A DNA stretch of 64,000 bases from Thermotoga petrophila RKU-1. GTDB taxonomy: Bacteria; Thermotogota; Thermotogae; Thermotogales; Thermotogaceae. The stretch spans positions 806,001 through 870,000 of the forward strand of contig NC_009486.1 in NCBI RefSeq assembly GCF_000016785.1, given 5' to 3'. The position numbers were made by a program, and so were the translations under genes. The notes under the pieces are model-generated. The model was not told where the DNA came from, did no database searches, and worked only from the letters and a program-made list of their open reading frames with translations. Shown here piece by piece: positions 1 to 64,000 of the stretch (positions are counted from its first letter, which is position 1; each line of letters opens with the position of its first letter).

Positions 1-406
1 CAAAGCCTTTGCCCATTCCAACTTCTTCAGAAGCGAAAGAGAGCAAGACATCCCTTGCGGGAGTTCTCAGGGCCTTCCCAAATCTTTCGGCGATGATGAG
101 AACAAGCGCTGTCTGCCAGTTTCCTGCAAGTGCGAGAGCCGGTACCGCAAAGAGATTTATCGCGTATCCCAGGATGGTGAAAAGCCAGTACTTCCGTGTC
201 TTATCGCTCAGAATTCCCGAAATCAATCTGAAGGCGTATCCTGTGAGCTCACCGAGTCCTACGGCAAATCCAAGAGCGGCGGCGCTCGCTCCCAGTGTCT
301 TCATGAACGGTCCAATGATGCTCCTTGCCCCTTCGTAAGTAACGTCCGCGAAGAGACTGACCAGCCCCAAAAGCACGATGAATAGAAAGGCCTTTTTTCT
401 GGACAT
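1..406 (-). CDS. MFS-family transporter, partial (N-terminal 135 residues)
   Basis: The 5' part of a membrane transporter that runs off the left edge of the window. The reverse strand reads MSRKKAFLFIVLLGLVSLFA, then a stretch with hydrophobic segments and the loop GILSDKTRKYW, which resembles the GxxxDrxxRr loop between helices 2 and 3 of the major facilitator superfamily. The ATG at 406 is preceded by GAGGAGGG. The gene diverges from the M20 peptidase with 60 nt between start codons. Family assignment rests on hydrophobicity and the loop motif only; substrate cannot be told from the fragment. Confidence 0.72.
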   Translation of the reverse strand, partial: MSRKKAFLFIVLLGLVSLFADVTYEGARSIIGPFMKTLGASAAALGFAVGLGELTGYAFRLISGILSDKTRKYWLFTILGYAINLFAVPALALAGNWQTALVLIIAERFGKALRTPARDVLLSFASEEVGMGKGF

Positions 407-440
407 AACATCCCTCCTCACCAGGGTTTTCTCAAAAGAT

Positions 441-448
441 AGTATAAT
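441..448. promoter_or_regulatory. Back-to-back -10 elements between MFS gene and M20 peptidase gene
   Basis: AGTATAAT gives TATAAT on the plus strand (443-448) and TATACT on the minus strand. It sits between two divergent start codons and could serve both. The -35 regions at 17 bp on either side are poor matches, so this is a candidate only. Confidence 0.4.
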
Positions 449-466
449 GTAATTGGAGGGATAAAA

Positions 467-1543
467 ATGAAGTGGATCGAAATTTACAAAAAACTCGTGA
501 ACATCGACACAGGACCCGATCTTCCATTCGAAGAGAAGCTGAGGCGAACGTCGTTTCTGACAGAAATCCTCGAAGACCTTGGTTTCAGAGTGGAAAAAAG
601 GGAAGCCGCTTACGTGGCCTTCCGTGGGAAACCGCCTTACATTACCCTCATAGGACATCTCGACACCGTCTTTCCCGAAGGTGAATCGAAGAGAAGACCT
701 TTCACAATAGAAGGAAACATCGCCAAGGGTCCTGGTGTTTGTGACATGAAAGGGGGAGTTGTGATTCTCCTTGAGTCTTTGAAAAGATTCCTCCAACAGA
801 ACGACACCGATCTCTGTGTGGTTCTGAATGTGGATGAAGAACTGGGATCACCGCTCAGTGGAGAATTGTTCAAAGAAGTTGCCGGTATGAGTTCCCACTG
901 TCTATCCTTCGAGCCGGGAAGAGAAAACGGAGAGCTCATATCCTCCAGGAAGGGAATCATCTCCCTGTGGTTGTTCGCTCGCGGAAAAAAAGGACACGCT
1001 TCGAGACTGGACGAAGGAGCCAACGCGATCGTTGAACTGGCTTTCAAAGTGATGGAACTCACTTCACTGAACGGGAGATTTCCAAACCTTACTCTGAATC
1101 CAACGATCGTAAAGGGTGGTGCGGAAAGCAACGTGACACCGGACAAAGCGGAGGTTTATTTCGATGTCAGGTACTACGATGACAAAGAGTACGAGTTTCT
1201 CGAAGAAACACTGAAACGACTCTCTGCTGTACATCCTGAAGCGAACGTTTCTTACAGCTTGAAACTCAGAAGGCTTCCTATGAAAGAAGATCCTGATTTT
1301 GTGAACATCGTGAAGATGTCTGCCGAAGAGATTGGAATGACTGTGAGTTTTGTGAGGGCAACTGGTGGAGGAGACGTGGCGTTTTTCTCGCAGAACGGCG
1401 TTCCTTCCATAGACGGCCTGGGTATTCCCGGTGGTAAGATGCACTCCGAGGATGAATACGCGAGACTCGATCAATTTGAAGATAGGGTGAATCTGGTTGT
1501 ACATCTTTTGAGAAAACTTGGAGGTGAAAAAAATGTTCGTTGA
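467..1543 (+). CDS. M20-family metallopeptidase (ArgE/DapE/CPG2 type)
   Basis: Cytoplasmic zinc peptidase/deacylase of 358 residues, the normal size for M20. Metal ligands are visible: H64-x-D66 (GHLDTVF), D93 in GPGVCDMKGG, the E124-E125 pair in DEELGSP, E149 and a C-terminal His in KMHSEDEY. The dimerisation domain follows around residues 165-270. The start ATG has GGAGGG six bases upstream. It overlaps the next gene by 11 nt, so the two are likely one operon. The natural substrate (dipeptide, N-acyl amino acid, folylglutamate) cannot be chosen from sequence. Confidence 0.9.
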   Translation: MKWIEIYKKLVNIDTGPDLPFEEKLRRTSFLTEILEDLGFRVEKREAAYVAFRGKPPYITLIGHLDTVFPEGESKRRPFTIEGNIAKGPGVCDMKGGVVILLESLKRFLQQNDTDLCVVLNVDEELGSPLSGELFKEVAGMSSHCLSFEPGRENGELISSRKGIISLWLFARGKKGHASRLDEGANAIVELAFKVMELTSLNGRFPNLTLNPTIVKGGAESNVTPDKAEVYFDVRYYDDKEYEFLEETLKRLSAVHPEANVSYSLKLRRLPMKEDPDFVNIVKMSAEEIGMTVSFVRATGGGDVAFFSQNGVPSIDGLGIPGGKMHSEDEYARLDQFEDRVNLVVHLLRKLGGEKNVR

Positions 1544-2921
1544 TACAACCTTAAGAGATGGACATCAATCTCTGATTGCGACGAGGATGAGAACGGAAGA
1601 TATGCTGCCTGCTCTCGAAGCGTTCGACAGAATGAATTTTCACTCCATGGAAGTCTGGGGAGGAGCAACCTTCGATGTCGCCGTTAGATTTCTGAACGAA
1701 AATCCATGGGAGAGGTTGAAAAAGATAAGAGAGGGTTTGAAGAACACGAAGATTCAGATGCTTCTGAGAGGACAGAATCTCGTTGGCTACAGGCACTACG
1801 CGGACGATGTTGTGGAGCTTTTCATAAAGAAAGTGGCGGAGTATGGACTGGATATCATACGTATCTTCGATGCGCTGAACGATGAAAGAAACCTGCAGAA
1901 ATCTATTGAAGAGTCAAAAAAGCACGGTCTTCATGTTCAGGTAGCGATCAGTTACACGGTGAGTCCTGTCCACACTCTCGATTACTATCTTGACTTCGCA
2001 AGAAAACTTCTGGATATGGGAGTGGACTCGATTTGTATAAAGGACATGGCGGGGCTTCTCACTCCAAAAAGGGCTTACGAACTCGTCAGGGCTTTGAAAG
2101 AGAAGTTCGGTGTTCCCGTTGAGGTCCACTCTCACTGTACCACAGGCTTTGCTCCCCTTGCGTATCAAGCGGCTTACGAAGCAGGGGCGGATTTTTTCGA
2201 TACGGCTATTTCTCCGTTTTCTATGGGAACGTCTCAGCCAACTTTTGAAACCATGTATTACGCTTTCAGAGGAAACGGAAAAGAGGATTTTGACAGAGAA
2301 GCGCTGAAGTTTCTGGTGGATCATTTCACGAAGGTGAGAATGAAATACATCGAGTACGATGTGGGGATGAAGTATCCAGATTCGAGGATCATATTCTCGC
2401 AGATTCCCGGTGGTATGTACTCCAACCTTCTCAAGCAGTTGAAGGAGCAGAGGATGGAACACTTGCTTGATAAGGTGCTCGAGGAGGTTCCGAGGGTCCA
2501 AAAAGACCTCGGTTATCCACCACTCGTTACACCAACGAGTCAGATCGTGGGTGTTCAGGCGTTTCTCAACGTGGTCTATGGTAGATACGAGCGGATAACC
2601 AACGAAACGAGGAATTATGTGAAAGGACTCTATGGTAGGCCACCCGCACTGATTGATCCAGAACTGATGAGAAAGATTCTTGGTGATGAGAAACCCATAG
2701 ATTGCAGACCTGCTGATCTTTTGGAACCCGAACTGGACAAAGCAAGGAAAGAATTGGGAATTCTTGCTGAAACAGACGAAGATCTCCTCATTGCTGTGAT
2801 CCTGGGAGAGGTTGGTAAGAAATTTTTGAGGAAGAAGTACGAGGAGAAGATCGGTGTGGACTTCAACTATCTCGAGTCTCTCTCTGACTTTACCGATGAC
2901 ATGCCGGTGTATCCAGTGTAA
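1533..2921 (+). CDS. Carboxyltransferase subunit (pyruvate carboxylase B / oxaloacetate decarboxylase alpha type), no biotin domain
   Basis: A 462-residue TIM-barrel carboxyltransferase, cytoplasmic, moving CO2 between carboxybiotin and pyruvate/oxaloacetate. The N-terminus carries the signature DTTLRDGHQS; the metal site is HSHCTTG, and the likely carbamylated Lys is in IKDMAGLL. The protein ends at DDMPVYPV, directly after the conserved C-terminal carboxyltransferase segment, so the usual biotinyl domain with MKM is absent and must be a separate protein. I chose ATG 1533 because GGAGGTG lies seven bases upstream; a TTG at 1518 in the same frame is less likely. Its 3' end overlaps the convergent histidine kinase gene by 55 bp. 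Confidence 0.87.
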   Translation: MFVDTTLRDGHQSLIATRMRTEDMLPALEAFDRMNFHSMEVWGGATFDVAVRFLNENPWERLKKIREGLKNTKIQMLLRGQNLVGYRHYADDVVELFIKKVAEYGLDIIRIFDALNDERNLQKSIEESKKHGLHVQVAISYTVSPVHTLDYYLDFARKLLDMGVDSICIKDMAGLLTPKRAYELVRALKEKFGVPVEVHSHCTTGFAPLAYQAAYEAGADFFDTAISPFSMGTSQPTFETMYYAFRGNGKEDFDREALKFLVDHFTKVRMKYIEYDVGMKYPDSRIIFSQIPGGMYSNLLKQLKEQRMEHLLDKVLEEVPRVQKDLGYPPLVTPTSQIVGVQAFLNVVYGRYERITNETRNYVKGLYGRPPALIDPELMRKILGDEKPIDCRPADLLEPELDKARKELGILAETDEDLLIAVILGEVGKKFLRKKYEEKIGVDFNYLESLSDFTDDMPVYPV

Positions 2922-3724
2922 ATCTCAAAAACGTTGTAATCTCCTTCTCTCCTGTAAGCGATTCTGAAGCCATGCATTTCGAAGAATTCTCTTGCGAGGT
3001 ACAGGCCCAGTCCTGTACCTTTGCTTTTTTTCTTTTTCTCGAAAAGATTTGCACGCACCTCATAGGGGATCTCTGGTCCGGGACCTTTCACGATGACTTT
3101 GTCTTTTTTCACGTGGACCTCCACCGGTCCCGCAGAATACTTCACAGCGTTTTCTATCACGTTGTAAAAGGCTCTGAAAAGCTTCATGGGATCAGCTTCG
3201 ACTTCCACGACGTCATCGTACTTGAAAATGACTTTTCCTGGGAATTTTTCCACCACGTCGTTCACGAGTTCGACGAGATTAACCGGCTCTTTTCTCAACC
3301 TTTCAAGACCAGCTTCGAGCTTGGCGAATTCGTAGAATTCTTCTATGATTTTCTGCAAATTTTCGTCCTCAACCTCATTCCATACGAGCGATTTCACATC
3401 GTGCACAAAACCGGTGACGATGTCTTTCAATTTTTCCGTTTCTTTTTCCTGAATCAGCGAATTTTCGACTATCGAATTCACCTCTTCGGCAAGTTTTGTG
3501 ATCTCATCGTTCAGGAAATCTTCGAATCGACTTTTTCTGGCTACAGCTTCTCTGAGCTTCCTCAGTCTGCTGGTCACCAGAATATGAGTAGCGAGACTAA
3601 CAAAGAGCGCTGAAAAGAAAGAGAAAATAACGACATCCACAAAGTTCATCCTGTTTCCCCAGAAGATTCCAAGTAAGGCTATATTCACAAGAAAGGTGAT
3701 AAGAAAGGTTCTCAAAGATATCAT
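2867..3724 (-). CDS. Sensor histidine kinase, partner of the adjacent OmpR-type regulator
   Basis: Membrane-anchored two-component kinase, 285 residues from the ATG at 3724, which overlaps the regulator stop as ATGA. Two transmembrane helices lie at about 7-24 and 28-50 with almost no extracytoplasmic loop, so the input is probably membrane or intracellular. The phosphoacceptor is H108 (GFVHDVKS). The ATPase domain has an N box (N188...N192) and G2 box KGTGLGL (236-242), but the G1 region reads VKGPGPEIP and lacks the normal Asp of DxGxGI. Last gene of the fur-znu operon. An upstream extension of the frame to 3862 only shadows the regulator gene. Confidence 0.88.
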   Translation of the reverse strand: MISLRTFLITFLVNIALLGIFWGNRMNFVDVVIFSFFSALFVSLATHILVTSRLRKLREAVARKSRFEDFLNDEITKLAEEVNSIVENSLIQEKETEKLKDIVTGFVHDVKSLVWNEVEDENLQKIIEEFYEFAKLEAGLERLRKEPVNLVELVNDVVEKFPGKVIFKYDDVVEVEADPMKLFRAFYNVIENAVKYSAGPVEVHVKKDKVIVKGPGPEIPYEVRANLFEKKKKSKGTGLGLYLAREFFEMHGFRIAYRREGDYNVFEIYTGYTGMSSVKSERDSR

Positions 3725-4383
3725 CTTTCTCCCCCCGTGAACATGTAACCCACACCCCAGATGGTCTTTATGTATCGAGGACGGTTTGGGTCGTCCTCTA
3801 TGGCTTTTCTGATTCTCTTTATGACTGTGTCCACAACCCTTGGTGAGACAGGGTCTTCCCAAAAGGTTTCCAGGAGTTTCTCTCGCGTGACGACTTTTCC
3901 GGCGTTTTCTGCGAGAAAGAGCAGTATCTCGAATTCTTTTTTGGGAAGATGTATTCTTTTCCCCTTCAAAAACACAGTAAAACCAGAGGCATCTATCTTC
4001 AGATCCCCGAAGTCGTACAGTCCCTTCTTTTCCCTCTCCAGAAATCTTTTCACTCTCACGAGGAGAATCTCTGGATTGAACGGTTTTGTCACGTAGTCGT
4101 CCGCCCCCGCTTCGAATCCTTTCAGAACGCTTTCATCATCGGAAAGGAGCGTTAGGAGTATCACCCAGGTTTCGGGTCGGGTTTCTTTTATCATCCTGCA
4201 GATCTCGTAACCACTGTAGTCTGGAAGCATGACGTCCAGAACCACAACATGAAAGACTTCCTCGTCGTTCAAAAAATCTTCTCCTGTGAGGAAGGTTTTC
4301 ACCTGTCCCAACTGCTGGAGTTTTTCACTCACCGTTTTCAGAATATTTTTGTCGTCATCCACAACGGCTATCTCCCACATCAT
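3721..4383 (-). CDS. drrB: OmpR/PhoB-family response regulator (DrrB type)
   Basis: DNA-binding response regulator of 220 residues. The receiver domain (1-120) shows the acidic pocket D9-D10-D11, phosphoacceptor D50 in VVVLDVMLPD and the Lys of YVTKPF. The winged-helix domain (about 125-218) ends with the typical PRVVDTVIKRIRKA and YIKTIWGVGYMF segments. It matches what I recall of DrrB (TM0126), whose structure is known. The start ATG overlaps the permease stop (ATGATGA), so it is translationally coupled to the metal transporter genes. Target genes are unknown. Confidence 0.93.
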   Translation of the reverse strand: MMWEIAVVDDDKNILKTVSEKLQQLGQVKTFLTGEDFLNDEEVFHVVVLDVMLPDYSGYEICRMIKETRPETWVILLTLLSDDESVLKGFEAGADDYVTKPFNPEILLVRVKRFLEREKKGLYDFGDLKIDASGFTVFLKGKRIHLPKKEFEILLFLAENAGKVVTREKLLETFWEDPVSPRVVDTVIKRIRKAIEDDPNRPRYIKTIWGVGYMFTGGER

Positions 4384-5177
4384 GAGAATTTTAGCATTGG
4401 AAGGAAAGAAACGAAAGCGATGATCACAATGACCGGACCTGGTGGCAGGTCGAGATTGTAAGCGGTCAGAAACCCCGCGAAGAAAACGCCGGTGCTGAAG
4501 ATGACGGATATTGTTGTGAGTGACCAGAAGGATTTTCCAAATATTTTCGAGACGAGTCCGGGAAGGATCAGAAGAGCACCTGTGAGAATCACACCAACCA
4601 CTTTGACGGTCGTCACCACGGTGATAGCGATGAACGAGGTGATCAGAAAACGGATGAGATCTGTTTTTATGCCATAAAACCTGGCCATTTTTTCATCTAC
4701 TATGAAATACTTGATGTCCCATCTGAACACCACGGTGAGGATCACGCTCAGGGAAAGGACAACGGCCGTTATCGCGACGTCGGTGCTGTTCACAAGAAGT
4801 ACGTCACCGAACAGATACCCCATCACATCTGTCTGATACCTTCCCGAAACAGAAAAGAGAACCACTCCAACGGCCATGAAGAAGGGAAGGAGGATGCCTA
4901 TGGCACTGCTTTCGCTGATCCTGGAGCGAGAAAAGAGACTCACCGCAAAAGCGAAAAGAAGAGCCGTGGCAAAGGCAATCAATCTGTGATCCGCTCCGAT
5001 GAGAGTGGCTACAGCAAGCCCGGCAAAGACTGCGTGTGCGGTTCCATCTCCTATGAACTCCATCCTTCTAAAAACCACTATTGGAGAAACAAGGCCGGAT
5101 AAAGACGCGACCAGGATTCCCCCAACGAAAGCTGTCCTTAAGAAACTGTACTCAACGAGATCGTGAAAGAAGCTCAA
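4380..5177 (-). CDS. znuB: Metal ABC transporter permease (ZnuB/TroC family)
   Basis: Integral membrane subunit of a zinc/manganese importer, about 265 residues with 7-8 hydrophobic helices. FRRMEFIGDGTAHAVFAGLA is the conserved loop of the ABC-3 family. I chose the TTG at 5177, which overlaps the ATPase stop codon (ATTGA) and has GGGAGG upstream; the frame stays open to 5228 but that part lies within the ATPase gene. Member of the fur-znuA-znuC-znuB-drrB-kinase operon. Confidence 0.9.
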   Translation of the reverse strand: MSFFHDLVEYSFLRTAFVGGILVASLSGLVSPIVVFRRMEFIGDGTAHAVFAGLAVATLIGADHRLIAFATALLFAFAVSLFSRSRISESSAIGILLPFFMAVGVVLFSVSGRYQTDVMGYLFGDVLLVNSTDVAITAVVLSLSVILTVVFRWDIKYFIVDEKMARFYGIKTDLIRFLITSFIAITVVTTVKVVGVILTGALLILPGLVSKIFGKSFWSLTTISVIFSTGVFFAGFLTAYNLDLPPGPVIVIIAFVSFLPMLKFS

Positions 5178-5896
5178 TCTCTCTCCCTCCCATGGTAGAT
5201 CTCGTAGTGTCTTGTTCCTCTGATCCATATGTCGAAGTCTGTGAAGATTCTCTTGAGGTCTTCAGGGTTGATCGTTTCAGTTGGACCATGACAGTGAAGG
5301 GTCCTGTTGAGACACATGATGGTGCTGCATTCTTTGAACACCATTCCGATGTCGTGGCTGACCATGATGACTGTGATATTTTTTTCTTTCCTCAATCGGT
5401 TCAGAAGCTCGTAAAAGGAAGCCTTTCCCATTTCATCCACTCCAGCCTCAGGTTCGTCCAATACGAGAATATCCGGATCTGAAAGAAGGGCCCTCGCGAG
5501 TGAGAGTCTCTGGAATTCACCACCTGAGAGGTTCTTTATCGGATCGTTTTCTTTGTGAAGGATCCCCACATCTTTCAAGGTCGATCTCACCTTTTCCCAG
5601 TCTATCTTTCTGTACCTGCCGTACATTCCCATCGCAGCGAACTCTTTTACGGTGATGGGAAACTCTCTCTGAACCTGATGGAGCTGTGGAAGGTATCCTA
5701 TCTTCCCTCTGACTTCTACCTTGCCTTCGTAATTCTTTATCTCCCCCACCAGAATTCTCACAAGTGTGGTTTTTCCTGCTCCGTTCGGGCCGATTACTCC
5801 AACGAATTCACCTTCTTCCACGGAGAAGGTTACATTCTTCAGGATCTCAAAATCGTTTATTCTGTAGGTCAGATTCTTCACTTCCACGATTTTCAT
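5174..5896 (-). CDS. znuC: Metal ABC transporter ATP-binding protein (ZnuC)
   Basis: Cytoplasmic ATPase of the metal importer, 240 residues. Walker A is GPNGAGKTT, the signature is LSGGEFQRLSLARAL, Walker B is ILVLDEPEAGVD and the switch His is in VSHDIG. Its ATG overlaps the stop of the binding-protein gene by 4 nt and its stop overlaps the permease start. Metal specificity is inferred from neighbours: the TroA-type binding protein and the Fur-type regulator. Confidence 0.93.
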   Translation of the reverse strand: MKIVEVKNLTYRINDFEILKNVTFSVEEGEFVGVIGPNGAGKTTLVRILVGEIKNYEGKVEVRGKIGYLPQLHQVQREFPITVKEFAAMGMYGRYRKIDWEKVRSTLKDVGILHKENDPIKNLSGGEFQRLSLARALLSDPDILVLDEPEAGVDEMGKASFYELLNRLRKEKNITVIMVSHDIGMVFKECSTIMCLNRTLHCHGPTETINPEDLKRIFTDFDIWIRGTRHYEIYHGRERD

Positions 5897-6696
5897 TTCA
5901 GCGCCTCCTGGATCACAGAAAGATTCTTTCTCAGGAGTTCCACGATCGTCTTTTCTCCGTTCACTCCGAGGGGATCGAGCACGAAGCTCTTCATTCTCAG
6001 TTCTTTTTCGAGGCTCGAAAGAATCTCTGCCGGCTGCTGTGGTTCTCTGAACAGGGCAGCAATCTGTTCTTTTTTCCTGAGGATCTCTTTGATCGTGGAA
6101 AAACTCGTGCTGTGTTCATGACCGCTGGAGAGTGGTATCAATTCCAGGCCGAATTCCTTGAAGAAGTACGTAAAACTCGGATGAGCCATCACCACTGTTT
6201 TTCCGGTGTAGGGAAGGAGAGTTTCGAAAGATTCTCTGATCACGGTGTCCAGTCCGCTTACGATCTCTTCTGCTTTCTGTCTTATTTCACTCTGTTTTTC
6301 CGGGAATTTCTCGATGAGAACCTGGTACAGTCCAGGAACAATGTAGTATTTGAGGAAGAAAGGATCGAGCCAGATGTGAGGGTTCTCGTCGACGAGAAGA
6401 AGTGCTGGAATGAAGTCTGAAACGAAAACTGTCTTTTCTTTGTATTTTTCCAAATACGTTTCCAATCCGAGTCCGTTCGCTACGATCAGATCCGCTTCTT
6501 CCAGAGTCTTAGTGTCGGAAGGCTTTAGTGAAAACAAGTGTGGATTCGCTCCAGGGGGAACAAGGAGCTTTACGCTCGCCGTATCGCCGAGCAGTTGAAA
6601 AACGATGAGGTAGTACGGGTTTATCGTGGTCACGATAGTTTTGCCGAAACTCAAAACGGTGACAGCGAGTACTAGAAGGAGAAGAATCCTCCTCAT
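5893..6696 (-). CDS. znuA: Metal-binding periplasmic protein (ZnuA/TroA family)
   Basis: Substrate-binding subunit for zinc (or manganese), 267 residues from the ATG at 6696. A signal peptide MRRILLLLVLAVTVLSFGK is evident, with no lipobox Cys. Likely metal ligands are the His of GANPHLF, NPHIWLD and MAHPSFTY plus a C-terminal Asp (VLDPLG), the order known in the cluster A-I family. There is no His-rich loop, seen in many zinc-specific members, so manganese remains possible. The ATG overlaps the fur stop (ATGA) behind AGGAGGTGG. Confidence 0.92.
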   Translation of the reverse strand: MRRILLLLVLAVTVLSFGKTIVTTINPYYLIVFQLLGDTASVKLLVPPGANPHLFSLKPSDTKTLEEADLIVANGLGLETYLEKYKEKTVFVSDFIPALLLVDENPHIWLDPFFLKYYIVPGLYQVLIEKFPEKQSEIRQKAEEIVSGLDTVIRESFETLLPYTGKTVVMAHPSFTYFFKEFGLELIPLSSGHEHSTSFSTIKEILRKKEQIAALFREPQQPAEILSSLEKELRMKSFVLDPLGVNGEKTIVELLRKNLSVIQEALK

Positions 6697-7058
6697 TTTT
6701 CCACCTCCTTTTTGCATTCCTTACAGATTCCGTGAATCAAAAACAGATGACTTTCTTCAGAAAAATCGTACTTTTCCTGGAGTTTTTTAAGAAATTCATC
6801 CACGCATTCTTCGAAAGGAAAGAGCTTCCCGCATTTCTCACAGATCAAAAAGTGATAGTGTCTTTTCTTCTTGAAGAAGTATCTCGGGCCACCCACACTG
6901 AAAGAACCCACGAGATTTCTTTCCTCTAAAAACTTCAAAGCCCTGTAGACCGTGGAGAGGTTCACATCCAGTTTTCGATGTATCTCCTCGGCAGTGAGAG
7001 GAACTCTGGAAGATTCGATTATTTCGAAAACGGCTTCCCTGTTTTTTGTCATCCTCAT
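6693..7058 (-). CDS. Fur-family metalloregulator, probably Zur
   Basis: Repressor of 121 residues: winged helix (1-75) with STVYRALKFLEERNLV as recognition helix, then a dimerisation domain with the regulatory site (RHYHFLICEKCG) and two structural zinc Cys pairs, CEKC and CKEC. It opens the metal transporter operon and is almost surely autoregulated, because a perfect palindrome covers the predicted transcription start 10-30 bp upstream. Zur is preferred over Fur from its neighbours, but iron or manganese sensing is not excluded. A second in-frame ATG lies two codons downstream. Confidence 0.92.
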   Translation of the reverse strand: MRMTKNREAVFEIIESSRVPLTAEEIHRKLDVNLSTVYRALKFLEERNLVGSFSVGGPRYFFKKKRHYHFLICEKCGKLFPFEECVDEFLKKLQEKYDFSEESHLFLIHGICKECKKEVEK

Positions 7059-7067
7059 ACTCTCACC

Positions 7068-7088
7068 TGCAAATGCAAAGCATTTGCA
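7068..7088. promoter_or_regulatory. Fur/Zur-like operator, perfect 9-3-9 palindrome
   Basis: Arms TGCAAATGC and GCATTTGCA are exact inverted repeats separated by AAA. The site starts seven bases downstream of the minus-strand -10 hexamer, so it covers the expected transcription start, and it abuts the ribosome-binding site of the Fur-type gene. TGCAAAT-n-ATTTGCA symmetry is typical of Fur-superfamily boxes. Binding by this protein is inferred. Confidence 0.85.
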
Positions 7089-7094
7089 AGTTAT

Positions 7095-7123
7095 ATTGTA
7101 CTACACACAGTCGCTGATTTCAA
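7095..7123 (-). promoter_or_regulatory. Promoter of the fur-znu-two-component operon
   Basis: On the minus strand, -35 TTGAAA (7118-7123) and -10 TACAAT (7095-7100) are separated by exactly 17 bp. The predicted start near 7088 falls inside the palindromic operator. Confidence 0.85.
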
Positions 7124-7180
7124 GATATCATTCAAACATTGTACTGATGATATATTTCTCAGTATTCATCGTGCTCTCCG

Positions 7181-7203
7181 ATTATACCGTATTATGGTAT
7201 AAT
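7181..7203 (+). promoter_or_regulatory. Extended -10 promoter inside an inverted repeat, upstream of aminomutase gene
   Basis: TGGTATAAT (7195-7203) is an extended -10. It forms the right arm of an exact 8-7-8 inverted repeat: ATTATACC (7181-7188) and GGTATAAT (7196-7203). No good -35 is present. The repeat may be an operator, or simply give a -10 on both strands. Confidence 0.6.
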
Positions 7204-7279
7204 GAAAATGGATGGCAGATGTCGTATTCGTCGAAGCTGAGTTCTTCGATGTTAAAACAAAAATCAGGAGGTGATTCGA

Positions 7280-8377
7280 TTGAAGGTGAAATACTACACC
7301 AGCATAACACAGGTGGAACAATTGTCTCCTGAAGAAAGAGAGAGGTTGAAGAGGATAGAGGAAAAGTACCGATTCAGAGCCAACTCTTATTACTTGAGTC
7401 TCATAGACTGGTCAGACCCTGATGACCCTATCAGGAAGATCGTAGTACCCGAGGAGGATGAACTTGAGGAGTGGGGAACGCTGGATGCTTCTAACGAAAA
7501 ATCTTACACCGTTGCGAAGGGGCTTCAGCACAAATACCCGGACACGGCCCTCTTTCTTGTGAACGATGTTTGTGGTGGATTTTGCAGATTTTGTTTCAGG
7601 AAGAGACTCTTCATAAACGTTGGAGCCGAAGTCATACGAGACATCACACCTCAACTCGATTACATCCGCTCACATAAAGAGATAACGAACGTTTTGCTCA
7701 CGGGTGGTGATCCTCTGCTTCTGTCCACGGAGAAACTGGAGAAGATCATTGGCTCCCTGAGAGAAATTGATCATGTTCAGATAATAAGAATTGGAAGCAA
7801 GATCCCGGCGTTCAATCCCTACAGGATAATCGATGATCCCGAACTTTTGAGAATGATCAGAAAGTACAGCACGAAGGAGAAGAAAATATATGTGATGACG
7901 CAGTTCAACCATCCAAAGGAGTTGACAGAAGAGGCAATAGAAGCGGTGAATCTTTTGAAGGATGCGGGAGCAGTTCTCTGCAATCAGACACCTCTTCTGA
8001 GAGGGATAAACGACTCGCCGGAAACCCTGGGAGAGCTTCTTGACAGGTTATCCTTTGTTGGAGTGACACCTTACTACGTGTTTCAAAACAGGCCGGTCTC
8101 TGGAAACAGGAAATTCGCCGTTCCGATTGAAGAGGGTTACGAGATCTTCACGAAGGCGATTTCGAACATATCTGGTGTCGCCAAGCGGGTCAGATACGTT
8201 ATGTCTCACAGAACAGGGAAGATAGAAATCGCAGCCCTCACGAAAAATTTCATCGTTTTCAAATACCATAGAGCACACGATGAGAAGAATAGAAGAAAAG
8301 TCATGGTGTACAAGAGGAATTCCCAGGCGCTCTGGTTCGACGACTACAGTGAACTTTTGGAAGAATACACCGTGTGA
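7280..8377 (+). CDS. Radical SAM/PLP aminomutase, KamA/EpmB family
   Basis: Enzyme of 365 residues using SAM, a 4Fe-4S cluster and PLP to move an amino group (lysine 2,3-aminomutase family). The cluster motif is C98-GGF-C102-RF-C105, followed by the GGDPLL SAM-binding turn. It is shorter than clostridial KamA (about 416) and nearer to EpmB (about 340), so it could act on free lysine, on another amino acid, or on a protein lysine. I chose TTG 7280 because AGGAGGTGA (7267-7275) is spaced for it; the GTG at 7271 lies inside that ribosome-binding site. Convergent with the nitroreductase. Confidence 0.85.
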   Translation: MKVKYYTSITQVEQLSPEERERLKRIEEKYRFRANSYYLSLIDWSDPDDPIRKIVVPEEDELEEWGTLDASNEKSYTVAKGLQHKYPDTALFLVNDVCGGFCRFCFRKRLFINVGAEVIRDITPQLDYIRSHKEITNVLLTGGDPLLLSTEKLEKIIGSLREIDHVQIIRIGSKIPAFNPYRIIDDPELLRMIRKYSTKEKKIYVMTQFNHPKELTEEAIEAVNLLKDAGAVLCNQTPLLRGINDSPETLGELLDRLSFVGVTPYYVFQNRPVSGNRKFAVPIEEGYEIFTKAISNISGVAKRVRYVMSHRTGKIEIAALTKNFIVFKYHRAHDEKNRRKVMVYKRNSQALWFDDYSELLEEYTV

Positions 8378-8393
8378 ATCCCCCTGCCGGAGA

Positions 8394-9820
<1,427 letters not shown>

Positions 9821-12304
9821 TCACTCACACTTTGACCAGCCGCAGTTCTTACAGCTCACACATCCTTCTTGCTTTATCAGAGAGTTCTTCGAGAGACAAA
9901 CGGGACAGTACACGTTTCCTTCGTCGTCCACGTAGTAACCGCTTTGCCATCTGAGGTTGTGTGCCACTATGAACTTTTCTCTTTCGATCGGCTCTTCCTC
10001 GCTCTCTGGTGCCTCTTTACCCGTTCTGAGCCACAGTTTTGCGAAGTCTTCAAGCGCTTTCTTGATTTCTTCGGCGAGACCCTTGCAGTATTCTCCCTTC
10101 ACCTTCGAGAGCTGTTCTATGATTTCGTCCATGGAAACACCCGCTCTGAGGGCTATGGAGGAGAGTCTTCCAATCGCTTCGGCCATTTCGGTGCCATTTG
10201 AGATGAATATCTCCACGGCTTCACCAGTGTCGTCGAAGGATATCGTTATGTAGGTGGTCCCGTCCGGTCTTTTGTACTTTCTCGTGACGCTTCTGAGAGT
10301 GTCTTTTCTTGGTCTTGGGTGGAGCTTCAGCTTCTCATCGACGACGAAGAACTGGACCTTTGGAGCCTCCGGTGTCTTCAAGGCTTTCGTCAGCACTTGC
10401 GTTTGCAGAGAGCCATCTCTGTACACGGTGATGCCCCTAACGTTTGTTCTGAGGGCTTCAAGGTACACGTTGAGAACATCATCCACGGTTGCGCTCTGAG
10501 GCATGTTGATCGTTTTGGAGATGTTGTTATCAACGTACCTCTGGAAGGCATCCTGCATGAGGAGGTGATCCATTGGATCTATATCGAGTGCGACCACAAA
10601 GACTTTCTTTATTTTCTCCGGAACATCCGGGATATCCTTCAAGCTTCCCTTCTCTATGAGTTCTTTCTCTATCTTCTTGAGGATCTCCGGATTCAATTTC
10701 TCTCTGAGCACCTGGTTCACGTAGAGAAGAGGCTCTTTCGTCCCGTCTTCCTTCGTCACGAATCTGGTGTATGCGAGGAGGAAGTTTGGTTCCAATCCTG
10801 ACGAAGTGTCTGCTATGTTCGAGATCGAACCGGTGGGTGCGATCGTCAGAAGAGCGACGTTTCTTCTGAACTCTTTTGTCATCTTCATGACTTCTCTTAT
10901 TTCATCGTCGTAGTTGCTCATACCCATAGCGAAAGGCACGAAGTTGTCTTCCGTTCTGTACCTCGAGATCTCAAGGAGCGGGAAGTTCCCTTTTTCTTTT
11001 CCGAGTTCATAGGAAGTTCTGTGTGCTTGGAGCGCTATGAAAGCCATGAGATTGGCCGCGAAATCACGAGCTTCCTGAGAATTGTAAGGAATTTCGAGCT
11101 TGTAGAGGAGATCGGCAAATCCCATTATTCCAAGACCGAGCCTTCTGCTCTCTTTGACTGCTTTTGTGATCTTGTCTATTGGAAACACGTTCACATCGAT
11201 GACGTTGTCGAGGAAACGAACGGCTATCTGGACGAGTTCCTGAAGCGCTTCTAAATCCACAAAACCATTGTTATAGAACTTTGCAACGTCGATGGAACCG
11301 AGGTTGCAGGCTTCGTAATCTGAAAGCCCGATCTCACCGCACGGATTGGTCGAGTTGATCTTTCTGTGCGGGTAGAGTGGATAGTATTTGTTCATCTCTC
11401 CGAGGAAGGCAAGTCCCGGGTCTCCACTCTTCCAGGCATTTGTAGCGATCTTTCTGAAGAGTTCTCTGATCTTAACCTTCTTCCTGATCGTGCTTCTTGG
11501 ATGAGAAAGCTCGAGTTCACCGTCTTCTTCGTAGAGTTTCAGAATCTCTTTCTTGTCCATTGGAAATCCAACAGAGAGGTTGAAGAAGTTCAGCACCGCT
11601 TCTCCCGTGTTTTCTTTCTTTGCGTCTATGAATTCTTCTATGTCGGGATGGTTTATGTTCAAGATGCCCATCAGTGCCCCGCGTCTTCTGTAACCCTGTT
11701 TCACAACGGAGATGGCGGAGTTGAAAACGTGCATGAAAGAAACGGGACCGGACGCTTTTCCGTGTGTGCCTGCCACAAAACTGCCCTTCGGCCTCAACTC
11801 AGAAAAGTTACTCCCCACTCCTCCTCCCACTTTCGTTATGAGTGCGTACTCTTTCACCGCTTCAAAGATCTCTTCGATGCTGTCGCCAACGGGTACTACG
11901 AAGCACGCGGAGAGCATATGAAGATGGTTTCTCGATCTGTAAATTTCTTCGTAATCTTCCAGTGTCATCTGATCGATGGGCTTCCACAGGAGATCGTGCT
12001 TCACCCCGAGTCCTGCGTTGAAGAGGGTGGGACTGTTTGGAATGAAGATCCTCGCTTTCAAAACTCTGAAGAAGGTATCCTCCCATTCTTTTATTCTGTC
12101 GAGTTTTTCGTTCTTCTTGTACGATGGGTTCAGAAGCTCTGCCGTTGCTACAACTCTTGCCACCCTTCTTGCCACGTCTTCCCATTTCGTTTCCAGATAA
12201 TTCCCATCCAGATCCTTCATGAAATACCTGTCTCTGAGGATTATCTGAGCATTTTTTGAAGGTTCAACATCGATCCACTTTGAGATCAAATCGGACAACT
12301 TCAT
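9821..12304 (-). CDS. nrdJ: Adenosylcobalamin-dependent (class II) ribonucleoside-diphosphate reductase
   Basis: Makes deoxyribonucleotides for DNA, 827 residues from the ATG at 12304 behind AGGAGGGAG. Key segments are NSPTLFNAGLG, LSACFVVPVGDSI (a redox/active-site Cys region), KVGGGVGSNFSELRP, and STNPCGEIGLSDYEACNLGSI with the radical-bearing Cys and general base. The tail holds four or more Cys (YCPVC...CVSCKNCGWSKC), a zinc-type C-terminal element known in NrdJ. Needs B12, which links it to the riboswitch-controlled importer at 53 kb. Upstream NrdR-like boxes suggest repression by NrdR. Confidence 0.96.
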   Translation of the reverse strand: MKLSDLISKWIDVEPSKNAQIILRDRYFMKDLDGNYLETKWEDVARRVARVVATAELLNPSYKKNEKLDRIKEWEDTFFRVLKARIFIPNSPTLFNAGLGVKHDLLWKPIDQMTLEDYEEIYRSRNHLHMLSACFVVPVGDSIEEIFEAVKEYALITKVGGGVGSNFSELRPKGSFVAGTHGKASGPVSFMHVFNSAISVVKQGYRRRGALMGILNINHPDIEEFIDAKKENTGEAVLNFFNLSVGFPMDKKEILKLYEEDGELELSHPRSTIRKKVKIRELFRKIATNAWKSGDPGLAFLGEMNKYYPLYPHRKINSTNPCGEIGLSDYEACNLGSIDVAKFYNNGFVDLEALQELVQIAVRFLDNVIDVNVFPIDKITKAVKESRRLGLGIMGFADLLYKLEIPYNSQEARDFAANLMAFIALQAHRTSYELGKEKGNFPLLEISRYRTEDNFVPFAMGMSNYDDEIREVMKMTKEFRRNVALLTIAPTGSISNIADTSSGLEPNFLLAYTRFVTKEDGTKEPLLYVNQVLREKLNPEILKKIEKELIEKGSLKDIPDVPEKIKKVFVVALDIDPMDHLLMQDAFQRYVDNNISKTINMPQSATVDDVLNVYLEALRTNVRGITVYRDGSLQTQVLTKALKTPEAPKVQFFVVDEKLKLHPRPRKDTLRSVTRKYKRPDGTTYITISFDDTGEAVEIFISNGTEMAEAIGRLSSIALRAGVSMDEIIEQLSKVKGEYCKGLAEEIKKALEDFAKLWLRTGKEAPESEEEPIEREKFIVAHNLRWQSGYYVDDEGNVYCPVCLSKNSLIKQEGCVSCKNCGWSKCE

Positions 12305-12322
12305 GCTCTCCCTCCTATTTTT

Positions 12323-12338
12323 TAACAACATATTGTGT
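12323..12338 (-). promoter_or_regulatory. NrdR box 1 upstream of nrdJ
   Basis: On the minus strand ACACAATATGTTGTTA matches the NrdR consensus acaCwAtATaTwGtgt at 13 of 16 positions. It lies 19 bp before the nrdJ start codon. Confidence 0.7.
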
Positions 12339-12352
12339 ATTTTTTCACAGCG

Positions 12353-12368
12353 ATTCAACATTTGGTAG
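12353..12368 (-). promoter_or_regulatory. NrdR box 2 (weaker) upstream of nrdJ
   Basis: On the minus strand CTACCAAATGTTGAAT matches 9 of 16 positions but keeps the core spacing. It is exactly 30 bp from box 1, close to the roughly three-helical-turn spacing typical of paired NrdR boxes. Confidence 0.5.
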
Positions 12369-12381
12369 GGTTTCCCGAGAA

Positions 12382-12387
12382 ATTATA
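12382..12387 (-). promoter_or_regulatory. Candidate -10 element of nrdJ promoter
   Basis: TATAAT on the minus strand, about 78 bp before the start codon, upstream of both NrdR-like boxes. The -35 at 17 bp (GAATAT) is poor. An alternative promoter with TTGAAT overlapping box 2 and CAATAT overlapping box 1 is also possible. Confidence 0.45.
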
Positions 12388-12447
12388 CATCACCATCCCG
12401 GTGGATATTCTGAAACAGTATCGGAAAATTTCTAAAGAATTTCCCAT

Positions 12448-12455
12448 GGTATCCT
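12448..12455 (+). promoter_or_regulatory. Extended -10 directly before the SplB-like gene
   Basis: TGGTATCCT ends seven bases before the ATG at 12463, so transcription would start at or next to the start codon. No ribosome-binding site is visible, suggesting a leaderless mRNA. Coordinates are within one base. Confidence 0.4.
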
Positions 12456-12462
12456 TTTGAAG

Positions 12463-13191
12463 ATGAGAGTAAAAGAGATAAATGTTAAGAGCGCACTGAC
12501 TTATTCCGAATCGAAAAGAAGGTACACTCTCAGCCCTTACGTGGGCTGTACCAATGCCTGTGTGTACTGTTACGCCAGTGATTACGCACGGCGATACAGA
12601 GAGATGAACTGGAAGTCAGAAATCATCGTGAAACGAAACATAGCCGAAGTTCTCAGAAAAGATATCATCAAGAAGAAACCACACCACGTTTTCATGAGCA
12701 CCATGTGTGATCCGTATCAACCTATCGAGAAAGAGTACAAGCTCACTCGAAGATGTCTCGAAGTCTTTCTGGAGTTCCCGCTTCTGGAAATCGAGGTGAT
12801 GATTCTCACAAAATCCACACTCGTTTTAAGGGACCTGGACCTGTTTAAGAAGATGAGAAGAATCTCGGTTGGACTCAGCGTCACAACTGATGACGACGAA
12901 ATCCGGAAGATGTTCGAGCCCAACGCGAGTTCCATAGAGGAGAGAGTGGAGGTTTTGAAGGTGCTGAAAGAAAATGGAATAAGGACCTGTGTTTTCATCA
13001 GTCCCATGCTTCCCATGAACCCGAAAAAGCTGGCGAGCGTGTTGAAACCTCACGTGGATTGCGTGTTTATCGACGACATGCACTATCGATGGCGTGTGAA
13101 GGATTTTTACGAAAAACTAGGGTTTTCCTGGGCACTTGAGAATGAGTACTTCGAAAGAACTCGAAAAGAACTACTTGAACTCTTTCAATAA
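12463..13191 (+). CDS. SplB-like radical SAM protein (COG1533)
   Basis: Radical SAM protein of 242 residues with the cluster motif C29-TNA-C33-VY-C36 and the family's downstream HHVFMSTMCDPYQPIE segment. It belongs to the spore-photoproduct-lyase-related group found widely in non-sporulating thermophiles; the reaction is unknown. No Shine-Dalgarno sequence precedes ATG 12463, while an extended -10 lies seven bases upstream; an in-frame TTG at 12457 is an alternative. It diverges from nrdJ and meets xylB at a bidirectional terminator. Confidence 0.83.
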   Translation: MRVKEINVKSALTYSESKRRYTLSPYVGCTNACVYCYASDYARRYREMNWKSEIIVKRNIAEVLRKDIIKKKPHHVFMSTMCDPYQPIEKEYKLTRRCLEVFLEFPLLEIEVMILTKSTLVLRDLDLFKKMRRISVGLSVTTDDDEIRKMFEPNASSIEERVEVLKVLKENGIRTCVFISPMLPMNPKKLASVLKPHVDCVFIDDMHYRWRVKDFYEKLGFSWALENEYFERTRKELLELFQ

Positions 13192-13213
13192 AGAGGGCAG
13201 AGCGCCCTCTTTT
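13190..13213. terminator. Bidirectional terminator between splB-like gene and xylB
   Basis: AAAGAGGGC and GCCCTCTTT form a perfect 9-bp stem with loop AGAGC, flanked by A-rich sequence on the left and T-rich on the right. It overlaps the last base of each convergent gene's stop region and can act on both strands. Confidence 0.88.
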
Positions 13214-14691
13214 CAAGATCTGAACATCTCTTTGAGAGATGTGTAGAGTTTTTTGAATTTCTCGTGTAGTTTTTCGTAGGTTTCTGTGTTTTCAACAGCA
13301 GGGTCAGTGTAACTCTTCACGCGGAACCACTCTTTCGAAATTTTCGCGGGATTTTCTCCCATTGAGCCAGACACTGCGAGGATCGCTGCACCGTAAGACG
13401 CCCCTTCATCCACGGCTGGTTTTTGTATTCTCAATCCTGTCATATCTGCGAGCATTTTGTTCCATACCCTGCTCTTTGAACCTCCTCCTGTAATTCTCAC
13501 ACTGTTGAGAACCACCTTGAGTTCTCTCAGTATATCGAACGAATCTTTGATACCGAAGGCAACGCCTTCGAATATGGCTCTCACCATATCCCACTTGGTG
13601 TTGTACGAGGATATACCGAAGAAAACACCCCTCGCGAATGGATCTCTGTGTGGTGTCCTTTCACCGTTGAGATACGGCAGGAAGATTATCCCGTTTGATC
13701 CTGCAGGAATTTTATCCACCTCTTCGTTGATTGTTTCGTAATCTTCGCTCAGGAATTTTTCCTTGAACCACTCCAGTGAATAGGTAGCGGAGAGCATCAC
13801 ACCCATGTGGTATCTTGTTTCTGGAACGGTGTGTGCAAAGAAATGTACTCTACCCTTTGGATCGGGCTGATTCCCTTTTGTGGGTGCCAGAACGGTTCCT
13901 GAAGTACCGAGACTCACCATCACGTCACCCGGTTCTACGACGGCTATTCCAAGAGCTGCACAGGCGTTGTCGGCTCCTCCGCCTATCACAAGCGTGTCTT
14001 CGGAGAGACCGAGATCCGACGCTACTTCGGGTTTCACATTTCCAACCACGCCGTTCGACGGTATTATCTCTGGAAGAACACTTTCCGGTATGTTGAGTTC
14101 TTTCAATACGTCCTTGTTCCATTCCATCTTTGACACACTGTACATCACCGTTCCGGAGGCGTCGGAATGCTCCGTTTTCACCTCACCGGTGAGCATGTAG
14201 TTTATGAAATCTTTCGGAAGCATGATTTTTGAGATTTTTTCGTAGATCTCAGGTTCATGCTTTCGGATCCAGAGTATTTTTGGGAGTGTGAAACCGGGCA
14301 AAATAGGATTTCCGACGAGCTTGAGAACGTTTTCCTCTCCGCCGAGGATCTGGGTGGCTTCTTCACACTCTTTGTATGTTCTCTGATCGCACCAGAGGAT
14401 GGCATTTCTCAGGACTTTACCGTTGTCATCTATTGCTACAAGACTGTGCATCTGCCCGCTGGTGGAGATCGCTCTTATTTTGCCGCCCATTTCTTTCGAT
14501 CTGTCGGAGAGGTTTTTCAGTATTTTTCTCACCGCCTCCCACCAGGAGAAGGGATCCTGCTCTGCCCAGGCGGGCTGAGGAGTGAGCATCATTAGTCTTT
14601 CGTTCGCAGTAGCGAGAATCTCTCCCTTCTCGTTCACAAGAATTCCCTTGACGCCGGTCGTTCCCACATCGAGTCCCACGTACAGGTTCAT
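13213..14691 (-). CDS. xylB: Xylulokinase
   Basis: Phosphorylates D-xylulose, 492 residues, FGGY kinase family. The N-terminal ATPase fold reads YVGLDVGTTGVKGILV, substrate contacts include SGQMHSLVAID, and the C-terminal domain has GGGADNACAALGIA and the FGGY-like ITGGGSKSRVWNKMLADMTG. It is the last gene of the xylose operon and its ATG shares one base with the stop of the transporter ATPase (TAATG). Confidence 0.94.
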   Translation of the reverse strand: MNLYVGLDVGTTGVKGILVNEKGEILATANERLMMLTPQPAWAEQDPFSWWEAVRKILKNLSDRSKEMGGKIRAISTSGQMHSLVAIDDNGKVLRNAILWCDQRTYKECEEATQILGGEENVLKLVGNPILPGFTLPKILWIRKHEPEIYEKISKIMLPKDFINYMLTGEVKTEHSDASGTVMYSVSKMEWNKDVLKELNIPESVLPEIIPSNGVVGNVKPEVASDLGLSEDTLVIGGGADNACAALGIAVVEPGDVMVSLGTSGTVLAPTKGNQPDPKGRVHFFAHTVPETRYHMGVMLSATYSLEWFKEKFLSEDYETINEEVDKIPAGSNGIIFLPYLNGERTPHRDPFARGVFFGISSYNTKWDMVRAIFEGVAFGIKDSFDILRELKVVLNSVRITGGGSKSRVWNKMLADMTGLRIQKPAVDEGASYGAAILAVSGSMGENPAKISKEWFRVKSYTDPAVENTETYEKLHEKFKKLYTSLKEMFRS

Positions 14692-16220
14692 TATGCGACC
14701 CTCCCGTTCTGTTTTTTCTGTCCAGATGCGTAGTACATTATTTCCTCCTGGGTGACTTTTTTCTCTCTGTTGTCCAGAACGGCTGTGATTTCACCTTCCC
14801 ACATGACGATTATTCTATCGCTGAGATTCAGTATTTCTGGGAGTTCCGAAGAGATCATGATCACAGCTTTTCCCTGTGCGGCGAGTTCTCTGATCATTCT
14901 GTGTATTTCTGCCTTTGCACCAACGTCTATTCCGCGTGTTGGTTCGTCGAAGATCAGAATATCCACATTCGTGGCGAGCCATTTGGCAAGGACCACTTTC
15001 TGCTGGTTTCCGCCCGATAGATTTTCTGTTATTTGATAAATGGAAGGCGTTTTTATGGAGAGTCTTTTTACATAGTCTTCTGAGATCTCTTCTTCTTTTC
15101 TTTCATCGAGCACGAGCCTCCATTTGCTGATTTTTTTCAGTGATGGGAGCACGATGTTGTCCTTCACAGTCATTCTCAAAACGAGTCCCTGAAGTTTTCT
15201 GTCTTCAGGAATGAGTCCTATCCCCATCTTTATGGCATCTTCCGGATTTTTTATTTCAACTTTCCTTCCGTTAACGTATATGTCTCCAGATTCCTTTTGA
15301 TTCACTCCGAACACCAAGAGCATCGTTTCAGTTCTTCCAGCCCCCACAAGTCCCGCGAATCCCAGAACTTCTCCCTTTCTCACTTCAAAAGAAACATTCT
15401 TCACTTTATCCTTCCATCTCAGGTTTTTGACTTCGAGTGCAATTTCTCCGGGTCTGGTCTCAATTCCGTGTGGGAAAAACTCCACTTCACGTCCTACCAT
15501 CATTTTTATGATCGTGTCCACATCGAATTCTCCTTTTTTCAACTCGCCGACTCTTTTTCCGTCTCTCATCACAACGATCCTGTCACTTATCCTCATAACT
15601 TCGTCCAGTCTATGTGAAACGAAAACGACAGAAATACCTCTACTTTTCAACATTTCTATGATTTCGAAGAGTCTTTCTGTCTCTTCGACAGTGAGAGATG
15701 ATGTGGGTTCATCCATGAAGATGATCCTGGGTTCTTTAACCAGTGCCTTACATATCTCCACCATCTGTCTCTGGGCGGTGGTGAGATTTCTCACCAGAGC
15801 GTCTGGAGAGAATTTGGCGCCGATGAGATCGAGCAGTTCTTTAGATCTTGTGTACATATAGTTCTCATCAACTCTACTGGAAAGGGTTCTTTTCTGTCCT
15901 CTGACAGCTTCATAGGCGAGAAAGATGTTTTCCGCCACAGTCATGTTGTCACACAGGTTCAGTTCCTGATGGATAACACTTATACCCTTTTTGAACGCGT
16001 CGACCGGAGAGTGAAATTCTACCCTTTCGCCGTTGACCAGAATTTCTCCCGCATCAGGTTTGAGGACACCCGTCAGAATTTTTATGAGGGTGGATTTACC
16101 AGCACCATTTTCACCTATCAGAGAGACAATCTCGTTTTCGTAAACCTCAAAATCGACGTTGTCCACAGCCACAACTCCAGGGAATCTTTTCACTATGCCC
16201 TTTGCTTTCAGTATCTCCAT
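14691..16220 (-). CDS. Xylose/ribose-type ABC transporter ATP-binding protein (two ATPase domains)
   Basis: ATPase of a CUT2-family sugar importer, 509 residues. The first cassette has Walker [13 protein letters not shown] and [11 protein letters not shown]; the second has the usual degenerate P-loop (GLVGAGRTE) and an intact signature [15 protein letters not shown] and DEPTRGID. The start ATG at 16220 has GGGGTGATC upstream; the frame's extension to 16253 runs into a hairpin. Specificity for xylose is inferred from xylB and the ROK repressor in the same operon. Confidence 0.92.
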
Positions 16221-16222
16221 TC

Positions 16223-16263
16223 GATCACCCCTGAAAACGAGGAGGGGAAACACCCCTCCTCGT
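16223..16263 (-). terminator. Intra-operon hairpin between binding protein and ATPase genes
   Basis: ACGAGGAGGGG and CCCCTCCTCGT make an 11-bp stem with a 5-nt loop, followed in the transcript by TTTTCAGGGGTGATC, which contains the ATPase ribosome-binding site. It probably protects or partially terminates the message so that binding protein is made in excess. Confidence 0.7.
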
Positions 16264-16268
16264 GTTTT

Positions 16269-17240
16269 TCAGAATTTTATTGGAATTCCGAGTTCTTCCA
16301 TCTTCTTCAAATATTCATCGAGGTTCTCTGGTGTGACCACGTCAACACCTGTGTCGATCACGTAGTCAACCTTTCCATCAACCTTGACTTTCGGAAGCAT
16401 CATCAGAGTGTTCTGAACACCTATCTTGTTCATCAGATAAAGAACTGTGACTGACAGGTATCCCATCATGTAAGGTCTCTGCCCCATTGTTGCCTGAATA
16501 ACTCCCTCTTTCACGTACTGAAGAATATCGGGTGTTGTATCGAAACAGACGATCTTCACTTTCCCAACTTTTCCAGCATTTTTCACCACGAGTGCCTGAG
16601 AAGGTCCGTTGTAGGCGTACACACCGAAAAATGCATCGAGATCTGGATGGGCATTGAGGGCAGCTTCCGCCAGAGACACAGCCCTTGCACCGTCTTCTTC
16701 ATCGTTGAGAATGTCGACTATTTCTATCTCTGAATCCTTGATGGCGTCTTTGAACCCCTGGATTCTCTGAAGGGAATTCATAGCCGTCAGTGAACCCGTT
16801 CCTATGACGACCTTACCCTTTCCTCCAAGGAGCTCCTTCATGATGAGACCGGCTGTGTAACCCGCCTGGTAGTTGTCCGTTCCGATGTAGACGTACCTTC
16901 CGCTGTCTGGAGAGTCTGTATCGAGAGTGACAACAGGAATACCCATCTCAAGGGCTTTCTTGATGGTGGGGATGACTGCAGTTGGATCGGACGGTGCGAT
17001 CGCAATACCGTCCACGCCCTCGGCTATGAAAGATTCGAGCATCTGAAGCTGGGCGTTGATATCTTCCTTTTGTGGGACGAAGAACTTCGTATCCACTCCG
17101 AGGGCCTTCCCCGCCGCTTTAACACCCTGTTCCACCTGTGACCAGTAAGGATGGACGGATTTTCCGATAACACCTATGGTGAGAGCCAGCGACAGACCAG
17201 CAACCAGGAGAACCGAAAGAAAAACCAGAAGTTTCCTCAT
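16269..17240 (-). CDS. Periplasmic sugar-binding protein (xylose-type, CUT2 family)
   Basis: Substrate-binding subunit, 323 residues: signal peptide MRKLLVFLSVLLVAGLSLA, then a periplasmic-binding-protein-like I fold with SVHPYWSQVEQGVKAAGKALG, GVDGIAIAPSDPTAV, DTDSPDSGRYVYIGTDNYQAG and FDTTPDILQYVKEGVIQATMGQ. The pattern is that of ribose/xylose/allose binding proteins. A strong hairpin follows its stop. Its signal-peptide codons share a 19-nt identical stretch with the neighbouring deacetylase gene. Confidence 0.93.
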   Translation of the reverse strand: MRKLLVFLSVLLVAGLSLALTIGVIGKSVHPYWSQVEQGVKAAGKALGVDTKFFVPQKEDINAQLQMLESFIAEGVDGIAIAPSDPTAVIPTIKKALEMGIPVVTLDTDSPDSGRYVYIGTDNYQAGYTAGLIMKELLGGKGKVVIGTGSLTAMNSLQRIQGFKDAIKDSEIEIVDILNDEEDGARAVSLAEAALNAHPDLDAFFGVYAYNGPSQALVVKNAGKVGKVKIVCFDTTPDILQYVKEGVIQATMGQRPYMMGYLSVTVLYLMNKIGVQNTLMMLPKVKVDGKVDYVIDTGVDVVTPENLDEYLKKMEELGIPIKF

Positions 17241-17264
17241 GATAACACCCCCTTGAAAGATGGT

Positions 17265-17984
17265 TTATTCCACATACACCCACATCTTTTTTCTGTACAC
17301 CGGATCTTCAGGGTTCACTCCTTTTCTTTTGAAAAGCTCGCTCAGAGTGACGAATTCGTATCCACGTTTTTTCAATTCTGGGATCAGTATCTCCAGGACT
17401 TCGACGATCGGATGCGGCTCCGGCTGTACGTCGTGAAGAAGAATTATTGCACCATCTCTTACGCCTTTCAGTACGTTGTTTACTATCTTTTGGGGATCTC
17501 TATCGCATCCTGCCCAGTCGTAACCGAGAACGCCACTCACAAACGGCATGTTTATCACATCGAACATGGTACCGCTCACTGCCAAGTTTGGTGGCCTGAA
17601 GAATCGAGGTTCTTTTCCTGCGTATTTCTTGATAAGCTCGTTCGTGCGTTCGATGTGATCTTTTATCGTCTCAGGATCTTTTTTGTCAAGTGGTTCATAA
17701 TTCCACGAGTGATTTCCTATTTCACATCCCATGGATATCATTCTTTCGAGGATAGCTCGAGTACTTTCGTTCAACCTCTGTCCCACAACGAAAAAGGTAG
17801 CTACAACACCGTGTTTTTCAAGAGTGTCCAGTACTGCGGAGGTGAGTTTTACATCAGGACCGTCATCGAAAGTGAGCGCCACCAGTTTCACTCCGTTTTC
17901 CTCCTTGGAGTTCACTTTTGAATCAATTGAAAAAAGCAAAACTGTTGTCAAAAAGATCGAAAGAAAAACCAGAAGTCTTTTCAT
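17265..17984 (-). CDS. Secreted polysaccharide deacetylase (NodB fold)
   Basis: Carbohydrate esterase family 4-like protein of 239 residues with signal peptide MKRLLVFLSIFLTTVLLFS. Motif 1 is LTFDDGPD (D40-D41), motif 2 is NHSWNY with H92, motif 3 is FFRPPN, and the last motif is ILLHDVQ. The second metal His expected four residues after H92 is Y96. Lying between sugar transporter genes, it may deacetylate xylan or xylo-oligosaccharides in the periplasm or toga space; peptidoglycan is the alternative. It has been called a xylanase in some annotations, which the motifs do not support. Confidence 0.85.
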   Translation of the reverse strand: MKRLLVFLSIFLTTVLLFSIDSKVNSKEENGVKLVALTFDDGPDVKLTSAVLDTLEKHGVVATFFVVGQRLNESTRAILERMISMGCEIGNHSWNYEPLDKKDPETIKDHIERTNELIKKYAGKEPRFFRPPNLAVSGTMFDVINMPFVSGVLGYDWAGCDRDPQKIVNNVLKGVRDGAIILLHDVQPEPHPIVEVLEILIPELKKRGYEFVTLSELFKRKGVNPEDPVYRKKMWVYVE

Positions 17985-17998
17985 GACCCACCCACCTG

Positions 17999-18952
17999 TT
18001 ATTTGCTTGCAAGTCTCCTTCTCAATATGTCGAGAGTTACTGCCACAACTATGACGATTCCGATGACTACATTGTGCCAGTACGTCGAAACGTTGAGAAG
18101 AACGAGAGCGTTCCAGAGAAGACTAATGATACTCGCGCCTACGATTGCTCCTAAAACACTTCCTTCTCCTCCCGTGAGACTCGTTCCACCGATCACGGTA
18201 GAGGCTATGGCATAGAGTTCGTACATATTACCAACACCTGGTTGCCCTTGAGAAAGCCTTGCCGCAATGATTATCCCCACCACACCGGCAAGGAACCCTG
18301 ATACCATGAACGCTATCATTCTCACCCTGTCCACGTTCACCCCGGAAAATCTTGCGGCGACTTCGTTACCGCCGGAAGCCCTCAGGTGTTTTCCGTAAAC
18401 GGTCTTTCTGAGGAAGAAATCTGCCACAAGAGCCACTGCAAGGAGAATCCACACCGGGATCGGTATCTTCAAAAATTCACCCTGCCCGATTTTCAAAAAA
18501 GAAGACGGGAGTCCGATTATAGGCCATCCCTTTGTGATCACGGCTGCCATGCCTCGGGCGATTGTCAGTGTTCCAAGGGTGATGATAAAGGCGGGAACCC
18601 TGAGTTTTGTGACGAACAAGCCGTGCCACGCACCTGCTCCTATAGAAAACAATAGAATGAGAATCACAGAGATCCACACGGGAACACTGTGAGTCATGAG
18701 CCAGGCGACCATTACCCCTGTGAGCGCCACCATAGAACCGGGGGAGAGGTCGATGGCTCCTCCCCCGGAGATGATGACAAAGGTTTCACCGATAGCTAAC
18801 AGGCCAAAGATCGCTATCTGCCTTCCGAGAGCCTGAAGATTGAATGCCGTCAGAAAGCGGGGATTCAGGATAGCCGTGAAGACAGCCAGACTGACGAGAG
18901 CAACTAAAGGGCCGAGTTCTCTGAAAGTTCTCTTCTTAAATTTCGAAGCCAA
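17999..18952 (-). CDS. Sugar ABC transporter permease (RbsC/XylH family)
   Basis: Membrane subunit of the CUT2 sugar importer, 317 residues and 8-10 hydrophobic helices. GGGAIDLSPGSMVALTG and GGTSLTGGEGSVLGAIVGA are family signatures. ATG 18952 lies 12 nt after the alcohol dehydrogenase stop. It precedes the deacetylase, so the transporter genes are split by that insertion. Confidence 0.93.
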   Translation of the reverse strand: MASKFKKRTFRELGPLVALVSLAVFTAILNPRFLTAFNLQALGRQIAIFGLLAIGETFVIISGGGAIDLSPGSMVALTGVMVAWLMTHSVPVWISVILILLFSIGAGAWHGLFVTKLRVPAFIITLGTLTIARGMAAVITKGWPIIGLPSSFLKIGQGEFLKIPIPVWILLAVALVADFFLRKTVYGKHLRASGGNEVAARFSGVNVDRVRMIAFMVSGFLAGVVGIIIAARLSQGQPGVGNMYELYAIASTVIGGTSLTGGEGSVLGAIVGASIISLLWNALVLLNVSTYWHNVVIGIVIVVAVTLDILRRRLASK

Positions 18953-18964
18953 GCTATCTCCTCC

Positions 18965-20128
18965 TCAGTAACACCTGTTGAATATTTCTTCCATGTCCTT
19001 CGCGGTTAAGTTACCGGGAGTTACAACAACCACTCCATTCAGTATCCTGTAGCCGGTTTCTGCCATCTTTGGAATATCCTCTTTTTTCACACCCAGTTCA
19101 CTGAGTCTCTTGTTGAGACCGAACATTTCCTGGAAGTCTCTCAGTTTCTTGATAGCGATCCTTCCAGCTTTTCTATCGTCTGTTTCGTAAACGCCGAACA
19201 CTTCCCTTCCAACGATGGCGAGTCTCTCGTAGGCGTGATCGAAGATGTATTCGAACAGGTACGGACCTGTGATGCACAGACCAAGACCATGGGTGATTTC
19301 TGGATAGAAACCACTGAGACCATGCTCCAGCGCGTGGTTTGCGATCACACCGGTCAGAGTCTCTGTGATTCCTGCTTCAGTACTGGCCCAGGCGAGGTTC
19401 GTTCTGGCTTCCATATCTTCTCCGTTCTCGTAAGCAACTGGGAGATATGTCACAATCCTTTTCATGGCGTCCAGGGCGAGGACATCCGAGTAAGGATTCG
19501 CATTCACGTTGAGGAAGGATTCTATAGCGTGATAGAACGCATCCATAGAGGTGTACGCGGTCTGGTCTTTCGGTAATGTCTTCATCACTTCAGGATCCAC
19601 AAGGGAGAGAACGGGAAAGGTGTTTCTATAGCCTATTCCCACTTTTTCTTTCGTTTGGGGATTTGTGATCACCGCAAATGGATCTGCCTCGGTTCCCGTT
19701 CCGTGTGTGGTGGGTATAGCAACAACGGGGATGGATTTTTCTGGAATCTTTCCACCACCTACGGGAACGTAATCCCAGAATTTTCCTTCATTCGGAGCGG
19801 TAATAGAAATCGCTTTTGCGCTGTCTATTGGACTTCCTCCACCAAGTCCTATGATGAAATCTATTTTCTCTTTTCTCACGATTTCTGCAGCCTCATCGAC
19901 GTGATCCGATATCGGGTTGGGAATTATTTTGTCGAAGACGAAACTTTCCACTCCTGCTTTCTTGAGAAGATCTACCACTCTCTGCAAAAGGCCGGTCTTC
20001 TTAGTGCTGGAGCGCCCTGTCACAATCAATGCTTTTTTTCCGAGCTTTTTTGCCCTTTCTTCCAGTTCGTCCACCGCTCCCACCCTGAAAATGATCTCCG
20101 TTGGAAGATAGGATGAAATTTTGAACAT
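18965..20128 (-). CDS. Iron-containing alcohol dehydrogenase
   Basis: Group III alcohol dehydrogenase of 387 residues. NAD(P) binding is at GLGGGSPIDSAKA; the PTTHGTGTEAD segment and metal ligands follow: an Asp/His region in SMDAFYHAIES (D..H), then H in NHALEHGLSG and H in EITHGLGL. It probably reduces an aldehyde derived from pentose use or ferments acetaldehyde; the substrate is inferred only from operon context, second gene after the ROK repressor. Confidence 0.92.
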   Translation of the reverse strand: MFKISSYLPTEIIFRVGAVDELEERAKKLGKKALIVTGRSSTKKTGLLQRVVDLLKKAGVESFVFDKIIPNPISDHVDEAAEIVRKEKIDFIIGLGGGSPIDSAKAISITAPNEGKFWDYVPVGGGKIPEKSIPVVAIPTTHGTGTEADPFAVITNPQTKEKVGIGYRNTFPVLSLVDPEVMKTLPKDQTAYTSMDAFYHAIESFLNVNANPYSDVLALDAMKRIVTYLPVAYENGEDMEARTNLAWASTEAGITETLTGVIANHALEHGLSGFYPEITHGLGLCITGPYLFEYIFDHAYERLAIVGREVFGVYETDDRKAGRIAIKKLRDFQEMFGLNKRLSELGVKKEDIPKMAETGYRILNGVVVVTPGNLTAKDMEEIFNRCY

Positions 20129-20141
20129 ACTGTCACCTCCT

Positions 20142-21281
20142 TTATTTGACTTCTTCTATTATGTCCTCGACAGCCAGTACGGCCGCGCCCACGAGGTTGG
20201 AACTGATGTTTCTGAATTCTGTGGTTCTGATTTTCAGATCCTTCACAGCGGCCTTCAAAGCTCTTTGATGGACAAAGTCTTTTACAATATCGAGAAAACT
20301 ATCACCAAGATCGACGACTTCCCCACCAAGGATCACGAGTTCAGGATTCAATATGTTCACCAGGTTCACGATGCCGACCGCTATGTTTTCCGCAAATTTC
20401 ATCAGTATTCTTTTTGCATCGTTTCTCTGCTTCAGCGCCTGGAATTTCTCTATTGCGTTTTTTCCAGGGAGTTCTTTCCCGTACTGCTCGATCGCCCAGT
20501 TGATCGAAGAGACGAGTTCCCAGCAACCCCAGTTGGAACAGTGGCACTGCCTGTCGGAGTACATGTTCACTGTCATGTGCCCTGCTTCACCCGCTGTAAA
20601 AGAAGGACCTCTGAAGATCTTTCCATCGATCATCAATCCCGCTCCAACACCCTCTCTTATGATGATAAAAACGGCTTCTTTCACGTTTCTCAGATCTTCT
20701 GAGTGGTACTTTTCGGCGAGCATGGAAAGATTCGCCTCGTTGTCCGCAAGAACGGGAACATCGACTTTGAGGAGTTCTTTTATACTCACATTCTCCCACT
20801 CAAGGTTTGGGGCGAGAAGTATTTTCTTTTCTTCCATATCAACCATTCCTGGAACGGAAAGAGAGATTCTTGAAATTCTATATTCACCTGAGATGCGTTC
20901 GTAGATTTCTTTGACTATGTTGAAGAATTCCACTGGTTCCCTCGGTGTGTTGAAAGTTCCCCTCGGTTCTACTTCTCCGTCGAAAAATCCAACACCGTAG
21001 GTCGTTATATTCACTCCTATATCGAAGACTAAACTCAAAAAGGCGTTCTTTCTTAGATCGAGGAGAATTCTTCTTCTTCTTCCGGGAGAATTTTTCCCCA
21101 TCGTACCGATCTCTCTTATATAACCTTCATCTATGAGTTCTTTCGTGAGTCTTGTTACACTGCTCGGCGTGAGCCCTGTGACCTCCGATATGTCTGATCT
21201 GGAGATGGGATGGTTTTCGTGAATCACCTTGAGGATGCTCTTTTTGTTGAGGATTTTTATTCTCGGAGAGTTGTATTTCAA
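20142..21281 (-). CDS. xylR: ROK-family transcriptional repressor, probable XylR
   Basis: Regulator of 379 residues: N-terminal winged helix (about 10-75, ISRSDISEVTGLTPSSVTRLTKELIDEGYI) and a sugar-kinase-like ROK domain with GVGAGLMIDGKI and the zinc motif CHCSNWGCWE after GHM. First gene of the xylose operon, so probably autoregulated through the inverted repeat in its promoter and released by xylose or a related sugar. Confidence 0.93.
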   Translation of the reverse strand: MKYNSPRIKILNKKSILKVIHENHPISRSDISEVTGLTPSSVTRLTKELIDEGYIREIGTMGKNSPGRRRRILLDLRKNAFLSLVFDIGVNITTYGVGFFDGEVEPRGTFNTPREPVEFFNIVKEIYERISGEYRISRISLSVPGMVDMEEKKILLAPNLEWENVSIKELLKVDVPVLADNEANLSMLAEKYHSEDLRNVKEAVFIIIREGVGAGLMIDGKIFRGPSFTAGEAGHMTVNMYSDRQCHCSNWGCWELVSSINWAIEQYGKELPGKNAIEKFQALKQRNDAKRILMKFAENIAVGIVNLVNILNPELVILGGEVVDLGDSFLDIVKDFVHQRALKAAVKDLKIRTTEFRNISSNLVGAAVLAVEDIIEEVK

Positions 21282-21323
21282 CTTCGATTCCTCCTTTTGG
21301 ATCGTAATATTATCTTCTCATTA

Positions 21324-21342
21324 ATTATATGCGGGAAATAAT
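21324..21342. promoter_or_regulatory. Putative XylR operator
   Basis: ATTATAT-GCGGG-AAATAAT is an inverted repeat with 7-bp arms differing at one position. It overlaps the -10 and most of the spacer, so a bound repressor would block polymerase. Assignment to the ROK protein is inferred from position. Confidence 0.65.
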
Positions 21343-21352
21343 TTAAAATCAA
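21324..21352 (-). promoter_or_regulatory. Promoter of the xylose operon
   Basis: Minus-strand -35 TTGATT (21347-21352) and -10 TATAAT (21324-21329) with a 17-bp spacer. The spacer carries an operator-like repeat. Confidence 0.82.
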
Positions 21353-21388
21353 GGTCGGATATCTGTTGTTTTCTCCATTTTCGACTGC

Positions 21389-22351
21389 TTAATAGGAATT
21401 ATGGGTTTTTAACCTTAAAAATTGTAATTTTTCGGAGATTTCCTTCAGGCCTCTGGCGGTCACTCTCTCTTTTTCTTCAGATTGATACCATCCTTCGGTA
21501 AAACCGTATCTTTCAGCCAGTTCTAAAATTTTTTCGTACTCGTCCTGGTTCAGTTTTCTGCTTATTTCGGGAAATTTCTGGGCGTCAAAGTGAGGGATGT
21601 ACTGATTCATTATGGAGAGAGGAATTCGTGTGGACAGGCTTGAAAGGAAAGAAAAAATTTCAGAATAATCCACCACGTTTCCAGGAAGAACAAGAATTCT
21701 CACAATGAGGCCTTTCATTTTTTCTTCGTCGAAGACACCCACCTGTCTGAACATCTCGATGATGGCCTTCTGAACAACTGTCCAGTAATCCGGGGTTTTT
21801 GAGTACTTTTTAGAAGCTTCGTTGTCCGAATATCTCACATCGGAAAGATAGATATCAACGGCACCTTCTAAAAGTCTGAGAATCTCGAGGTCTTCGTATC
21901 CGCTGGTGTTGTAGACGATGGGAAGGTTCAATCCATTTTCAATGGCGATTCTCAGGGCTGAGATTATGAACGGAAGGTGTGGTGTGGGGGTGACAAGATT
22001 CAGGGTCTTCGCACCGTGTTTTTGCAGGATCAAGAATATCTCCGCAAGGTCTTCCACTTCAACCTCTGTTCCTATTCCTTTCTGACTGAATCCCATGTTT
22101 TGACAGTATACACATTTCATGTTACAACCGCTGAAGAACACCGTACCCGCACCCGTTTTTCCAGAGATGGGAGGTTCTTCACCGAAGTGAAGAACCGCGT
22201 TGGATATCTTCGCTCTGGCGGGCAGTCCACAGATTCCGGTGGTTCTGTATCTATCAACACCACACTTTCGAGGACAGAGTTCGCACTTTTCAAGGTTGTC
22301 CCAAAGTGTGGTTTCGATCTCTTTTATTCTCTCAATTTTCTTTTTCGACAT
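21389..22351 (-). CDS. PflX-like radical SAM protein (COG1313)
   Basis: Radical SAM protein of 320 residues related to pyruvate formate-lyase activating enzymes. The SAM cluster motif is C76-NMK-C80-VY-C83. A second Cys set near the N-terminus, C23-EL-C26-PRK-C30 with C41, is typical of the PflX group and may bind another cluster. Its start codon lies 20 nt inside the end of murA. The target is unknown; there is no glycyl-radical enzyme next to it. Confidence 0.83.
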   Translation of the reverse strand: MSKKKIERIKEIETTLWDNLEKCELCPRKCGVDRYRTTGICGLPARAKISNAVLHFGEEPPISGKTGAGTVFFSGCNMKCVYCQNMGFSQKGIGTEVEVEDLAEIFLILQKHGAKTLNLVTPTPHLPFIISALRIAIENGLNLPIVYNTSGYEDLEILRLLEGAVDIYLSDVRYSDNEASKKYSKTPDYWTVVQKAIIEMFRQVGVFDEEKMKGLIVRILVLPGNVVDYSEIFSFLSSLSTRIPLSIMNQYIPHFDAQKFPEISRKLNQDEYEKILELAERYGFTEGWYQSEEKERVTARGLKEISEKLQFLRLKTHNSY

Positions 22352-23597
22352 ACTCGATTTTTGCTCCCAGTTTGCTGAATTTGTCTATGACATCTTCGTA
22401 ACCTCTGAATATGTGTTCAACGTTGCTTATCTCTGTAACACCATCCGCTATGATTCCCGCTATGAGAAGGGCAGCGGTTGCTCTGAGATCCGTTCCCTCA
22501 ACAGGGGCACCGCTGAGCTTTTCAACTCCTTTCACTATGGCAACGTTTCCAGAAACTTCTATGTCCGCTCCCATTCTTTTCAACTCGTCCACGTGTAAGA
22601 ACCTCGTTTTGAAGACGTTTTCGGTTATAACCGAGACTCCCGACGCTATCGATAGATACGCCATCATCTGAGGTTGGAGATCCGTGGGAAAACCAGGGTA
22701 CGGATTCGTTGTAACATCCACCGCTTCTGGTCTTTCTCTCATTTCGATCTCTACTTCGTTTCCAAAAACTTTAAGTTTTACCCCTGTTTCTTCTAGTTTC
22801 TCAAAAAAGTTCGTGAGATGATCCGGGTTCACGTTCTTCACCAGACCTTTTCCTCGACTTGCTGCGATGGCTACCAGGTACGTTCCAGCTTCTATTCGAT
22901 CGGGAATGATGCTGTATTCAACTCCCTGCATTTTCTCCACGCCTTCAATCACTATTCGGCTGGTTCCGGCTCCTTCAATACGTCCACCCATTCTGTTTAT
23001 GAAATTTTGAAGGTCCACGATTTCAGGTTCCATGGCGGCGTTTTCTATCACCACACGAGTGCCTTCCAGGAGAGCCGCTGTGGTCATCAGGTGTTCCGTG
23101 GCACCAACGCTTGGAAAAGGAAGGGTAATCGTCACCTGGTCGGTTCTTCTTTCAAAGGTGGCTTCAACAAAGCCGTGTTCCACTTTTATCGAGAATCCCA
23201 TTTTTTTGAGACCTTCAAGATGAAAGTCCACAGGTCTGACACCTATGGAACACCCGCCTGGAAGAGCAACTTTCGCCCTTCCAGTTCTCACAGCGATCGG
23301 ACCGAGCACGTTGAAGGACGCCCTCATCTTCCTGACAAGTTCGTAAGGTACTTCCTGTGAGATATCGTTTTCTCTTTTGATCTTCAGTTCGTTCTCGTCG
23401 AATTCCACTCTGAATCCAATGGATCTCAGGATGTCTATCATGACGAAGACATCTTGGAGTCTCGGTACGTTTTTGAGAATTATCTCTTCATCGCATAGAA
23501 TCGCCGCTGCCATTATTGGAAGAGCAGCGTTTTTTGAACCCGATATCTCCACTTCTCCTTCGAGAACGGTACCACCCTGAACGACCAGTTTGCCCAA
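22332..23597 (-). CDS. murA: UDP-N-acetylglucosamine 1-carboxyvinyltransferase
   Basis: First committed step of peptidoglycan synthesis, adding PEP-derived enolpyruvyl to UDP-GlcNAc. Full length at 421 residues. K22-N23 ([11 protein letters not shown]) and the catalytic C116 in [12 protein letters not shown] are present, so it would be fosfomycin-sensitive by residue. Start is TTG 23597, immediately after the TGA of the GGDEF-like gene. Confidence 0.97.
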
Positions 23598-24170
23598 TCA
23601 AGCCACCGCCTTTTCAAGATCGAGGATCGCCTTTTCCAGATCCATGAAATCTTCAGGATAGCTTTTGTATGCAATCGAGTATTCGATGTCTCCTATACTT
23701 TCGATGTGATTTTTTATTCTCTCTTCTATATTCGGAGCCGTTTCTTTTCCAACACCGATTACGAAGAGTGCAAAAGTATCATCGGAGTATCTGCCCACAC
23801 TATCTAAGGGTACCCTCACGCATTCTTTGAGAACTTTTCCTATCTTCATCAGCGCTTTTTCTCTTTCATTCTCAGATACCTTTGTTTTCACAAAGAATAT
23901 CGTGTAAGGTGTGTTCTCTTCGAAGGCCCTCTGATGTTGATAAGATAGGAGTCTCAGGAAATGGTCTTTCGCGTACACTCTTGTCAGTGGATCGATCATT
24001 TTTGTAGTTCCCAGCTTTTCAAAGAAATCGTCGAACACCTGGAATTGTTTCTTCATGACTTCGTTGTATTCTTCTATCAGAGCCTCGAGCTCCTGCTCTC
24101 TCTGCTGGCATTGCCGCAGCTTCTCTTCCAGCTCTTCTATTCTTTTCAAAAGTTCCGTGCGTTCATCCAT
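23598..24170 (-). CDS. Coiled-coil protein with a degenerate GGDEF-like domain
   Basis: A 190-residue protein: a charged coiled coil (about 5-50) followed by a diguanylate-cyclase-like fold starting at DPLTRVYAKDHF (60-71). The catalytic GGDEF position reads YSDDTF (129-134), so cyclase activity is very unlikely; a structural or nucleotide-binding role is possible. ATG 24170 has GGAGGTG seven bases upstream; a GTG at 24179 is part of that site. First gene before murA, with which it is coupled. Confidence 0.72.
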   Translation of the reverse strand: MDERTELLKRIEELEEKLRQCQQREQELEALIEEYNEVMKKQFQVFDDFFEKLGTTKMIDPLTRVYAKDHFLRLLSYQHQRAFEENTPYTIFFVKTKVSENEREKALMKIGKVLKECVRVPLDSVGRYSDDTFALFVIGVGKETAPNIEERIKNHIESIGDIEYSIAYKSYPEDFMDLEKAILDLEKAVA

Positions 24171-24190
24171 GTTGAGCACCTCCGATTGTC

Positions 24191-24198
24191 AGTATAAT
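24191..24198. promoter_or_regulatory. Back-to-back -10 elements between GGDEF-like and RecB-like genes
   Basis: AGTATAAT supplies TATAAT on the plus strand (24193-24198) and TATACT on the minus strand. Start codons are 76 bp apart. -35 matches are weak on both sides. Confidence 0.45.
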
Positions 24199-24246
24199 AA
24201 ACTTCAGAAATATTCTACCACGTCGAAATTGTGGAGGGATTATTCG

Positions 24247-25431
24247 ATGACAATAAGCTACGAAGATATGGAAAATTTCTTGGTGTGTCCAAGGCGATAT
24301 TACCTTTCAAAAAAAATTTCAAAAGAGGTTTCTCCGAATTTTTCGGAGGAGTTAATGGAGGCTGGATTCCCTCTCGAAAATCCTGTGATCGTGTGTGAGT
24401 TTGAGGGTCATGGATTGGTTTCAAATCCCGATCTGGTTGTGAAAGAAAGGGATGGATGGAGAATTATTCTAAGAAAGAACGCAAAAAGGTTTAAAGACAA
24501 ATACATCCTTGAGAGCGCTTATCATGCCCTGGTTTTCTCAAAAGCTGGTCTGAAGGTTTCTGGAGTGGAGATCGTATCCGACAGCTTCTCAAGAAAGATG
24601 GAAAACTGGAAAAATCTGATACCCATCGTCGAAGATGTTTTGAGAGAAATGTTGACATTAGATGATGATCCTCATCCCAGAGTGGGAAAACACTGTAGAT
24701 ACTGTGATTTTCTCGAAGATTGCGAAGGGAAGCTTCTTGAAGAGAAGAGTTTGCTTCTGGTGAACGGGATAGGAGAAGAAACGTACAGGGTTCTCTATGG
24801 AATGGGTATAGAAACGCTGGAAGATCTCGCAGGGGCGGACCAGAGAATCCTGGAAAAGGTATTTGGAAAAGAGAAGGGAAAAAGGTTCATCATGGCGGCG
24901 AGGGCGTTTCTCGAGAATAGAGTGATAATGATAACTCCTCCGGAAGATCTTCCAGAAGGAACAATAGTTGACATAGAGTATCATCCAGCGGAAGAGAGTG
25001 ATTTTCTCTATGGGTTTTTAATAGGTGATGAGTACAGATATTTTCTGGAAGAAGATCAAGAAGATCTGATCGCATTTTTGAACTCTCTGGATGATGGAAG
25101 TGTTCTCTACCATTATCATGGACCAGAGAAGAGAAAGCTGATTTCATTGATCGGCAGAAACAAAAGGATGAATTTTCTCGATGTGTTCTCAATTCTGAGG
25201 AATCACTTCGTTTTTCCGGTTATGTCCTACTCACTCAAAAGAATCGCTAAGTATCTGGGGTACGATTGGAGAACGTCTCTGAATGGTTATGAAATACTGC
25301 GGCTTTATGAGAAATGGAAAAAAACGAGAAACGAGGAGCTTCTAAAGCAGATGCTCCTGTACAACGAAGATGATGTGAGGGCAACGAAGTTGGTCCTGGA
25401 TTTCATGAGGTCTTACTCTTCTTTTTCATAG
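24247..25431 (+). CDS. TM0106-type RecB-family/RNase H-like putative nuclease
   Basis: A 394-residue protein of the RecB-like family named after TM0106. The N-terminal nuclease-like domain has four Cys placed as in AddB/Cas4 iron-sulfur nucleases: C14 and C150-RY-C153-DFLED-C159. D62 (NPD) and K77 remain from the PD-(D/E)xK core, but the acidic residue before the Lys is replaced (ILRK, L75). A helix-hairpin-helix (171-198) links to an RNase H-like 3'-5' exonuclease domain with DIE (242-244) and YNEDD (372-376). ATG 24247 has GGAGGG upstream; the longer upstream frame is antisense to the GGDEF-like gene. Confidence 0.85.
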   Translation: MTISYEDMENFLVCPRRYYLSKKISKEVSPNFSEELMEAGFPLENPVIVCEFEGHGLVSNPDLVVKERDGWRIILRKNAKRFKDKYILESAYHALVFSKAGLKVSGVEIVSDSFSRKMENWKNLIPIVEDVLREMLTLDDDPHPRVGKHCRYCDFLEDCEGKLLEEKSLLLVNGIGEETYRVLYGMGIETLEDLAGADQRILEKVFGKEKGKRFIMAARAFLENRVIMITPPEDLPEGTIVDIEYHPAEESDFLYGFLIGDEYRYFLEEDQEDLIAFLNSLDDGSVLYHYHGPEKRKLISLIGRNKRMNFLDVFSILRNHFVFPVMSYSLKRIAKYLGYDWRTSLNGYEILRLYEKWKKTRNEELLKQMLLYNEDDVRATKLVLDFMRSYSSFS

Positions 25432-26372
25432 GGAACACCATCGGCTGCTGGTGGTCTAGTTCTTCCTATCAGGCCAGCCACGACAACGAGGGTAACAACG
25501 AACGGAAAGAGATTGAACAACGGTTTTGCCGTAGCGGGTACGTTGAGAATGGGACTGCTCTGAAGTTGATTGGCCAGAGCTTCTGACATACCAAACATGA
25601 GGCAGGCCCACATGGCACCTATGGGATTCCAATTTCCAAGGATCATGGCCGCAAGGGCAATGAAGCCCCTTCCTCCCGTCATGAGTTCCCTGAAGTTACC
25701 GACCTCTCCTATGGAAAGGAACGCTCCTCCCATGGACGCCAGAGCACCGCTCATGAGAACTCCGAAGTACCTTATTTTGAAGACGTCAACACCGAGAGTA
25801 TCGGCGGCCTCGGGATTTTCACCTACTGCCCTCATTCTGAGACCCAGTGGGGTCTTGTAGATCAAAAACCACGCAAAAAAGACCATTGCGAAGGCTATGA
25901 GAACTATTGGACTGATGGTTCCGATGGCTTCTCCGATGAAAGGAATGGAGGAAATTCCAGGTAGTGTGATCTCTTCGATTCGACCCACATAAGGTGTCTG
26001 CCCCGGCTGACCGAATATCGGTTCCATGAGAAAACCTGTCAGACCCTGCGCGACCAGTATCAACGCCGTCGCGCTCACTATCTGGTTACCTCTCCATTTG
26101 ATACTCGCCCAGGCGTGGAACCAGGAAAATCCGATCCCTATGGGGATGGAAAGCAAGAAACCGAGCCACACGTTTCCGGTGTAGTATGTGATCACCACCG
26201 AAGAAAACGCTCCAAGGAGCATTATTCCTTCAAGGGCGATGTTCACAACCCCTGTAACTTCACTGAAAACACCTCCAAGGGATGCGAAAAGAAGAGGAGT
26301 GGAAGCTGTGAGAGTGAGCTTGTAAAAGAGGGGATTCGAGAAAATGTTCCAGAGCACTTCCAGTATTTTCAT
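25413..26372 (-). CDS. Nucleoside-type ABC transporter permease, second subunit
   Basis: Integral membrane protein of 319 residues resembling B. subtilis YufQ/NupQ in the Bmp (nucleoside) ABC family. GVVNIALEGIMLLGAF and RAVGENPEAADTLGVDV are conserved segments. ATG overlaps the previous permease stop by 4 nt. Its 3' end overlaps the convergent RecB-like gene by 19 bp. Last gene of the operon. Confidence 0.9.
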   Translation of the reverse strand: MKILEVLWNIFSNPLFYKLTLTASTPLLFASLGGVFSEVTGVVNIALEGIMLLGAFSSVVITYYTGNVWLGFLLSIPIGIGFSWFHAWASIKWRGNQIVSATALILVAQGLTGFLMEPIFGQPGQTPYVGRIEEITLPGISSIPFIGEAIGTISPIVLIAFAMVFFAWFLIYKTPLGLRMRAVGENPEAADTLGVDVFKIRYFGVLMSGALASMGGAFLSIGEVGNFRELMTGGRGFIALAAMILGNWNPIGAMWACLMFGMSEALANQLQSSPILNVPATAKPLFNLFPFVVTLVVVAGLIGRTRPPAADGVPYEKEE

Positions 26373-27403
26373 CTTTTCACCTTCCTGAACCTGAGAAGGG
26401 TTTTAACAATCCTGTCGGCTGCGACGAGGAATATGACGATACCCTGTATGATTGTGACGATGTGTTTTGGTACCCCAACGAACTGCATGTTGCTCGATCC
26501 AGTTCGCAGAGCAGCTATGAGAAATGAGGCGAAGATGATGCCTATGGGATGGTTTTGTCCGATCAGCGCGATCGAGATTCCATCGAAGCCCTTTCCGCCG
26601 GAGAGTGTTCCTAGGAACCTGTGATGTAACCCCATCACTTCCAGGGCTCCAGCAAGACCCGCCAGCGCTCCGCTTATTGCCATACACATGACGATGTTCT
26701 TTGAGATGTTTATTCCTCCATATTCTGCCGCGTACGGATTGAATCCAACTGCTTTCACCTCATAGCCAGTTTTCGTCTTCTCCAGAACGATGTATATAAC
26801 CACCGCTGAAAGGATTGAAATCAGAATACCGGAGGTCATTTCTAAGGCGCCAACTGTAACAATAGGAGGAAGTTTGGCAGAAGGAGCAATTTCTGGGCTT
26901 TTTGGGGTACCCGATCCCACTGCCAGTGGTCCCGTGATGAGGTAGGAGGATATGTAGGTTGCAATCCAGTTCAGCATTATGGTTGACACAACTTCGTGTG
27001 CTCCCGTTTTTGCCTTCAGATAACCGGCTATAGAGGCCCAGACGGCACCTCCCAGCATGCCGGCAATCATCGTAAGAGGGATAGCGAGTAATGGCGGTAT
27101 TCCTCTCATGTGCATTCCAACGACAGTTGCCAGAATCCCTCCCATGATCATCTGTCCTTCCGCTCCTATGTTGAATAGCCCTGCTCTGAAACCAAATCCA
27201 ACGGCGAGTCCTGTTAGGATGAGCGGCGTGGTTTTTATCACCGTATCGGCCAGAGCCTGGATATTTCCGAAAGCCCCTTCGATCATGGCTTTGTACGCTA
27301 TCACGGGGTTCTGCCCGATCAGAATGATCACCACGGCTGCTATAAGAAGTGCTATGATGACCGAAAAGAACGGGACAAGAAATGACCACACCCTGTTGTT
27401 CAT
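26369..27403 (-). CDS. Nucleoside-type ABC transporter permease, first subunit
   Basis: Membrane protein of 344 residues resembling YufP/NupP. GLFNIGAEGQMIMGG, AKTGAHEVVSTIMLNWIA and AVGFNPYAAEYGGINI are family signatures. Start overlaps the ATPase stop, end overlaps the next permease, so all three are coupled. Confidence 0.91.
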   Translation of the reverse strand: MNNRVWSFLVPFFSVIIALLIAAVVIILIGQNPVIAYKAMIEGAFGNIQALADTVIKTTPLILTGLAVGFGFRAGLFNIGAEGQMIMGGILATVVGMHMRGIPPLLAIPLTMIAGMLGGAVWASIAGYLKAKTGAHEVVSTIMLNWIATYISSYLITGPLAVGSGTPKSPEIAPSAKLPPIVTVGALEMTSGILISILSAVVIYIVLEKTKTGYEVKAVGFNPYAAEYGGINISKNIVMCMAISGALAGLAGALEVMGLHHRFLGTLSGGKGFDGISIALIGQNHPIGIIFASFLIAALRTGSSNMQFVGVPKHIVTIIQGIVIFLVAADRIVKTLLRFRKVKR

Positions 27404-28923
27404 CTTCTGATCTCCTCCAGTCTTTTACCTGCCATCATGAGCCCTACTTCCTCTGGAGTGGTTTTTTCCGGTCTGACTTCTCCCATTATCTGTCCTTCGT
27501 ACATAACCAGTATTCTGTCGCTGAGCGAGAAGATTTCGTCCAGTTCCATGGATATGAGAAGAATACCAACACCTGCGTCTCTCATCGATACGAGTGTTTT
27601 GTGGATGAATTCTATCGCACCCACGTCCAGACCACGTGTCGGTTGAGCCACAACGAGAAGTTCGGGGGAGAAACTCATTTCACGCGCAACGATGATCTTC
27701 TGCTGATTCCCACCGGAGAAACTTCCCGCGAGGAGTTCTATATTTCTCGGCCTGATATCGAACTTTTCAAAAAGTTGTTTTGAAAATCTTTTTATTTCCT
27801 TCATGTTGAGAAAACCGCTCTTCACGAAAGGCTCTATCATGTGCCTTCCCAAAATGGTGTTGAAATATGCCGGAAAATCCACTATCAAACCTCTTTTGAG
27901 TCGATCTTCTGGAACGTGGAACATTCCGAGATCTCGCAATCTTTTTGGGTCGTATCCCGTTATATCTTCACCTCTGAAGAGGACTCTTCCGCGTTCCGCT
28001 CTGCGAAGTCCTGTGATCGCTTCTACCAGTTCGGACTGACCGTTTCCAGCAACACCGGCTATCCCTACTATCTCTCCCCTCTTTACCTCGAAAGAAACTC
28101 CCTTTACAACGTCCAGTTTCCTGTTGTCCTTGACCCAGAGATCTTCTATTTTGAGGAGTGTTTCACCGGCTTCTTTTGGCTTTTTCTCAACCGTGAGAAC
28201 GACTTCCCTTCCCACCATCAATCTCGCTATTTCCTGTGGTGTGGTTTGTGAAGTAATGAGGTTTCCTGTGACCCTTCCCTGTCTCATAACGGTGATTCTA
28301 TCGGAGATCTCCATCACTTCGTTCAATTTATGCGAAATGAATATGATCGTCTTCCCGCTCTTTTTCAATCGTCTCAAGACTTCGAAGAGTTCCTCTGTTT
28401 CCTGTGGAGTGAGGACGGCAGTAGGTTCATCTAATATGAGAATCTCTGCTCCTCTGTAGAGTGTCTTGATGATCTCTACTCTCTGCTGCAACCCCACGGG
28501 CATGTCCTCTATTTTCATATCGACGTCTATTGTTAATCCGTACTCTTCCGAGAGTTTTTTAACTTCTTTTCTCGCCTTTTTCCTATCCAGAAGAATTCCT
28601 TTCCTTGGTTCCATCCCGATGATCACGTTCTCGTAAGCCGTCAGGTTGTCAACGAGCATGAAATGCTGGTGAACCATACCTATACCATTTTTTATCGCGT
28701 CAGCGGGACCGGAAAATTCTACTCTTTTTCCGTTTATGTAGATTTCCCCCTCATCGGGCTTTAAGAGGCCGTAGAGTTGTTTCATGAGAGTGGTTTTTCC
28801 AGCGCCGTTTTCACCAACGATAGCGTGGATTTCACCCTTTTCGACGAAGAGATCCACGTGATCATTTGCCAGAACTCCTGGAAACCTTTTAACGATTCCC
28901 TTCATCACAACTGCGTACTCCAC
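27400..28923 (-). CDS. Nucleoside-type ABC transporter ATP-binding protein
   Basis: Double-cassette ATPase of 507 residues like YufO/NupO. First cassette: GENGAGKTTLMK, then GMVHQHFMLVDNLTAYENV, a stretch typical of this subfamily, and ILDEPTAVLTP. Second cassette: GVAGNGQSELVEAITG and SGGNQQKIIVAREM. Start is GTG 28923 with GGGGTGATC upstream, behind the same type of hairpin as the xylose ATPase gene. Confidence 0.91.
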   Translation of the reverse strand: MEYAVVMKGIVKRFPGVLANDHVDLFVEKGEIHAIVGENGAGKTTLMKQLYGLLKPDEGEIYINGKRVEFSGPADAIKNGIGMVHQHFMLVDNLTAYENVIIGMEPRKGILLDRKKARKEVKKLSEEYGLTIDVDMKIEDMPVGLQQRVEIIKTLYRGAEILILDEPTAVLTPQETEELFEVLRRLKKSGKTIIFISHKLNEVMEISDRITVMRQGRVTGNLITSQTTPQEIARLMVGREVVLTVEKKPKEAGETLLKIEDLWVKDNRKLDVVKGVSFEVKRGEIVGIAGVAGNGQSELVEAITGLRRAERGRVLFRGEDITGYDPKRLRDLGMFHVPEDRLKRGLIVDFPAYFNTILGRHMIEPFVKSGFLNMKEIKRFSKQLFEKFDIRPRNIELLAGSFSGGNQQKIIVAREMSFSPELLVVAQPTRGLDVGAIEFIHKTLVSMRDAGVGILLISMELDEIFSLSDRILVMYEGQIMGEVRPEKTTPEEVGLMMAGKRLEEIRR

Positions 28924-28925
28924 CG

Positions 28926-28960
28926 GATCACCCCTGAAAAGAGGGGGAGGACTCCCCCTC
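28926..28960 (-). terminator. Intra-operon hairpin after the Bmp gene
   Basis: GAGGGGGA and TCCCCCTC form an 8-bp stem with loop GGAC, overlapping the stop codon of the binding-protein gene. The transcript continues TTTTCAGGGGTGATC into the ATPase gene, the same 15 bases found at 16223-16237. Confidence 0.7.
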
Positions 28961-30038
28961 AGAATGGGAATTCGATTTGTGGCACTTCAAAAGCATCGAG
29001 TTCTTCCTGAGTCTCTGGGACTTTCAGAGTGCCTTCTTTCATCAATTTTTCAAGGTAAAGGAGTTCGGCTATGACTCTGTTGGGAACGAGTCCTTTCGTG
29101 TACTTCATAGGACTTATTCCAACTGCATCTTCGGAGATTCCAAGAACCCTGTGTCCACCTTCGAACGTTCCCTCGTAAGCCCAGACAACTCCGTAATAAG
29201 ACGCAACGTCCACTCTCTTCATGGCACTCGTCAGAACTGCACCGGGAGCCATGTAATCCTGATCCATGTCCACTCCTATGGCGAAGAATCCTTTTCCGTT
29301 CGTCGTGTAGTAATCTATAAGGTCAACGAGTTTGTCAGAACCGGCCAGTGCTGAGAATTTCTCCCTGGCAGCTTCTATAACGCCGTTTCCACAGGCGCCG
29401 GAGGCGTGGAACACAATATCGGCTCCTTCCGCAAACTGGGACATGGCGAGGTCCTTACCCTTCTTCGGATCTTCGAAGTCCTGTGTGTAGCCTCTCAAGA
29501 TCTTCACGTTCTTTTTGTGGAGAACCGAGTAAGTCTTTATACCGGCCTCGTAACCGTATCTGAACCTTTCCACAGGAGGTATCGGAATTCCTCCGACGAA
29601 TCCAACCGTTCCGGTCTTCGTCATGGCGGCCGCCACGTAACCTACCAGGAAGGCGGCTTCCTGTTCTTTGAAGGTGAATGTGAGTACGTTCGGGAGAATC
29701 TGGCCCTCGGGAGGCGTGATGTCTATTCCCACAAAGTACGTGTCCGGATATTGCTTTGCCACTTTAAAGAGGGCATCCGTCATCATGAAACCAACAGCGA
29801 ACACGAGATCAGCTTCTTCCGCTGCTTTGCTGAGGTTCGGTATGTAGTCGGACTGCTCGTAAGATTGTATCACTTTCGCTTCTATTCCGAGTTCTTCTGC
29901 AGCTTGCTTTACTCCTGCCCACGTTCCATCGTTGAAGGATTTGTCACCGAGTCCCCCGACGTCCGTCACCATGATGACTTTGAAACCAAACAGAGCAACC
30001 GCGAAAATCATCAAAGAAATCACGAGAAACTTTTTCAT
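28959..30038 (-). CDS. Bmp/PnrA-family nucleoside-binding protein
   Basis: Periplasmic substrate-binding protein, 359 residues, basic membrane protein family. The mature start KVIMVTDVGGLGDKSFNDGTW is diagnostic, with the later GTVGFVGGIPIPPVERFRYGYEAG. Known members bind purine nucleosides. Unlike most, the signal peptide (MKKFLVISLMIFAVALFGF) has no lipobox Cys, so it is likely a free or signal-anchored protein. Its ATG overlaps the stop of the upstream membrane protein gene by 4 nt. Confidence 0.91.
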   Translation of the reverse strand: MKKFLVISLMIFAVALFGFKVIMVTDVGGLGDKSFNDGTWAGVKQAAEELGIEAKVIQSYEQSDYIPNLSKAAEEADLVFAVGFMMTDALFKVAKQYPDTYFVGIDITPPEGQILPNVLTFTFKEQEAAFLVGYVAAAMTKTGTVGFVGGIPIPPVERFRYGYEAGIKTYSVLHKKNVKILRGYTQDFEDPKKGKDLAMSQFAEGADIVFHASGACGNGVIEAAREKFSALAGSDKLVDLIDYYTTNGKGFFAIGVDMDQDYMAPGAVLTSAMKRVDVASYYGVVWAYEGTFEGGHRVLGISEDAVGISPMKYTKGLVPNRVIAELLYLEKLMKEGTLKVPETQEELDAFEVPQIEFPF

Positions 30039-31903
30039 GCTTTCACCCTCCTTTTCATGAAGTTTTTATAGAGAAGAAACAGAGAAACGAATATCAAAAA
30101 CACTTCGATGTGGAAGGTGTGAGTGGACGAAGTTTCGATGATCAGAGGGAAAATTCCGCTTTCAACGAAAACTTCGAGGTGTTTCCATTTGATCATCGAA
30201 AGGATGGAGGTGAACAGAGTCGCTGCTGCGGGAAAGATCAGATATCTTCCTCCAAGAACAGCGGAGAAGAAAAGCAAAAAGAAAGTGAAGATGCCGATCA
30301 ATCCATTCACGGTGCGATAAGGTTTCAGCGAGAGATACCTTTTCTCCGTTGAATAGGAGAAAGAAACACCTTCAATGAGTGGGTACCTTTCAATGGTGTT
30401 TGTCAGTTCTCTTTCGAAATCCTGTGAGAATTTTTCGGAAGTGTACGAGGTGATCCTTTCTACAAATTGGTCCAGTGATTTGATTTCTCTTTTGTACTTT
30501 CTATACCTGGATTTTTCCTGTGAGAGGTAATCACTCAGATCGCCTTCGATTTTACCGGTTAAATTCAATCTGTCTTCGAACCCGGCTGTGGTGAAGAATT
30601 TTGAGCGATCATTCAGCTGAAGGAAAATGCCGTTTTTAGTGGATTCTATCGATTTTAGAGCTTCGATTTTTAGCAGTTCTTCCGGTAAAGATCCAAGGGT
30701 TTCCACTATTTGCTTTGTGTGTTCTTTGCTTGAAAGAGCGATCGTGTTCATTCTTCTGATAGCCGTTTTTACGTGTGAGTCAGGATCTTCAAATATCTCA
30801 ACTTTCAGTTGATCGTAATACGGTGAGTTCTCAAAAGCACTATCCATACCCATCTCCCTGATTGAGATGTACGACGGAATGAAAAGGAGGAAAACAAATA
30901 TCAGTGAGAGCAGTGGATAAAGATACCTTCTTCTGACAAGGAGGATAAAATTGAAAAAGATGAACATGAAAACGACAACTGTTGAAAAGATCATATTTTC
31001 AACGGTGTTGAGATACAACGATTTTGTCGCCCAGATGAACAGAATCTCTGCGGCGATGATGAACTGCAGTATCGTTCGATACTTTCTCAGGAAAATCACC
31101 AGAAGAATTCCGTAGACGACAAACCGGATCCACCAGAAGTTGGAGATCGATGGTGAGGTGTTTTCAAAAACGTCCGCTACTTCGTTCTGAAGCGCAGAGA
31201 TATTACTTTCGAATTCTTTCCATAGAAGACTTGCCTGCCTGTTTATGTTTCGAGTGTACTCGGCCTGGTTTTTCGAAGAGGCGATTTCCTCGATCGCTTC
31301 TTTTAATTTTGTTTCCAGATCTTCAGGTAGGAGTTTCAAAATATCTGGATGAACATCATGATTCACATTGAAAGAGAACCCTAATTTTCTGATGCCAAGG
31401 TTGAATTCAACAGGTGGGGGAGTGTTTGTTCCTCCTGTGTAGTAGGCTAAGATCCATCTAATCAAGTTCAACGCGTTGGAGCGAACGAACATTCTGTATT
31501 CGGCAAAGAAGGAATTGAAGGCAGGAGAATTTTTCAGGACACTCTCTGAAGGCTTTGAGCCGGACATCGTGGACTGAAAGTAAGAGAGGAAAAGAACGTT
31601 GGAGAGTTTTCTTTCCCAGTTGGTTTCTTTCCAGCTTTGATAGAGCACGAAAAGGTAGTCACCCGGTGTTTTTGCAAATTCAGTTTTTTCCACACTTCCT
31701 GCAAGAAATCTTCGAAAGATTCTGTACTTTTGAAGTTGAGGGATGTTTTCTTTTACATAACTCACGAATGGATCCTGCGGGGATCCACTTTCGTAATCTT
31801 CCACCAGCTTTTGAAACTGTGCGGTGACATTTTCTAAATCGATGGCAAGGGAAAGAACGGGTACAACCAGAAATAACAAGAACAGAAAAATCCATTTTTT
31901 CAT
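30035..31903 (-). CDS. Large membrane protein of unknown function, first gene of the Bmp operon
   Basis: I do not recognise this 622-residue protein. It has a signal peptide (MKKWIFLFLLFLVVPVLSLA), an extracytoplasmic domain to about 260, a cluster of about four helices (262-350), a second charged soluble domain (355-520) that ends near YSTEKRYLSLKPYR, and four more hydrophobic helices to the C-terminus, closing with KNFMKRRVKA. No enzyme motif is visible. It overlaps the Bmp gene by 4 nt and leads the operon, so a role with the nucleoside transporter, or in sensing its substrate, is inferred only from position. Confidence 0.8.
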   Translation of the reverse strand: MKKWIFLFLLFLVVPVLSLAIDLENVTAQFQKLVEDYESGSPQDPFVSYVKENIPQLQKYRIFRRFLAGSVEKTEFAKTPGDYLFVLYQSWKETNWERKLSNVLFLSYFQSTMSGSKPSESVLKNSPAFNSFFAEYRMFVRSNALNLIRWILAYYTGGTNTPPPVEFNLGIRKLGFSFNVNHDVHPDILKLLPEDLETKLKEAIEEIASSKNQAEYTRNINRQASLLWKEFESNISALQNEVADVFENTSPSISNFWWIRFVVYGILLVIFLRKYRTILQFIIAAEILFIWATKSLYLNTVENMIFSTVVVFMFIFFNFILLVRRRYLYPLLSLIFVFLLFIPSYISIREMGMDSAFENSPYYDQLKVEIFEDPDSHVKTAIRRMNTIALSSKEHTKQIVETLGSLPEELLKIEALKSIESTKNGIFLQLNDRSKFFTTAGFEDRLNLTGKIEGDLSDYLSQEKSRYRKYKREIKSLDQFVERITSYTSEKFSQDFERELTNTIERYPLIEGVSFSYSTEKRYLSLKPYRTVNGLIGIFTFFLLFFSAVLGGRYLIFPAAATLFTSILSMIKWKHLEVFVESGIFPLIIETSSTHTFHIEVFLIFVSLFLLYKNFMKRRVKA

Positions 31904-31924
31904 CGTCTCAACTCCCCATTCGGG

Positions 31925-31932
31925 ATTATACT
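31925..31932. promoter_or_regulatory. Back-to-back -10 elements between Bmp operon and ligA
   Basis: ATTATACT gives TATACT on the plus strand (31927-31932) for ligA and TATAAT on the minus strand (31925-31930) for the membrane protein gene. Start codons are 50 bp apart; a TTGATC 15 bp upstream on the minus strand is a possible -35. Confidence 0.5.
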
Positions 31933-31947
31933 ATAGACAAGGGGTGA

Positions 31948-34771
<2,824 letters not shown>

Positions 34772-34775
<4 letters not shown>

Positions 34776-36079
34776 ACATAGAGAGAGCGGATTTTGTTGA
34801 CAGAGTGAAAATCTTCGTGAAAGCCGGTGACGGAGGAAACGGTTGTGTGAGCTTCAGAAGAGAGAAATACGTTCCAAAGGGCGGTCCTGATGGTGGAGAC
34901 GGCGGCGATGGAGGGTTCGTCTTCCTCAGGGCCAATCCTTCTGTTTCCACACTGATAGAATTTGTGAACAAAAGAAAATTCGTGGCGGAAAACGGAAAAC
35001 ACGGCATGGGAAAGAAAATGAAAGGAAGAAACGGTAAGGATCTTTTCATAGACGTGCCGGTAGGAACTGTGGTCAAAGACGCCGTTACCGGAGAGATCAT
35101 CGCTGATCTGAACGAACCGGGAAAAATCGTGTGTGTGGCGCGCGGTGGAAAGGGCGGAAGAGGGAACGCCCATTTTGCAACATCCACAAAGCAGGCTCCT
35201 TTGATAGCAGAACGCGGCGAGAAAGGTGAGTCCAGATGGCTCGAACTTGAACTGAAGATACTGGCAGATGTTGGACTCGTTGGATACCCGAACGTGGGAA
35301 AGTCTTCCCTCATATCGCGCATCAGCAACGCAAGACCCAAAATAGCGAATTATCCGTTCACAACACTCATACCTAATCTGGGAGTGGTGAAATACGATGA
35401 CTTCAGCTTTGTGGTAGCGGACATTCCCGGTCTCATCGAAGGTGCAAGTGAGGGTGTAGGTCTCGGAAACGTATTTTTGAGGCACGTTGAAAGGTGCTAC
35501 TTGATAGCCCATGTGATCGATGTGAGTGGCTATGAGAGGGAAGATCCGGTGAGAGATTACTTCGTCATAAGAGAAGAAATGAAGAAGTATTCTCCATTCC
35601 TTTTGGAGAAACCCGAGATAGTGGTTGCAAACAAGATAGACCTTATTGGTAAAGAAGAATTGGAGAAGATTCTGAAGAGACTGAGAGATGCTACCGACCG
35701 AGAGGTGATCCCTGTCTCTGCTGTGACAGGTGAGGGAATAGATCTGCTCGTTTCGAAGCTGGCCTCCATCGTCAGGGAAATGAAGGTGGAGAAACCAGAG
35801 AGAAAAGAAGAAAGATTCGTGAAGCCTTCACCTGTCTGGAGGAGGCTTCCTGAGAAGTTCCATTTAGAAGTTGTCAAAGAAGATGAGGGATACTGGGTGG
35901 TTGAAGGAGAGAACCTTAGAGTCTGGATAGAGAGATTCGACCTGAATCAGAGGGATGCGAGATTGATGCTTTTACAGGTTCTGGAGAAAAACGGTCTAAA
36001 CAATAAGTTGAAGGAAGCCGGGGTGAAGGAAGGGGATGTTGTCAGGATCGGAGACTTCGAGTTTGAATACAGGGAATAG
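34772..36079 (+). CDS. obg: Obg GTPase, ribosome assembly and stress
   Basis: Full-length 435-residue Obg/CgtA. The glycine-rich Obg fold (1-158) is followed by the G domain with G1 at 171-179 (GYPNVGKSS), [20 protein letters not shown] and NKIDL, and the C-terminal OCT domain (about 350-435). TTG start 34772 overlaps the previous stop, with AGGAGGG upstream. Essential large-subunit assembly factor in bacteria. Confidence 0.97.
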
Positions 36080-36653
36080 AATAGGTATATTTGGAGGTTC
36101 GTTCGATCCCATTCATACCGGTCATGTACTTGTGAGTGTCTATACGCTTGAAATTCTCGATCTGGATCGGTTGATCGTTGTACCCGTTTTCAATCCGCCG
36201 CACAAGAAAACGGTCGCCCCCTTTGAAAAGAGATTCGAGTGGTTGAAAAAAGTTTTCGAAGGAATGGAAAAGGTGGAAGTGAGTGATTATGAGAAAGGGA
36301 GAGGAGGCGTTTCTTACTCTATCTTCACAATAGAGTATTTTTCAGAGATCTACAAGACAAAACCGTTCTTTATCGTTGGCGAAGATGCGCTTTCTTACTT
36401 TGAGAAATGGTACAGATACCGCGATATCCTGGAAAAATCCACCCTGGTTGTTTATCCGAGGTACTGCGGGAAACCTTATCATGAGCACGCCAGGAGAGTA
36501 TTAGGAGATCTGAGCGAGATTGTGTTTCTGGATATGCCTATCGTTCAAATTTCTTCTACGGAGATTCGTGAAAGGGCCAGAATTGGGAAGACTTTGAAAG
36601 GGTTCGTACCAGAGGAGATCAGGGAGGAAGTGGAGGTTTTCTATGGAGCTTAA
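36063..36653 (+). CDS. nadD: Nicotinate-nucleotide adenylyltransferase
   Basis: NAD biosynthesis enzyme, about 196 residues. [15 protein letters not shown] is the nucleotidyltransferase core with the HxGH-type motif, and [13 protein letters not shown] is the C-terminal ISSTxxR motif. Start is uncertain: TTG 36063 lies within the end of obg, and the frame is open to 36036. It overlaps dus by 11 nt. Confidence 0.94.
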
Positions 36654-37563
36654 AGTCGGTCTTGCGCCGATGGCAGGATACACTGATTCGGCATTCCGCA
36701 CTCTGGCTTTCGAATGGGGTGCGGATTTTGCGTTCTCTGAAATGGTGAGTGCAAAGGGTTTTCTCATGAATTCTCAGAAGACAGAAGAACTCTTACCACA
36801 ACCACATGAAAGAAACGTGGCGGTCCAGATCTTTGGAAGCGAACCGAGCGAACTTTCTGAGGCAGCGAGGATTCTCTCTGAAAAGTACAAGTGGATAGAT
36901 TTGAACGCTGGTTGTCCTGTGAGAAAAGTTGTAAAAAAAGGAGCAGGCGGAGCTTTGTTGAAAGATTTGAGACATTTTCGATACATTGTGAGGGAGCTCA
37001 GAAAGAGTGTTTCTGGCAAATTTTCTGTGAAAACTCGCCTTGGATGGGAGAAAAATGAAGTCGAGGAGATATATCGAATACTCGTTGAGGAAGGAGTGGA
37101 TGAGGTATTCATTCACACGAGAACGGTGGTTCAGGGTTTCACTGGGAAGGCTGAATGGAAGGCGTTGAGTGTTCTGGAAAAGAGAGTTCCTACCTTTGTG
37201 AGTGGTGATGTTTTCACCCCAGAAGACGCCAAAAGGGCTCTGGAAGAAAGCGGATGTGATGGCCTTCTGGTAGCGAGAGGCGCGATAGGAAGGCCTTGGA
37301 TTTTCAAACAGATAAAGGATTTCCTCCGAAGCGGAAGGTACTCTGAACCGTCCCGGGAAGAAATTCTTAGAACGTTCGAAAGACATCTCGAATTGTTGAT
37401 AAAGACGAAGGGTGAAAGAAAAGCAGTTGTGGAAATGAGAAAGTTTCTGGCAGGTTATACAAAAGATTTGAAAGGCGCAAGGAGATTCAGAGAGAAAGTT
37501 ATGAAAATAGAAAAAGTTCAAATTTTAAAAGAGATGTTTTATAATTTCATCAAGGAGGTGTGA
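36643..37563 (+). CDS. dus: tRNA-dihydrouridine synthase
   Basis: FMN enzyme reducing uridine in tRNA, 306 residues. LAPMAGYTDSAFR binds FMN, and the catalytic acid is C91 in NAGCPVRKVVKKGAGGALL. A TIM barrel is followed by a helical tRNA-binding domain. It appears to be the T. maritima-type Dus of known structure (TM0096, recalled). Confidence 0.95.
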   Translation: MELKVGLAPMAGYTDSAFRTLAFEWGADFAFSEMVSAKGFLMNSQKTEELLPQPHERNVAVQIFGSEPSELSEAARILSEKYKWIDLNAGCPVRKVVKKGAGGALLKDLRHFRYIVRELRKSVSGKFSVKTRLGWEKNEVEEIYRILVEEGVDEVFIHTRTVVQGFTGKAEWKALSVLEKRVPTFVSGDVFTPEDAKRALEESGCDGLLVARGAIGRPWIFKQIKDFLRSGRYSEPSREEILRTFERHLELLIKTKGERKAVVEMRKFLAGYTKDLKGARRFREKVMKIEKVQILKEMFYNFIKEV

Positions 37564-37565
37564 GC

Positions 37566-38036
37566 ATGTTTTCTGCAAAGGAATTGCTGAACATAGCAGT
37601 AAGAGTAGAGAAAGAGGGAGAAGAGTTTTACAGAAAAATTGCCGAGCGTTTCACTCAGCCGGACATAAAGGAATTTTTCTCTTACATGTCCAGGCAGGAA
37701 GCCGAACATGCCAGAACCTTTGAAAAGATCGGAGAAGAAGTGGGAGCCGAAGAGGAGACTTACCTCGACATGGAAGATGCCGAAGAGTATCTCAAAAGCT
37801 TTGTGGAGGGAAGATTCTTTCCATCTCCTGAAGTTATGGAAAAATATCTGAAAGAGAAGTCTGTCGAGGAAGCAGTAGATTTTTCCATATCGGTTGAAAA
37901 GGAAACCATCATCTTTTATTACGAAATTTTAGAGCTCTTGAAGAATGAAAAAGCAAGATCCCTTGTTAAAGGTATTATAGAGCAGGAGAAACAGCACGTG
38001 GTAAAACTTCTCAGGATAAAGGGGATGATCGCCTGA
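37566..38036 (+). CDS. Rubrerythrin-like ferritin-fold diiron protein
   Basis: A 156-residue four-helix protein with all diiron ligands: E17 and its internal repeat E113 (VEKExxxFY twice), E45-x-x-H48 and E141-x-x-H144. There is no C-terminal rubredoxin domain. It may handle peroxide or iron. ATG 37566 has GGAGGTG six bases upstream; an in-frame GTG at 37560 is part of that site. Ends one base before the pilC start. Confidence 0.88.
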   Translation: MFSAKELLNIAVRVEKEGEEFYRKIAERFTQPDIKEFFSYMSRQEAEHARTFEKIGEEVGAEEETYLDMEDAEEYLKSFVEGRFFPSPEVMEKYLKEKSVEEAVDFSISVEKETIIFYYEILELLKNEKARSLVKGIIEQEKQHVVKLLRIKGMIA

Positions 38037-38037
38037 T

Positions 38038-39237
38038 ATGCCTTTTTACAAATACGTGGCCGTGGAGGGGAGCGGTAAGAAGATAACGGGGGTCATAGAG
38101 GCAGAGAACAAGTTGAAGGCGATATCGATCCTTTCTGAGAGAGGATTGATGGTTGTTCGTGTGGAGGAGAAAAAAAATCCAAAGAAAAGTTCGCCGTTCT
38201 TTCAGATTTCAATCAGCGAAATAGCCACGTTCTGCCGACAGCTTTCCATAATGATTTCGGCCGGTATAAGGATAAAAGAAGCGTTGAACATTCTGGCTCG
38301 TCAGACGGTTTTTTCAAAGCGTTTCAGAAAAGTTATACTGGAAATCGCTCTCAGCGTTGAAACAGGGGATTCTTTAGCAGAAGCTTTCAGAAAAACAGGT
38401 GTTTTCGACAGTGTTTTGATCAGTATGTTAGAAGCAGGAGAAGAAGGTGGAGTCCTTGACAGAACCCTGAAGAGGGCTGCGGACTTTTACGAAAGTATGA
38501 AAAGGCTTCAGGATGAGGTAAAATCCGCCATGGCTTATCCTCTCTTTGTTCTCTTCTTTGCAGTGGTAATCGTACTTGTGATCAGTTTTTACATACTCCC
38601 CAACCTCGTCAGGGCTTTTGGAACTTCTATTCCACTCTCACCCACGATTCAATCTCTTCTAAAAGCCAACGAATTTTTGAGTGAAAACTGGCCGTGGTTC
38701 TCGGTGCTTGTGGTGGGTATCATAGCCGGTATTTTCGTTTTGATGAAATCAAGATACGGTGTTTACATAAAGGAATATCTATCCTTTATTTTTCCACCTG
38801 TCAGGAAGCTCAGACAGAACATGGGGCTCGAACGATTCGCCAGAACACTGGGAATTCTTGTGGGAAGCGGTGTCAGAATAACCGATGCCATAAAGATGGC
38901 CGCTCAGGCTTCCAGTTCACCTTCCATTATCAGAAAAACCGAAGAAATGGTTCGGAAGATATCCGAAGGGAAAACCCTTCGAGATACTTTTGCAGAAAGT
39001 GGAGTTTTTCCACAGTTGATTTATGAGATGATCGGAACAGGAGAAGAGACTGGAAAAGTCGACGAAGTGATGGAAAGAGTGGCCGACTTCTACGAGGACA
39101 TAGTGAAAAACAGTGTGAAGCAGCTTGTTTCTCTGGTAGAGCCTCTATTGATAGCAGGTGTTGGTGGATTTGTGGCTTTCCTCGCGTATTCGATATACAC
39201 CACGGTATTTCAGCTTCAGAGGAGTATAGGTGGATGA
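38038..39237 (+). CDS. pilC: Type IV pilus/type II secretion inner-membrane platform protein (PilC/GspF)
   Basis: A 399-residue platform protein with two T2SSF repeats (about 63-185 and 265-388), each with ATFCRQLSIMISAGIRIKEAL or LERFARTLGILVGSGVRITDA, and three membrane helices near 165-190, 215-237 and 370-392. It converts motor ATPase movement into pilin assembly. The partner ATPase is not nearby. Confidence 0.95.
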   Translation: MPFYKYVAVEGSGKKITGVIEAENKLKAISILSERGLMVVRVEEKKNPKKSSPFFQISISEIATFCRQLSIMISAGIRIKEALNILARQTVFSKRFRKVILEIALSVETGDSLAEAFRKTGVFDSVLISMLEAGEEGGVLDRTLKRAADFYESMKRLQDEVKSAMAYPLFVLFFAVVIVLVISFYILPNLVRAFGTSIPLSPTIQSLLKANEFLSENWPWFSVLVVGIIAGIFVLMKSRYGVYIKEYLSFIFPPVRKLRQNMGLERFARTLGILVGSGVRITDAIKMAAQASSSPSIIRKTEEMVRKISEGKTLRDTFAESGVFPQLIYEMIGTGEETGKVDEVMERVADFYEDIVKNSVKQLVSLVEPLLIAGVGGFVAFLAYSIYTTVFQLQRSIGG

Positions 39238-39617
39238 ACATTATCGAAGTTCTCATAGTCATCGCTATTTCATTGATGATAATGGGATTTTTCATACCGA
39301 CTCTGATGTTCAAGCTGGGAAAAGATCATCAGGCTGTTGCTTTTAAGATCATGGCGATTAGAATGATTGAAAGAACATCCAGAAACGGACTTTTGATAAT
39401 AGAAGATAATGGGAAAATAGTAACTTACGATCCTCATAAGAATGAAAAGAAAATCTATGAATTTCCATTCACTTTTCTCTCCAAAACGGCTGTAGATGGA
39501 GAAGACATCACTTTCAAAAATGGGTTTGTCTCCACAGCAGGTACTGTCTATGGAGATGGGTGGTGGATCACCGTGGAACCAGTCACTGGCAGAATGAGAT
39601 TGTACGGGGGGAGATAG
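39234..39617 (+). CDS. Pseudopilin-like protein without leader peptide
   Basis: A 127-residue protein that begins MNIIEVLIVIAISLMIMGFF, the hydrophobic spine of a type IV pilin. If the initiator Met is position +1, Glu falls at the conserved +5. There is no upstream K/R-G cleavage site, and the upstream frame (EEYRW before the Met) adds none. The C-terminal part is a small beta domain (GDGWWITVEPVTGRMRLYGG). It overlaps pilC by 4 nt. Likely a minor pseudopilin that needs no processing. Confidence 0.8.
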   Translation: MNIIEVLIVIAISLMIMGFFIPTLMFKLGKDHQAVAFKIMAIRMIERTSRNGLLIIEDNGKIVTYDPHKNEKKIYEFPFTFLSKTAVDGEDITFKNGFVSTAGTVYGDGWWITVEPVTGRMRLYGGR

Positions 39618-39618
39618 C

Positions 39619-40599
39619 TTGCAGCTTTTCTACAATGATATCCTTTCCCTGAATTGGTGTTCACATTGTGTGGAGATATCCCGTGCGAGAATGAGAGGGT
39701 CCAAATTGAAGCTGTTAGATCACAAATTATCTCTTCTGGAAATAACAGATGAGGAGAAATCAGATGAAATTATACTGAATCTTTCAAGAAACGTGAAAAA
39801 AGATCTTGAAGATATAGTCGTTGCGAACGTGTCCATGGAGAACGTGCTGGTGATGAATATAAAAGTTCCTCCTACGTTGAACAGGCAAAATGCTGTAGAG
39901 TATGCCACGATGGAAATATCAAGAAATCTTGGTATACTCCCTGAACAGCTTGTTGTTGCTCCTCTGGATATTCACGGTGGTGAGGGATTGTTTTTTGTTT
40001 CAAAGGTTGACCAGGTGAAGAGTTTTGTAACAGACCTCATGAAAAAAGAGTTCCCAGAAACGGATGTGGTTATTCCCGATATCGTTAAATATCTTGAAGT
40101 GTTCGAATTCTATTTTGGGAAGCGTTTGAAAGGAACCAGTGTTCTTACGGTGATTTCTTTCTTGAGTGACTATTATTCCATAGTTGTTCTCGAGAACAAC
40201 CACTATCGTTCTCTCAGGTTGCTTTTTTCGATGTTCTGGGACTATATGGACATTGTGGTGGAGAACACGGGAGTTCAGCCCAAGGAATTGATGGAAGGAA
40301 CAGTGAATGTAGATCTTGACTTTTTACAACCATATTTTGGTGATTTCCTGATTGAACTCGACAGAGAAGTCAAAGTGTCTTTGGATGAAGTTAATCTGAG
40401 CAGGGTCGATCAGTTCTTCTACATCGTTGATCCCCCAATCCTTTCACCAGTTCTTTCTCAGACGCTGGAAAAGTTCGAGGGAGTAGCGTTGAAGCAAGGA
40501 ATCGTTCCTTCTTTTAAACCTGGTGTATCCTTAGGAACCCTTGGTTTGATGATAAGGGGGGGCAGGGAAATTGGAAAAGTTAAACATCTATCCGTTTAA
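39619..40599 (+). CDS. Divergent PilM/GspL-like protein
   Basis: A 326-residue cytoplasmic protein at the PilM position. The start VEISRARMRGSKLKLLDHKLSLLEI and later VSMENVLVMNIKVPPTLNRQNAVEYATMEISRNLGILPEQ resemble PilM/GspL, but the actin-type nucleotide motifs are not clear. Start is TTG 39619 after GGGGGGAG. It overlaps the next gene by 29 nt. Assignment rests on order: M-N-O-P before a secretin. Confidence 0.68.
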   Translation: MQLFYNDILSLNWCSHCVEISRARMRGSKLKLLDHKLSLLEITDEEKSDEIILNLSRNVKKDLEDIVVANVSMENVLVMNIKVPPTLNRQNAVEYATMEISRNLGILPEQLVVAPLDIHGGEGLFFVSKVDQVKSFVTDLMKKEFPETDVVIPDIVKYLEVFEFYFGKRLKGTSVLTVISFLSDYYSIVVLENNHYRSLRLLFSMFWDYMDIVVENTGVQPKELMEGTVNVDLDFLQPYFGDFLIELDREVKVSLDEVNLSRVDQFFYIVDPPILSPVLSQTLEKFEGVALKQGIVPSFKPGVSLGTLGLMIRGGREIGKVKHLSV

Positions 40600-41119
40600 G
40601 AAACGAAAGGTAAAGTTATCTACTTTTCTGGTACTGTTGGTCGTCATGTTGCTTCCTCCTGTTTCCTTTAATATCTACTTTAGTTATGCGAAAGAGCAAA
40701 TGATAGAAAGACTGCAAAGTGATTACTCCGAGGTTTTGAGAGCGTATTCTGTGAAGCTTTCGAAAGATTCTTCCAAAAATCTGGAGGAAATCTCCCGTGT
40801 GGAAAGCGTTTTTATGAACCAAATAAAATCATTGGAAGTGAGAGTCAATCAACTGAATGCTTTCCTTGACAAAAGGAAGAAATGGGAAGATTTTTTGAAG
40901 GTTTTGCTGAACATTTTTGAAGATCAAAATCGAACTCTGTGCTATCTTGATTTCTCTCAAGAAAAAGCCATTGTTGAGTTTTACGAAGTTTCCAAAAACG
41001 TTGTAAGTAGTACTTTTCAAAACTCGAATGTGAGTACAAGTCTCCTGTTTGAAGAAAAACTACCGGAAGGTTTTTATCTGAGAAAGTACAGGCTTGAGTA
41101 CAAGGCGGTGGGAAAGTGA
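40571..41119 (+). CDS. PilN-like inner-membrane assembly protein
   Basis: A 182-residue bitopic protein: N-terminal EKLNIYPFKKRK, a common PilN opening (xxINLLPxR), a membrane helix at about 17-38, a coiled coil (40-100), and a small periplasmic ferredoxin-like tail. TTG start. Pairs with the next gene in known systems. Confidence 0.72.
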   Translation: MEKLNIYPFKKRKVKLSTFLVLLVVMLLPPVSFNIYFSYAKEQMIERLQSDYSEVLRAYSVKLSKDSSKNLEEISRVESVFMNQIKSLEVRVNQLNAFLDKRKKWEDFLKVLLNIFEDQNRTLCYLDFSQEKAIVEFYEVSKNVVSSTFQNSNVSTSLLFEEKLPEGFYLRKYRLEYKAVGK

Positions 41120-41532
41120 GGGGAATAAACAGAAAGTTCGCTATCTGGTTCGCTGTTTTGACTCTCCTCGTGCTGGTCTTTGGACTTGTGGTGCCAGATT
41201 TTGTGATCTTCATGTCCAACACCAAAAAACTGGAACAGAAACTTCAAAACCTGGCACCTGCTTTCAAGGTTTTCACCTTGAAGCAAAGGGAATACGAGGA
41301 AATAATAAAGACGATCATGAGTACACCTGAGTTTCAATACAATTTCACCGAAAAAGAAATCAGTGTTGAAGAAGTTGAAGATCTCTTAAAGGAACTTGCT
41401 GAGACACGAAGGGTGACAGTGAAGACCTTGACCATTGATGCGAAAAGAGTTATACCGATCAATTTCTTCGGTACCCCAATATCTCAACCCAGTGTGAAGA
41501 TCACCCTTGAATTAGAAAGGGTGAAACAATGA
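41116..41532 (+). CDS. PilO-like inner-membrane assembly protein
   Basis: A 138-residue bitopic protein with a helix at about 9-32, a coiled coil (37-60) and a periplasmic domain ending VKITLELERVKQ. GTG start overlaps the previous stop. Identified by size, topology and place between PilN-like and PilP-like genes. Confidence 0.7.
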   Translation: MRGINRKFAIWFAVLTLLVLVFGLVVPDFVIFMSNTKKLEQKLQNLAPAFKVFTLKQREYEEIIKTIMSTPEFQYNFTEKEISVEEVEDLLKELAETRRVTVKTLTIDAKRVIPINFFGTPISQPSVKITLELERVKQ

Positions 41533-41990
41533 ACCGAAGAACGGTGATTCTTCTCGTAATTATGGGGGTTGTGTGGTCATTTGTTCTTTTCTATTTGTTC
41601 GCTGGCAACAGGGAGTCCGGAACTCTTCAGGTGGAAAGGCCAACGGATTTTACGGCGCTGGTGAACAAAATACAGATCAACCCCTTGCTCAAGAAAACGG
41701 CTCAGGAAAATCCTCCAGAATTCTCGTACAGGGTTTTCAATCCCGTGACGCTCAGCTTTGGGAAAGAGGCAGCCGACACTCTGATCGTGACGCTTCCTCC
41801 TCTGAAGTATCGATTCCTGGGTTTCATAAGAACGGTTGACGGGTTAAAAATATTCCTCTCCGATGGGGAAAAACTCTTTGAGGTGTCGGGCGAGAGCCCA
41901 TCTTTTGGAAATTATGTGGTCACCTACGTTTCGAGTCTCGGTGTTCTGGTTCTCGACGTGGAAAATGGTAGATTTTTTTCAATAAGATGA
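41529..41990 (+). CDS. PilP-like periplasmic linker protein
   Basis: A 153-residue protein with an N-terminal membrane anchor (6-24) rather than the lipobox of classical PilP, a Pro-rich linker and a beta domain (LKYRFLGFIRTVDGLKIFLSDGEKLFEVSGE) like the homology region of PilP/GspC. It would join the inner-membrane ring to the secretin. Overlaps the PilO-like gene by 4 nt. Confidence 0.72.
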   Translation: MNRRTVILLVIMGVVWSFVLFYLFAGNRESGTLQVERPTDFTALVNKIQINPLLKKTAQENPPEFSYRVFNPVTLSFGKEAADTLIVTLPPLKYRFLGFIRTVDGLKIFLSDGEKLFEVSGESPSFGNYVVTYVSSLGVLVLDVENGRFFSIR

Positions 41991-42005
41991 GGAGGGGTGG
42001 TATCT

Positions 42006-45000
42006 GTGAGGAGAATACTTCTTATTCTTGTCATGTTGATGTTCAGTGTGTTGTTCTCTGCAGAGCTCGTAGGGGTACTTCCTAAGATAGAGAATGATCG
42101 AGTGATCATAAAGATTCAGGTTTCTTCACCGGTTGAAGATGTTTCGGCAGAAATGAATTCTTCAAAGACTGTGTTCTCCATTTTCATGAAAGGGGTTCAA
42201 ATGAAGATCAGCAGATTCATGGTTCCCGTTGGTGTTGGTCCTGTTGAAGGTGTACGAGTGGTGAACGTTGGCAATGGAGTTATGGTGTCCGCGAGTCTGC
42301 TGGTTCCATTCCCAGGAAGCTACCGTTTAGAAGACAAGACGATAGTGATGGAATTTCCAAGAAGTAAGGAAAGAATCGATGTGTCCTTTGAAAACATGCC
42401 TTTTGAAGATATGGTAAAGTACCTCTCTGAGAGATTGAATCTCAACGTAATCGTTTCAGATAGTGTCAAAAGTGCAACAACGAGTTTGAAACTGAACGAT
42501 GTCACACCCGAAGATGCGCTGAGAGACCTTCTCGTTACATTCGGAGAAGTTGCCTACGCTTATTTTCCGGATGGGACTATGTTCATAGGAAAATACGAAG
42601 AAGTATCCGGAAGGTTTCAGAGATTCTGGGGTATATACAGAGTAGAGAATCAAACAGTTGCCGACAGGATAAAGAGTCTCATTTCTCAGGAAGCCATGAT
42701 AGACTACCTTCCGTCAAAATCTGTTCTCTTCGTCTATGGAACTTCGGAAGAACATGACCTCGTGGCGAGCCTTCTTTCTGTTTCTCCACCCCTTCAGCAA
42801 AAAGAAGTTTCCTTCTCGGTAGATTCAGCGAGAGTGGAAGAACTCCTGACCGCTCTCAAAAGTGTGTATCAGTTCGAGTATCACCTCTTAAAGCCGGTAT
42901 CCAGGGTGATTCTTGTGGGAGATTCTGAGACGATTTCGAAAGTGGAAAGATATATCAAGATTTTGGAAACTCGCGAGCAGGTGTCTGTAGAAGAACAGGT
43001 CCAGATTCCAGCTAAAAAATTCGTCTTTTATGCTTACGATCCAGAATCCGCTGCTTCGCTTATCACTTTACTCCTCGGAATAGATGCTCAGTCTTTCAAG
43101 GACATGAATCTGGTGGTATGTCAGGTGCCGATAGACAGAGAGCAGGAATTGGTTGATTTCATCGCGGAAAACAACCTGGAGCTCGGTGAGATGTTCTATC
43201 TGGATATCAAAAAAGGTGAGGAAAACTTTCTCAAAGAAACGATACAGTTTCTTGGAGTACCAGATTCGAGGCTGAGGTTTCTCAACATCGACGGTGAGAA
43301 TGTAAAAGTCGGTATCTCAGTTCCAAAAGCGGTCTATGAGAAAATATCTCCCATTCTGAAAAAAATGTTGTCACTCAGGAGAAAGAATTTCATCGTGAAA
43401 AGTGTGGAATTGAAAAAGGAGATTCAGCAGGAAATGTTAGACGCGATAACGAGAATGTACGGGGTTTCTATAGAAAAAATAGGAAACTTCCTCTTCATAG
43501 AGGGAGCCAATGGTTCCGTTGAAAACGCTGAAGAACAACTGGAGAAACTCCAGAGTGAACACACACAATTTCTGAAAATTACCTTAAAAGCTGAAAATGT
43601 GGAAGATTTGAAGAGATTCATGAAGGAAAAGTACGGTGTTGAATTCGAGTACTTTTCTTCTCTGAAAGTGGCAATGCTGAGTGGAAAGGAAGAAGAAAGC
43701 GTTCAGAAAGCTGCTGAAGAATTGCAGTTAATTTCTTCGGAGGAAAGGATCATAAGGTTCGTGAAAAAATCCGAGAATGTACCGATCGATAAAGCGAAAA
43801 GCGTTGTTTCACAACTCTACAGTGTATCCATAGAAGAGTTAGGGAATGAGCTTGTCGTCATCGGTGAAAGAGAAGAAGTCGAAAAAGCTGCTGATCTTCT
43901 TCAGAAAATTTTCTCTTCCGAAGTAGAGATCTCGCGTGACTTTGTGAAGTTGCCCAGCTGGATTGATGAACAAGAGAAACTCCTCGAAGTTGTGAAAAAC
44001 AGCGCCGGGATCACTTACGAAATACTGGACGGAGTAGTTTACTTTGAAGGGACAAAGGAGAATGTCGAAAAGGCAAAGGAACTCTTCTCAGACATAGTGG
44101 AAAAACTCGGAGAAGTACGCAAAGAAGAGAAAGTGGAATTCCTCGAAGTGGATTCTTCCTTCCCTGTTGACGAATTTATAAATCTCTCTAGCAAACTGTA
44201 TCCGGATGCTACCTGTTTCAGTCTCGATCAATTGGGTCTTCTGGTTCTCAAGGGATCTTCAGAAGCGGTCGAAGATCTTTCGAACATGTATCGTTCTTTC
44301 TTCGAGAGATACCAAAAGATAGTGAAAGAAAACGTGTTCGATCGACTCATGCTAGAGGTTCCGAGCGGTTTTTCCTTCGAGGAATTCAAGACCTTCCTGG
44401 AAGTTCTCGTTCCAGAAGTCAAACAGGTTGTCTATCTTGACAAATTGAACTTGCTCTTGGTGGAAGTTCCTGTTTCACAATCGGAAAGAGTGAGTAGTCT
44501 ACTCGATACGTTCTTGAAAAAAGAAGAAGCTGTATCGGAAAAGAAAGCGGTGAAAAGCGTCACCATACCTTCCGGTGTGAACCCTGACGAACTTTCTTCT
44601 TACTTGAAGAAACTCCTCAGAAATGTCGAGATCACGGTCTTTCCGAACATGGGCCAGATGATCGTAGAGGGACCAGAAAACGAGGTGGAAAAAGCTGTAG
44701 AACTCGTAGAAGCGGAAAAAGAAAAGATCGTTTTGAAGGAAAAGAAAGATTACGTAAAGGTTTCTGATGGTAAGCTGACTATAAACGCAGAGGATGTTTC
44801 GCTTTACGATCTTCTCGCAGAAATCGCCAGTGAACTTGGAATTTCGGTGATGTTTGTTTCCATTCCTTCGGAAAAGATCACGATGAAGGCAGATGATATC
44901 ACTTGGGAAAAGTTCGTGGATCTGATCTCTCAGAACTATGGTTATTTGTTTGACAACAAAAGCGGTGTTTACGTTCTCTCAAAACCCAAACAGGATCTTG

Positions 45001-45854
45001 CAAGGCGTTACGTTTACGACGTGCCGCACAATTTCGATCAAATAAAGGCTTTGATCGAATTCTACGGAGGAACGGTTTATGTGGATTCTCTGAACAACTT
45101 CATGGTGGTAACGGGAATTTCTGAGACGATAAAGAAAGAACTGGACAATATCATAGAAAAATTGAAAAAGCCGACGAAACAGATAGAGATATCCGCGAAG
45201 ATAGTGGATAGATCTTTGATTGACAGACTAAGCAAAGAAGCCGGTCTCGAATTGACGGGAGGGAATGTGAATGTGGGGTCCTCTGGTGCAGGGATATCTT
45301 TCTCTGTGACCGACTACCTTGATTTCGAAAAGATCTTTGGAGGAATTTTGAACAGCAATCTTTCTCTCCAGTTCTCAGATCAAAAGACAAACACCCTCGA
45401 TGACATTCTTGCGAGTCCCAGAATCGTCACCACCAGTGGAAAAGAGGCGAGAATACTGATAGGTGACAGAATACCGTACGTTACGGACACCAATGGAGAC
45501 GGGACTCCGGAAGTGCAATTCCTCGAGACCGGTATAGAACTCAACATCACACCGTTTGTACGAAGTGACGACACTATAGAGCTCGATCTCTTTGTGAAGG
45601 CTAGCGAACCTGGAAACTACATAAATGAAGTGCCTGGAGAGAGAACACGAGAGACTCAGACACACCTCATCGTGAAGAACGGAAGTACCATAACGATAGG
45701 AGGTCTGATCAGGGAAGTAACGAATGTAACAGAGAGCAAACTACCTTTCCTCGGAGATTTACCGGTGATAGGACAGTTCTTCAGAACAAAGTCCGAAAAT
45801 AAGGAAAAACGAGATCTCATCATATTCCTCACCGTAAGGGTGGTGGAACCATGA
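42006..45854 (+). CDS. Giant secretin (PilQ/GspD family) with many repeated N-domains
   Basis: A 1282-residue outer-membrane channel protein. Residues 1-20 are a signal peptide, 20-120 a beta domain, 124-195 an N0/STN domain. Then come eleven N1-like modules of about 64 residues (206-903), each ending in a hydrophobic strand plus G-x4-V-x2-A-x2-L helix (e.g. LVVIGEREEVEKAADLLQKI). A second N0-like domain lies at 915-995, one more N1 module at 1000-1055, and the secretin barrel at 1058-1282 with GIELNITPFV and PFLGDLPVIGQFF. Typical secretins have 400-800 residues. GTG 42006 gives the best signal peptide; GTG 41997 lies inside the ribosome-binding site. Confidence 0.92.
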   Translation: MRRILLILVMLMFSVLFSAELVGVLPKIENDRVIIKIQVSSPVEDVSAEMNSSKTVFSIFMKGVQMKISRFMVPVGVGPVEGVRVVNVGNGVMVSASLLVPFPGSYRLEDKTIVMEFPRSKERIDVSFENMPFEDMVKYLSERLNLNVIVSDSVKSATTSLKLNDVTPEDALRDLLVTFGEVAYAYFPDGTMFIGKYEEVSGRFQRFWGIYRVENQTVADRIKSLISQEAMIDYLPSKSVLFVYGTSEEHDLVASLLSVSPPLQQKEVSFSVDSARVEELLTALKSVYQFEYHLLKPVSRVILVGDSETISKVERYIKILETREQVSVEEQVQIPAKKFVFYAYDPESAASLITLLLGIDAQSFKDMNLVVCQVPIDREQELVDFIAENNLELGEMFYLDIKKGEENFLKETIQFLGVPDSRLRFLNIDGENVKVGISVPKAVYEKISPILKKMLSLRRKNFIVKSVELKKEIQQEMLDAITRMYGVSIEKIGNFLFIEGANGSVENAEEQLEKLQSEHTQFLKITLKAENVEDLKRFMKEKYGVEFEYFSSLKVAMLSGKEEESVQKAAEELQLISSEERIIRFVKKSENVPIDKAKSVVSQLYSVSIEELGNELVVIGEREEVEKAADLLQKIFSSEVEISRDFVKLPSWIDEQEKLLEVVKNSAGITYEILDGVVYFEGTKENVEKAKELFSDIVEKLGEVRKEEKVEFLEVDSSFPVDEFINLSSKLYPDATCFSLDQLGLLVLKGSSEAVEDLSNMYRSFFERYQKIVKENVFDRLMLEVPSGFSFEEFKTFLEVLVPEVKQVVYLDKLNLLLVEVPVSQSERVSSLLDTFLKKEEAVSEKKAVKSVTIPSGVNPDELSSYLKKLLRNVEITVFPNMGQMIVEGPENEVEKAVELVEAEKEKIVLKEKKDYVKVSDGKLTINAEDVSLYDLLAEIASELGISVMFVSIPSEKITMKADDITWEKFVDLISQNYGYLFDNKSGVYVLSKPKQDLARRYVYDVPHNFDQIKALIEFYGGTVYVDSLNNFMVVTGISETIKKELDNIIEKLKKPTKQIEISAKIVDRSLIDRLSKEAGLELTGGNVNVGSSGAGISFSVTDYLDFEKIFGGILNSNLSLQFSDQKTNTLDDILASPRIVTTSGKEARILIGDRIPYVTDTNGDGTPEVQFLETGIELNITPFVRSDDTIELDLFVKASEPGNYINEVPGERTRETQTHLIVKNGSTITIGGLIREVTNVTESKLPFLGDLPVIGQFFRTKSENKEKRDLIIFLTVRVVEP

Positions 45855-46684
45855 AAAGAAAACCGGCCGTGGCCGGCCTTTTTTATCCCTCCAGGAGAGA
45901 TGAACTCGTTGAACAAATCAGAATTTGCTTTCTCGACAAAAGAATTGGACCGGGTGAGTTGCCGGATCCTTCCGAAACAAAGCTTCAAAGTCCCATTGGC
46001 TTCGTTTCTCCCCATGCTGGTTACATCTACAGTGGGCCTGTTGCCGCGTGGGGGTTCCTCGAGGTGGCTAAGTTCGGCGAACCTTCTGTCGTGGTTATTA
46101 TCGGACCAAATCACACAGGCCTGGGAAGGCCTGTGGGTGTGTGGCCAGAGGGTGAATGGGAAACTCCACTTGGAACCGTTCCGGTGAATCAGCGTGCAGC
46201 AGAGATCATCTTGAACAGCTCCAGATACGCTGAGGAAGACTTCATGTCTCATATCAGAGAGCATTCTATTGAGGTTCAAATTCCGTTTCTTCAGTTCGTG
46301 TTTGGGGACGTTTCCATAGTCCCCATATGTCTGATGGATCAAAGCCCTGCGGTTGCTGAAGATCTCGCGAACGCTTTGACAAAACTCGTAGCCGAGTTCC
46401 CAAGTGTTCTGATAATAGCTTCAACAGATCTGAACCACTACGAGGATCAAAGAACAACCCTGAGGAAAGATTCCTATATCATGGAAGCAATAAGAAATAA
46501 AGATCCTCGTCTTCTATATGAGTATCTTGTGAAGGAAGATATAAGTATGTGTGGATACGGTGGAGTGGCCACCCTTTTGAACATGAATTTCAAAAACGCC
46601 AGGATTTTGAAACACGCGACCAGCGGAGATGTATCCGGTGATAAACTGGAAGTCGTTGGATATCTCAGTGCGATCCTCTTCTGA
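45851..46684 (+). CDS. Memo-family protein (AmmeMemoRadiSam system protein B)
   Basis: A 277-residue member of the MEMO1 family, related by fold to ring-cleaving dioxygenases. KPAVAGLFYPSRRDEL, SPHAGYIYSGPVAAWG, IIGPNHTG and STDLNHYE hold the conserved His residues. Function in bacteria is unknown. It overlaps the secretin stop by 4 nt and the 3' end of murJ by 20 bp. Its usual partners (AMMECR1 and an associated radical SAM gene) are not adjacent. Confidence 0.9.
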   Translation: MKRKPAVAGLFYPSRRDELVEQIRICFLDKRIGPGELPDPSETKLQSPIGFVSPHAGYIYSGPVAAWGFLEVAKFGEPSVVVIIGPNHTGLGRPVGVWPEGEWETPLGTVPVNQRAAEIILNSSRYAEEDFMSHIREHSIEVQIPFLQFVFGDVSIVPICLMDQSPAVAEDLANALTKLVAEFPSVLIIASTDLNHYEDQRTTLRKDSYIMEAIRNKDPRLLYEYLVKEDISMCGYGGVATLLNMNFKNARILKHATSGDVSGDKLEVVGYLSAILF

Positions 46685-48086
46685 GAATCTCTTCGAGTTC
46701 TTCTATTTTCAGAAGTTTCGAAAGCAACACATAAACGAACACACCGATCAGTATCAGAAAGATCGTTCCGAGATTTCCTTTGAACGAATCGTTCAGTAGA
46801 AAGATCATCGTTCCCATAACAGCAGAGGACAAGCCGATTTTGAAAATCTTTTTATCGAAGGAAGGTTTCATCCTTAAAACGAGAAAAGCGAATCCGGTGA
46901 TGTATGAAACACTCGTCGCAAGTGCAATGCCCGAAGCTCCCATGGTAAAACCGAGTATCATATCGAGTGCTATGTTCACAGCAGAGACGAGCAGAGTGGC
47001 AAAGAAGGGGGTTTTCACTTCTTTCGAAGCGTGGTAGGCGCGGGATAAAAGGTTAAACAGAGACACAAAACACAATCCAATTGCGTACATGAAGAGTATC
47101 TGAGCCGATTTTTTCACGTCTTCATAGGTGAACGCTCCATATCCGAAGAGTAGGGAAATGATTCTTTCGGAAAGAACCATCAATCCAATCGAGGAAGGAA
47201 GTGTCAGAAAAAGGCTTTTGCTTATGAAGTCTTTCAGATTCTCGTGGAAATCCCCTTCACTTTCGCTGAGGGTGGACAGTGCAACAGTGGATACCGCGAC
47301 ACCAAAGATACCGAGTGGAAGTTGGTAGAGCCGGCTGGAAAGTTGGATCAAAGAGAGAGAACCCGGGTCTAAAAAGGATGCAACGTTCACGTCGATCAGT
47401 GTGGTTATCTGGGAGACTGCCATTGTCATGAACGTTCCAAAGAAGAGTCTGTAGAATTCTCCAAGGCCTTTGAATGTTGGTCTGTATCGAAATTTTCCGA
47501 AGGGAAGTAAAACCAGTAGTGCAGCCAGGCCTCCAATCGTGAATCCGGCGGCTGCCCATTTTATGTCACCAAACAGACATCCCACCATCACACCTACGTT
47601 CGAAAACATCGGAGTCAATGCGGGAAGGAAATATCTGTGTGAGGCGTTGTGTACCGAATAAAAAACTGCCCACACAAAAACGATGGTTATGAACGGAGCT
47701 GTCAGGCGTATAAGATTGGCTGCCAGCGATTTCACTTTTTCATCGGCACCTGTGGCGAAGATAGATGCCATGAAATAAGGAAAAACTTCGGAAATAAAAA
47801 CAATAACGAGAGTGACGAGTCCGAGAGAGGTGAGTACGGCCGAAGTGAATTGTGTTTTCTCTTCCTCGTTCTCCAACTTTTTGTAGATTGCCAGAAAAGC
47901 TGAGCTCATGGCACCCTCTGCAAAGGTCCTTCTAAGGAAGAATGGAAAGACTATAGAAATGTAGTAAGCATCGAGTGTAGAAGAGGCACCAAAAGTTTTT
48001 GCGAGAATCACATCACGAACGAGGCCCGTGATACGGGAGAAAAGCGTTCCCAGAGAGAAAGCGAGCGTTTTCTTTATGCTGGACAC
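46665..48086 (-). CDS. murJ: Lipid II flippase MurJ (MviN)
   Basis: Polytopic membrane protein, 473 residues with about 14 helices. The N-terminus KKTLAFSLGTLFSRITGLVRDVILAKTFGAS and FPFFLRRTFAEGAMSSAFLAIY are typical of MurJ and include the conserved Arg residues. I chose GTG 48086, which has AGGAGGAAG upstream; the frame is open to 48122. Divergent from flgM. Confidence 0.94.
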   Translation of the reverse strand: MSSIKKTLAFSLGTLFSRITGLVRDVILAKTFGASSTLDAYYISIVFPFFLRRTFAEGAMSSAFLAIYKKLENEEEKTQFTSAVLTSLGLVTLVIVFISEVFPYFMASIFATGADEKVKSLAANLIRLTAPFITIVFVWAVFYSVHNASHRYFLPALTPMFSNVGVMVGCLFGDIKWAAAGFTIGGLAALLVLLPFGKFRYRPTFKGLGEFYRLFFGTFMTMAVSQITTLIDVNVASFLDPGSLSLIQLSSRLYQLPLGIFGVAVSTVALSTLSESEGDFHENLKDFISKSLFLTLPSSIGLMVLSERIISLLFGYGAFTYEDVKKSAQILFMYAIGLCFVSLFNLLSRAYHASKEVKTPFFATLLVSAVNIALDMILGFTMGASGIALATSVSYITGFAFLVLRMKPSFDKKIFKIGLSSAVMGTMIFLLNDSFKGNLGTIFLILIGVFVYVLLSKLLKIEELEEILRRGSH

Positions 48087-48124
48087 TCTTCTTCCTCCTG
48101 ATTTAAGTTTGCGGAAAAGCACCC

Positions 48125-48136
48125 GATAATATTATA
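48125..48136. promoter_or_regulatory. Candidate divergent -10 elements between murJ and flgM
   Basis: GATAATATTATA contains GATAAT and TATTAT on the plus strand and TATAAT on the minus strand (48131-48136). Start codons are 68 bp apart. -35 matches are weak (TTTAAG 17 bp before GATAAT). Confidence 0.4.
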
Positions 48137-48153
48137 CGGAAGGAGGTGAGGGA

Positions 48154-48432
48154 ATGATAGACAGAATAAACGGACCGGGAGATATAAATCCTATCGAAGG
48201 AATAAAGAAGCCTTCTGTAGAAAAATCAAAGGAGAAGAGGAAAAAGGAAAGCACCGATAATGTTGAGCTTCGGCACGTCGAAGATGTCAGAAAATTCGCT
48301 GAAGAGGCGAAAAACATATCAACTGTCCGCGAGCAGCTGGTAGAAGAGCTGAAAAAGGCCATAGAGAGTGGAAATTACTTCGTCGATACTGAAAGGCTTG
48401 CCCGAAAAATTCTGGAGGAGCTGTCCGAATGA
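48154..48432 (+). CDS. flgM: FlgM, anti-sigma-28 factor
   Basis: A 92-residue, highly charged protein. The C-terminal half VREQLVEELKKAIESGNYFVDTERLARKIL fits the FlgM consensus for binding the flagellar sigma factor FliA; the N-terminal half is Lys-rich and probably disordered. GGAGGTGAG precedes the ATG. It begins the flagellar hook-filament junction operon and overlaps flgN by 4 nt. Confidence 0.88.
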   Translation: MIDRINGPGDINPIEGIKKPSVEKSKEKRKKESTDNVELRHVEDVRKFAEEAKNISTVREQLVEELKKAIESGNYFVDTERLARKILEELSE

Positions 48433-48875
48433 GAGAGGAATTGAAGAGGGTTCTCACAGAGAAGATAAGACTCATGGAGAATATGAGAAATCTTCTGGAA
48501 GAAGAACTGGAAGCGATTGTAAATAAGGACTTCGAACGTCTTGAAAGCATCCTGCCGCACATTGAGGAGCTTTCCGTTTCGATGGAAACCTGCAACGAAA
48601 TATTGAAATCTTCACTGGAATCACACGGAAATGGCACAAAGCTCATCGATCTTCTGGAAATCTACAAGGACGATGAAGAAATGCTTTCAGAGCTAAGGAG
48701 TTTCTTTGAAACGCTGAACAAGTTGGTCTTCGAGATAGAAAAGTTAAAACAGGCAATAGGTTTTCATTTGAATTACATAGATTTTGTGTTCAATCTTCAA
48801 AGGAATGAACTCACCTACAATCGAAATGGATCCTTCGATAGAGATGGTCCTTCTATGTTCACCGGGAGGTCCTGA
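48429..48875 (+). CDS. flgN: FlgN-type chaperone for hook-filament junction proteins
   Basis: A 148-residue, almost wholly helical protein (long coiled coils at about 1-60 and 75-125) at the FlgN position directly before flgK. FlgN holds FlgK and FlgL for export. Sequence conservation in this family is low, so context carries much of the call. Confidence 0.78.
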   Translation: MREELKRVLTEKIRLMENMRNLLEEELEAIVNKDFERLESILPHIEELSVSMETCNEILKSSLESHGNGTKLIDLLEIYKDDEEMLSELRSFFETLNKLVFEIEKLKQAIGFHLNYIDFVFNLQRNELTYNRNGSFDRDGPSMFTGRS

Positions 48876-48877
48876 TT

Positions 48878-51454
48878 ATGCCTGATATGTCCATGTTTGG
48901 AATACTCAACACGGCGCTCACAGGAATACACGCGCACAAGCTGGCGATGAACGTTGTGGGGCACAACATCGCGAATGCCAGCACACCCGGTTACTCGAGA
49001 CAGAGACCAGTCATAGAGGCGAATCCCCCCATTCCCCTCACTACCCTGACACAGCCTTCTTTTCCCTTGCAGATGGGAACCGGTGCAAAGGTTAAAACGA
49101 TTGTGAGGTTGAGAGATGCCTTCCTCGACGTGCAGTACAGACAGGTGAACAACAGATACAACTACTGGGACACTGTCCTTTCTAACCTTCACTTCATAGA
49201 GCAGCTTCTGGCAGAGCCAGGTGAAGATGGTGTAAGAAGCCTTGTGGACAACTTCTGGAACGCTTTCAAAGAAGTCATGTCCGACCCCAGTAGCACAGCC
49301 TCGAAGGCGGAGGTTGTTTCCAGAGCACAACAGATGGTTTCTCAGATAAAAGATCTCTACGGAAGACTGGAGCAGCTCAGAGAAGATATAGACGATGAGA
49401 TCGTTCAGAGAGTGTCCGAGATAAACCAGATGATAAAAAGACTGGCAGATCTCAACAACAAGATCAGAACCAGCATGATGCTCAACTCTCCACCGAACGA
49501 CCTTCTCGATGAAAGAGACAGGATCCTTGACGAGCTCTCCAATCTTGCGAATATCAACTACACCGAAGCGGAGGACGGACAGATTACCCTGAGGATAGGA
49601 AATCAGATCGTTTTGAACGGTTCTACTTATAGAGAACTCAGGGCACTGGAGAGACCTTACGGAAAAGGATACCATGAGCTCTTCGTTGGAAACTCTCAGT
49701 TGATTCTCTCGGATGGGAAGCTGAAAGCGTTGATGGATCTGAGGGATTCCAGCATAGTGAAGTACATGAGAAAACTCGATGAATTCGTGCTTTTTATAAC
49801 GGACTCATTGAATCTTGTTCACAGGGATGGTTTTGAGTCGAACGGAGTGACAACGAACCTCAACTTCTTCAAGAAAATTGAGGCCTTCAGCGATGATCCT
49901 TCCATCTTCAGAATCAAAGGAAGTAGAAAGCTCGAGATGGGACCTTACCACACTGTAACAGGAATTCATTCCGCAAGCAGCCAAGTTGAAATAGAAGGAA
50001 GACGCTTCAACTCTGATGACATCGTTCTCTCTTTCGGTGGTGGCTCATCGAACGTTTTGAACGTCTCGGCTGGAACGACCATTGGTGACCTCGTTGGTTC
50101 GTGGAACCTGCTCGGTACCTCTCTTAGGGTGGGTTCACATGCGGGAGGATACAGACTTTACCTGGAGGACAGCACCGGTTCTTTGAGGAACAAGCTTTTC
50201 CTCTCACTGGGGGATTCTCTATCGCAGATGGGATTCGACACCGAGACAAAAGGGTATATAACCATAAAAGAATCCGACCTTTCCGGGTTGTCTTCCGGTG
50301 TTTACAACATAAACGTGGAGTACACTCTTGAAGATGGCACAAGGCAGACAGAAACAATCAGCGTGGATCTTTCTTCCGGGGTGAACCTTTCGAATATAGA
50401 AGCTTCCATAAATTCTTCTTCGCATCTGAGGGCGCAGATTTACGCGGATCCATCCACTGGAGAAAACATGCTTGTGATCGTTCCAGATGAGCAGCTCAAT
50501 TTCGATCCTTCAGCTGTCAAGGTGTTGAGTGACGATGACTTCTTCACGGAGTCTAACGCGTTCGTGAGAAATTACGAGGTGCTGAAATACAAAGACACTC
50601 TGGAAAACATTTTCTACGGTCAAACCGGTTTTGACCCAACAAGGCCTTTCACGATCACTATTAACTCCACGGATATAGAAATAGATCCAGCTGTGGACAC
50701 TCTGGAAACACTCGTTGAAAAGATCAACGAAAAGAACACGGGAGTTCTCGCGGATTTGACGCCCCATCATTCGCTCGTCTTCAGGGCGTCGTCACTCTAC
50801 GATTTCGATCTCAGAATGATGGAAATAAAAGGTCCGCAGGGTTTTTTCGAAGCCGTCGGATTTGTTGATCCAGACGGTGATCCCAATACTTTTGACTGGA
50901 GCTCTTCCTTCACCCTGGTTTCAAAATCTGACGATTTCACAACGTTGAGCGAACGTTTCAAGGTTGCGGACATTCTGACTTTCGACAGGGCACCGTACGA
51001 TGAACCCTTGAACATCGTCAATCAGTTCGAGGTGAGTTCTTCTCTCGCTGCGAACCCGGCAAACCTCGCGGTCGATGTGGGATACGCTCTGGAAAATTCC
51101 GACTGGAACGCGACGAGTATCAAACCTTCGGGTGGAGCCAATCCAGAGCTTCTTGAAACCATACAGAATCTTTACACCAGAAAGATATTATCGAACGGCA
51201 AGGAGAGTTTCTACGAGTTCTTCGGCGGTGTGGTCTCGGAGCTCGGTGTGGAGGCGGAGACTGCCAGCAATCTCAAGAACAACACGGAAATCCTCAGACA
51301 GGAGATCGACAATGCCCGTGAAGAAGTGAAGGGAGTCTCTCTCGACGAGGAGATGGCAAACATGATAAAGTATCAGCACGCGTTCAGCGCTGCTGCCAAA
51401 GTCATCACCGCTGTCGATCAGATGATACAGACCGTGATCAACATGGTGGGGTGA
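48878..51454 (+). CDS. flgK: Flagellar hook-associated protein 1 (FlgK)
   Basis: First junction protein between hook and filament, 858 residues against about 450-620 in most bacteria. The N-terminus has MFGILNTALTGIHAHKLAMNVVGHNIANASTPGYSRQRP and the C-terminus GVSLDEEMANMIKYQHAFSAAAKVITAVDQMIQTVINMVG, both typical; helices at 90-240 match the D0/D1 core. The excess length is a beta-rich central insert (about 330-760). Confidence 0.96.
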   Translation: MPDMSMFGILNTALTGIHAHKLAMNVVGHNIANASTPGYSRQRPVIEANPPIPLTTLTQPSFPLQMGTGAKVKTIVRLRDAFLDVQYRQVNNRYNYWDTVLSNLHFIEQLLAEPGEDGVRSLVDNFWNAFKEVMSDPSSTASKAEVVSRAQQMVSQIKDLYGRLEQLREDIDDEIVQRVSEINQMIKRLADLNNKIRTSMMLNSPPNDLLDERDRILDELSNLANINYTEAEDGQITLRIGNQIVLNGSTYRELRALERPYGKGYHELFVGNSQLILSDGKLKALMDLRDSSIVKYMRKLDEFVLFITDSLNLVHRDGFESNGVTTNLNFFKKIEAFSDDPSIFRIKGSRKLEMGPYHTVTGIHSASSQVEIEGRRFNSDDIVLSFGGGSSNVLNVSAGTTIGDLVGSWNLLGTSLRVGSHAGGYRLYLEDSTGSLRNKLFLSLGDSLSQMGFDTETKGYITIKESDLSGLSSGVYNINVEYTLEDGTRQTETISVDLSSGVNLSNIEASINSSSHLRAQIYADPSTGENMLVIVPDEQLNFDPSAVKVLSDDDFFTESNAFVRNYEVLKYKDTLENIFYGQTGFDPTRPFTITINSTDIEIDPAVDTLETLVEKINEKNTGVLADLTPHHSLVFRASSLYDFDLRMMEIKGPQGFFEAVGFVDPDGDPNTFDWSSSFTLVSKSDDFTTLSERFKVADILTFDRAPYDEPLNIVNQFEVSSSLAANPANLAVDVGYALENSDWNATSIKPSGGANPELLETIQNLYTRKILSNGKESFYEFFGGVVSELGVEAETASNLKNNTEILRQEIDNAREEVKGVSLDEEMANMIKYQHAFSAAAKVITAVDQMIQTVINMVG

Positions 51455-51459
51455 TCTGA

Positions 51460-52374
51460 ATGAGGGTTACAAACAAAATGATCAGTGATAGGGTGCTGTT
51501 CAACATACAGACGAGTTTGAAAAGAATAGCGAAGCTCCACGATCAACTCTCTTCGGGATACAAGGTGAGGTATCCGAGTGACGATGCCGTCGTTGCGAAG
51601 AGGGCCAGTGACATTCTGACGAGAAAGAGGGAACTCGAGCAGTTTCAAAGAAGCGTGGATCATGTTCAAACTTACGTGAACGCGTACGACAGTGCCCTTC
51701 AAACCGTTTCCTCCATTACTCAAAGACTCAGAGAACTGCTGGTTAGAGCAGCGAATGGGACTCTTTCGAAAGCAGAGAGAGAGGCTATAGCAGAGGAGAT
51801 CGATAAAATCAAAGAGAATCTGGTGGAAGTGGCGAACACAAGAATAGGGAACGAGTACATCTTTTCTGGATACGATGTTTTCAGTCAGCCGGTCGAAAAC
51901 GAAAACGGCACCTGGAAGATCTCGACACTTCCGGCCTCAGATAAGAGTCGCTCTATTCTGGTGCTGGGACATTCCATTGATTACGGTGTCACAGCCAGTG
52001 AGGTTTTTGAACTGGACAGCGGAAAGAATGTGTTCCAGATGCTTGAGGAGGTTTCTGCCACTCTTCGTTCCAATCTCAACGAAACTCAGATATCGGAGCG
52101 TGTGTCGAACGTTTTCTTGAAGGAATTATCCTACTTCGAAGAGCGTATAACCAGAACAATAGGAGAGGTCGGTGGTGTGAGCAGGTTCATCGATATGGTG
52201 AACTCGAGGGTGCAGGATCTCGATTTCTTCTTCACCGAGTACCTTTCAAAAGAGAGAGATGCAGACATCACAGAACTCGTGACGGATCTTGCTATGCAGC
52301 AGTTGGTTCTTGAAGCTGCTTTGAAATCGGCCAGTCGAGTGCTTCAGGCGACCCTGGTAGACTTCGTGAGGTGA
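51460..52374 (+). CDS. flgL: Flagellar hook-associated protein 3 (FlgL)
   Basis: Second junction protein, 304 residues, flagellin-like. The N-terminus MRVTNKMISDRVLFNIQTSLKRIAKLHDQLSSGYKVRYPSDDAVV and C-terminus DLAMQQLVLEAALKSASRVLQATLVDFVR are diagnostic. Five bases after flgK. Confidence 0.95.
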   Translation: MRVTNKMISDRVLFNIQTSLKRIAKLHDQLSSGYKVRYPSDDAVVAKRASDILTRKRELEQFQRSVDHVQTYVNAYDSALQTVSSITQRLRELLVRAANGTLSKAEREAIAEEIDKIKENLVEVANTRIGNEYIFSGYDVFSQPVENENGTWKISTLPASDKSRSILVLGHSIDYGVTASEVFELDSGKNVFQMLEEVSATLRSNLNETQISERVSNVFLKELSYFEERITRTIGEVGGVSRFIDMVNSRVQDLDFFFTEYLSKERDADITELVTDLAMQQLVLEAALKSASRVLQATLVDFVR

Positions 52375-52378
52375 TAAC

Positions 52379-52828
52379 GTGGTTTACAAAACCAAACTCG
52401 GAGAGATGGAAATTTCGGATGAAAGTATCTTCACGTTCGAAAAAGGAATTCCCGGATTCGAACATCTGCGAAAGTTCGCGCTCGTTTTTCCTCAGGAAAC
52501 CTTTCCCATAGGATGGCTGCTTTCACTCGAGGATCCGGAAGTGGGACTTCCCGTTGTGGATCCAAAGCTCGTGAGAGCCGATTACGACCCTGTAGTGCTA
52601 AGTGAGGATCTCGAGGAGATCGAAGCCGAAAATCAGGAAGCGCTCCTTTTCTTCTGTGTGTTAACGATTCCCCCAGGGAAACCGGAAAAGACCACGATAA
52701 ATCTCAGGGCACCGATAATTTTGAATCAAAAGAAAAAGAAGGGAATTCAAACGATACTGGAGAACGAAGATTACCAGTTGAGACACCTTCTTTCCGAAGA
52801 GATGGAGCGTTCAAAGACTGTGGTATGA
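52379..52828 (+). CDS. fliW: FliW, flagellar assembly factor
   Basis: A 149-residue flagellin-binding factor that counters CsrA. FEKGIPGFEHLRKFAL and later VLTIPPGKPEKTTINLRAPIILN are conserved. GTG start 52379 with GAGGTGAT upstream inside the flgL end. In many bacteria csrA follows directly; here a B12 riboswitch follows instead. The riboswitch promoter overlaps its stop codon. Confidence 0.94.
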   Translation: MVYKTKLGEMEISDESIFTFEKGIPGFEHLRKFALVFPQETFPIGWLLSLEDPEVGLPVVDPKLVRADYDPVVLSEDLEEIEAENQEALLFFCVLTIPPGKPEKTTINLRAPIILNQKKKKGIQTILENEDYQLRHLLSEEMERSKTVV

Positions 52829-52829
52829 T
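52821..52829 (+). promoter_or_regulatory. Extended -10 promoter for the B12 riboswitch operon
   Basis: TGGTATGAT is an extended -10 and overlaps the fliW stop codon. Transcription would start near 52836, just before the aptamer. No clear -35. Confidence 0.55.
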
Positions 52830-52837
52830 CTTCAAAT

Positions 52838-53048
52838 AGAAGCCTCCCTCACCGTGCGGTACCCTTCGGGGTTCAAAGGGGAAGCCGGTGGAAATCCGGC
52901 GCGGGGCCGCCACCGTGACCGGGGACGAAACCCGCAGAACGCCACTGGGGCGATCACCCTGGGAAGGTGCGGGGAGTAGGATGATCCGGAAGCCGGGAAA
53001 CCCGCCCGCGGTGAAGGGAAACCACCTTCCTCGGCACCAGGAAGGTGG
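52838..53048 (+). promoter_or_regulatory. Cobalamin (B12) riboswitch with expression-platform hairpin
   Basis: The conserved core is easy to read: GGGGAAGCCGGTG, AATCCGGCGCGGGGCCGCC, ACCGTGACCGGGGACGAAAC, CGCCACTGGGGC, GGAAGGTGCGGGGAGTAGGATGAT in pieces, and the B12 box AGCCGGGAAACCCGCC at 52991-53006. It is followed by a perfect 10-bp hairpin (53022-53031 with 53039-53048) and a T-rich run at 53056-53061, so B12 probably promotes termination before the importer genes. It is unusually GC rich, as expected for a hyperthermophile RNA. Confidence 0.96.
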
Positions 53049-53076
53049 GAATATTCTTTTTCAGGGAGGGATGGAA

Positions 53077-53970
53077 GTGTTCAGAAAACTGGTTTCTTTG
53101 ATTCTTCTTTTTGTCACCGCTGTTGCGCTCGCCGTAACGGTTGTGGACGATTCTGGAAGAGTGGTGGAGATCACATCCGCACCCGAAAGGGTGGTCAGTC
53201 TGTCTCCCGCCGCAACGAGGTTTCTTGTGTTCCTCGGCCTGGAAGACAAAATCGTTGGAGTCACCGATTACGACAGCTACGAAGCCGAAAGAGTCGGTGC
53301 GATGGTTCCTGCGAACATCGAAAAGGTGGTGAGTCTGAATCCCGATCTCGTTCTGATGTTCGGCGGATTTCAGCTTCCCGAAGTTCCAAAACTTGAGGAA
53401 GCAGGTTTAAAGGTCCTTGTTGTGAATCCGAATTCTCTCAACGACATCATCAGAGACGTGGTCCTTCTTGGAACGATCTTTGATCGTCGAGACCTTGCCC
53501 TGGAGAAATCGGAAAAGCTGAGAGAGAAAATGCTTGAGATAGGAAAGAAGACCTACAACGTTCCTCCATCGAAGCGTCCCAAGGTACTCTACCTGATCTC
53601 ATCTCCCGGTCCTGATGTGAAGGATATCTGGACGTGTGGAATGGGATCCTATCTCAACGAGATCATCTCTCTGGCGGGCGGGGTGAACATTGCTTCCGGA
53701 ATCGCAGGGCCGAACGGCTGGCCACAGCTTTCTCTTGAGTATGTTGTGTCTCAAAATCCTGATGTGATAATAGTTGGAGTTTACATCTCTGGAACGGAGA
53801 ACGAAGAGATAAAGAAAATACTCAATTTTGAACCTTTCAAAGAAATAAACGCAGTGAAGAACAAAAGGGTCTTTGCAGTGGATGGAAACGTGGCCTCTCA
53901 ACCTTCTCCCGATGTGTTTGAACTCCTCGATTTGTTCTATGAATTTTTCTACGGAGGAAAAGGTGAGTGA
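53077..53970 (+). CDS. btuF: Corrinoid-binding periplasmic protein (BtuF-like)
   Basis: A 297-residue class III binding protein: signal peptide MFRKLVSLILLFVTAVALA, then VVDDSGRVVEITSAPERVVSLSPAATRFLVFLGL and the second-lobe WPQLSLEYVVSQNPDVIIVG. B12 specificity follows from the riboswitch; iron-siderophore proteins share the fold. I chose GTG 53077 because GGGAGGG is well spaced for it; ATG 53071 touches the ribosome-binding site. The frame is open back to 52888 but that is riboswitch RNA. Confidence 0.92.
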   Translation: MFRKLVSLILLFVTAVALAVTVVDDSGRVVEITSAPERVVSLSPAATRFLVFLGLEDKIVGVTDYDSYEAERVGAMVPANIEKVVSLNPDLVLMFGGFQLPEVPKLEEAGLKVLVVNPNSLNDIIRDVVLLGTIFDRRDLALEKSEKLREKMLEIGKKTYNVPPSKRPKVLYLISSPGPDVKDIWTCGMGSYLNEIISLAGGVNIASGIAGPNGWPQLSLEYVVSQNPDVIIVGVYISGTENEEIKKILNFEPFKEINAVKNKRVFAVDGNVASQPSPDVFELLDLFYEFFYGGKGE

Positions 53971-54935
53971 GAAAACTCGTTTTTCCGATACTGATACTCA
54001 GTTTTCTTCTTGGAATCTTCTTTGGAAGTGTGCCTCTGGACCCCCTTGAAGTGCTGGGGGTCCTCTTTGGTTTGAAAGAAAACCCCGGGGTCGAAAGGAT
54101 TCTTTCTCTCAGAATTCCAAGGGTTCTGGCAAGTTTTCTGGTTGGAGCCGGTCTTTCGATCGTGGGAAATTCGTTTCAGAATCTTTTGAAGAATCCTCTT
54201 GTTGATCCGTATCTCCTTGGAATCTCCTCGGGTGCATCTTTCGGTACCGTTGTGTCGTTTTACCTCGCTGAAATCTTCGGAATCTCCTGGATATACAGAA
54301 TTCCACTTCTCAGCTTTGGTTTCTCTATGATAGCGTCACTCTTGACCCTTCTCATTGCAAGGAAAGAGGGCCGCTTTCCGGTAACAACCATCGTGCTTTC
54401 TGGAGTGGTGGTAAGCACGTTGTTCAGCTCTCTCACTTACATGACGATCGTTCTTTTGAAAAGGAATGTGACCACCATTTCTATGTGGCTCTTTGGAAGC
54501 TTTTCAGGGAGCACGTGGGAGGATGTTCTCTTCTACCTGGTGGTAGTCATCCCGTTTCTACTTTACTCTTTGATCTTCTCCAAACATCTGAACGCCATGG
54601 CGCTTGGAGAAGAAGAGGCCTTCGTTCTCGGAGTCAACGTTGAGAGATTGAAAGTTGTCACTTTTCTTTTTGGGAATCTCATCACGGCATTTCTCGTCTC
54701 CAGAAGCGGTGTTATCGGTTTCGTCGGTCTCATAGTTCCTCACATCTCTCGCTACCTTGTTGGCCCAAATTTTCTGAAGTCCGTCCTTTCAAGTTTGATT
54801 GTGGGAGGAGTTCTCCTTACACTATGCGACACGGCAGCCAGAACCTTCTTTTCTCCCACGGAGCTTCCAGTCGGCGTTGTAACGGCGTTGATTGGAGCAC
54901 CTTTCCTTGCTTTCCTCATGAAAAGAGGTGTGTGA
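53967..54935 (+). CDS. btuC: Corrinoid ABC transporter permease (BtuC/FecCD family)
   Basis: Membrane subunit of 322 residues with about 9-10 helices. LRIPRVLASFLVGAGLSIVGNSFQNLLKNPLVDPYLLGISSGA and GVIGFVGLIVPHISRYLVGPN are family signatures. GTG start overlaps the btuF stop by 4 nt. Confidence 0.94.
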   Translation: MRKLVFPILILSFLLGIFFGSVPLDPLEVLGVLFGLKENPGVERILSLRIPRVLASFLVGAGLSIVGNSFQNLLKNPLVDPYLLGISSGASFGTVVSFYLAEIFGISWIYRIPLLSFGFSMIASLLTLLIARKEGRFPVTTIVLSGVVVSTLFSSLTYMTIVLLKRNVTTISMWLFGSFSGSTWEDVLFYLVVVIPFLLYSLIFSKHLNAMALGEEEAFVLGVNVERLKVVTFLFGNLITAFLVSRSGVIGFVGLIVPHISRYLVGPNFLKSVLSSLIVGGVLLTLCDTAARTFFSPTELPVGVVTALIGAPFLAFLMKRGV

Positions 54936-54936
54936 A

Positions 54937-55707
54937 GTGGAGATTGTAAGGATTGAAAATTTGTTCTTCCAATACAGAGGCGGATTCTCTCTGAAAAACA
55001 TAAACCTTTCTGTGAAAAAAGGGGAGTTTTTCGGCATCGTCGGACCGAACGGCTCCGGAAAGACTACTCTTTTAAAGATCCTTGTGGGGATTTTTCGTCC
55101 TCAGAAAGGAACGGTTCAGCTCCTCGGTAGGATACCGTGGGAGACTTCGAGAAAAGAGATGGCGAAGATAGTAACCCTCGTTTCTCAGGATTTCTTTCCC
55201 TCCTACGACTTCACTGTAAAAGAGATAGTCGAAATGGGACGGCTTCCACACTTGAGTCTTCTGAGTGGAACGTCCAGAAAGGATGAGGAGATAGTCCTGA
55301 AAAGTCTGAAGCTAACCGGAACACTGAAATTTGTCGACAGAAACTTCTGGACATTGAGCTCTGGAGAGCGTAGAAAGGTTGTGCTATCGAAAGCGATTGC
55401 GCAGGACACGGAAATCCTGCTCATCGATGAACTCACAGCCCATCTGGATTACAACAACGTGAGTCTTGTGGGAAACGTGTTGAAAAGGTTGAAAGAATCG
55501 GGAAAAACCATCATCTCCGTTTTCCACGACATAAACGTGGCATCTGCTCTGTGTGATCGAATAGGCGTTATGAAAAACGGTGAGATGATAAAAACCGGAG
55601 CACCCCCAGAGGTGGTGACCGAAGAGGTGCTCCGGAATACGTTCGAAACGGAATTCGTGGTACTCGAACATCCTGTCACAGGAAGACCGCTAGCCTTTCT
55701 CAAATAG
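54937..55707 (+). CDS. btuD: Corrinoid ABC transporter ATP-binding protein (BtuD/FepC type)
   Basis: A 256-residue ATPase: Walker [14 protein letters not shown] loop [21 protein letters not shown], signature [15 protein letters not shown], Walker [14 protein letters not shown] loop VFHDIN. Leu replaces Pro in the D-E-P of Walker B (DELT). GTG 54937 has AGAGG upstream; GTG 54928 is an alternative. Its 3' end overlaps the convergent esterase gene by 18 bp. Confidence 0.92.
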
Positions 55708-56667
55708 TCTCTTCAAGAATTTCACCTGTTCAATTGCCTGGAAAGAGCCTCCTCCCTCGTGGTTGTTGTACGGATAGATTCTGATTTCCTTCGGCCCAGC
55801 GTAGTGATTGTAGGCAGCAAAAACCGTTGAAGGAGGACAAATGTTGTCCATGAGACCCACAGAAAACAGCGCAGGGATCTTCGCTCTGACTGCGAAGTTC
55901 ACTCCATCGAAATAGGAAAGAGTCCTGAACACGATTTCTTCCTTGTCCCTGTGGGTCTTTAGAAAGTTCGTGATCTCCGCGTATGGATGCGTATCCACAA
56001 GCTGCACTGCCCTTCTGAAGTGACACAGAAACGGCACATCGCACAGAAGAGCCTTTGCTTTCTTTGAGAGAGCGCTCACCGCAAGGGCTATTCCGCCACC
56101 CTGACTGCCTCCAGCTATCACGATTCTTTCGTGATCTACCCGAGGAAAAGAAGCAGCGGCTTCAACGGCTCTGACAGCGTCCGTGAAGACTCGTCTGTAG
56201 TAGTAAGTTCTGGGATCCAGTATTCCTCTTGTCATGAATCCTGGATACTGAGGGTCAACGGGATCCTCAGGGTAATCCGGTGTATCTCCTTTCATCCAGC
56301 CGCTTCCCTGTCCTCGAGTATCCATGACGAAACATATGTAACCCATAGAAGGCCAGAACAGCCAGTCGTGAGGGAATCCTCTTCCACCGTTGTATCCTAT
56401 GTACTGCACAACGCAGGGAAGTTTTTCTTCTTCCAGTTTTGGAACAAGGAGCCACCCCTTGATCCTCTGTCCCATGTATCCGGAGAAAGTTACATCGTAC
56501 GCTTCGACTGTTTTGAGGTGAGACTCCATCCTCTCGAAGACGGGGTCTAAGGGGAACTTTTCGTTCTCTGCGAGTGTCCCTTCCCAGAACTCATCGAAGT
56601 CTTTCTCTTCGTACCGCTCTGGACGATATTTCTTCAGTTCTTCGAGTGGTAAATCGAAAAAGGCCAT
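55690..56667 (-). CDS. axeA: Acetyl-xylan esterase / cephalosporin-C deacetylase (CE7)
   Basis: A 325-residue alpha/beta hydrolase removing acetyl groups from xylo-oligosaccharides. Catalytic triad is S188 (GGSQGGG), D274 (GLMDNICPP) and H303 (YNNHEGGG), as I recall for TM0077. [14 protein letters not shown] (118-131) is the CE7 RGQ motif. No signal peptide, so it acts in the cytoplasm after import. Last gene of the xylo-oligosaccharide operon. Confidence 0.96.
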
Positions 56668-56673
56668 CTTTTA

Positions 56674-59010
56674 TCACTCCTCGCAGGCTTCCGTGAAGAA
56701 TTTCCTCATTCCCACCACTTCTCTTTTTTCACCGACCACAGTGAAGGAACCAGTGAGTCTGATGTCTTCAGAAGAGCTTCCTACCATCACTTTGAATTCA
56801 CCCGGTTCGACCACGAGTTTCATGTCTCTGTCGTAGTAGGCGAGCACGTCCATGTGAAGCCTGAACACGACAGTCTTCTTCTCTTTCGCCTTCAAAGAAA
56901 CCCTCTTGAAGCCCTTCAGCTCTTTCACAGGCCTTGTGACGCTCGCAAACTCACGACCGATGTAAAGCTGAACCACCTCGTCTCCGTCTCTGTCTCCAGT
57001 GTTTTCCACGTCCACCTTTATCACCACCTCACCGGCCGGTGGCACTTCCTTCGGCTCGATCCGGAGGTTGCTGTACTCGAACTTCGTGTAAGACAAACCG
57101 TGCCCAAACGGGAAAAGAGGCTTTGTGCTCTCGTCTACGTAGTCTCCGTGCCAGTGAGACCTTCCTCCGGAGGGTTTGACGTAGTGGAAGACAGGAATCT
57201 GACCAGCGCTTCTTGGGAAACTGATCGGGAGTTTTCCAGAGGGATTCACCTTTCCGTAGATGATGTCAACGATCGCTCTTCCTCCCGCCTCCCCCGGAAG
57301 CCACACCTGAAGGATGGCGTTCACCTTGTCGACGACGTTTTTGAGTGAGTAGGGTCTTCCCGTGATGAGGACAAGAACGACGGGTTTTCCTGTCTTTGCG
57401 ACTTCGAGGACGAGTTCTTCCTGGACTCCTGGAAGCTTGAGGTTTGCCATGTCTCTGGACTCACCGGTTGTGCAATCAAGGGTGAGTCCAGATTTGTCTC
57501 CTACGACAACGATGGCAACGTCGGATTTCTTTGCAATTTCTATCGCCTCTTCGAAGCCGCTTCTGTCTTCCCCTGTCACTTCACAGCCCTTTGCGTATTC
57601 GAATTCGATCCCTTCTTCTTTGAAGGCGTCGAGAACACTCGGAATACTCTTCATATGTTCTTCTATGCTCTTCTTCAGTCTTTCGTAGTTTTCTCTCGGG
57701 ATCTGAGGATTTCCAAAGACATCGTCTATGTTGTCGAGGAGAGCCCTTATGTGTGCAAGATACATGTAATCTCCGAGGAGATTTCTCACCTCACCCGCGT
57801 TCGGTCCGATCAGGGCAACTTTTTTGTTTTTCTGAAGAGGCAAAATTCCATCATTCTTGAGAAGGATAATGGATTTCCTTGCTATATCGAGTGCGATGTC
57901 TTTGTGGCTTTCTATTTTCGCTTTTTCCACCTCAACGTAGGGATTCTCGAAGAGTCCGAGCATGAACTTCAGCCTCAGCACCCTGGCGACTGCCTCGTCG
58001 ATCAAAGCTTCGGAGATGATGCCTTTTTCAACAAGGTCTTTCAAATATTGATAACATTCTGTCTTCGGAAGTTCAACATCTATCCCCGCTTCGAGCGCGA
58101 GTCTTGCGGCTTCTGACTTATCCCTTGCTATTCTGTGATAATCTTCCAGAACTTTCACAGCGAAATAGTCAGAAACGACGATTCCTTTGAACCCCCAGTC
58201 TTTTCTGAGAATGTCTGTGAGGAGTTTCCTGTTCGCTGCACATGGGACACCGTCTATCTCGCTGTAGGAGTTCATCACAGAAAGCACATTCGCTTCTTTA
58301 ACAGCCGCTTCGAACGGAAAGAGAAAGACCTCTTTGAATTCCCTCTCCGGAATGTTCGTTGGGGCCCAGTTCTTTCCGCCTTCAGAAGCGCTGTATCCGG
58401 CGAAGTGTTTCACTGTGGCAACGACACCTTTTTTGATATCCTCACCTTGGAGGCCTTTTACGTAAGAGACTCCCATCCTCGCCACCAGGTAGGGAGATTC
58501 TCCGAACGTTTCTTCCGTTCTTCCCCACCTCGGGTCTCTTGCGACATCCAGAACGGGTGCGAGACCCTGATGTGCTCCTATCTTTCTCATATCCTCTCTG
58601 ATGGCGGTGGTCATTTTTTCTATGAGATCCGGATCCCATGTACTCGCCATTGCTATTGCCTGAGGGAAGTTGGTTCCTCCAAGTCCCATGTAACCGGTGA
58701 GACATTCCTCGTGTATCATCGCAGGAATTCCAAGGCGTGTTTCTTCCACGAGAAATCTCTGTATTTCGTTCACAAGTTCCGCGGCTTCTTGAGGTTCAAG
58801 GTTCGTCGATCCACCGGGCCTCGTGACCTGACCAATACCATTTTTGAGGAGTTCTTTTGCTTTTTCTCTACTGAACTTTCCTCTCTCGTCTATCAGTTCG
58901 TAACCCCAGACAGACCCAAGCTGGGCTGCTTTCTCTTCCAGCGTCATTCTGGAAAGAAGATCTCTCACTCTCACTTCAATGGGTTGCGAAGGATCCCTGT
59001 ACAGTTCCAT
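56674..59010 (-). CDS. GH3 beta-xylosidase/beta-glucosidase
   Basis: A 778-residue glycoside hydrolase family 3 enzyme with the (alpha/beta)8 domain, the alpha/beta sandwich and a C-terminal fibronectin III-like domain (about 650-750). K201-H202 bind substrate and D281 in IVVSDYF is the nucleophile. There is no signal peptide, so it cuts imported xylo-oligosaccharides to xylose in the cytoplasm. The neighbouring esterase and transporter favour xylosidase; broad specificity is common in this family. Confidence 0.94.
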   Translation of the reverse strand: MELYRDPSQPIEVRVRDLLSRMTLEEKAAQLGSVWGYELIDERGKFSREKAKELLKNGIGQVTRPGGSTNLEPQEAAELVNEIQRFLVEETRLGIPAMIHEECLTGYMGLGGTNFPQAIAMASTWDPDLIEKMTTAIREDMRKIGAHQGLAPVLDVARDPRWGRTEETFGESPYLVARMGVSYVKGLQGEDIKKGVVATVKHFAGYSASEGGKNWAPTNIPEREFKEVFLFPFEAAVKEANVLSVMNSYSEIDGVPCAANRKLLTDILRKDWGFKGIVVSDYFAVKVLEDYHRIARDKSEAARLALEAGIDVELPKTECYQYLKDLVEKGIISEALIDEAVARVLRLKFMLGLFENPYVEVEKAKIESHKDIALDIARKSIILLKNDGILPLQKNKKVALIGPNAGEVRNLLGDYMYLAHIRALLDNIDDVFGNPQIPRENYERLKKSIEEHMKSIPSVLDAFKEEGIEFEYAKGCEVTGEDRSGFEEAIEIAKKSDVAIVVVGDKSGLTLDCTTGESRDMANLKLPGVQEELVLEVAKTGKPVVLVLITGRPYSLKNVVDKVNAILQVWLPGEAGGRAIVDIIYGKVNPSGKLPISFPRSAGQIPVFHYVKPSGGRSHWHGDYVDESTKPLFPFGHGLSYTKFEYSNLRIEPKEVPPAGEVVIKVDVENTGDRDGDEVVQLYIGREFASVTRPVKELKGFKRVSLKAKEKKTVVFRLHMDVLAYYDRDMKLVVEPGEFKVMVGSSSEDIRLTGSFTVVGEKREVVGMRKFFTEACEE

Positions 59011-59051
59011 ATTTTTCCCTCCTCATCTGTTATTGAAACCATGAAGGTGGA

Positions 59052-60014
59052 TCATCTGTACAACCAGCATTTCACCTGCACACCATCTACTTCAAAATAC
59101 GGAGGAGGCTCCTTTCTGCATATATCCATGACCTTTGGACATCTTCCTGCGAACTTGCAGCCCTGTCTCAGATACTCTGCCTGCTCTGTCTCGGACAGTT
59201 TTATCCTGATGTCCCACTTTTTCTTCGGATCCGGTTCTGGAACGGATTCCCTCAAAAGCTGGGTGTATGGATGCTTTGGTTCCATGAGAACTTTCTCTGC
59301 GGGTCCCAGTTCCACTATGTTTCCTCTGAACATGACGGCGATTCTGTCAGAGACGTAGTAGGCCGTTGTGAGATCGTGGGTGATGTAGAGCACGCTCACA
59401 CCGTACTGTTCTTTGAGATCCTTGAAGAGGTTCACGATCGACATTCTCAAAGAAGCGTCGACCATCGAGACAGGTTCGTCTGCAACGAGAAGAGAAGGAT
59501 TCGTGAGAAGTGCCCTTGCGATGGAAATTCTTTGAAGCTGACCTCCCGAGAACTCACTTGGGTACTTCTCGGAGAATTCTTCAAAGGAGATACCGACTGC
59601 GGAGAGTTTCTCTTTGATGATCTCTTCTGCCTTCTTTTTTGTATCCGCTATGCCAAGGTTGAAGAGTGTCTCATAGAAGTACCTGTCCACCTTCCTGAGG
59701 GGGTTGAACGTGGAGAACGGATTCTGGAAGACTGCCTGTATTTCTTTTAGAAGCTCTCTTCTTTCCTTTTCGTTCTGATGCACACGATCGATCTTTCTTC
59801 CTTTGTAGATGATCTCACCGGAGGTGGGTTCTTCAAAGCCGAGGATGATCTTGGCGGTCGTGGTCTTTCCACAGCCGCTCTCTCCAGCGAGGGTGAAGAT
59901 CTCTGCTTCTTTTATATCGAAGTTCACGTTATCCACAGCCACTATTCTCGTTCTGGAGAAGATGCTCCCTATGGTGAAGATCTTCGTCAGATTTTTTATC
60001 TCAAGAAGCGGCAT
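59052..60014 (-). CDS. Oligosaccharide/oligopeptide ABC transporter ATP-binding protein (OppF/DppF type)
   Basis: A 320-residue ATPase with GESGCGKTTTAK, VFQNPFSTFNPLRKV, SGGQLQRISIARAL and VADEPVSMVDASLR. The C-terminus has the Opp-type Cys-rich domain (CKFAGRCPKVMDIC and a later CW) that can bind a 4Fe-4S cluster. It overlaps its partner ATPase gene. In Thermotoga such transporters carry sugars, and this operon points to xylo-oligosaccharides. Confidence 0.92.
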   Translation of the reverse strand: MPLLEIKNLTKIFTIGSIFSRTRIVAVDNVNFDIKEAEIFTLAGESGCGKTTTAKIILGFEEPTSGEIIYKGRKIDRVHQNEKERRELLKEIQAVFQNPFSTFNPLRKVDRYFYETLFNLGIADTKKKAEEIIKEKLSAVGISFEEFSEKYPSEFSGGQLQRISIARALLTNPSLLVADEPVSMVDASLRMSIVNLFKDLKEQYGVSVLYITHDLTTAYYVSDRIAVMFRGNIVELGPAEKVLMEPKHPYTQLLRESVPEPDPKKKWDIRIKLSETEQAEYLRQGCKFAGRCPKVMDICRKEPPPYFEVDGVQVKCWLYR

Positions 60015-60999
60015 TCTTTCCCTCCTCTACTAACCAGCATGCAACTCTGTGGCCCGGCAGGTATTCCTTGAGAGGGGGTACTTCTTTTTTGCACCTATCG
60101 AACGCATGTGGACATCTTGGATGGAAACTGCATCCTGGTGGAAGATCGGCGAGTGACGGAGGACTTCCAGGAGCGCTTTCTCTCCTTCCTTTGTCTCCAA
60201 ACTTTGGAAGCGAGTAGATCAGATACTTCGTGTAGGGATGCAAGGGGTTTTCAAAGATCTCTTCTGTTTTCCCTTCTTCTATGATCTTTCCTGCGTACAT
60301 GATTGCTATCCTGTCTGTCACGTTCGCATGAACCCCCATATCGTGTGTGACAAGGATGATGGTGTTCTGTCTTGAAGATTGTATCTCCTTGAGAAGCTGG
60401 ATCACACCTCTCTGAGTCACAACGTCGAGAGCCGTCGTCGGCTCGTCCGCTATGATCACCTTCGGTGACAGAACGGTTGCAAGGGCGATCGTTACCCTCT
60501 GCCTCATTCCACCAGATAGCTGGTGTGGATAGGCGTTGAGAATTTCTATTGGAAGCCCCAGCTCTCTTATGTGTTCTTTTGCCATCTCGTACGCTTCTTC
60601 TTTCGTCTTTCCAGTCGTGTGGCTTTCTATGAAATCCTTGAAGGTCTCTTTTATCTTCACCACGGGATTGAGAACACTCATAGATCCTTGAGGAACGTAG
60701 GAAATGAAATTCCATCTGAGTTTTCTTCTCTCTTCATCGCTCAGAGAATAAACATCCACTTCTTTTCCGTTTTCTCTGTACAAGACCTTTCCTCCCACTA
60801 TTCTCTGTGGTGGTTCTATTGCAGCAAAGAGAGCTCTCAAAAGAGTGCTCTTTCCACATCCGCTCTCTCCTGCGATACCGTATATCTCGTTCTCCATGAT
60901 CGAAATGTTCACCTCGTCCACTGCTTTCACTACTCTCTTTTTTCCGAATATGTCCAGAATGTAATAAGACTTGAGATTTTCTGTTCTCAACACTTCCAC
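60001..60999 (-). CDS. Oligosaccharide/oligopeptide ABC transporter ATP-binding protein (OppD/DppD type)
   Basis: A 332-residue ATPase with [42 protein letters not shown] and [10 protein letters not shown], and the C-terminal Cys set [17 protein letters not shown] 60999 is placed correctly for GAGGTGAT; GTG 61008 overlaps that site. Operon partner of the OppF-type gene. Confidence 0.92.
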
Positions 61000-61009
61000 C
61001 GCTATCACC

Positions 61010-61864
61010 TCATGCCTGTCCTATTCTCTGTATCCTCATCCTCGGATCCAGATACTCACTGATGCTGATGGAAATCAAGTACAGCGCTATGAACAAAAAG
61101 ATAGACGTTAAAACAGGAGTCAGCACCCACCACCAGTATCCCAGTAGAAGGGCCTGGTAGTTTATCGACCATTGAAGCATGGTACCGAGTGTGGGTATGT
61201 CCAGGTTCGACACACCCAGTATCGCGAGTGTGATTTCCATTCCAATAGCCCAGGACATGTTACCTATGAGAGTGGCGAATATGAGCGGTATCAGAAACGG
61301 TAGATACTCTTTGAAAACGATCGAAAGAGCTTTTGATCCAGAGAGAAGAGCAGTGTAGGTGAAATCTCTTTCCCTCAAACTCAAAACCTGAGACCTGATC
61401 ACTCTCGCATCCCATGCCCAACCAAAGACTCCAAGGAGAAGCCCAAGCATGGGAAGACTCAAACGTCCCTTTACAATAGAAGCAACCAGAACTATTATTA
61501 TGAAAAGTGGTATCACAAGGAAAGAATCGCTGAGAAATGTCAGGACCCTATCTGCGGCTCCTCCTTTGTATCCGGCTATCATACCAACGATCATGGCTAT
61601 GATTCTCGATACAAGTCCCGCGATCAGTGACATGACAAGTGAGTTTCTCACAGCGAAAGTGAGTTTCCAGAAAATGTCCTGTCCCATCGAGTTGGTTCCA
61701 AGTATGTGAGGCCAATGGGGTGGAAGATCCCTCGGGACCTGATTCCACAGGTACGGGTTGTACGGTGAAAAGAAAGACAGGATAGAGAGTGTCAAAAGTA
61801 CCAGAAGAACTATGAAACCGAATCTGAAACGTGTATCTCTCAACAGATCCTTCAACACCTGCAT
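61010..61864 (-). CDS. ABC transporter permease (DppC type)
   Basis: A 284-residue membrane subunit with LGTNSMGQDIFWKLTFAVRNSL near the N-terminus, about six helices and the EAA-like loop (RERDFTYTALLSGSKALSIVFKEYLPFLIP). ATG 61864 has GGAGTGG upstream; the frame is open to 61873. Sixteen bases after the DppB-type gene. Confidence 0.93.
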   Translation of the reverse strand: MQVLKDLLRDTRFRFGFIVLLVLLTLSILSFFSPYNPYLWNQVPRDLPPHWPHILGTNSMGQDIFWKLTFAVRNSLVMSLIAGLVSRIIAMIVGMIAGYKGGAADRVLTFLSDSFLVIPLFIIIVLVASIVKGRLSLPMLGLLLGVFGWAWDARVIRSQVLSLRERDFTYTALLSGSKALSIVFKEYLPFLIPLIFATLIGNMSWAIGMEITLAILGVSNLDIPTLGTMLQWSINYQALLLGYWWWVLTPVLTSIFLFIALYLISISISEYLDPRMRIQRIGQA

Positions 61865-61880
61865 TCTTTCCACTCCTTTT

Positions 61881-62888
61881 TCATCTGTATCTCACTCTCG
61901 GATCAAACAGTGGATAAAGCAGATCGATCACAAGTATACTGGTTGTAACGAGAAGTATGGAGAGGGTACTTATACCCATTAAGAGATTGTAATCACCCGT
62001 GAAAATGGCGTTGTAAAGAAGAGATCCAATACCGGGATAGGAGAACACGATCTCTGTGATCAAAGCACCTCCAAAGATCTGTCCCAGAGAGAGAGCAAGA
62101 CCCGTTATCTGTGGTAACATAGCGTTTCTTATGACATATCTTCGAACGATTCTTCTTTCTTCTATTCCTCCCATCTTTGCGTATTTCACGTAGTCTTCTG
62201 TTTTCACACTTTGAACCACAAGCTTCATGGCTTGAAACCAGGAAAACACACCTATTAGAACTAAAGAAAGAGCTGGAAGGAAAGCGTGTTTTAGGAGTAT
62301 CAGCAGGTTTTCCCAGCTGAAGGTGAACTGCATTCCTATTGCAAAACCTCCGCCGATTGGAAAGATGGGAAGTATATACGCAAGGAGGATCAAAAGTCCG
62401 AGTGCGAGGATGTAGTACGGCATCGGTCTTATCACCATCGCAATACCATCGAGAATCTTCACCCATTTTCTGTCAGAGAAGTATCCTGCGAGTCCTCCAA
62501 GAATGTTTCCTATGATCCAGGAAATGACAGTCGTTACAAACAAGAGCCAGGCAGTCCAGGGCAATGATTGTCTTATTAATTTCATCACAGGAGTTGGAAA
62601 CTGAAAGTATGAAGGACCAAAATCGCCTTTTAAAAGTCTTTTCCAGAAGTTGACGTACTGATCCCACAGGCTTCCCTGCAAACCATAAAGTTCCTTGATC
62701 GTTTCCACAAGTTTGTCGAAGTACTCTGGATTCAAATTTCCTCCCTGTGTTATGAGTCGATCGATGTAAGCCTGTATAGGATCACTCGGAAGGAATCTCG
62801 GCAAGAAAAACACAATCGTTAAACCCACAAAAACCACGAGAAAGTAAGTTATCAATCTTGGAAGCAGGTATCTCCTTACAAAGCTCAA
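61881..62888 (-). CDS. ABC transporter permease (DppB type)
   Basis: A 335-residue membrane subunit. RRYLLPRLITYFLVVFVGLTIVFFLPRFLPSDP is the DppB-type first helix and the EAA loop is DYVKYAKMGGIEERRIVRRYVIRNAMLP. TTG start with GGAGGGCAG upstream. Separated from the binding-protein gene by a GC-rich hairpin. Confidence 0.93.
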   Translation of the reverse strand: MSFVRRYLLPRLITYFLVVFVGLTIVFFLPRFLPSDPIQAYIDRLITQGGNLNPEYFDKLVETIKELYGLQGSLWDQYVNFWKRLLKGDFGPSYFQFPTPVMKLIRQSLPWTAWLLFVTTVISWIIGNILGGLAGYFSDRKWVKILDGIAMVIRPMPYYILALGLLILLAYILPIFPIGGGFAIGMQFTFSWENLLILLKHAFLPALSLVLIGVFSWFQAMKLVVQSVKTEDYVKYAKMGGIEERRIVRRYVIRNAMLPQITGLALSLGQIFGGALITEIVFSYPGIGSLLYNAIFTGDYNLLMGISTLSILLVTTSILVIDLLYPLFDPRVRYR

Positions 62889-62918
62889 GGTATCTGCCCT
62901 CCTCTTCTCTTTAAAGGA

Positions 62919-62937
62919 CCGGGGGTTGTCCCCCCGG
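62919..62937 (-). terminator. Intra-operon hairpin between binding protein and DppB-type gene
   Basis: CCGGGGG and CCCCCGG form a 7-bp GC stem with loop TTGTC, followed in the minus transcript by TCCTTTAAAG. It may act as a partial terminator or mRNA-stabilising stem giving excess binding protein. Confidence 0.65.
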
Positions 62938-62961
62938 CCCCCTGTTTGAAAGTATTTTACA

Positions 62962-64000
62962 TCATTTTCTACCGGTTGGTTTCAGCTTCGGGAGCATGTA
63001 CTTGAAGTTCGGCCAGTGCTGGTAGGGCTGCGAGTATGGATTTTCTGCTCCAGGATAATTCGTCCAGTAGTATTCATCCCATGCGATAACACCAGGATAG
63101 TTGAATGTCGGAACACTTGGAAGTCCTTCAACGATTATCTTAAGAGCTTCGGTACCGAGTTCTATGAGTTTTTGAGTGTTACCCCATGGTGTATTCTTGA
63201 GTTCTTCGATTATTTTGTCAAGCCTTGGGTCGGACCACCTGCAGTAATTACCCCATGTTGCATTTTCACCTATTGGAACAACGTACTCAGAATGGAATGG
63301 ATAGAGTGTCCTGTAAAGGTCTGGATGACCACCCCAAGGTTCTGCGGCTGGCCATGCGGTGTGAACATCGAAGTTACCCTCCGAACCAAACGAGTTTGCA
63401 TTTTCGGAAGTCTGAACGACCGCATCTATTCCGAATTTCTTCCACGCCTGGGAGAGAGCAAATGCGTTTCTGTAAGCAGGATCAGATGGATTGGTGGGGG
63501 CAATTATTGTTATCTGCCACAGATCTCCATTCGGCAGATGCCATTTTCCATTCTTATCTCTGTAGAATCCGTTCTTTTCCAGAAGTTTTGCTGCAACATC
63601 GGGGGCATACTTCCACCAACCAGGTCCGAAAGTTCTCTTAATTATTTCAGGATTATCAGGTACAGAATAGCCTCTCTTCTTTGCATATTCTGCTAACCTA
63701 AGGCCTGCTTCTGGATCGTATGGCTTGAATTTCTCTCCGTTTCCAAGATCGATTTCGTAATTTTTGAGCCAGTCTTCAAGCCTTGCGAAATACCAGTTGT
63801 AGTATGCGGTTGAAAGTGGTATGTGGATAGGCGAAAGCGTTACGGCACCATCGAAAGCGTTGGCAGCGTATTCAACAATATCAATTGCGAGTGTGAGTGC
63901 CCATCTAACTTCGATGTTGTTGAATGGCTCTTTCGCTGTGTTGAAGACAAATCCTGTCACACATGGATCGTTGTTTACAGTCCACGGGAAGTTTTTCCTC
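62962..64000 (-). CDS. Family 5 extracellular solute-binding protein, partial (C-terminal part)
   Basis: The C-terminal 345 or so residues of an oligopeptide-type binding protein; the frame is open to the right window edge. NTAKEPFNNIEVRWALTLAIDI is the conserved SBP_bac_5 segment. The mature body includes many Trp/Tyr residues (WPAAEPWGGHPDLYRTLYPF), fitting sugar binding, as known for Thermotoga Opp-type transporters. With the GH3 and esterase genes downstream, xylo-oligosaccharides are the likely ligand (TM0071-like, from memory). Confidence 0.9.
   Translation of the reverse strand, partial: RKNFPWTVNNDPCVTGFVFNTAKEPFNNIEVRWALTLAIDIVEYAANAFDGAVTLSPIHIPLSTAYYNWYFARLEDWLKNYEIDLGNGEKFKPYDPEAGLRLAEYAKKRGYSVPDNPEIIKRTFGPGWWKYAPDVAAKLLEKNGFYRDKNGKWHLPNGDLWQITIIAPTNPSDPAYRNAFALSQAWKKFGIDAVVQTSENANSFGSEGNFDVHTAWPAAEPWGGHPDLYRTLYPFHSEYVVPIGENATWGNYCRWSDPRLDKIIEELKNTPWGNTQKLIELGTEALKIIVEGLPSVPTFNYPGVIAWDEYYWTNYPGAENPYSQPYQHWPNFKYMLPKLKPTGRK

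Follow-up and report, generated by a model that had tools for sequence, protein, structure and literature searches.

The 64,000-nt stretch of the Thermotoga petrophila RKU-1 genome analyzed here (contig NC_009486.1, positions 806,001 to 870,000; the window) carries a run of eight genes, all on the forward strand, which leads from pilC through a pseudopilin gene, four genes of the PilM-N-O-P type and a pilQ-type secretin gene to a gene of the Memo family (Table 1). Neighboring genes overlap by 4-29 nt or are separated by gaps of 1-6 nt across the whole run, and the positions and overlaps of all eight genes agree with an earlier interpretation made from the letters and open reading frames only (the sequence-only reading), which had described the run as compact and mostly overlapping.

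Table 1. Genes of the locus and domains of the secretin (window coordinates), with the basis of each assignment
Feature	Position	Strand	Description	Basis
pilC	38038..39237	+	inner-membrane platform protein, 399 aa	PF00482, E 2.8e-60
pseudopilin	39234..39617	+	127 aa	position and hydrophobic N-terminus common to relatives
pilM	39619..40599	+	326 aa, cytosolic, TTG start as called	family profile vs. solved PilM
pilN-like	40571..41119	+	182 aa	N-terminal motif, one TM segment, gene order
pilO-like	41116..41532	+	138 aa, one N-terminal TM segment	gene order and topology only
pilP-like	41529..41990	+	153 aa, N-terminal TM/signal, C-terminal PilP-matching domain	family profile
pilQ-type secretin	41997..45854	+	1285 aa, expanded periplasmic region	PF00263, PF03958, TIGR02515
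N1 (Secretin_N/KH-like) repeat array within secretin	42834..44711	+		repeat HMM
outer-membrane secretin domain	45387..45848	+	residues 1131-1284	PF00263
Memo-family gene	45851..46684	+	277 aa	PF01875/TIGR04336

The platform gene is certain in its identity and is the sole PilC/GspF-type gene of the genome, and a PilC homologue was found in 96 of 103 Thermotogota genomes. Its product scored higher with the GspF model (273 bits) than with two PilC models (233 and 220 bits), all of these scores being under the cut-off. The pseudopilin begins directly with MNIIEVLIVIAI, that is, with Glu at position 5 and without a leader peptide; Trp, not Gly, precedes its start codon, there is no ATG, GTG or TTG among the 20 codons upstream, and the protein alone gave no convincing Pfam match.

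The M-N-O-P proteins had been called highly divergent, and this was borne out, in that none of the four gave a convincing Pfam match as a single sequence. Family profiles recovered two of them. The PilM profile matched the solved PilM structures 2ych (E 1.1e-19) and 3jc8 (E 2.6e-16), the closest solved PilM being the one from Thermus, and three of 27 relatives' PilM proteins matched the Pfam PilM_2 family (best E 9.7e-25); the PilP profile matched the solved PilP structures 2ivw (E 1.2e-4) and 4av2 (E 1.7e-4). Judged by these profiles, PilM and PilP are identified. The PilN and PilO profiles returned only coiled-coil noise and nothing significant against solved chains, and these two genes are best regarded as putative PilN and PilO, assigned from gene order and topology and, for PilN, from a short conserved N-terminal motif (N-L/I-Y, then Lys/Arg) ahead of a single TM segment, motif and segment both being present in nearly all relatives. 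The M protein ends without a TM segment and N is a separate gene, so there is no GspL-type fusion. In the Petrotoga-like family the operon is retained but without a recognizable PilM; a soluble gene occupying the PilM slot there was considered as a candidate and rejected, since it is not recognizable as PilM.

The sequence-only reading had regarded the assembly as reduced, lacking ATPase, prepilin peptidase and major pilin. For the locus this holds, profile searches having found no PilB, PilT, PilD or N_methyl match within the window, but for the organism it does not: genome-wide searches located all of them outside the locus, and the possibility that these genes are truly missing was rejected. 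PilB lies at C1:81792 (567 aa; PF00437, E 1.8e-136), directly after ftsZ, as the suggestion of a motor borrowed from another locus had anticipated. PilT, already named in T. maritima (PMC5637354), lies at C1:1409445 (360 aa; PF00437, E 6.5e-49), PilD at C1:1022295 (240 aa; PF01478, E 2.8e-17), a class III major pilin, MRRRAGFTLIELLIVMAI, at C1:1488685 (PF07963, E 2.0e-9) and a minor-pilin cluster at C1:1619130-1621240. PilC, PilB, PilT and PilD are each encoded once in the genome, alongside a major pilin and minor pilins. Relatives possess these parts as well, contrary to the absence from related genomes that the sequence-only reading had named as refuting it, with PF00437 ATPases in 103/103, PilD in 99/103 and N_methyl pilins in 98/103 Thermotogota genomes; pilB directly follows ftsZ in all 31 genomes sampled. 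The order pilC-pilin-M-N-O-P-Q-Memo is retained in most Thermotogota, and it stays constant while the flanking genes change.

Because the other parts are encoded elsewhere in the genome and there is only one PilC, we do not consider the locus a reduced system but the core of a single complete machine. Given that the genes are identified (N and O from their order and topology only), are single-copy, co-occur throughout the phylum and keep a fixed order, the locus very probably represents the central operon of a type IVa-like pilus/DNA-uptake machine that is ordinary and complete, though scattered over the genome. The operon would supply the platform (PilC), the alignment complex (PilM-N-O-P) and the outer-membrane channel (PilQ), and other loci PilB (from an ftsA-ftsZ-pilB operon), PilT, PilD and the major and minor pilins; the resulting machine would assemble a retractable pilus for DNA uptake and surface attachment, and PilB may be co-produced with FtsZ to let machines be built at new poles. 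Thermotoga sp. RQ7 is naturally transformable, with pilB, pilC, pilD, pilT, pilE, pilQ, comEA and comEC homologues listed, whereas T. maritima could not be transformed in the same competence work (PMC4029938, PMC5637354).

Alternatively, the locus might encode a dedicated type II secretion-like exporter that delivers toga proteins or glycosidases and builds a short pseudopilus in place of a pilus. Some plausibility comes from other bacteria, whose type IV filament machines are capable of protein export, and from the slightly closer match of PilC to the GspF models; further, the toga bears surface hydrolases (PMC3387000). However, PilM is separate from PilN rather than fused as in GspL, the secretin is closer to PilQ than to GspD, the genome encodes both the retraction ATPase PilT and a major pilin of class III, and with only one PilC it has no separate type II secretion system. 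We therefore view a dedicated exporter as improbable and the earlier proposal of an export machine for the toga as without specific support, although protein export may be an additional function. In its GspF/PilC-family protein, secretin and pseudopilin the locus does resemble a type II secretion system; it differs in lacking a GspL-type fusion and in its PilQ-like secretin, its single platform gene and the presence of the retraction ATPase, and the reading of the locus as a fragment of such a system was rejected. Separately, several points run against the pilus reading, namely PilC being nearer the GspF model, PilN and PilO lacking a profile match, the missing AMIN match (below), the non-transformable T. 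maritima and the Petrotoga-like operon without recognizable PilM.

The identity of the secretin is certain (PF00263, E 1.8e-43). The PilQ model scored 181 bits (below the NCBIfam cut-off) vs. 141 bits for GspD, and against solved chains the best relatives were likewise PilQ (97.6 vs. 84.1 bits for GspD). The AMIN domain, usual but not universal in PilQ, gave no Pfam match in residues 25-130, where divergence could hide it. The repeat HMM detected eight N1 repeats in the array and ten in the whole secretin, with room for about 12; their identity as N1 rests on PF03958, since a repeat-unit profile yielded only noise against solved chains. At this one operon position, secretin length in Thermotogota ranges from about 630 to 4,560 aa, with a few N1 copies in the ~630-aa proteins, at least 10 here and 41-55 in the 3,888-4,560-aa secretins of Mesotoga-like genomes. 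Secretin length correlated with pilin gene number over genomes (rho 0.74), but we do not claim this link because over families p was 0.21.

For comparison, the PilQ of Thermus, the best-known long secretin, has six rings and measures 35 nm (PMC5745081), and in Thermotoga some 50 nm separate the toga from the cytoplasmic membrane (PMC3387000). By analogy, the expanded N1 array probably forms a long ring stack that guides the filament across a wide, toga-covered periplasm, and N1 copy number would then differ with envelope geometry. It is tempting to extend this idea to a model in which Thermotogota tune pilus channel length by gain and loss of N1 modules in PilQ, with Mesotoga-like members reaching up to 40-60 stacked rings, a trans-periplasmic tube over 100 nm and several-fold longer than any known secretin, and in which both cell division (ftsZ-pilB) and a metal enzyme of the Memo family are coupled to channel building; as a whole, we regard this model as rather unlikely. 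Alternatively, instead of stacking into rings, the repeat region might tether the outer sheath to the cell as a flexible or extended element, or might be an array drifting under weak constraint. Repeat number shifts several-fold between related genera, pairwise alignment revealed nearly identical duplications within both the 4,560-aa and the 2,631-aa form, and the array of one relative (L084) is split into separate frames, all of which would fit a tether or drift. In contrast, five Mesotoga-like genomes have intact frames of 3,888-4,560 aa with a constant ~67-aa repeat spacing, and the repeats hold the Secretin_N consensus; a tether or drifting array is accordingly possible but, in our judgment, rather unlikely.

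The Memo gene is equally certain in identity (PF01875, E 9.1e-71; TIGR04336, E 6.2e-91), and its putative metal-site residues H55, H88, D193, H196 and C234 are invariant among 33 Thermotogota. Its coupling to the secretin gene, pointed out previously, is confirmed as an ATGA overlap and extends over most of the phylum, the two genes being adjacent in 91 of 100 Thermotogota genomes. Memo most likely represents an enzyme of the cytosol that binds metal and is produced in step with the secretin. Any part it plays in the machine is a separate matter. Memo occurs widely in archaea and in many bacteria, and none of 79 loci sampled outside Thermotogota (from a scan of named genomes, almost only archaea and other phyla) has a secretin next to it or any pilus gene nearby; AMMECR1, its partner in the AmmeMemoRadiSam set, occurs in 101/103 Thermotogota but away from Memo (at C1:1255543 in T. 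petrophila). Somewhat more likely than not, Memo is only an inherited operon neighbor with an unrelated housekeeping role, even though the adjacency persisted while both flanks changed, the genes overlap in the window and, where pilC-P became split from Q (g34; L053/L054 and L064/L065), Q and Memo remained together. A role of Memo on the pilus machine itself is conceivable but doubtful.

Among known systems, the type IVa pilus/DNA-uptake machine of Thermus thermophilus has the same parts (PilC, PilM-N-O, PilQ, PilF, PilT, PilD) and is likewise that of a thermophile with a wide periplasm and a PilQ with extra N rings. In Thermotoga, however, the genes are scattered, PilM-P go unrecognized by standard models, the N1 repeats number at least 10 (up to 55 in relatives) as opposed to six rings, and the secretin-Memo pair and a pilB in the ftsZ operon are distinguishing features. 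The pilMNOPQ operon of Pseudomonas, Neisseria and Myxococcus shares the M-N-O-P-Q order, the separate PilM and PilP, whereas the Thermotoga operon is headed by pilC and the pseudopilin, has Memo downstream and encodes a secretin in which no AMIN domain was detected. The RQ7 competence list already named pilB, pilC, pilD, pilT, pilE and pilQ homologues and stated that none of them is clustered; M-N-O-P, which lie between pilC and pilQ, are not named there, nor are the Memo and ftsZ-pilB links or the repeat expansion (PMC5637354).

What goes beyond an ordinary pilus system is thus the operon order kept together with Memo, the ftsZ-pilB adjacency and the very long N1-repeat secretin. With the previously overlooked PilM-N-O-P genes named, the list of parts is complete for the pilus/competence machine of Thermotoga, a hyperthermophile that serves in genetic work. 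Further, the series of secretin repeats represents a natural experiment on whether channel length follows periplasm width, the widespread Memo family, which is without known function, gains a bacterial context that is open to testing, and the ftsZ-pilB adjacency suggests that the supply of pili is wired to cell division.

The operon comprises eight plus-strand genes in series, neighbours either overlapping by 4-29 nt or lying 1-6 nt apart, on the single contig of the genome (1,823,511 bases; the window is bases 806001-870000). Of these, PilC, the secretin (Q) and Memo are certain from both Pfam and NCBIfam, while neither the pseudopilin nor any of the four genes M-N-O-P gave a convincing Pfam family alone in the Pfam/NCBIfam search (start codons taken as called for M, N (TTG) and Q (GTG)). 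Inside the 64-kb window, profile searches detected neither an ATPase nor a prepilin peptidase nor an N_methyl pilin, in agreement with the sequence-only reading that the motor ATPase, prepilin peptidase and major pilin are missing from the locus. The description of the assembly as "reduced", however, does not hold, since PilB, PilT, PilD and the major and minor pilins were all found by genome-wide search elsewhere in the same chromosome (table), with PilB from the ftsA-ftsZ-pilB run providing the motor that had been expected from another locus. PilC has only one copy in the genome (genome search), and it is therefore the single platform available to all the scattered pilus parts.

Coordinates of pilus parts and related features (C1, chromosome contig; L, loci fetched from relatives or from elsewhere in the genome)
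Feature	Position	Remarks
PilB	C1:81792	567 aa, in ftsA-ftsZ-pilB; profile search of genome
PilT	C1:1409445	profile search of genome
PilD	C1:1022295	240 aa; profile search of genome
Major pilin, class III	C1:1488685	profile search of genome
Minor pilins	C1:1619130-1621240 (L013:7128-9242)	adjoin flaG-fliD, directly upstream; include 452-aa protein with repetitive SNN-rich region
Second small secretin	C1:1625917 (L013:13903-15066)	387 aa; its gene run, a separate one, also encodes proteins of 544 aa and 368 aa that are probably exported
Operon pseudopilin	window 39234-39617	begins where mature pilin would begin
ftsA-ftsZ-pilB order	L008:7775-11809, L177-L207	fixed across sampled Thermotogota
Radical SAM-like gene, f6 genome	L058:1701-2579	upstream of pilC; possibly AmmeMemoRadiSam partner
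Tandem pilin genes, Mesotoga-like genome	L172:926-5874	seven, N-termini near-identical
Long secretin of genome G021	L084:7575-15430	split into several frames within repeats; possible frameshift, decay or assembly error

The locus is best read as part of a type IVa-like pilus/DNA-uptake machine that is complete although its genes are dispersed, and whose channel is lengthened for a wide periplasm. The export of toga enzymes, suggested earlier as a possible task of the assembly, may be a side role of this machine, the sole positive evidence for it here being the slightly higher GspF scores of PilC (NCBIfam models). Work on strain RQ7, which is naturally transformable (PMC4029938), lists T. maritima matches for pilB (TM0837), pilC (TM0094), pilQ (TM0088 and TM1117), pilD (TM1696), pilT (TM1362) and pilE (TM1271), plus comEA and comEC, states that none of the pil/com genes are clustered into operons, and leaves the genes between pilC and pilQ unnamed in its table (PMC5637354).

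These genes proved to be as divergent as proposed, with PilM and PilP recognised through family profiles (relatives drawn from 40 neighbourhoods and typed by iterated profiles). Among solved structures, the M profile hits PilM chains (Thermus 2ych, E 1.1e-19; 3jc8, 2.6e-16; 5eox, 1e-7), three M members match Pfam PilM_2 directly, and the P profile matches solved PilP (2ivw, 1.2e-4; 4av2, 1.7e-4). PilN binds PilM by means of its INLLP motif, which the short conserved N-terminus of N, typically (I/V/L)NLY then Lys/Arg, recalls; one TM segment follows. O offers one TM segment and its operon position, so that N and O are identified by gene order and topology. In the window and in L061, L062, L066, L070, L083, L084 and L085, the pseudopilin lacks a leader peptide (these proteins begin MNIIE, MTLVE or MSLLE) and has a Trp or stop codon at or just upstream of the start; f8 and f10 relatives retain the leader.

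Across 103 Thermotogota genomes, the parts co-occur widely: a PF00437 ATPase is present in all 103, AMMECR1 in 101, Memo in 100, PilD in 99, N_methyl pilins in 98, and PilC and a secretin in 96 each, with many of the absences falling in incomplete assemblies. The same-strand order pilC-pilin-M-N-O-P-Q-Memo recurs in most families sampled, with the upstream flank (obg, nadD, dus, rubrerythrin) common only to the nearest genera and downstream murJ only to families f1, f2 and f5. No recognisable PilM was found in the operon of f10 (Petrotoga-like; L048-L055, L067), where PilB (350-386 aa) and the prepilin peptidase (~160 aa) are also short, possibly through joint loss. N_methyl genes number up to 15 in species related to the Mesotoga-like genome with tandem pilins.

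Downstream of ftsZ, in the same orientation, lies pilB in 31/31 genomes fetched for this question (ten of eleven families; gaps -98 to +112 nt), including f10 though its PilB is short, and in a locus of the remaining family, f7 (L174). Pseudomonas recruits PilMNOP and PilQ to the places where it will later divide (PMC5285504), and supplying PilB together with FtsZ would fit pre-installation of machines at such sites.

The coupling of Memo to the secretin was upheld: a same-strand Memo domain begins 11-273 nt (median 21) after the secretin domain in 91/100 Memo-bearing Thermotogota genomes. Nine genomes depart from this pattern: five are truncated at a contig end or have no detected secretin, and four belong to f6/f7, where Memo is not kept beside the secretin. 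In genus g34, Q and Memo stay together even though pilC-P lies at another locus. Among 79 Memo loci of other phyla (80 sampled, one being Thermotogota; flanks up to 10 kb), none had pilC, pilM or secretin matching these profiles in the fetched DNA. The link is real and, as far as sampled, phylum-specific. Putative metal-site residues H55, H88, D193, H196 and C234 are invariant and equivalent to the site of human Memo1. Iron and copper binding by human Memo1 is reported (PMC11081632, PMC9477392).

Ten repeats were detected in the window secretin (7 with E below 1e-3; consensus EIPPGVSVEELKELLESLGIDVEILEVGNGLILIGTEEDVEKAKELIEE, spacing about 67 aa), all repeat counts being contingent on a model itself built from these secretins, and PF03958 matches the protein too. 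At this operon position, secretin length runs from 631 aa (f10) to 2,635 aa with 27 repeats (genome G019), and open frames reach 3,900-4,575 aa with 41-55 repeats in five f9/g27 (Mesotoga-like) genomes. In the longest, some repeats are identical or 66-91% alike, so recent growth of the array has proceeded in blocks of several units. The PilQ of Thermus has six rings, measures 35 nm and is counted among the largest characterised secretins (PMC5745081, PMC8578077). Scaling from it (roughly 3-4 nm a ring), some 12-14 periplasmic domains here would span about 45-65 nm, near the 50-nm toga-membrane gap stated for T. maritima (PMC3387000); with every repeat stacked, Mesotoga-like secretins would be longer than 100 nm.

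Follow-up and report, generated by a model that had tools for sequence, protein, structure and literature searches.

The window considered in the present work, i.e., the whole stretch of 64,000 nucleotides of Thermotoga petrophila RKU-1 that was analysed, harbors on its forward strand a gene (42006..45854, GTG start) coding for a PilQ-type secretin of 1282 residues. This protein is probably the secretin of a type IV pilus/DNA-uptake machine, the periplasmic part of which has been lengthened by the addition of N1-type ring modules and fitted to the gap of the envelope. Throughout the Thermotogota, its length varies together with that of the protein that holds the outer membrane away from the cell wall; this co-variation suggests that the secretin became longer in order to cross an envelope of unusual width.

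Domain Architecture of the Secretin

The open reading frame spans positions 41997-45854 (forward strand) and has three in-frame GTG codons between 41997 and 42006. The third one (42006) has the best-placed ribosome-binding site, GAGGAGG, located about 10 nt 5' of it, and is thus a better start than the GTG at 41997. The Pfam search retrieved the Secretin domain (PF00263) at residues 1131-1284 (E 1.8e-43; 148.5 bits versus a cut-off of 27.5), Secretin_N in three stretches, and STN/FecR_C at residues 129-179; these residue numbers, as well as those of the structural model, count from 41997, and the subtraction of 3 gives the numbering from 42006. The frame, the ribosome-binding site, and the Pfam match bear out the gene and the 1282-residue secretin proposed in the initial annotation of this DNA.

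The entire region preceding the barrel (residues 24-1075, numbered from 41997) was modelled with AlphaFold2 using 17 aligned Thermotogota sequences (mean pLDDT 74). According to the model, a beta domain comes first and is followed by an N0-like domain, by eleven beta-alpha-beta-beta-alpha modules, and then, ahead of the barrel, by another N0-like domain and the twelfth module, all encoded on the forward strand. The N-terminal domain (42072..42359) is an all-beta sandwich conserved in the Thermotogota and occupies the place of the PilQ AMIN domains, for which no Pfam match was found in the 17 members tested. It is followed by the first N0-like domain (42375..42593), with a beta-alpha-beta-beta-alpha-beta-beta topology in the model and matches to STN, FecR_C, and the GspD N0. 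The eleven N1-like modules (42627..44738) are located at 42627-42776, 42795-42974, 43011-43169, 43191-43388, 43389-43556, and 43560-43739 (modules 1-6) and at 43749-43913, 43932-44108, 44127-44333, 44337-44537, and 44544-44738 (modules 7-11). Then come the second N0 (44754..44981), the barrel-proximal N1 module (45009..45167), across which the PilQ and HofQ matches extend, and the secretin barrel itself (45387..45848), recognized by PF00263.

The best PDB matches of this model in Foldseek were the PilQ proteins of N. meningitidis and M. xanthus together with GspD and XcpQ N domains. A profile built from the modules recovered 10 of the 12 modules of the Thermotoga secretin and 572 copies in 54 Thermotogota secretins (E<0.1), and none in shuffled copies. 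No DNA-level tandem repeats were found by TRF in the Thermotoga gene, which implies that the modules are old. Hence, where about twelve N1-like modules had been counted, the model contains exactly twelve, and the KH-like N1 fold, for which residues 206-903 had been set as a test, is recognizable both in the model and in its structural matches. Likewise, the two N0 domains claimed at 124-195 and 915-995 were placed at 124-196 and 917-992 (numbering from 42006). The claim that at least nine repeats end in G-x4-V-x2-A-x2-L did not hold: the strict motif occurs only three times (0.01 expected in shuffles), and a count of nine requires relaxing the residues, which makes the motif unspecific.

The Two N0 Domains and the PilQ Core

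The profile built on the barrel-side N0 retrieved PilQ N0 structures as top matches (N. meningitidis 4ar0, 4.8e-9; N. meningitidis PilQ, 5.9e-8; HofQ, 6.8e-5), while GspD was not matched. Since PilQ N0s come first, the barrel, the adjoining N1 module, and this N0 are, judging from their sequence, an ordinary PilQ core, and the extension consists of the N-terminal N0 plus the eleven modules. The idea that the N0 near the barrel is an anomaly, hard to explain in standard models, was accordingly discarded: it is the usual PilQ N0, whereas the additional copy is the one at the N terminus. This latter, which sits after the N-terminal beta domain, is homologous to the barrel-side N0 (HHalign probability 92%), and both copies were found in nearly all of the full-length long Thermotogota secretins examined. 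In addition, three, and up to four, tandem N0-like domains precede the barrel in family f3 and genus g5 (secretins with at least three: L039, L043, L044, L045, L051, L053, L054, L059-L063, L077, L078, and L085).

In Neisseria, the PilQ N0 is bound by PilP (PMC3441751). With only about 153 residues, the PilP-like protein of Thermotoga would be able to contact just the N0 on the cell side of the stack, so that the N-terminal copy is the likely (predicted) docking site.

The N0-N1-barrel core and, with PilM/N/O/P assigned by position, the operon order are shared with the PilQ proteins of Neisseria, Pseudomonas, and Vibrio (AMIN-N0-N1-barrel); in contrast to these, the beta domain of the Thermotoga protein is separated from the core by an additional N0 and eleven N1 modules, and no AMIN domain is recognizable by sequence. 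GspD (N0-N1-N2-N3-barrel) also has an N0 followed by several N1-type modules, and its N domains, with those of XcpQ, are among the Foldseek matches, but it has three such modules, whereas Thermotoga has eleven and then a second N0-N1, and the GspD model scores below its cut-off. A precedent is Thermus thermophilus PilQ, a protein of 757 aa forming six stacked rings and a 35 nm tube in a periplasm of about 70 nm (PMC5745081, PMC4463427), which upholds the earlier mention of this protein as a precedent for a long N-domain stack. Both have an extended series of beta-alpha-beta-beta-alpha domains and belong to bacteria with a wide periplasm, the Thermotoga protein being, like that of Thermus, a probable pilus/DNA-uptake secretin, and the Thermotoga protein, with its 12 N1 and 2 N0, exceeds the four stack-type N domains above which a secretin counts as Thermus-like and extended. 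The Thermus protein, however, has six rings, a single N0, and a long PilP homologue, PilW (292 aa, about 60% longer, and said to make up the remaining width; PMC13039148), whereas in Thermotoga 14 rings are predicted, each end of the stack carries an N0, and the PilP-like protein has about 150 aa. Finally, Deinococcus radiodurans PilQ (DR_0774, 8co1), from a deep-branching host with a wide periplasm, is among the structural matches of the Thermotoga model, but with its approximately 740 aa it has far fewer modules.

Gene Organization and Identity of the Machine

The secretin gene is the last of a series recurring in distant Thermotogota families and coding, on the forward strand, for a PilC/GspF inner-membrane platform protein (38038..39237; T2SSF 2.8e-60, TIGR02120 3.5e-81), a pseudopilin/minor-pilin-like protein (39234..39617; weak N_methyl, ComGE, and GspG matches, and the same slot in other operons), a PilM/GspL-like protein (39619..40599; no Pfam match, conserved slot of ~320-340 aa), PilN-like (40571..41119; conserved slot of ~180-200 aa) and PilO-like (41116..41532; conserved slot of ~130-215 aa) proteins with one N-terminal TM segment each, and a PilP/GspC-like protein with a TM segment and a C-terminal beta domain (41529..41990; conserved slot of ~146-213 aa, which directly precedes the secretin in the inspected operons). 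Position, size, and the single TM segment, rather than family matches, were the basis for assigning the PilM-, PilN-, PilO-, and PilP-like proteins. The Thermotoga genome also harbors a PilB-type ATPase (frame of 581 aa) and a PilT-type ATPase (367 aa).

The gene is the equivalent of TM0088, which appears as pilQ in a list of competence genes; this gene set is also present in two strains reported to be naturally transformable, Thermotoga sp. RQ2 and RQ7 (PMC5637354). That annotation was all that was found on long Thermotogota secretins in the open-access literature.

A different assignment, in which the protein is mainly the secretin of a type II secretion system exporting toga-bound hydrolases and the stack is an export vestibule rather than part of a pilus/competence pore, is unlikely. 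Two N0 and many N1 modules do recall GspD (N0-N3), and the GspF-type and GspC/L/M-like partners would suit either system; moreover, the GspD model TIGR02517 matches with 141.5 bits (curated cut-off 351.35). The PilQ model TIGR02515, on the other hand, scores higher (181.5 bits) and is the best-scoring NCBIfam model, although it too remains below its curated cut-off (284.35). The PilQ affinity of the barrel-proximal N0, the PilT-type ATPase, and the transformability of strains RQ2 and RQ7 also argue for the pilus/DNA-uptake assignment.

Length Variation across the Thermotogota

A secretin was found in 96 of 103 Thermotogota genomes, and the long secretins have between about 630 and 4,575 residues. 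The giant ones (2,635-4,575 aa) all belong to family f9 (Kosmotogaceae/Mesotoga-type): L037 has 2,635 aa (genome G019), L032, L034, L035, and L036, from four genomes, have 3,900-3,921 aa, and L033 has 4,575 aa (genome G023, one contig; core matching a Mesotoga record at 80% and a Kosmotogaceae record at 96%). PilB-type ATPases are present also in the genomes of giant secretins. Outside the Thermotogota, the longest secretin frame among the matches listed has 1369 aa (115 genomes, phylum of a Verrucomicrobia MAG).

The giants consist of N1-like modules throughout. When 1,161 residues of the largest one (4,575 aa) were modelled, they formed about seventeen modules in a row, of 66 residues each, the best structural match of which is Deinococcus radiodurans PilQ DR_0774 (8co1); in the whole protein, the profile detected 48 modules, and about 60 would fit. 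Two giants of 3,900 codons align gaplessly, with a dN/dS of 0.10 that is low in every window of the alignment, and the Thermotoga gene pair gave a dN/dS of 0.08. The gapless alignment and the low dN/dS indicate that length has been kept by selection over these distances. L033 contains recent, near-identical duplications of four modules (88-90% identity, offset of 268 aa, tiled windows), which show how length can change; no DNA tandem repeats were found in it by TRF, though its protein modules repeat.

Other variants were observed. In G021 (L129:8280-9751), a one-contig Kosmotogaceae genome, the secretin gene is broken, with a 982-bp segment inverted between perfect 245-bp direct repeats; when the segment is flipped in silico, the frame grows from 1374 to 1729 aa, but the two halves stay unjoined. 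The break is likely a misassembly or a rearrangement, and G021 was left out of the length correlation. Family f10 (L069-L071, L082-L084) has short, divergent secretins (~630-910 aa), short spacers, and PilP-like proteins of ~193-208 aa; in the three f10 genomes searched (G039, G049, and G053), no PilB-size ATPase frame was found, only PilT-size ones. A second, minimal secretin devoid of the stack (387 aa) is encoded on the reverse strand of L072 (6936-8099; genome position ~1625.9 kb), in a cluster that also codes for a protein of 544 aa and for two secreted proteins of 215-225 aa similar to each other; throughout the phylum, this short secretin keeps a constant length (369-434 aa).

Secretin Length and the Outer-Membrane Spacer

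In Thermotoga, Omp-alpha (OmpA1) is attached to the wall by an N-terminal SLH domain, continues in a coiled coil of 316 residues, and ends in a C-terminal membrane anchor; it holds the toga about 50 nm away (PMC3387000; PMC9388160). If PilQ spans the same gap as Omp-alpha, the two should vary in length in parallel. Frames with SLH were thus collected from the phylum as spacers, leaving out those of ~1000 aa, and visual inspection of a sample showed SLH plus coiled coil; spacer length served as a proxy for gap width, and lengths are ORF lengths. The test was devised, and the spacer set chosen, after the lengths had been seen.

Secretin and spacer length are correlated over 28 genera (Spearman 0.80, p 3e-7), and this also without f9 (0.76); for within-family residuals, the Spearman coefficient is 0.93. 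Independent contrasts on the barrel tree (one genome per genus) gave r 0.65 (p 6e-4), with 20 of 23 contrasts having the same sign, and r 0.69 without f9; choosing the shortest, the longest, or the first spacer gave r 0.53-0.70, with 18-22 of 23 of the same sign. The comparison of module number with toga size over the Thermotogota, proposed in the initial annotation, is therefore positive when spacer length is used as the proxy. PilN, PilO, and PilP lengths showed no relation with the spacer (contrast r -0.21 to -0.03), nor did the length of the short paralogous secretin show any trend. Genome size is unrelated to spacer length and weakly correlated with secretin length (contrast r 0.45).

It is improbable that module number merely drifts by neutral duplication and that the correlation reflects shared ancestry or chance. 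The recent duplications in the largest gene are what such drift would leave, and the spacer set was picked post hoc, with lengths taken from ORFs; nevertheless, the correlation withstands phylogenetic contrasts and the removal of the Kosmotogaceae, the negative controls are flat, and the genes are under strong purifying selection without indels.

Predicted Tube Length and Proposed Arrangement

Guided by Thermus PilQ, we assumed a height of 2.5-3.5 nm for each ring and of 9 nm for the barrel. The predicted Thermotoga stack (14 rings plus barrel) would thus measure 45-59 nm, versus 47 nm for the coiled coil, and in most genera stack and spacer differ by no more than about a third to a half. The Kosmotogaceae giants, with 35-65 rings and ~97-236 nm versus spacers of 53-80 nm, overshoot about two- to threefold, which may be due to wider gaps, to a non-straight stack, or to another role of the modules. 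This overshoot counts against a bridging tube, as do the sub-cut-off TIGR02515 score, the assignment of PilM/N/O/P by position only, and the fact that Deinococcus and Thermus cope with wide periplasms using PilQ proteins of ~740-757 aa.

According to another possible scenario, the extra modules would be a flexible or folded-back KH-like chain (a tether or a polysaccharide-binding array) forming no long tube. The models are indeed beads-like, with a low overall pTM (0.30-0.35), N0 and N1 lack a fixed mutual orientation in Neisseria PilQ fragments (PMC3441751), and straight giants would exceed their gap. We consider this scenario quite unlikely, given that N1 modules form rings in solved secretins and in the six-ring Thermus PilQ, that conservation is gapless over 3,900 codons, and that length tracks the spacer.

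In the bridging arrangement that we favor, the C-terminal barrel would sit in the outer membrane (toga), with the canonical N0-N1 pair beneath it, and the eleven further N1 modules would stack as rings towards the cell body. The stack would end in the N-terminal N0, able to dock a short inner-membrane PilP-like protein, and the beta domain would lie at its end, where PilQ usually binds peptidoglycan. The distance between the outer membrane and the cell wall would set the module number, and SLH/coiled-coil rods of the Omp-alpha type would fix it (~50 nm in Thermotoga).

On the whole, the observation reported in the initial annotation was confirmed, and its interpretation stands in part, i.e., for the modules, the N0 domains, and the tube of tens of nanometres, which is the likeliest reading, with ring stacking a predicted feature. 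Besides the oddity of the second N0 and the nine strict motifs, the fit to the ballooning toga was lost: the computed length suits the regular gap of ~50 nm set by Omp-alpha and not the much larger polar balloon. A bolder proposal, that Thermotogota secretins are molecular rulers co-evolving with the Omp-alpha spacer, with 55-65 rings and well over 100 nm in Mesotoga-type organisms, the longest secretin tubes known, may hold, although we lean somewhat against it.

Biological Significance

A PilQ with an extended stack is already known; what is unusual here is the phylum-wide length series. The Thermotogota appear to lengthen PilQ itself, whereas Thermus is said to lengthen the flexible PilP homologue. 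With as many as 4,575 residues, six times the size of Thermus PilQ, such secretins would be exceptional among outer-membrane channels. Moreover, the secretin appears to gain length in countable modules as an independent spacer protein becomes longer, so that the width of the envelope would be predictable from sequence through the number of modules; this, in turn, bears on how a two-membrane machine handles envelopes of different width.
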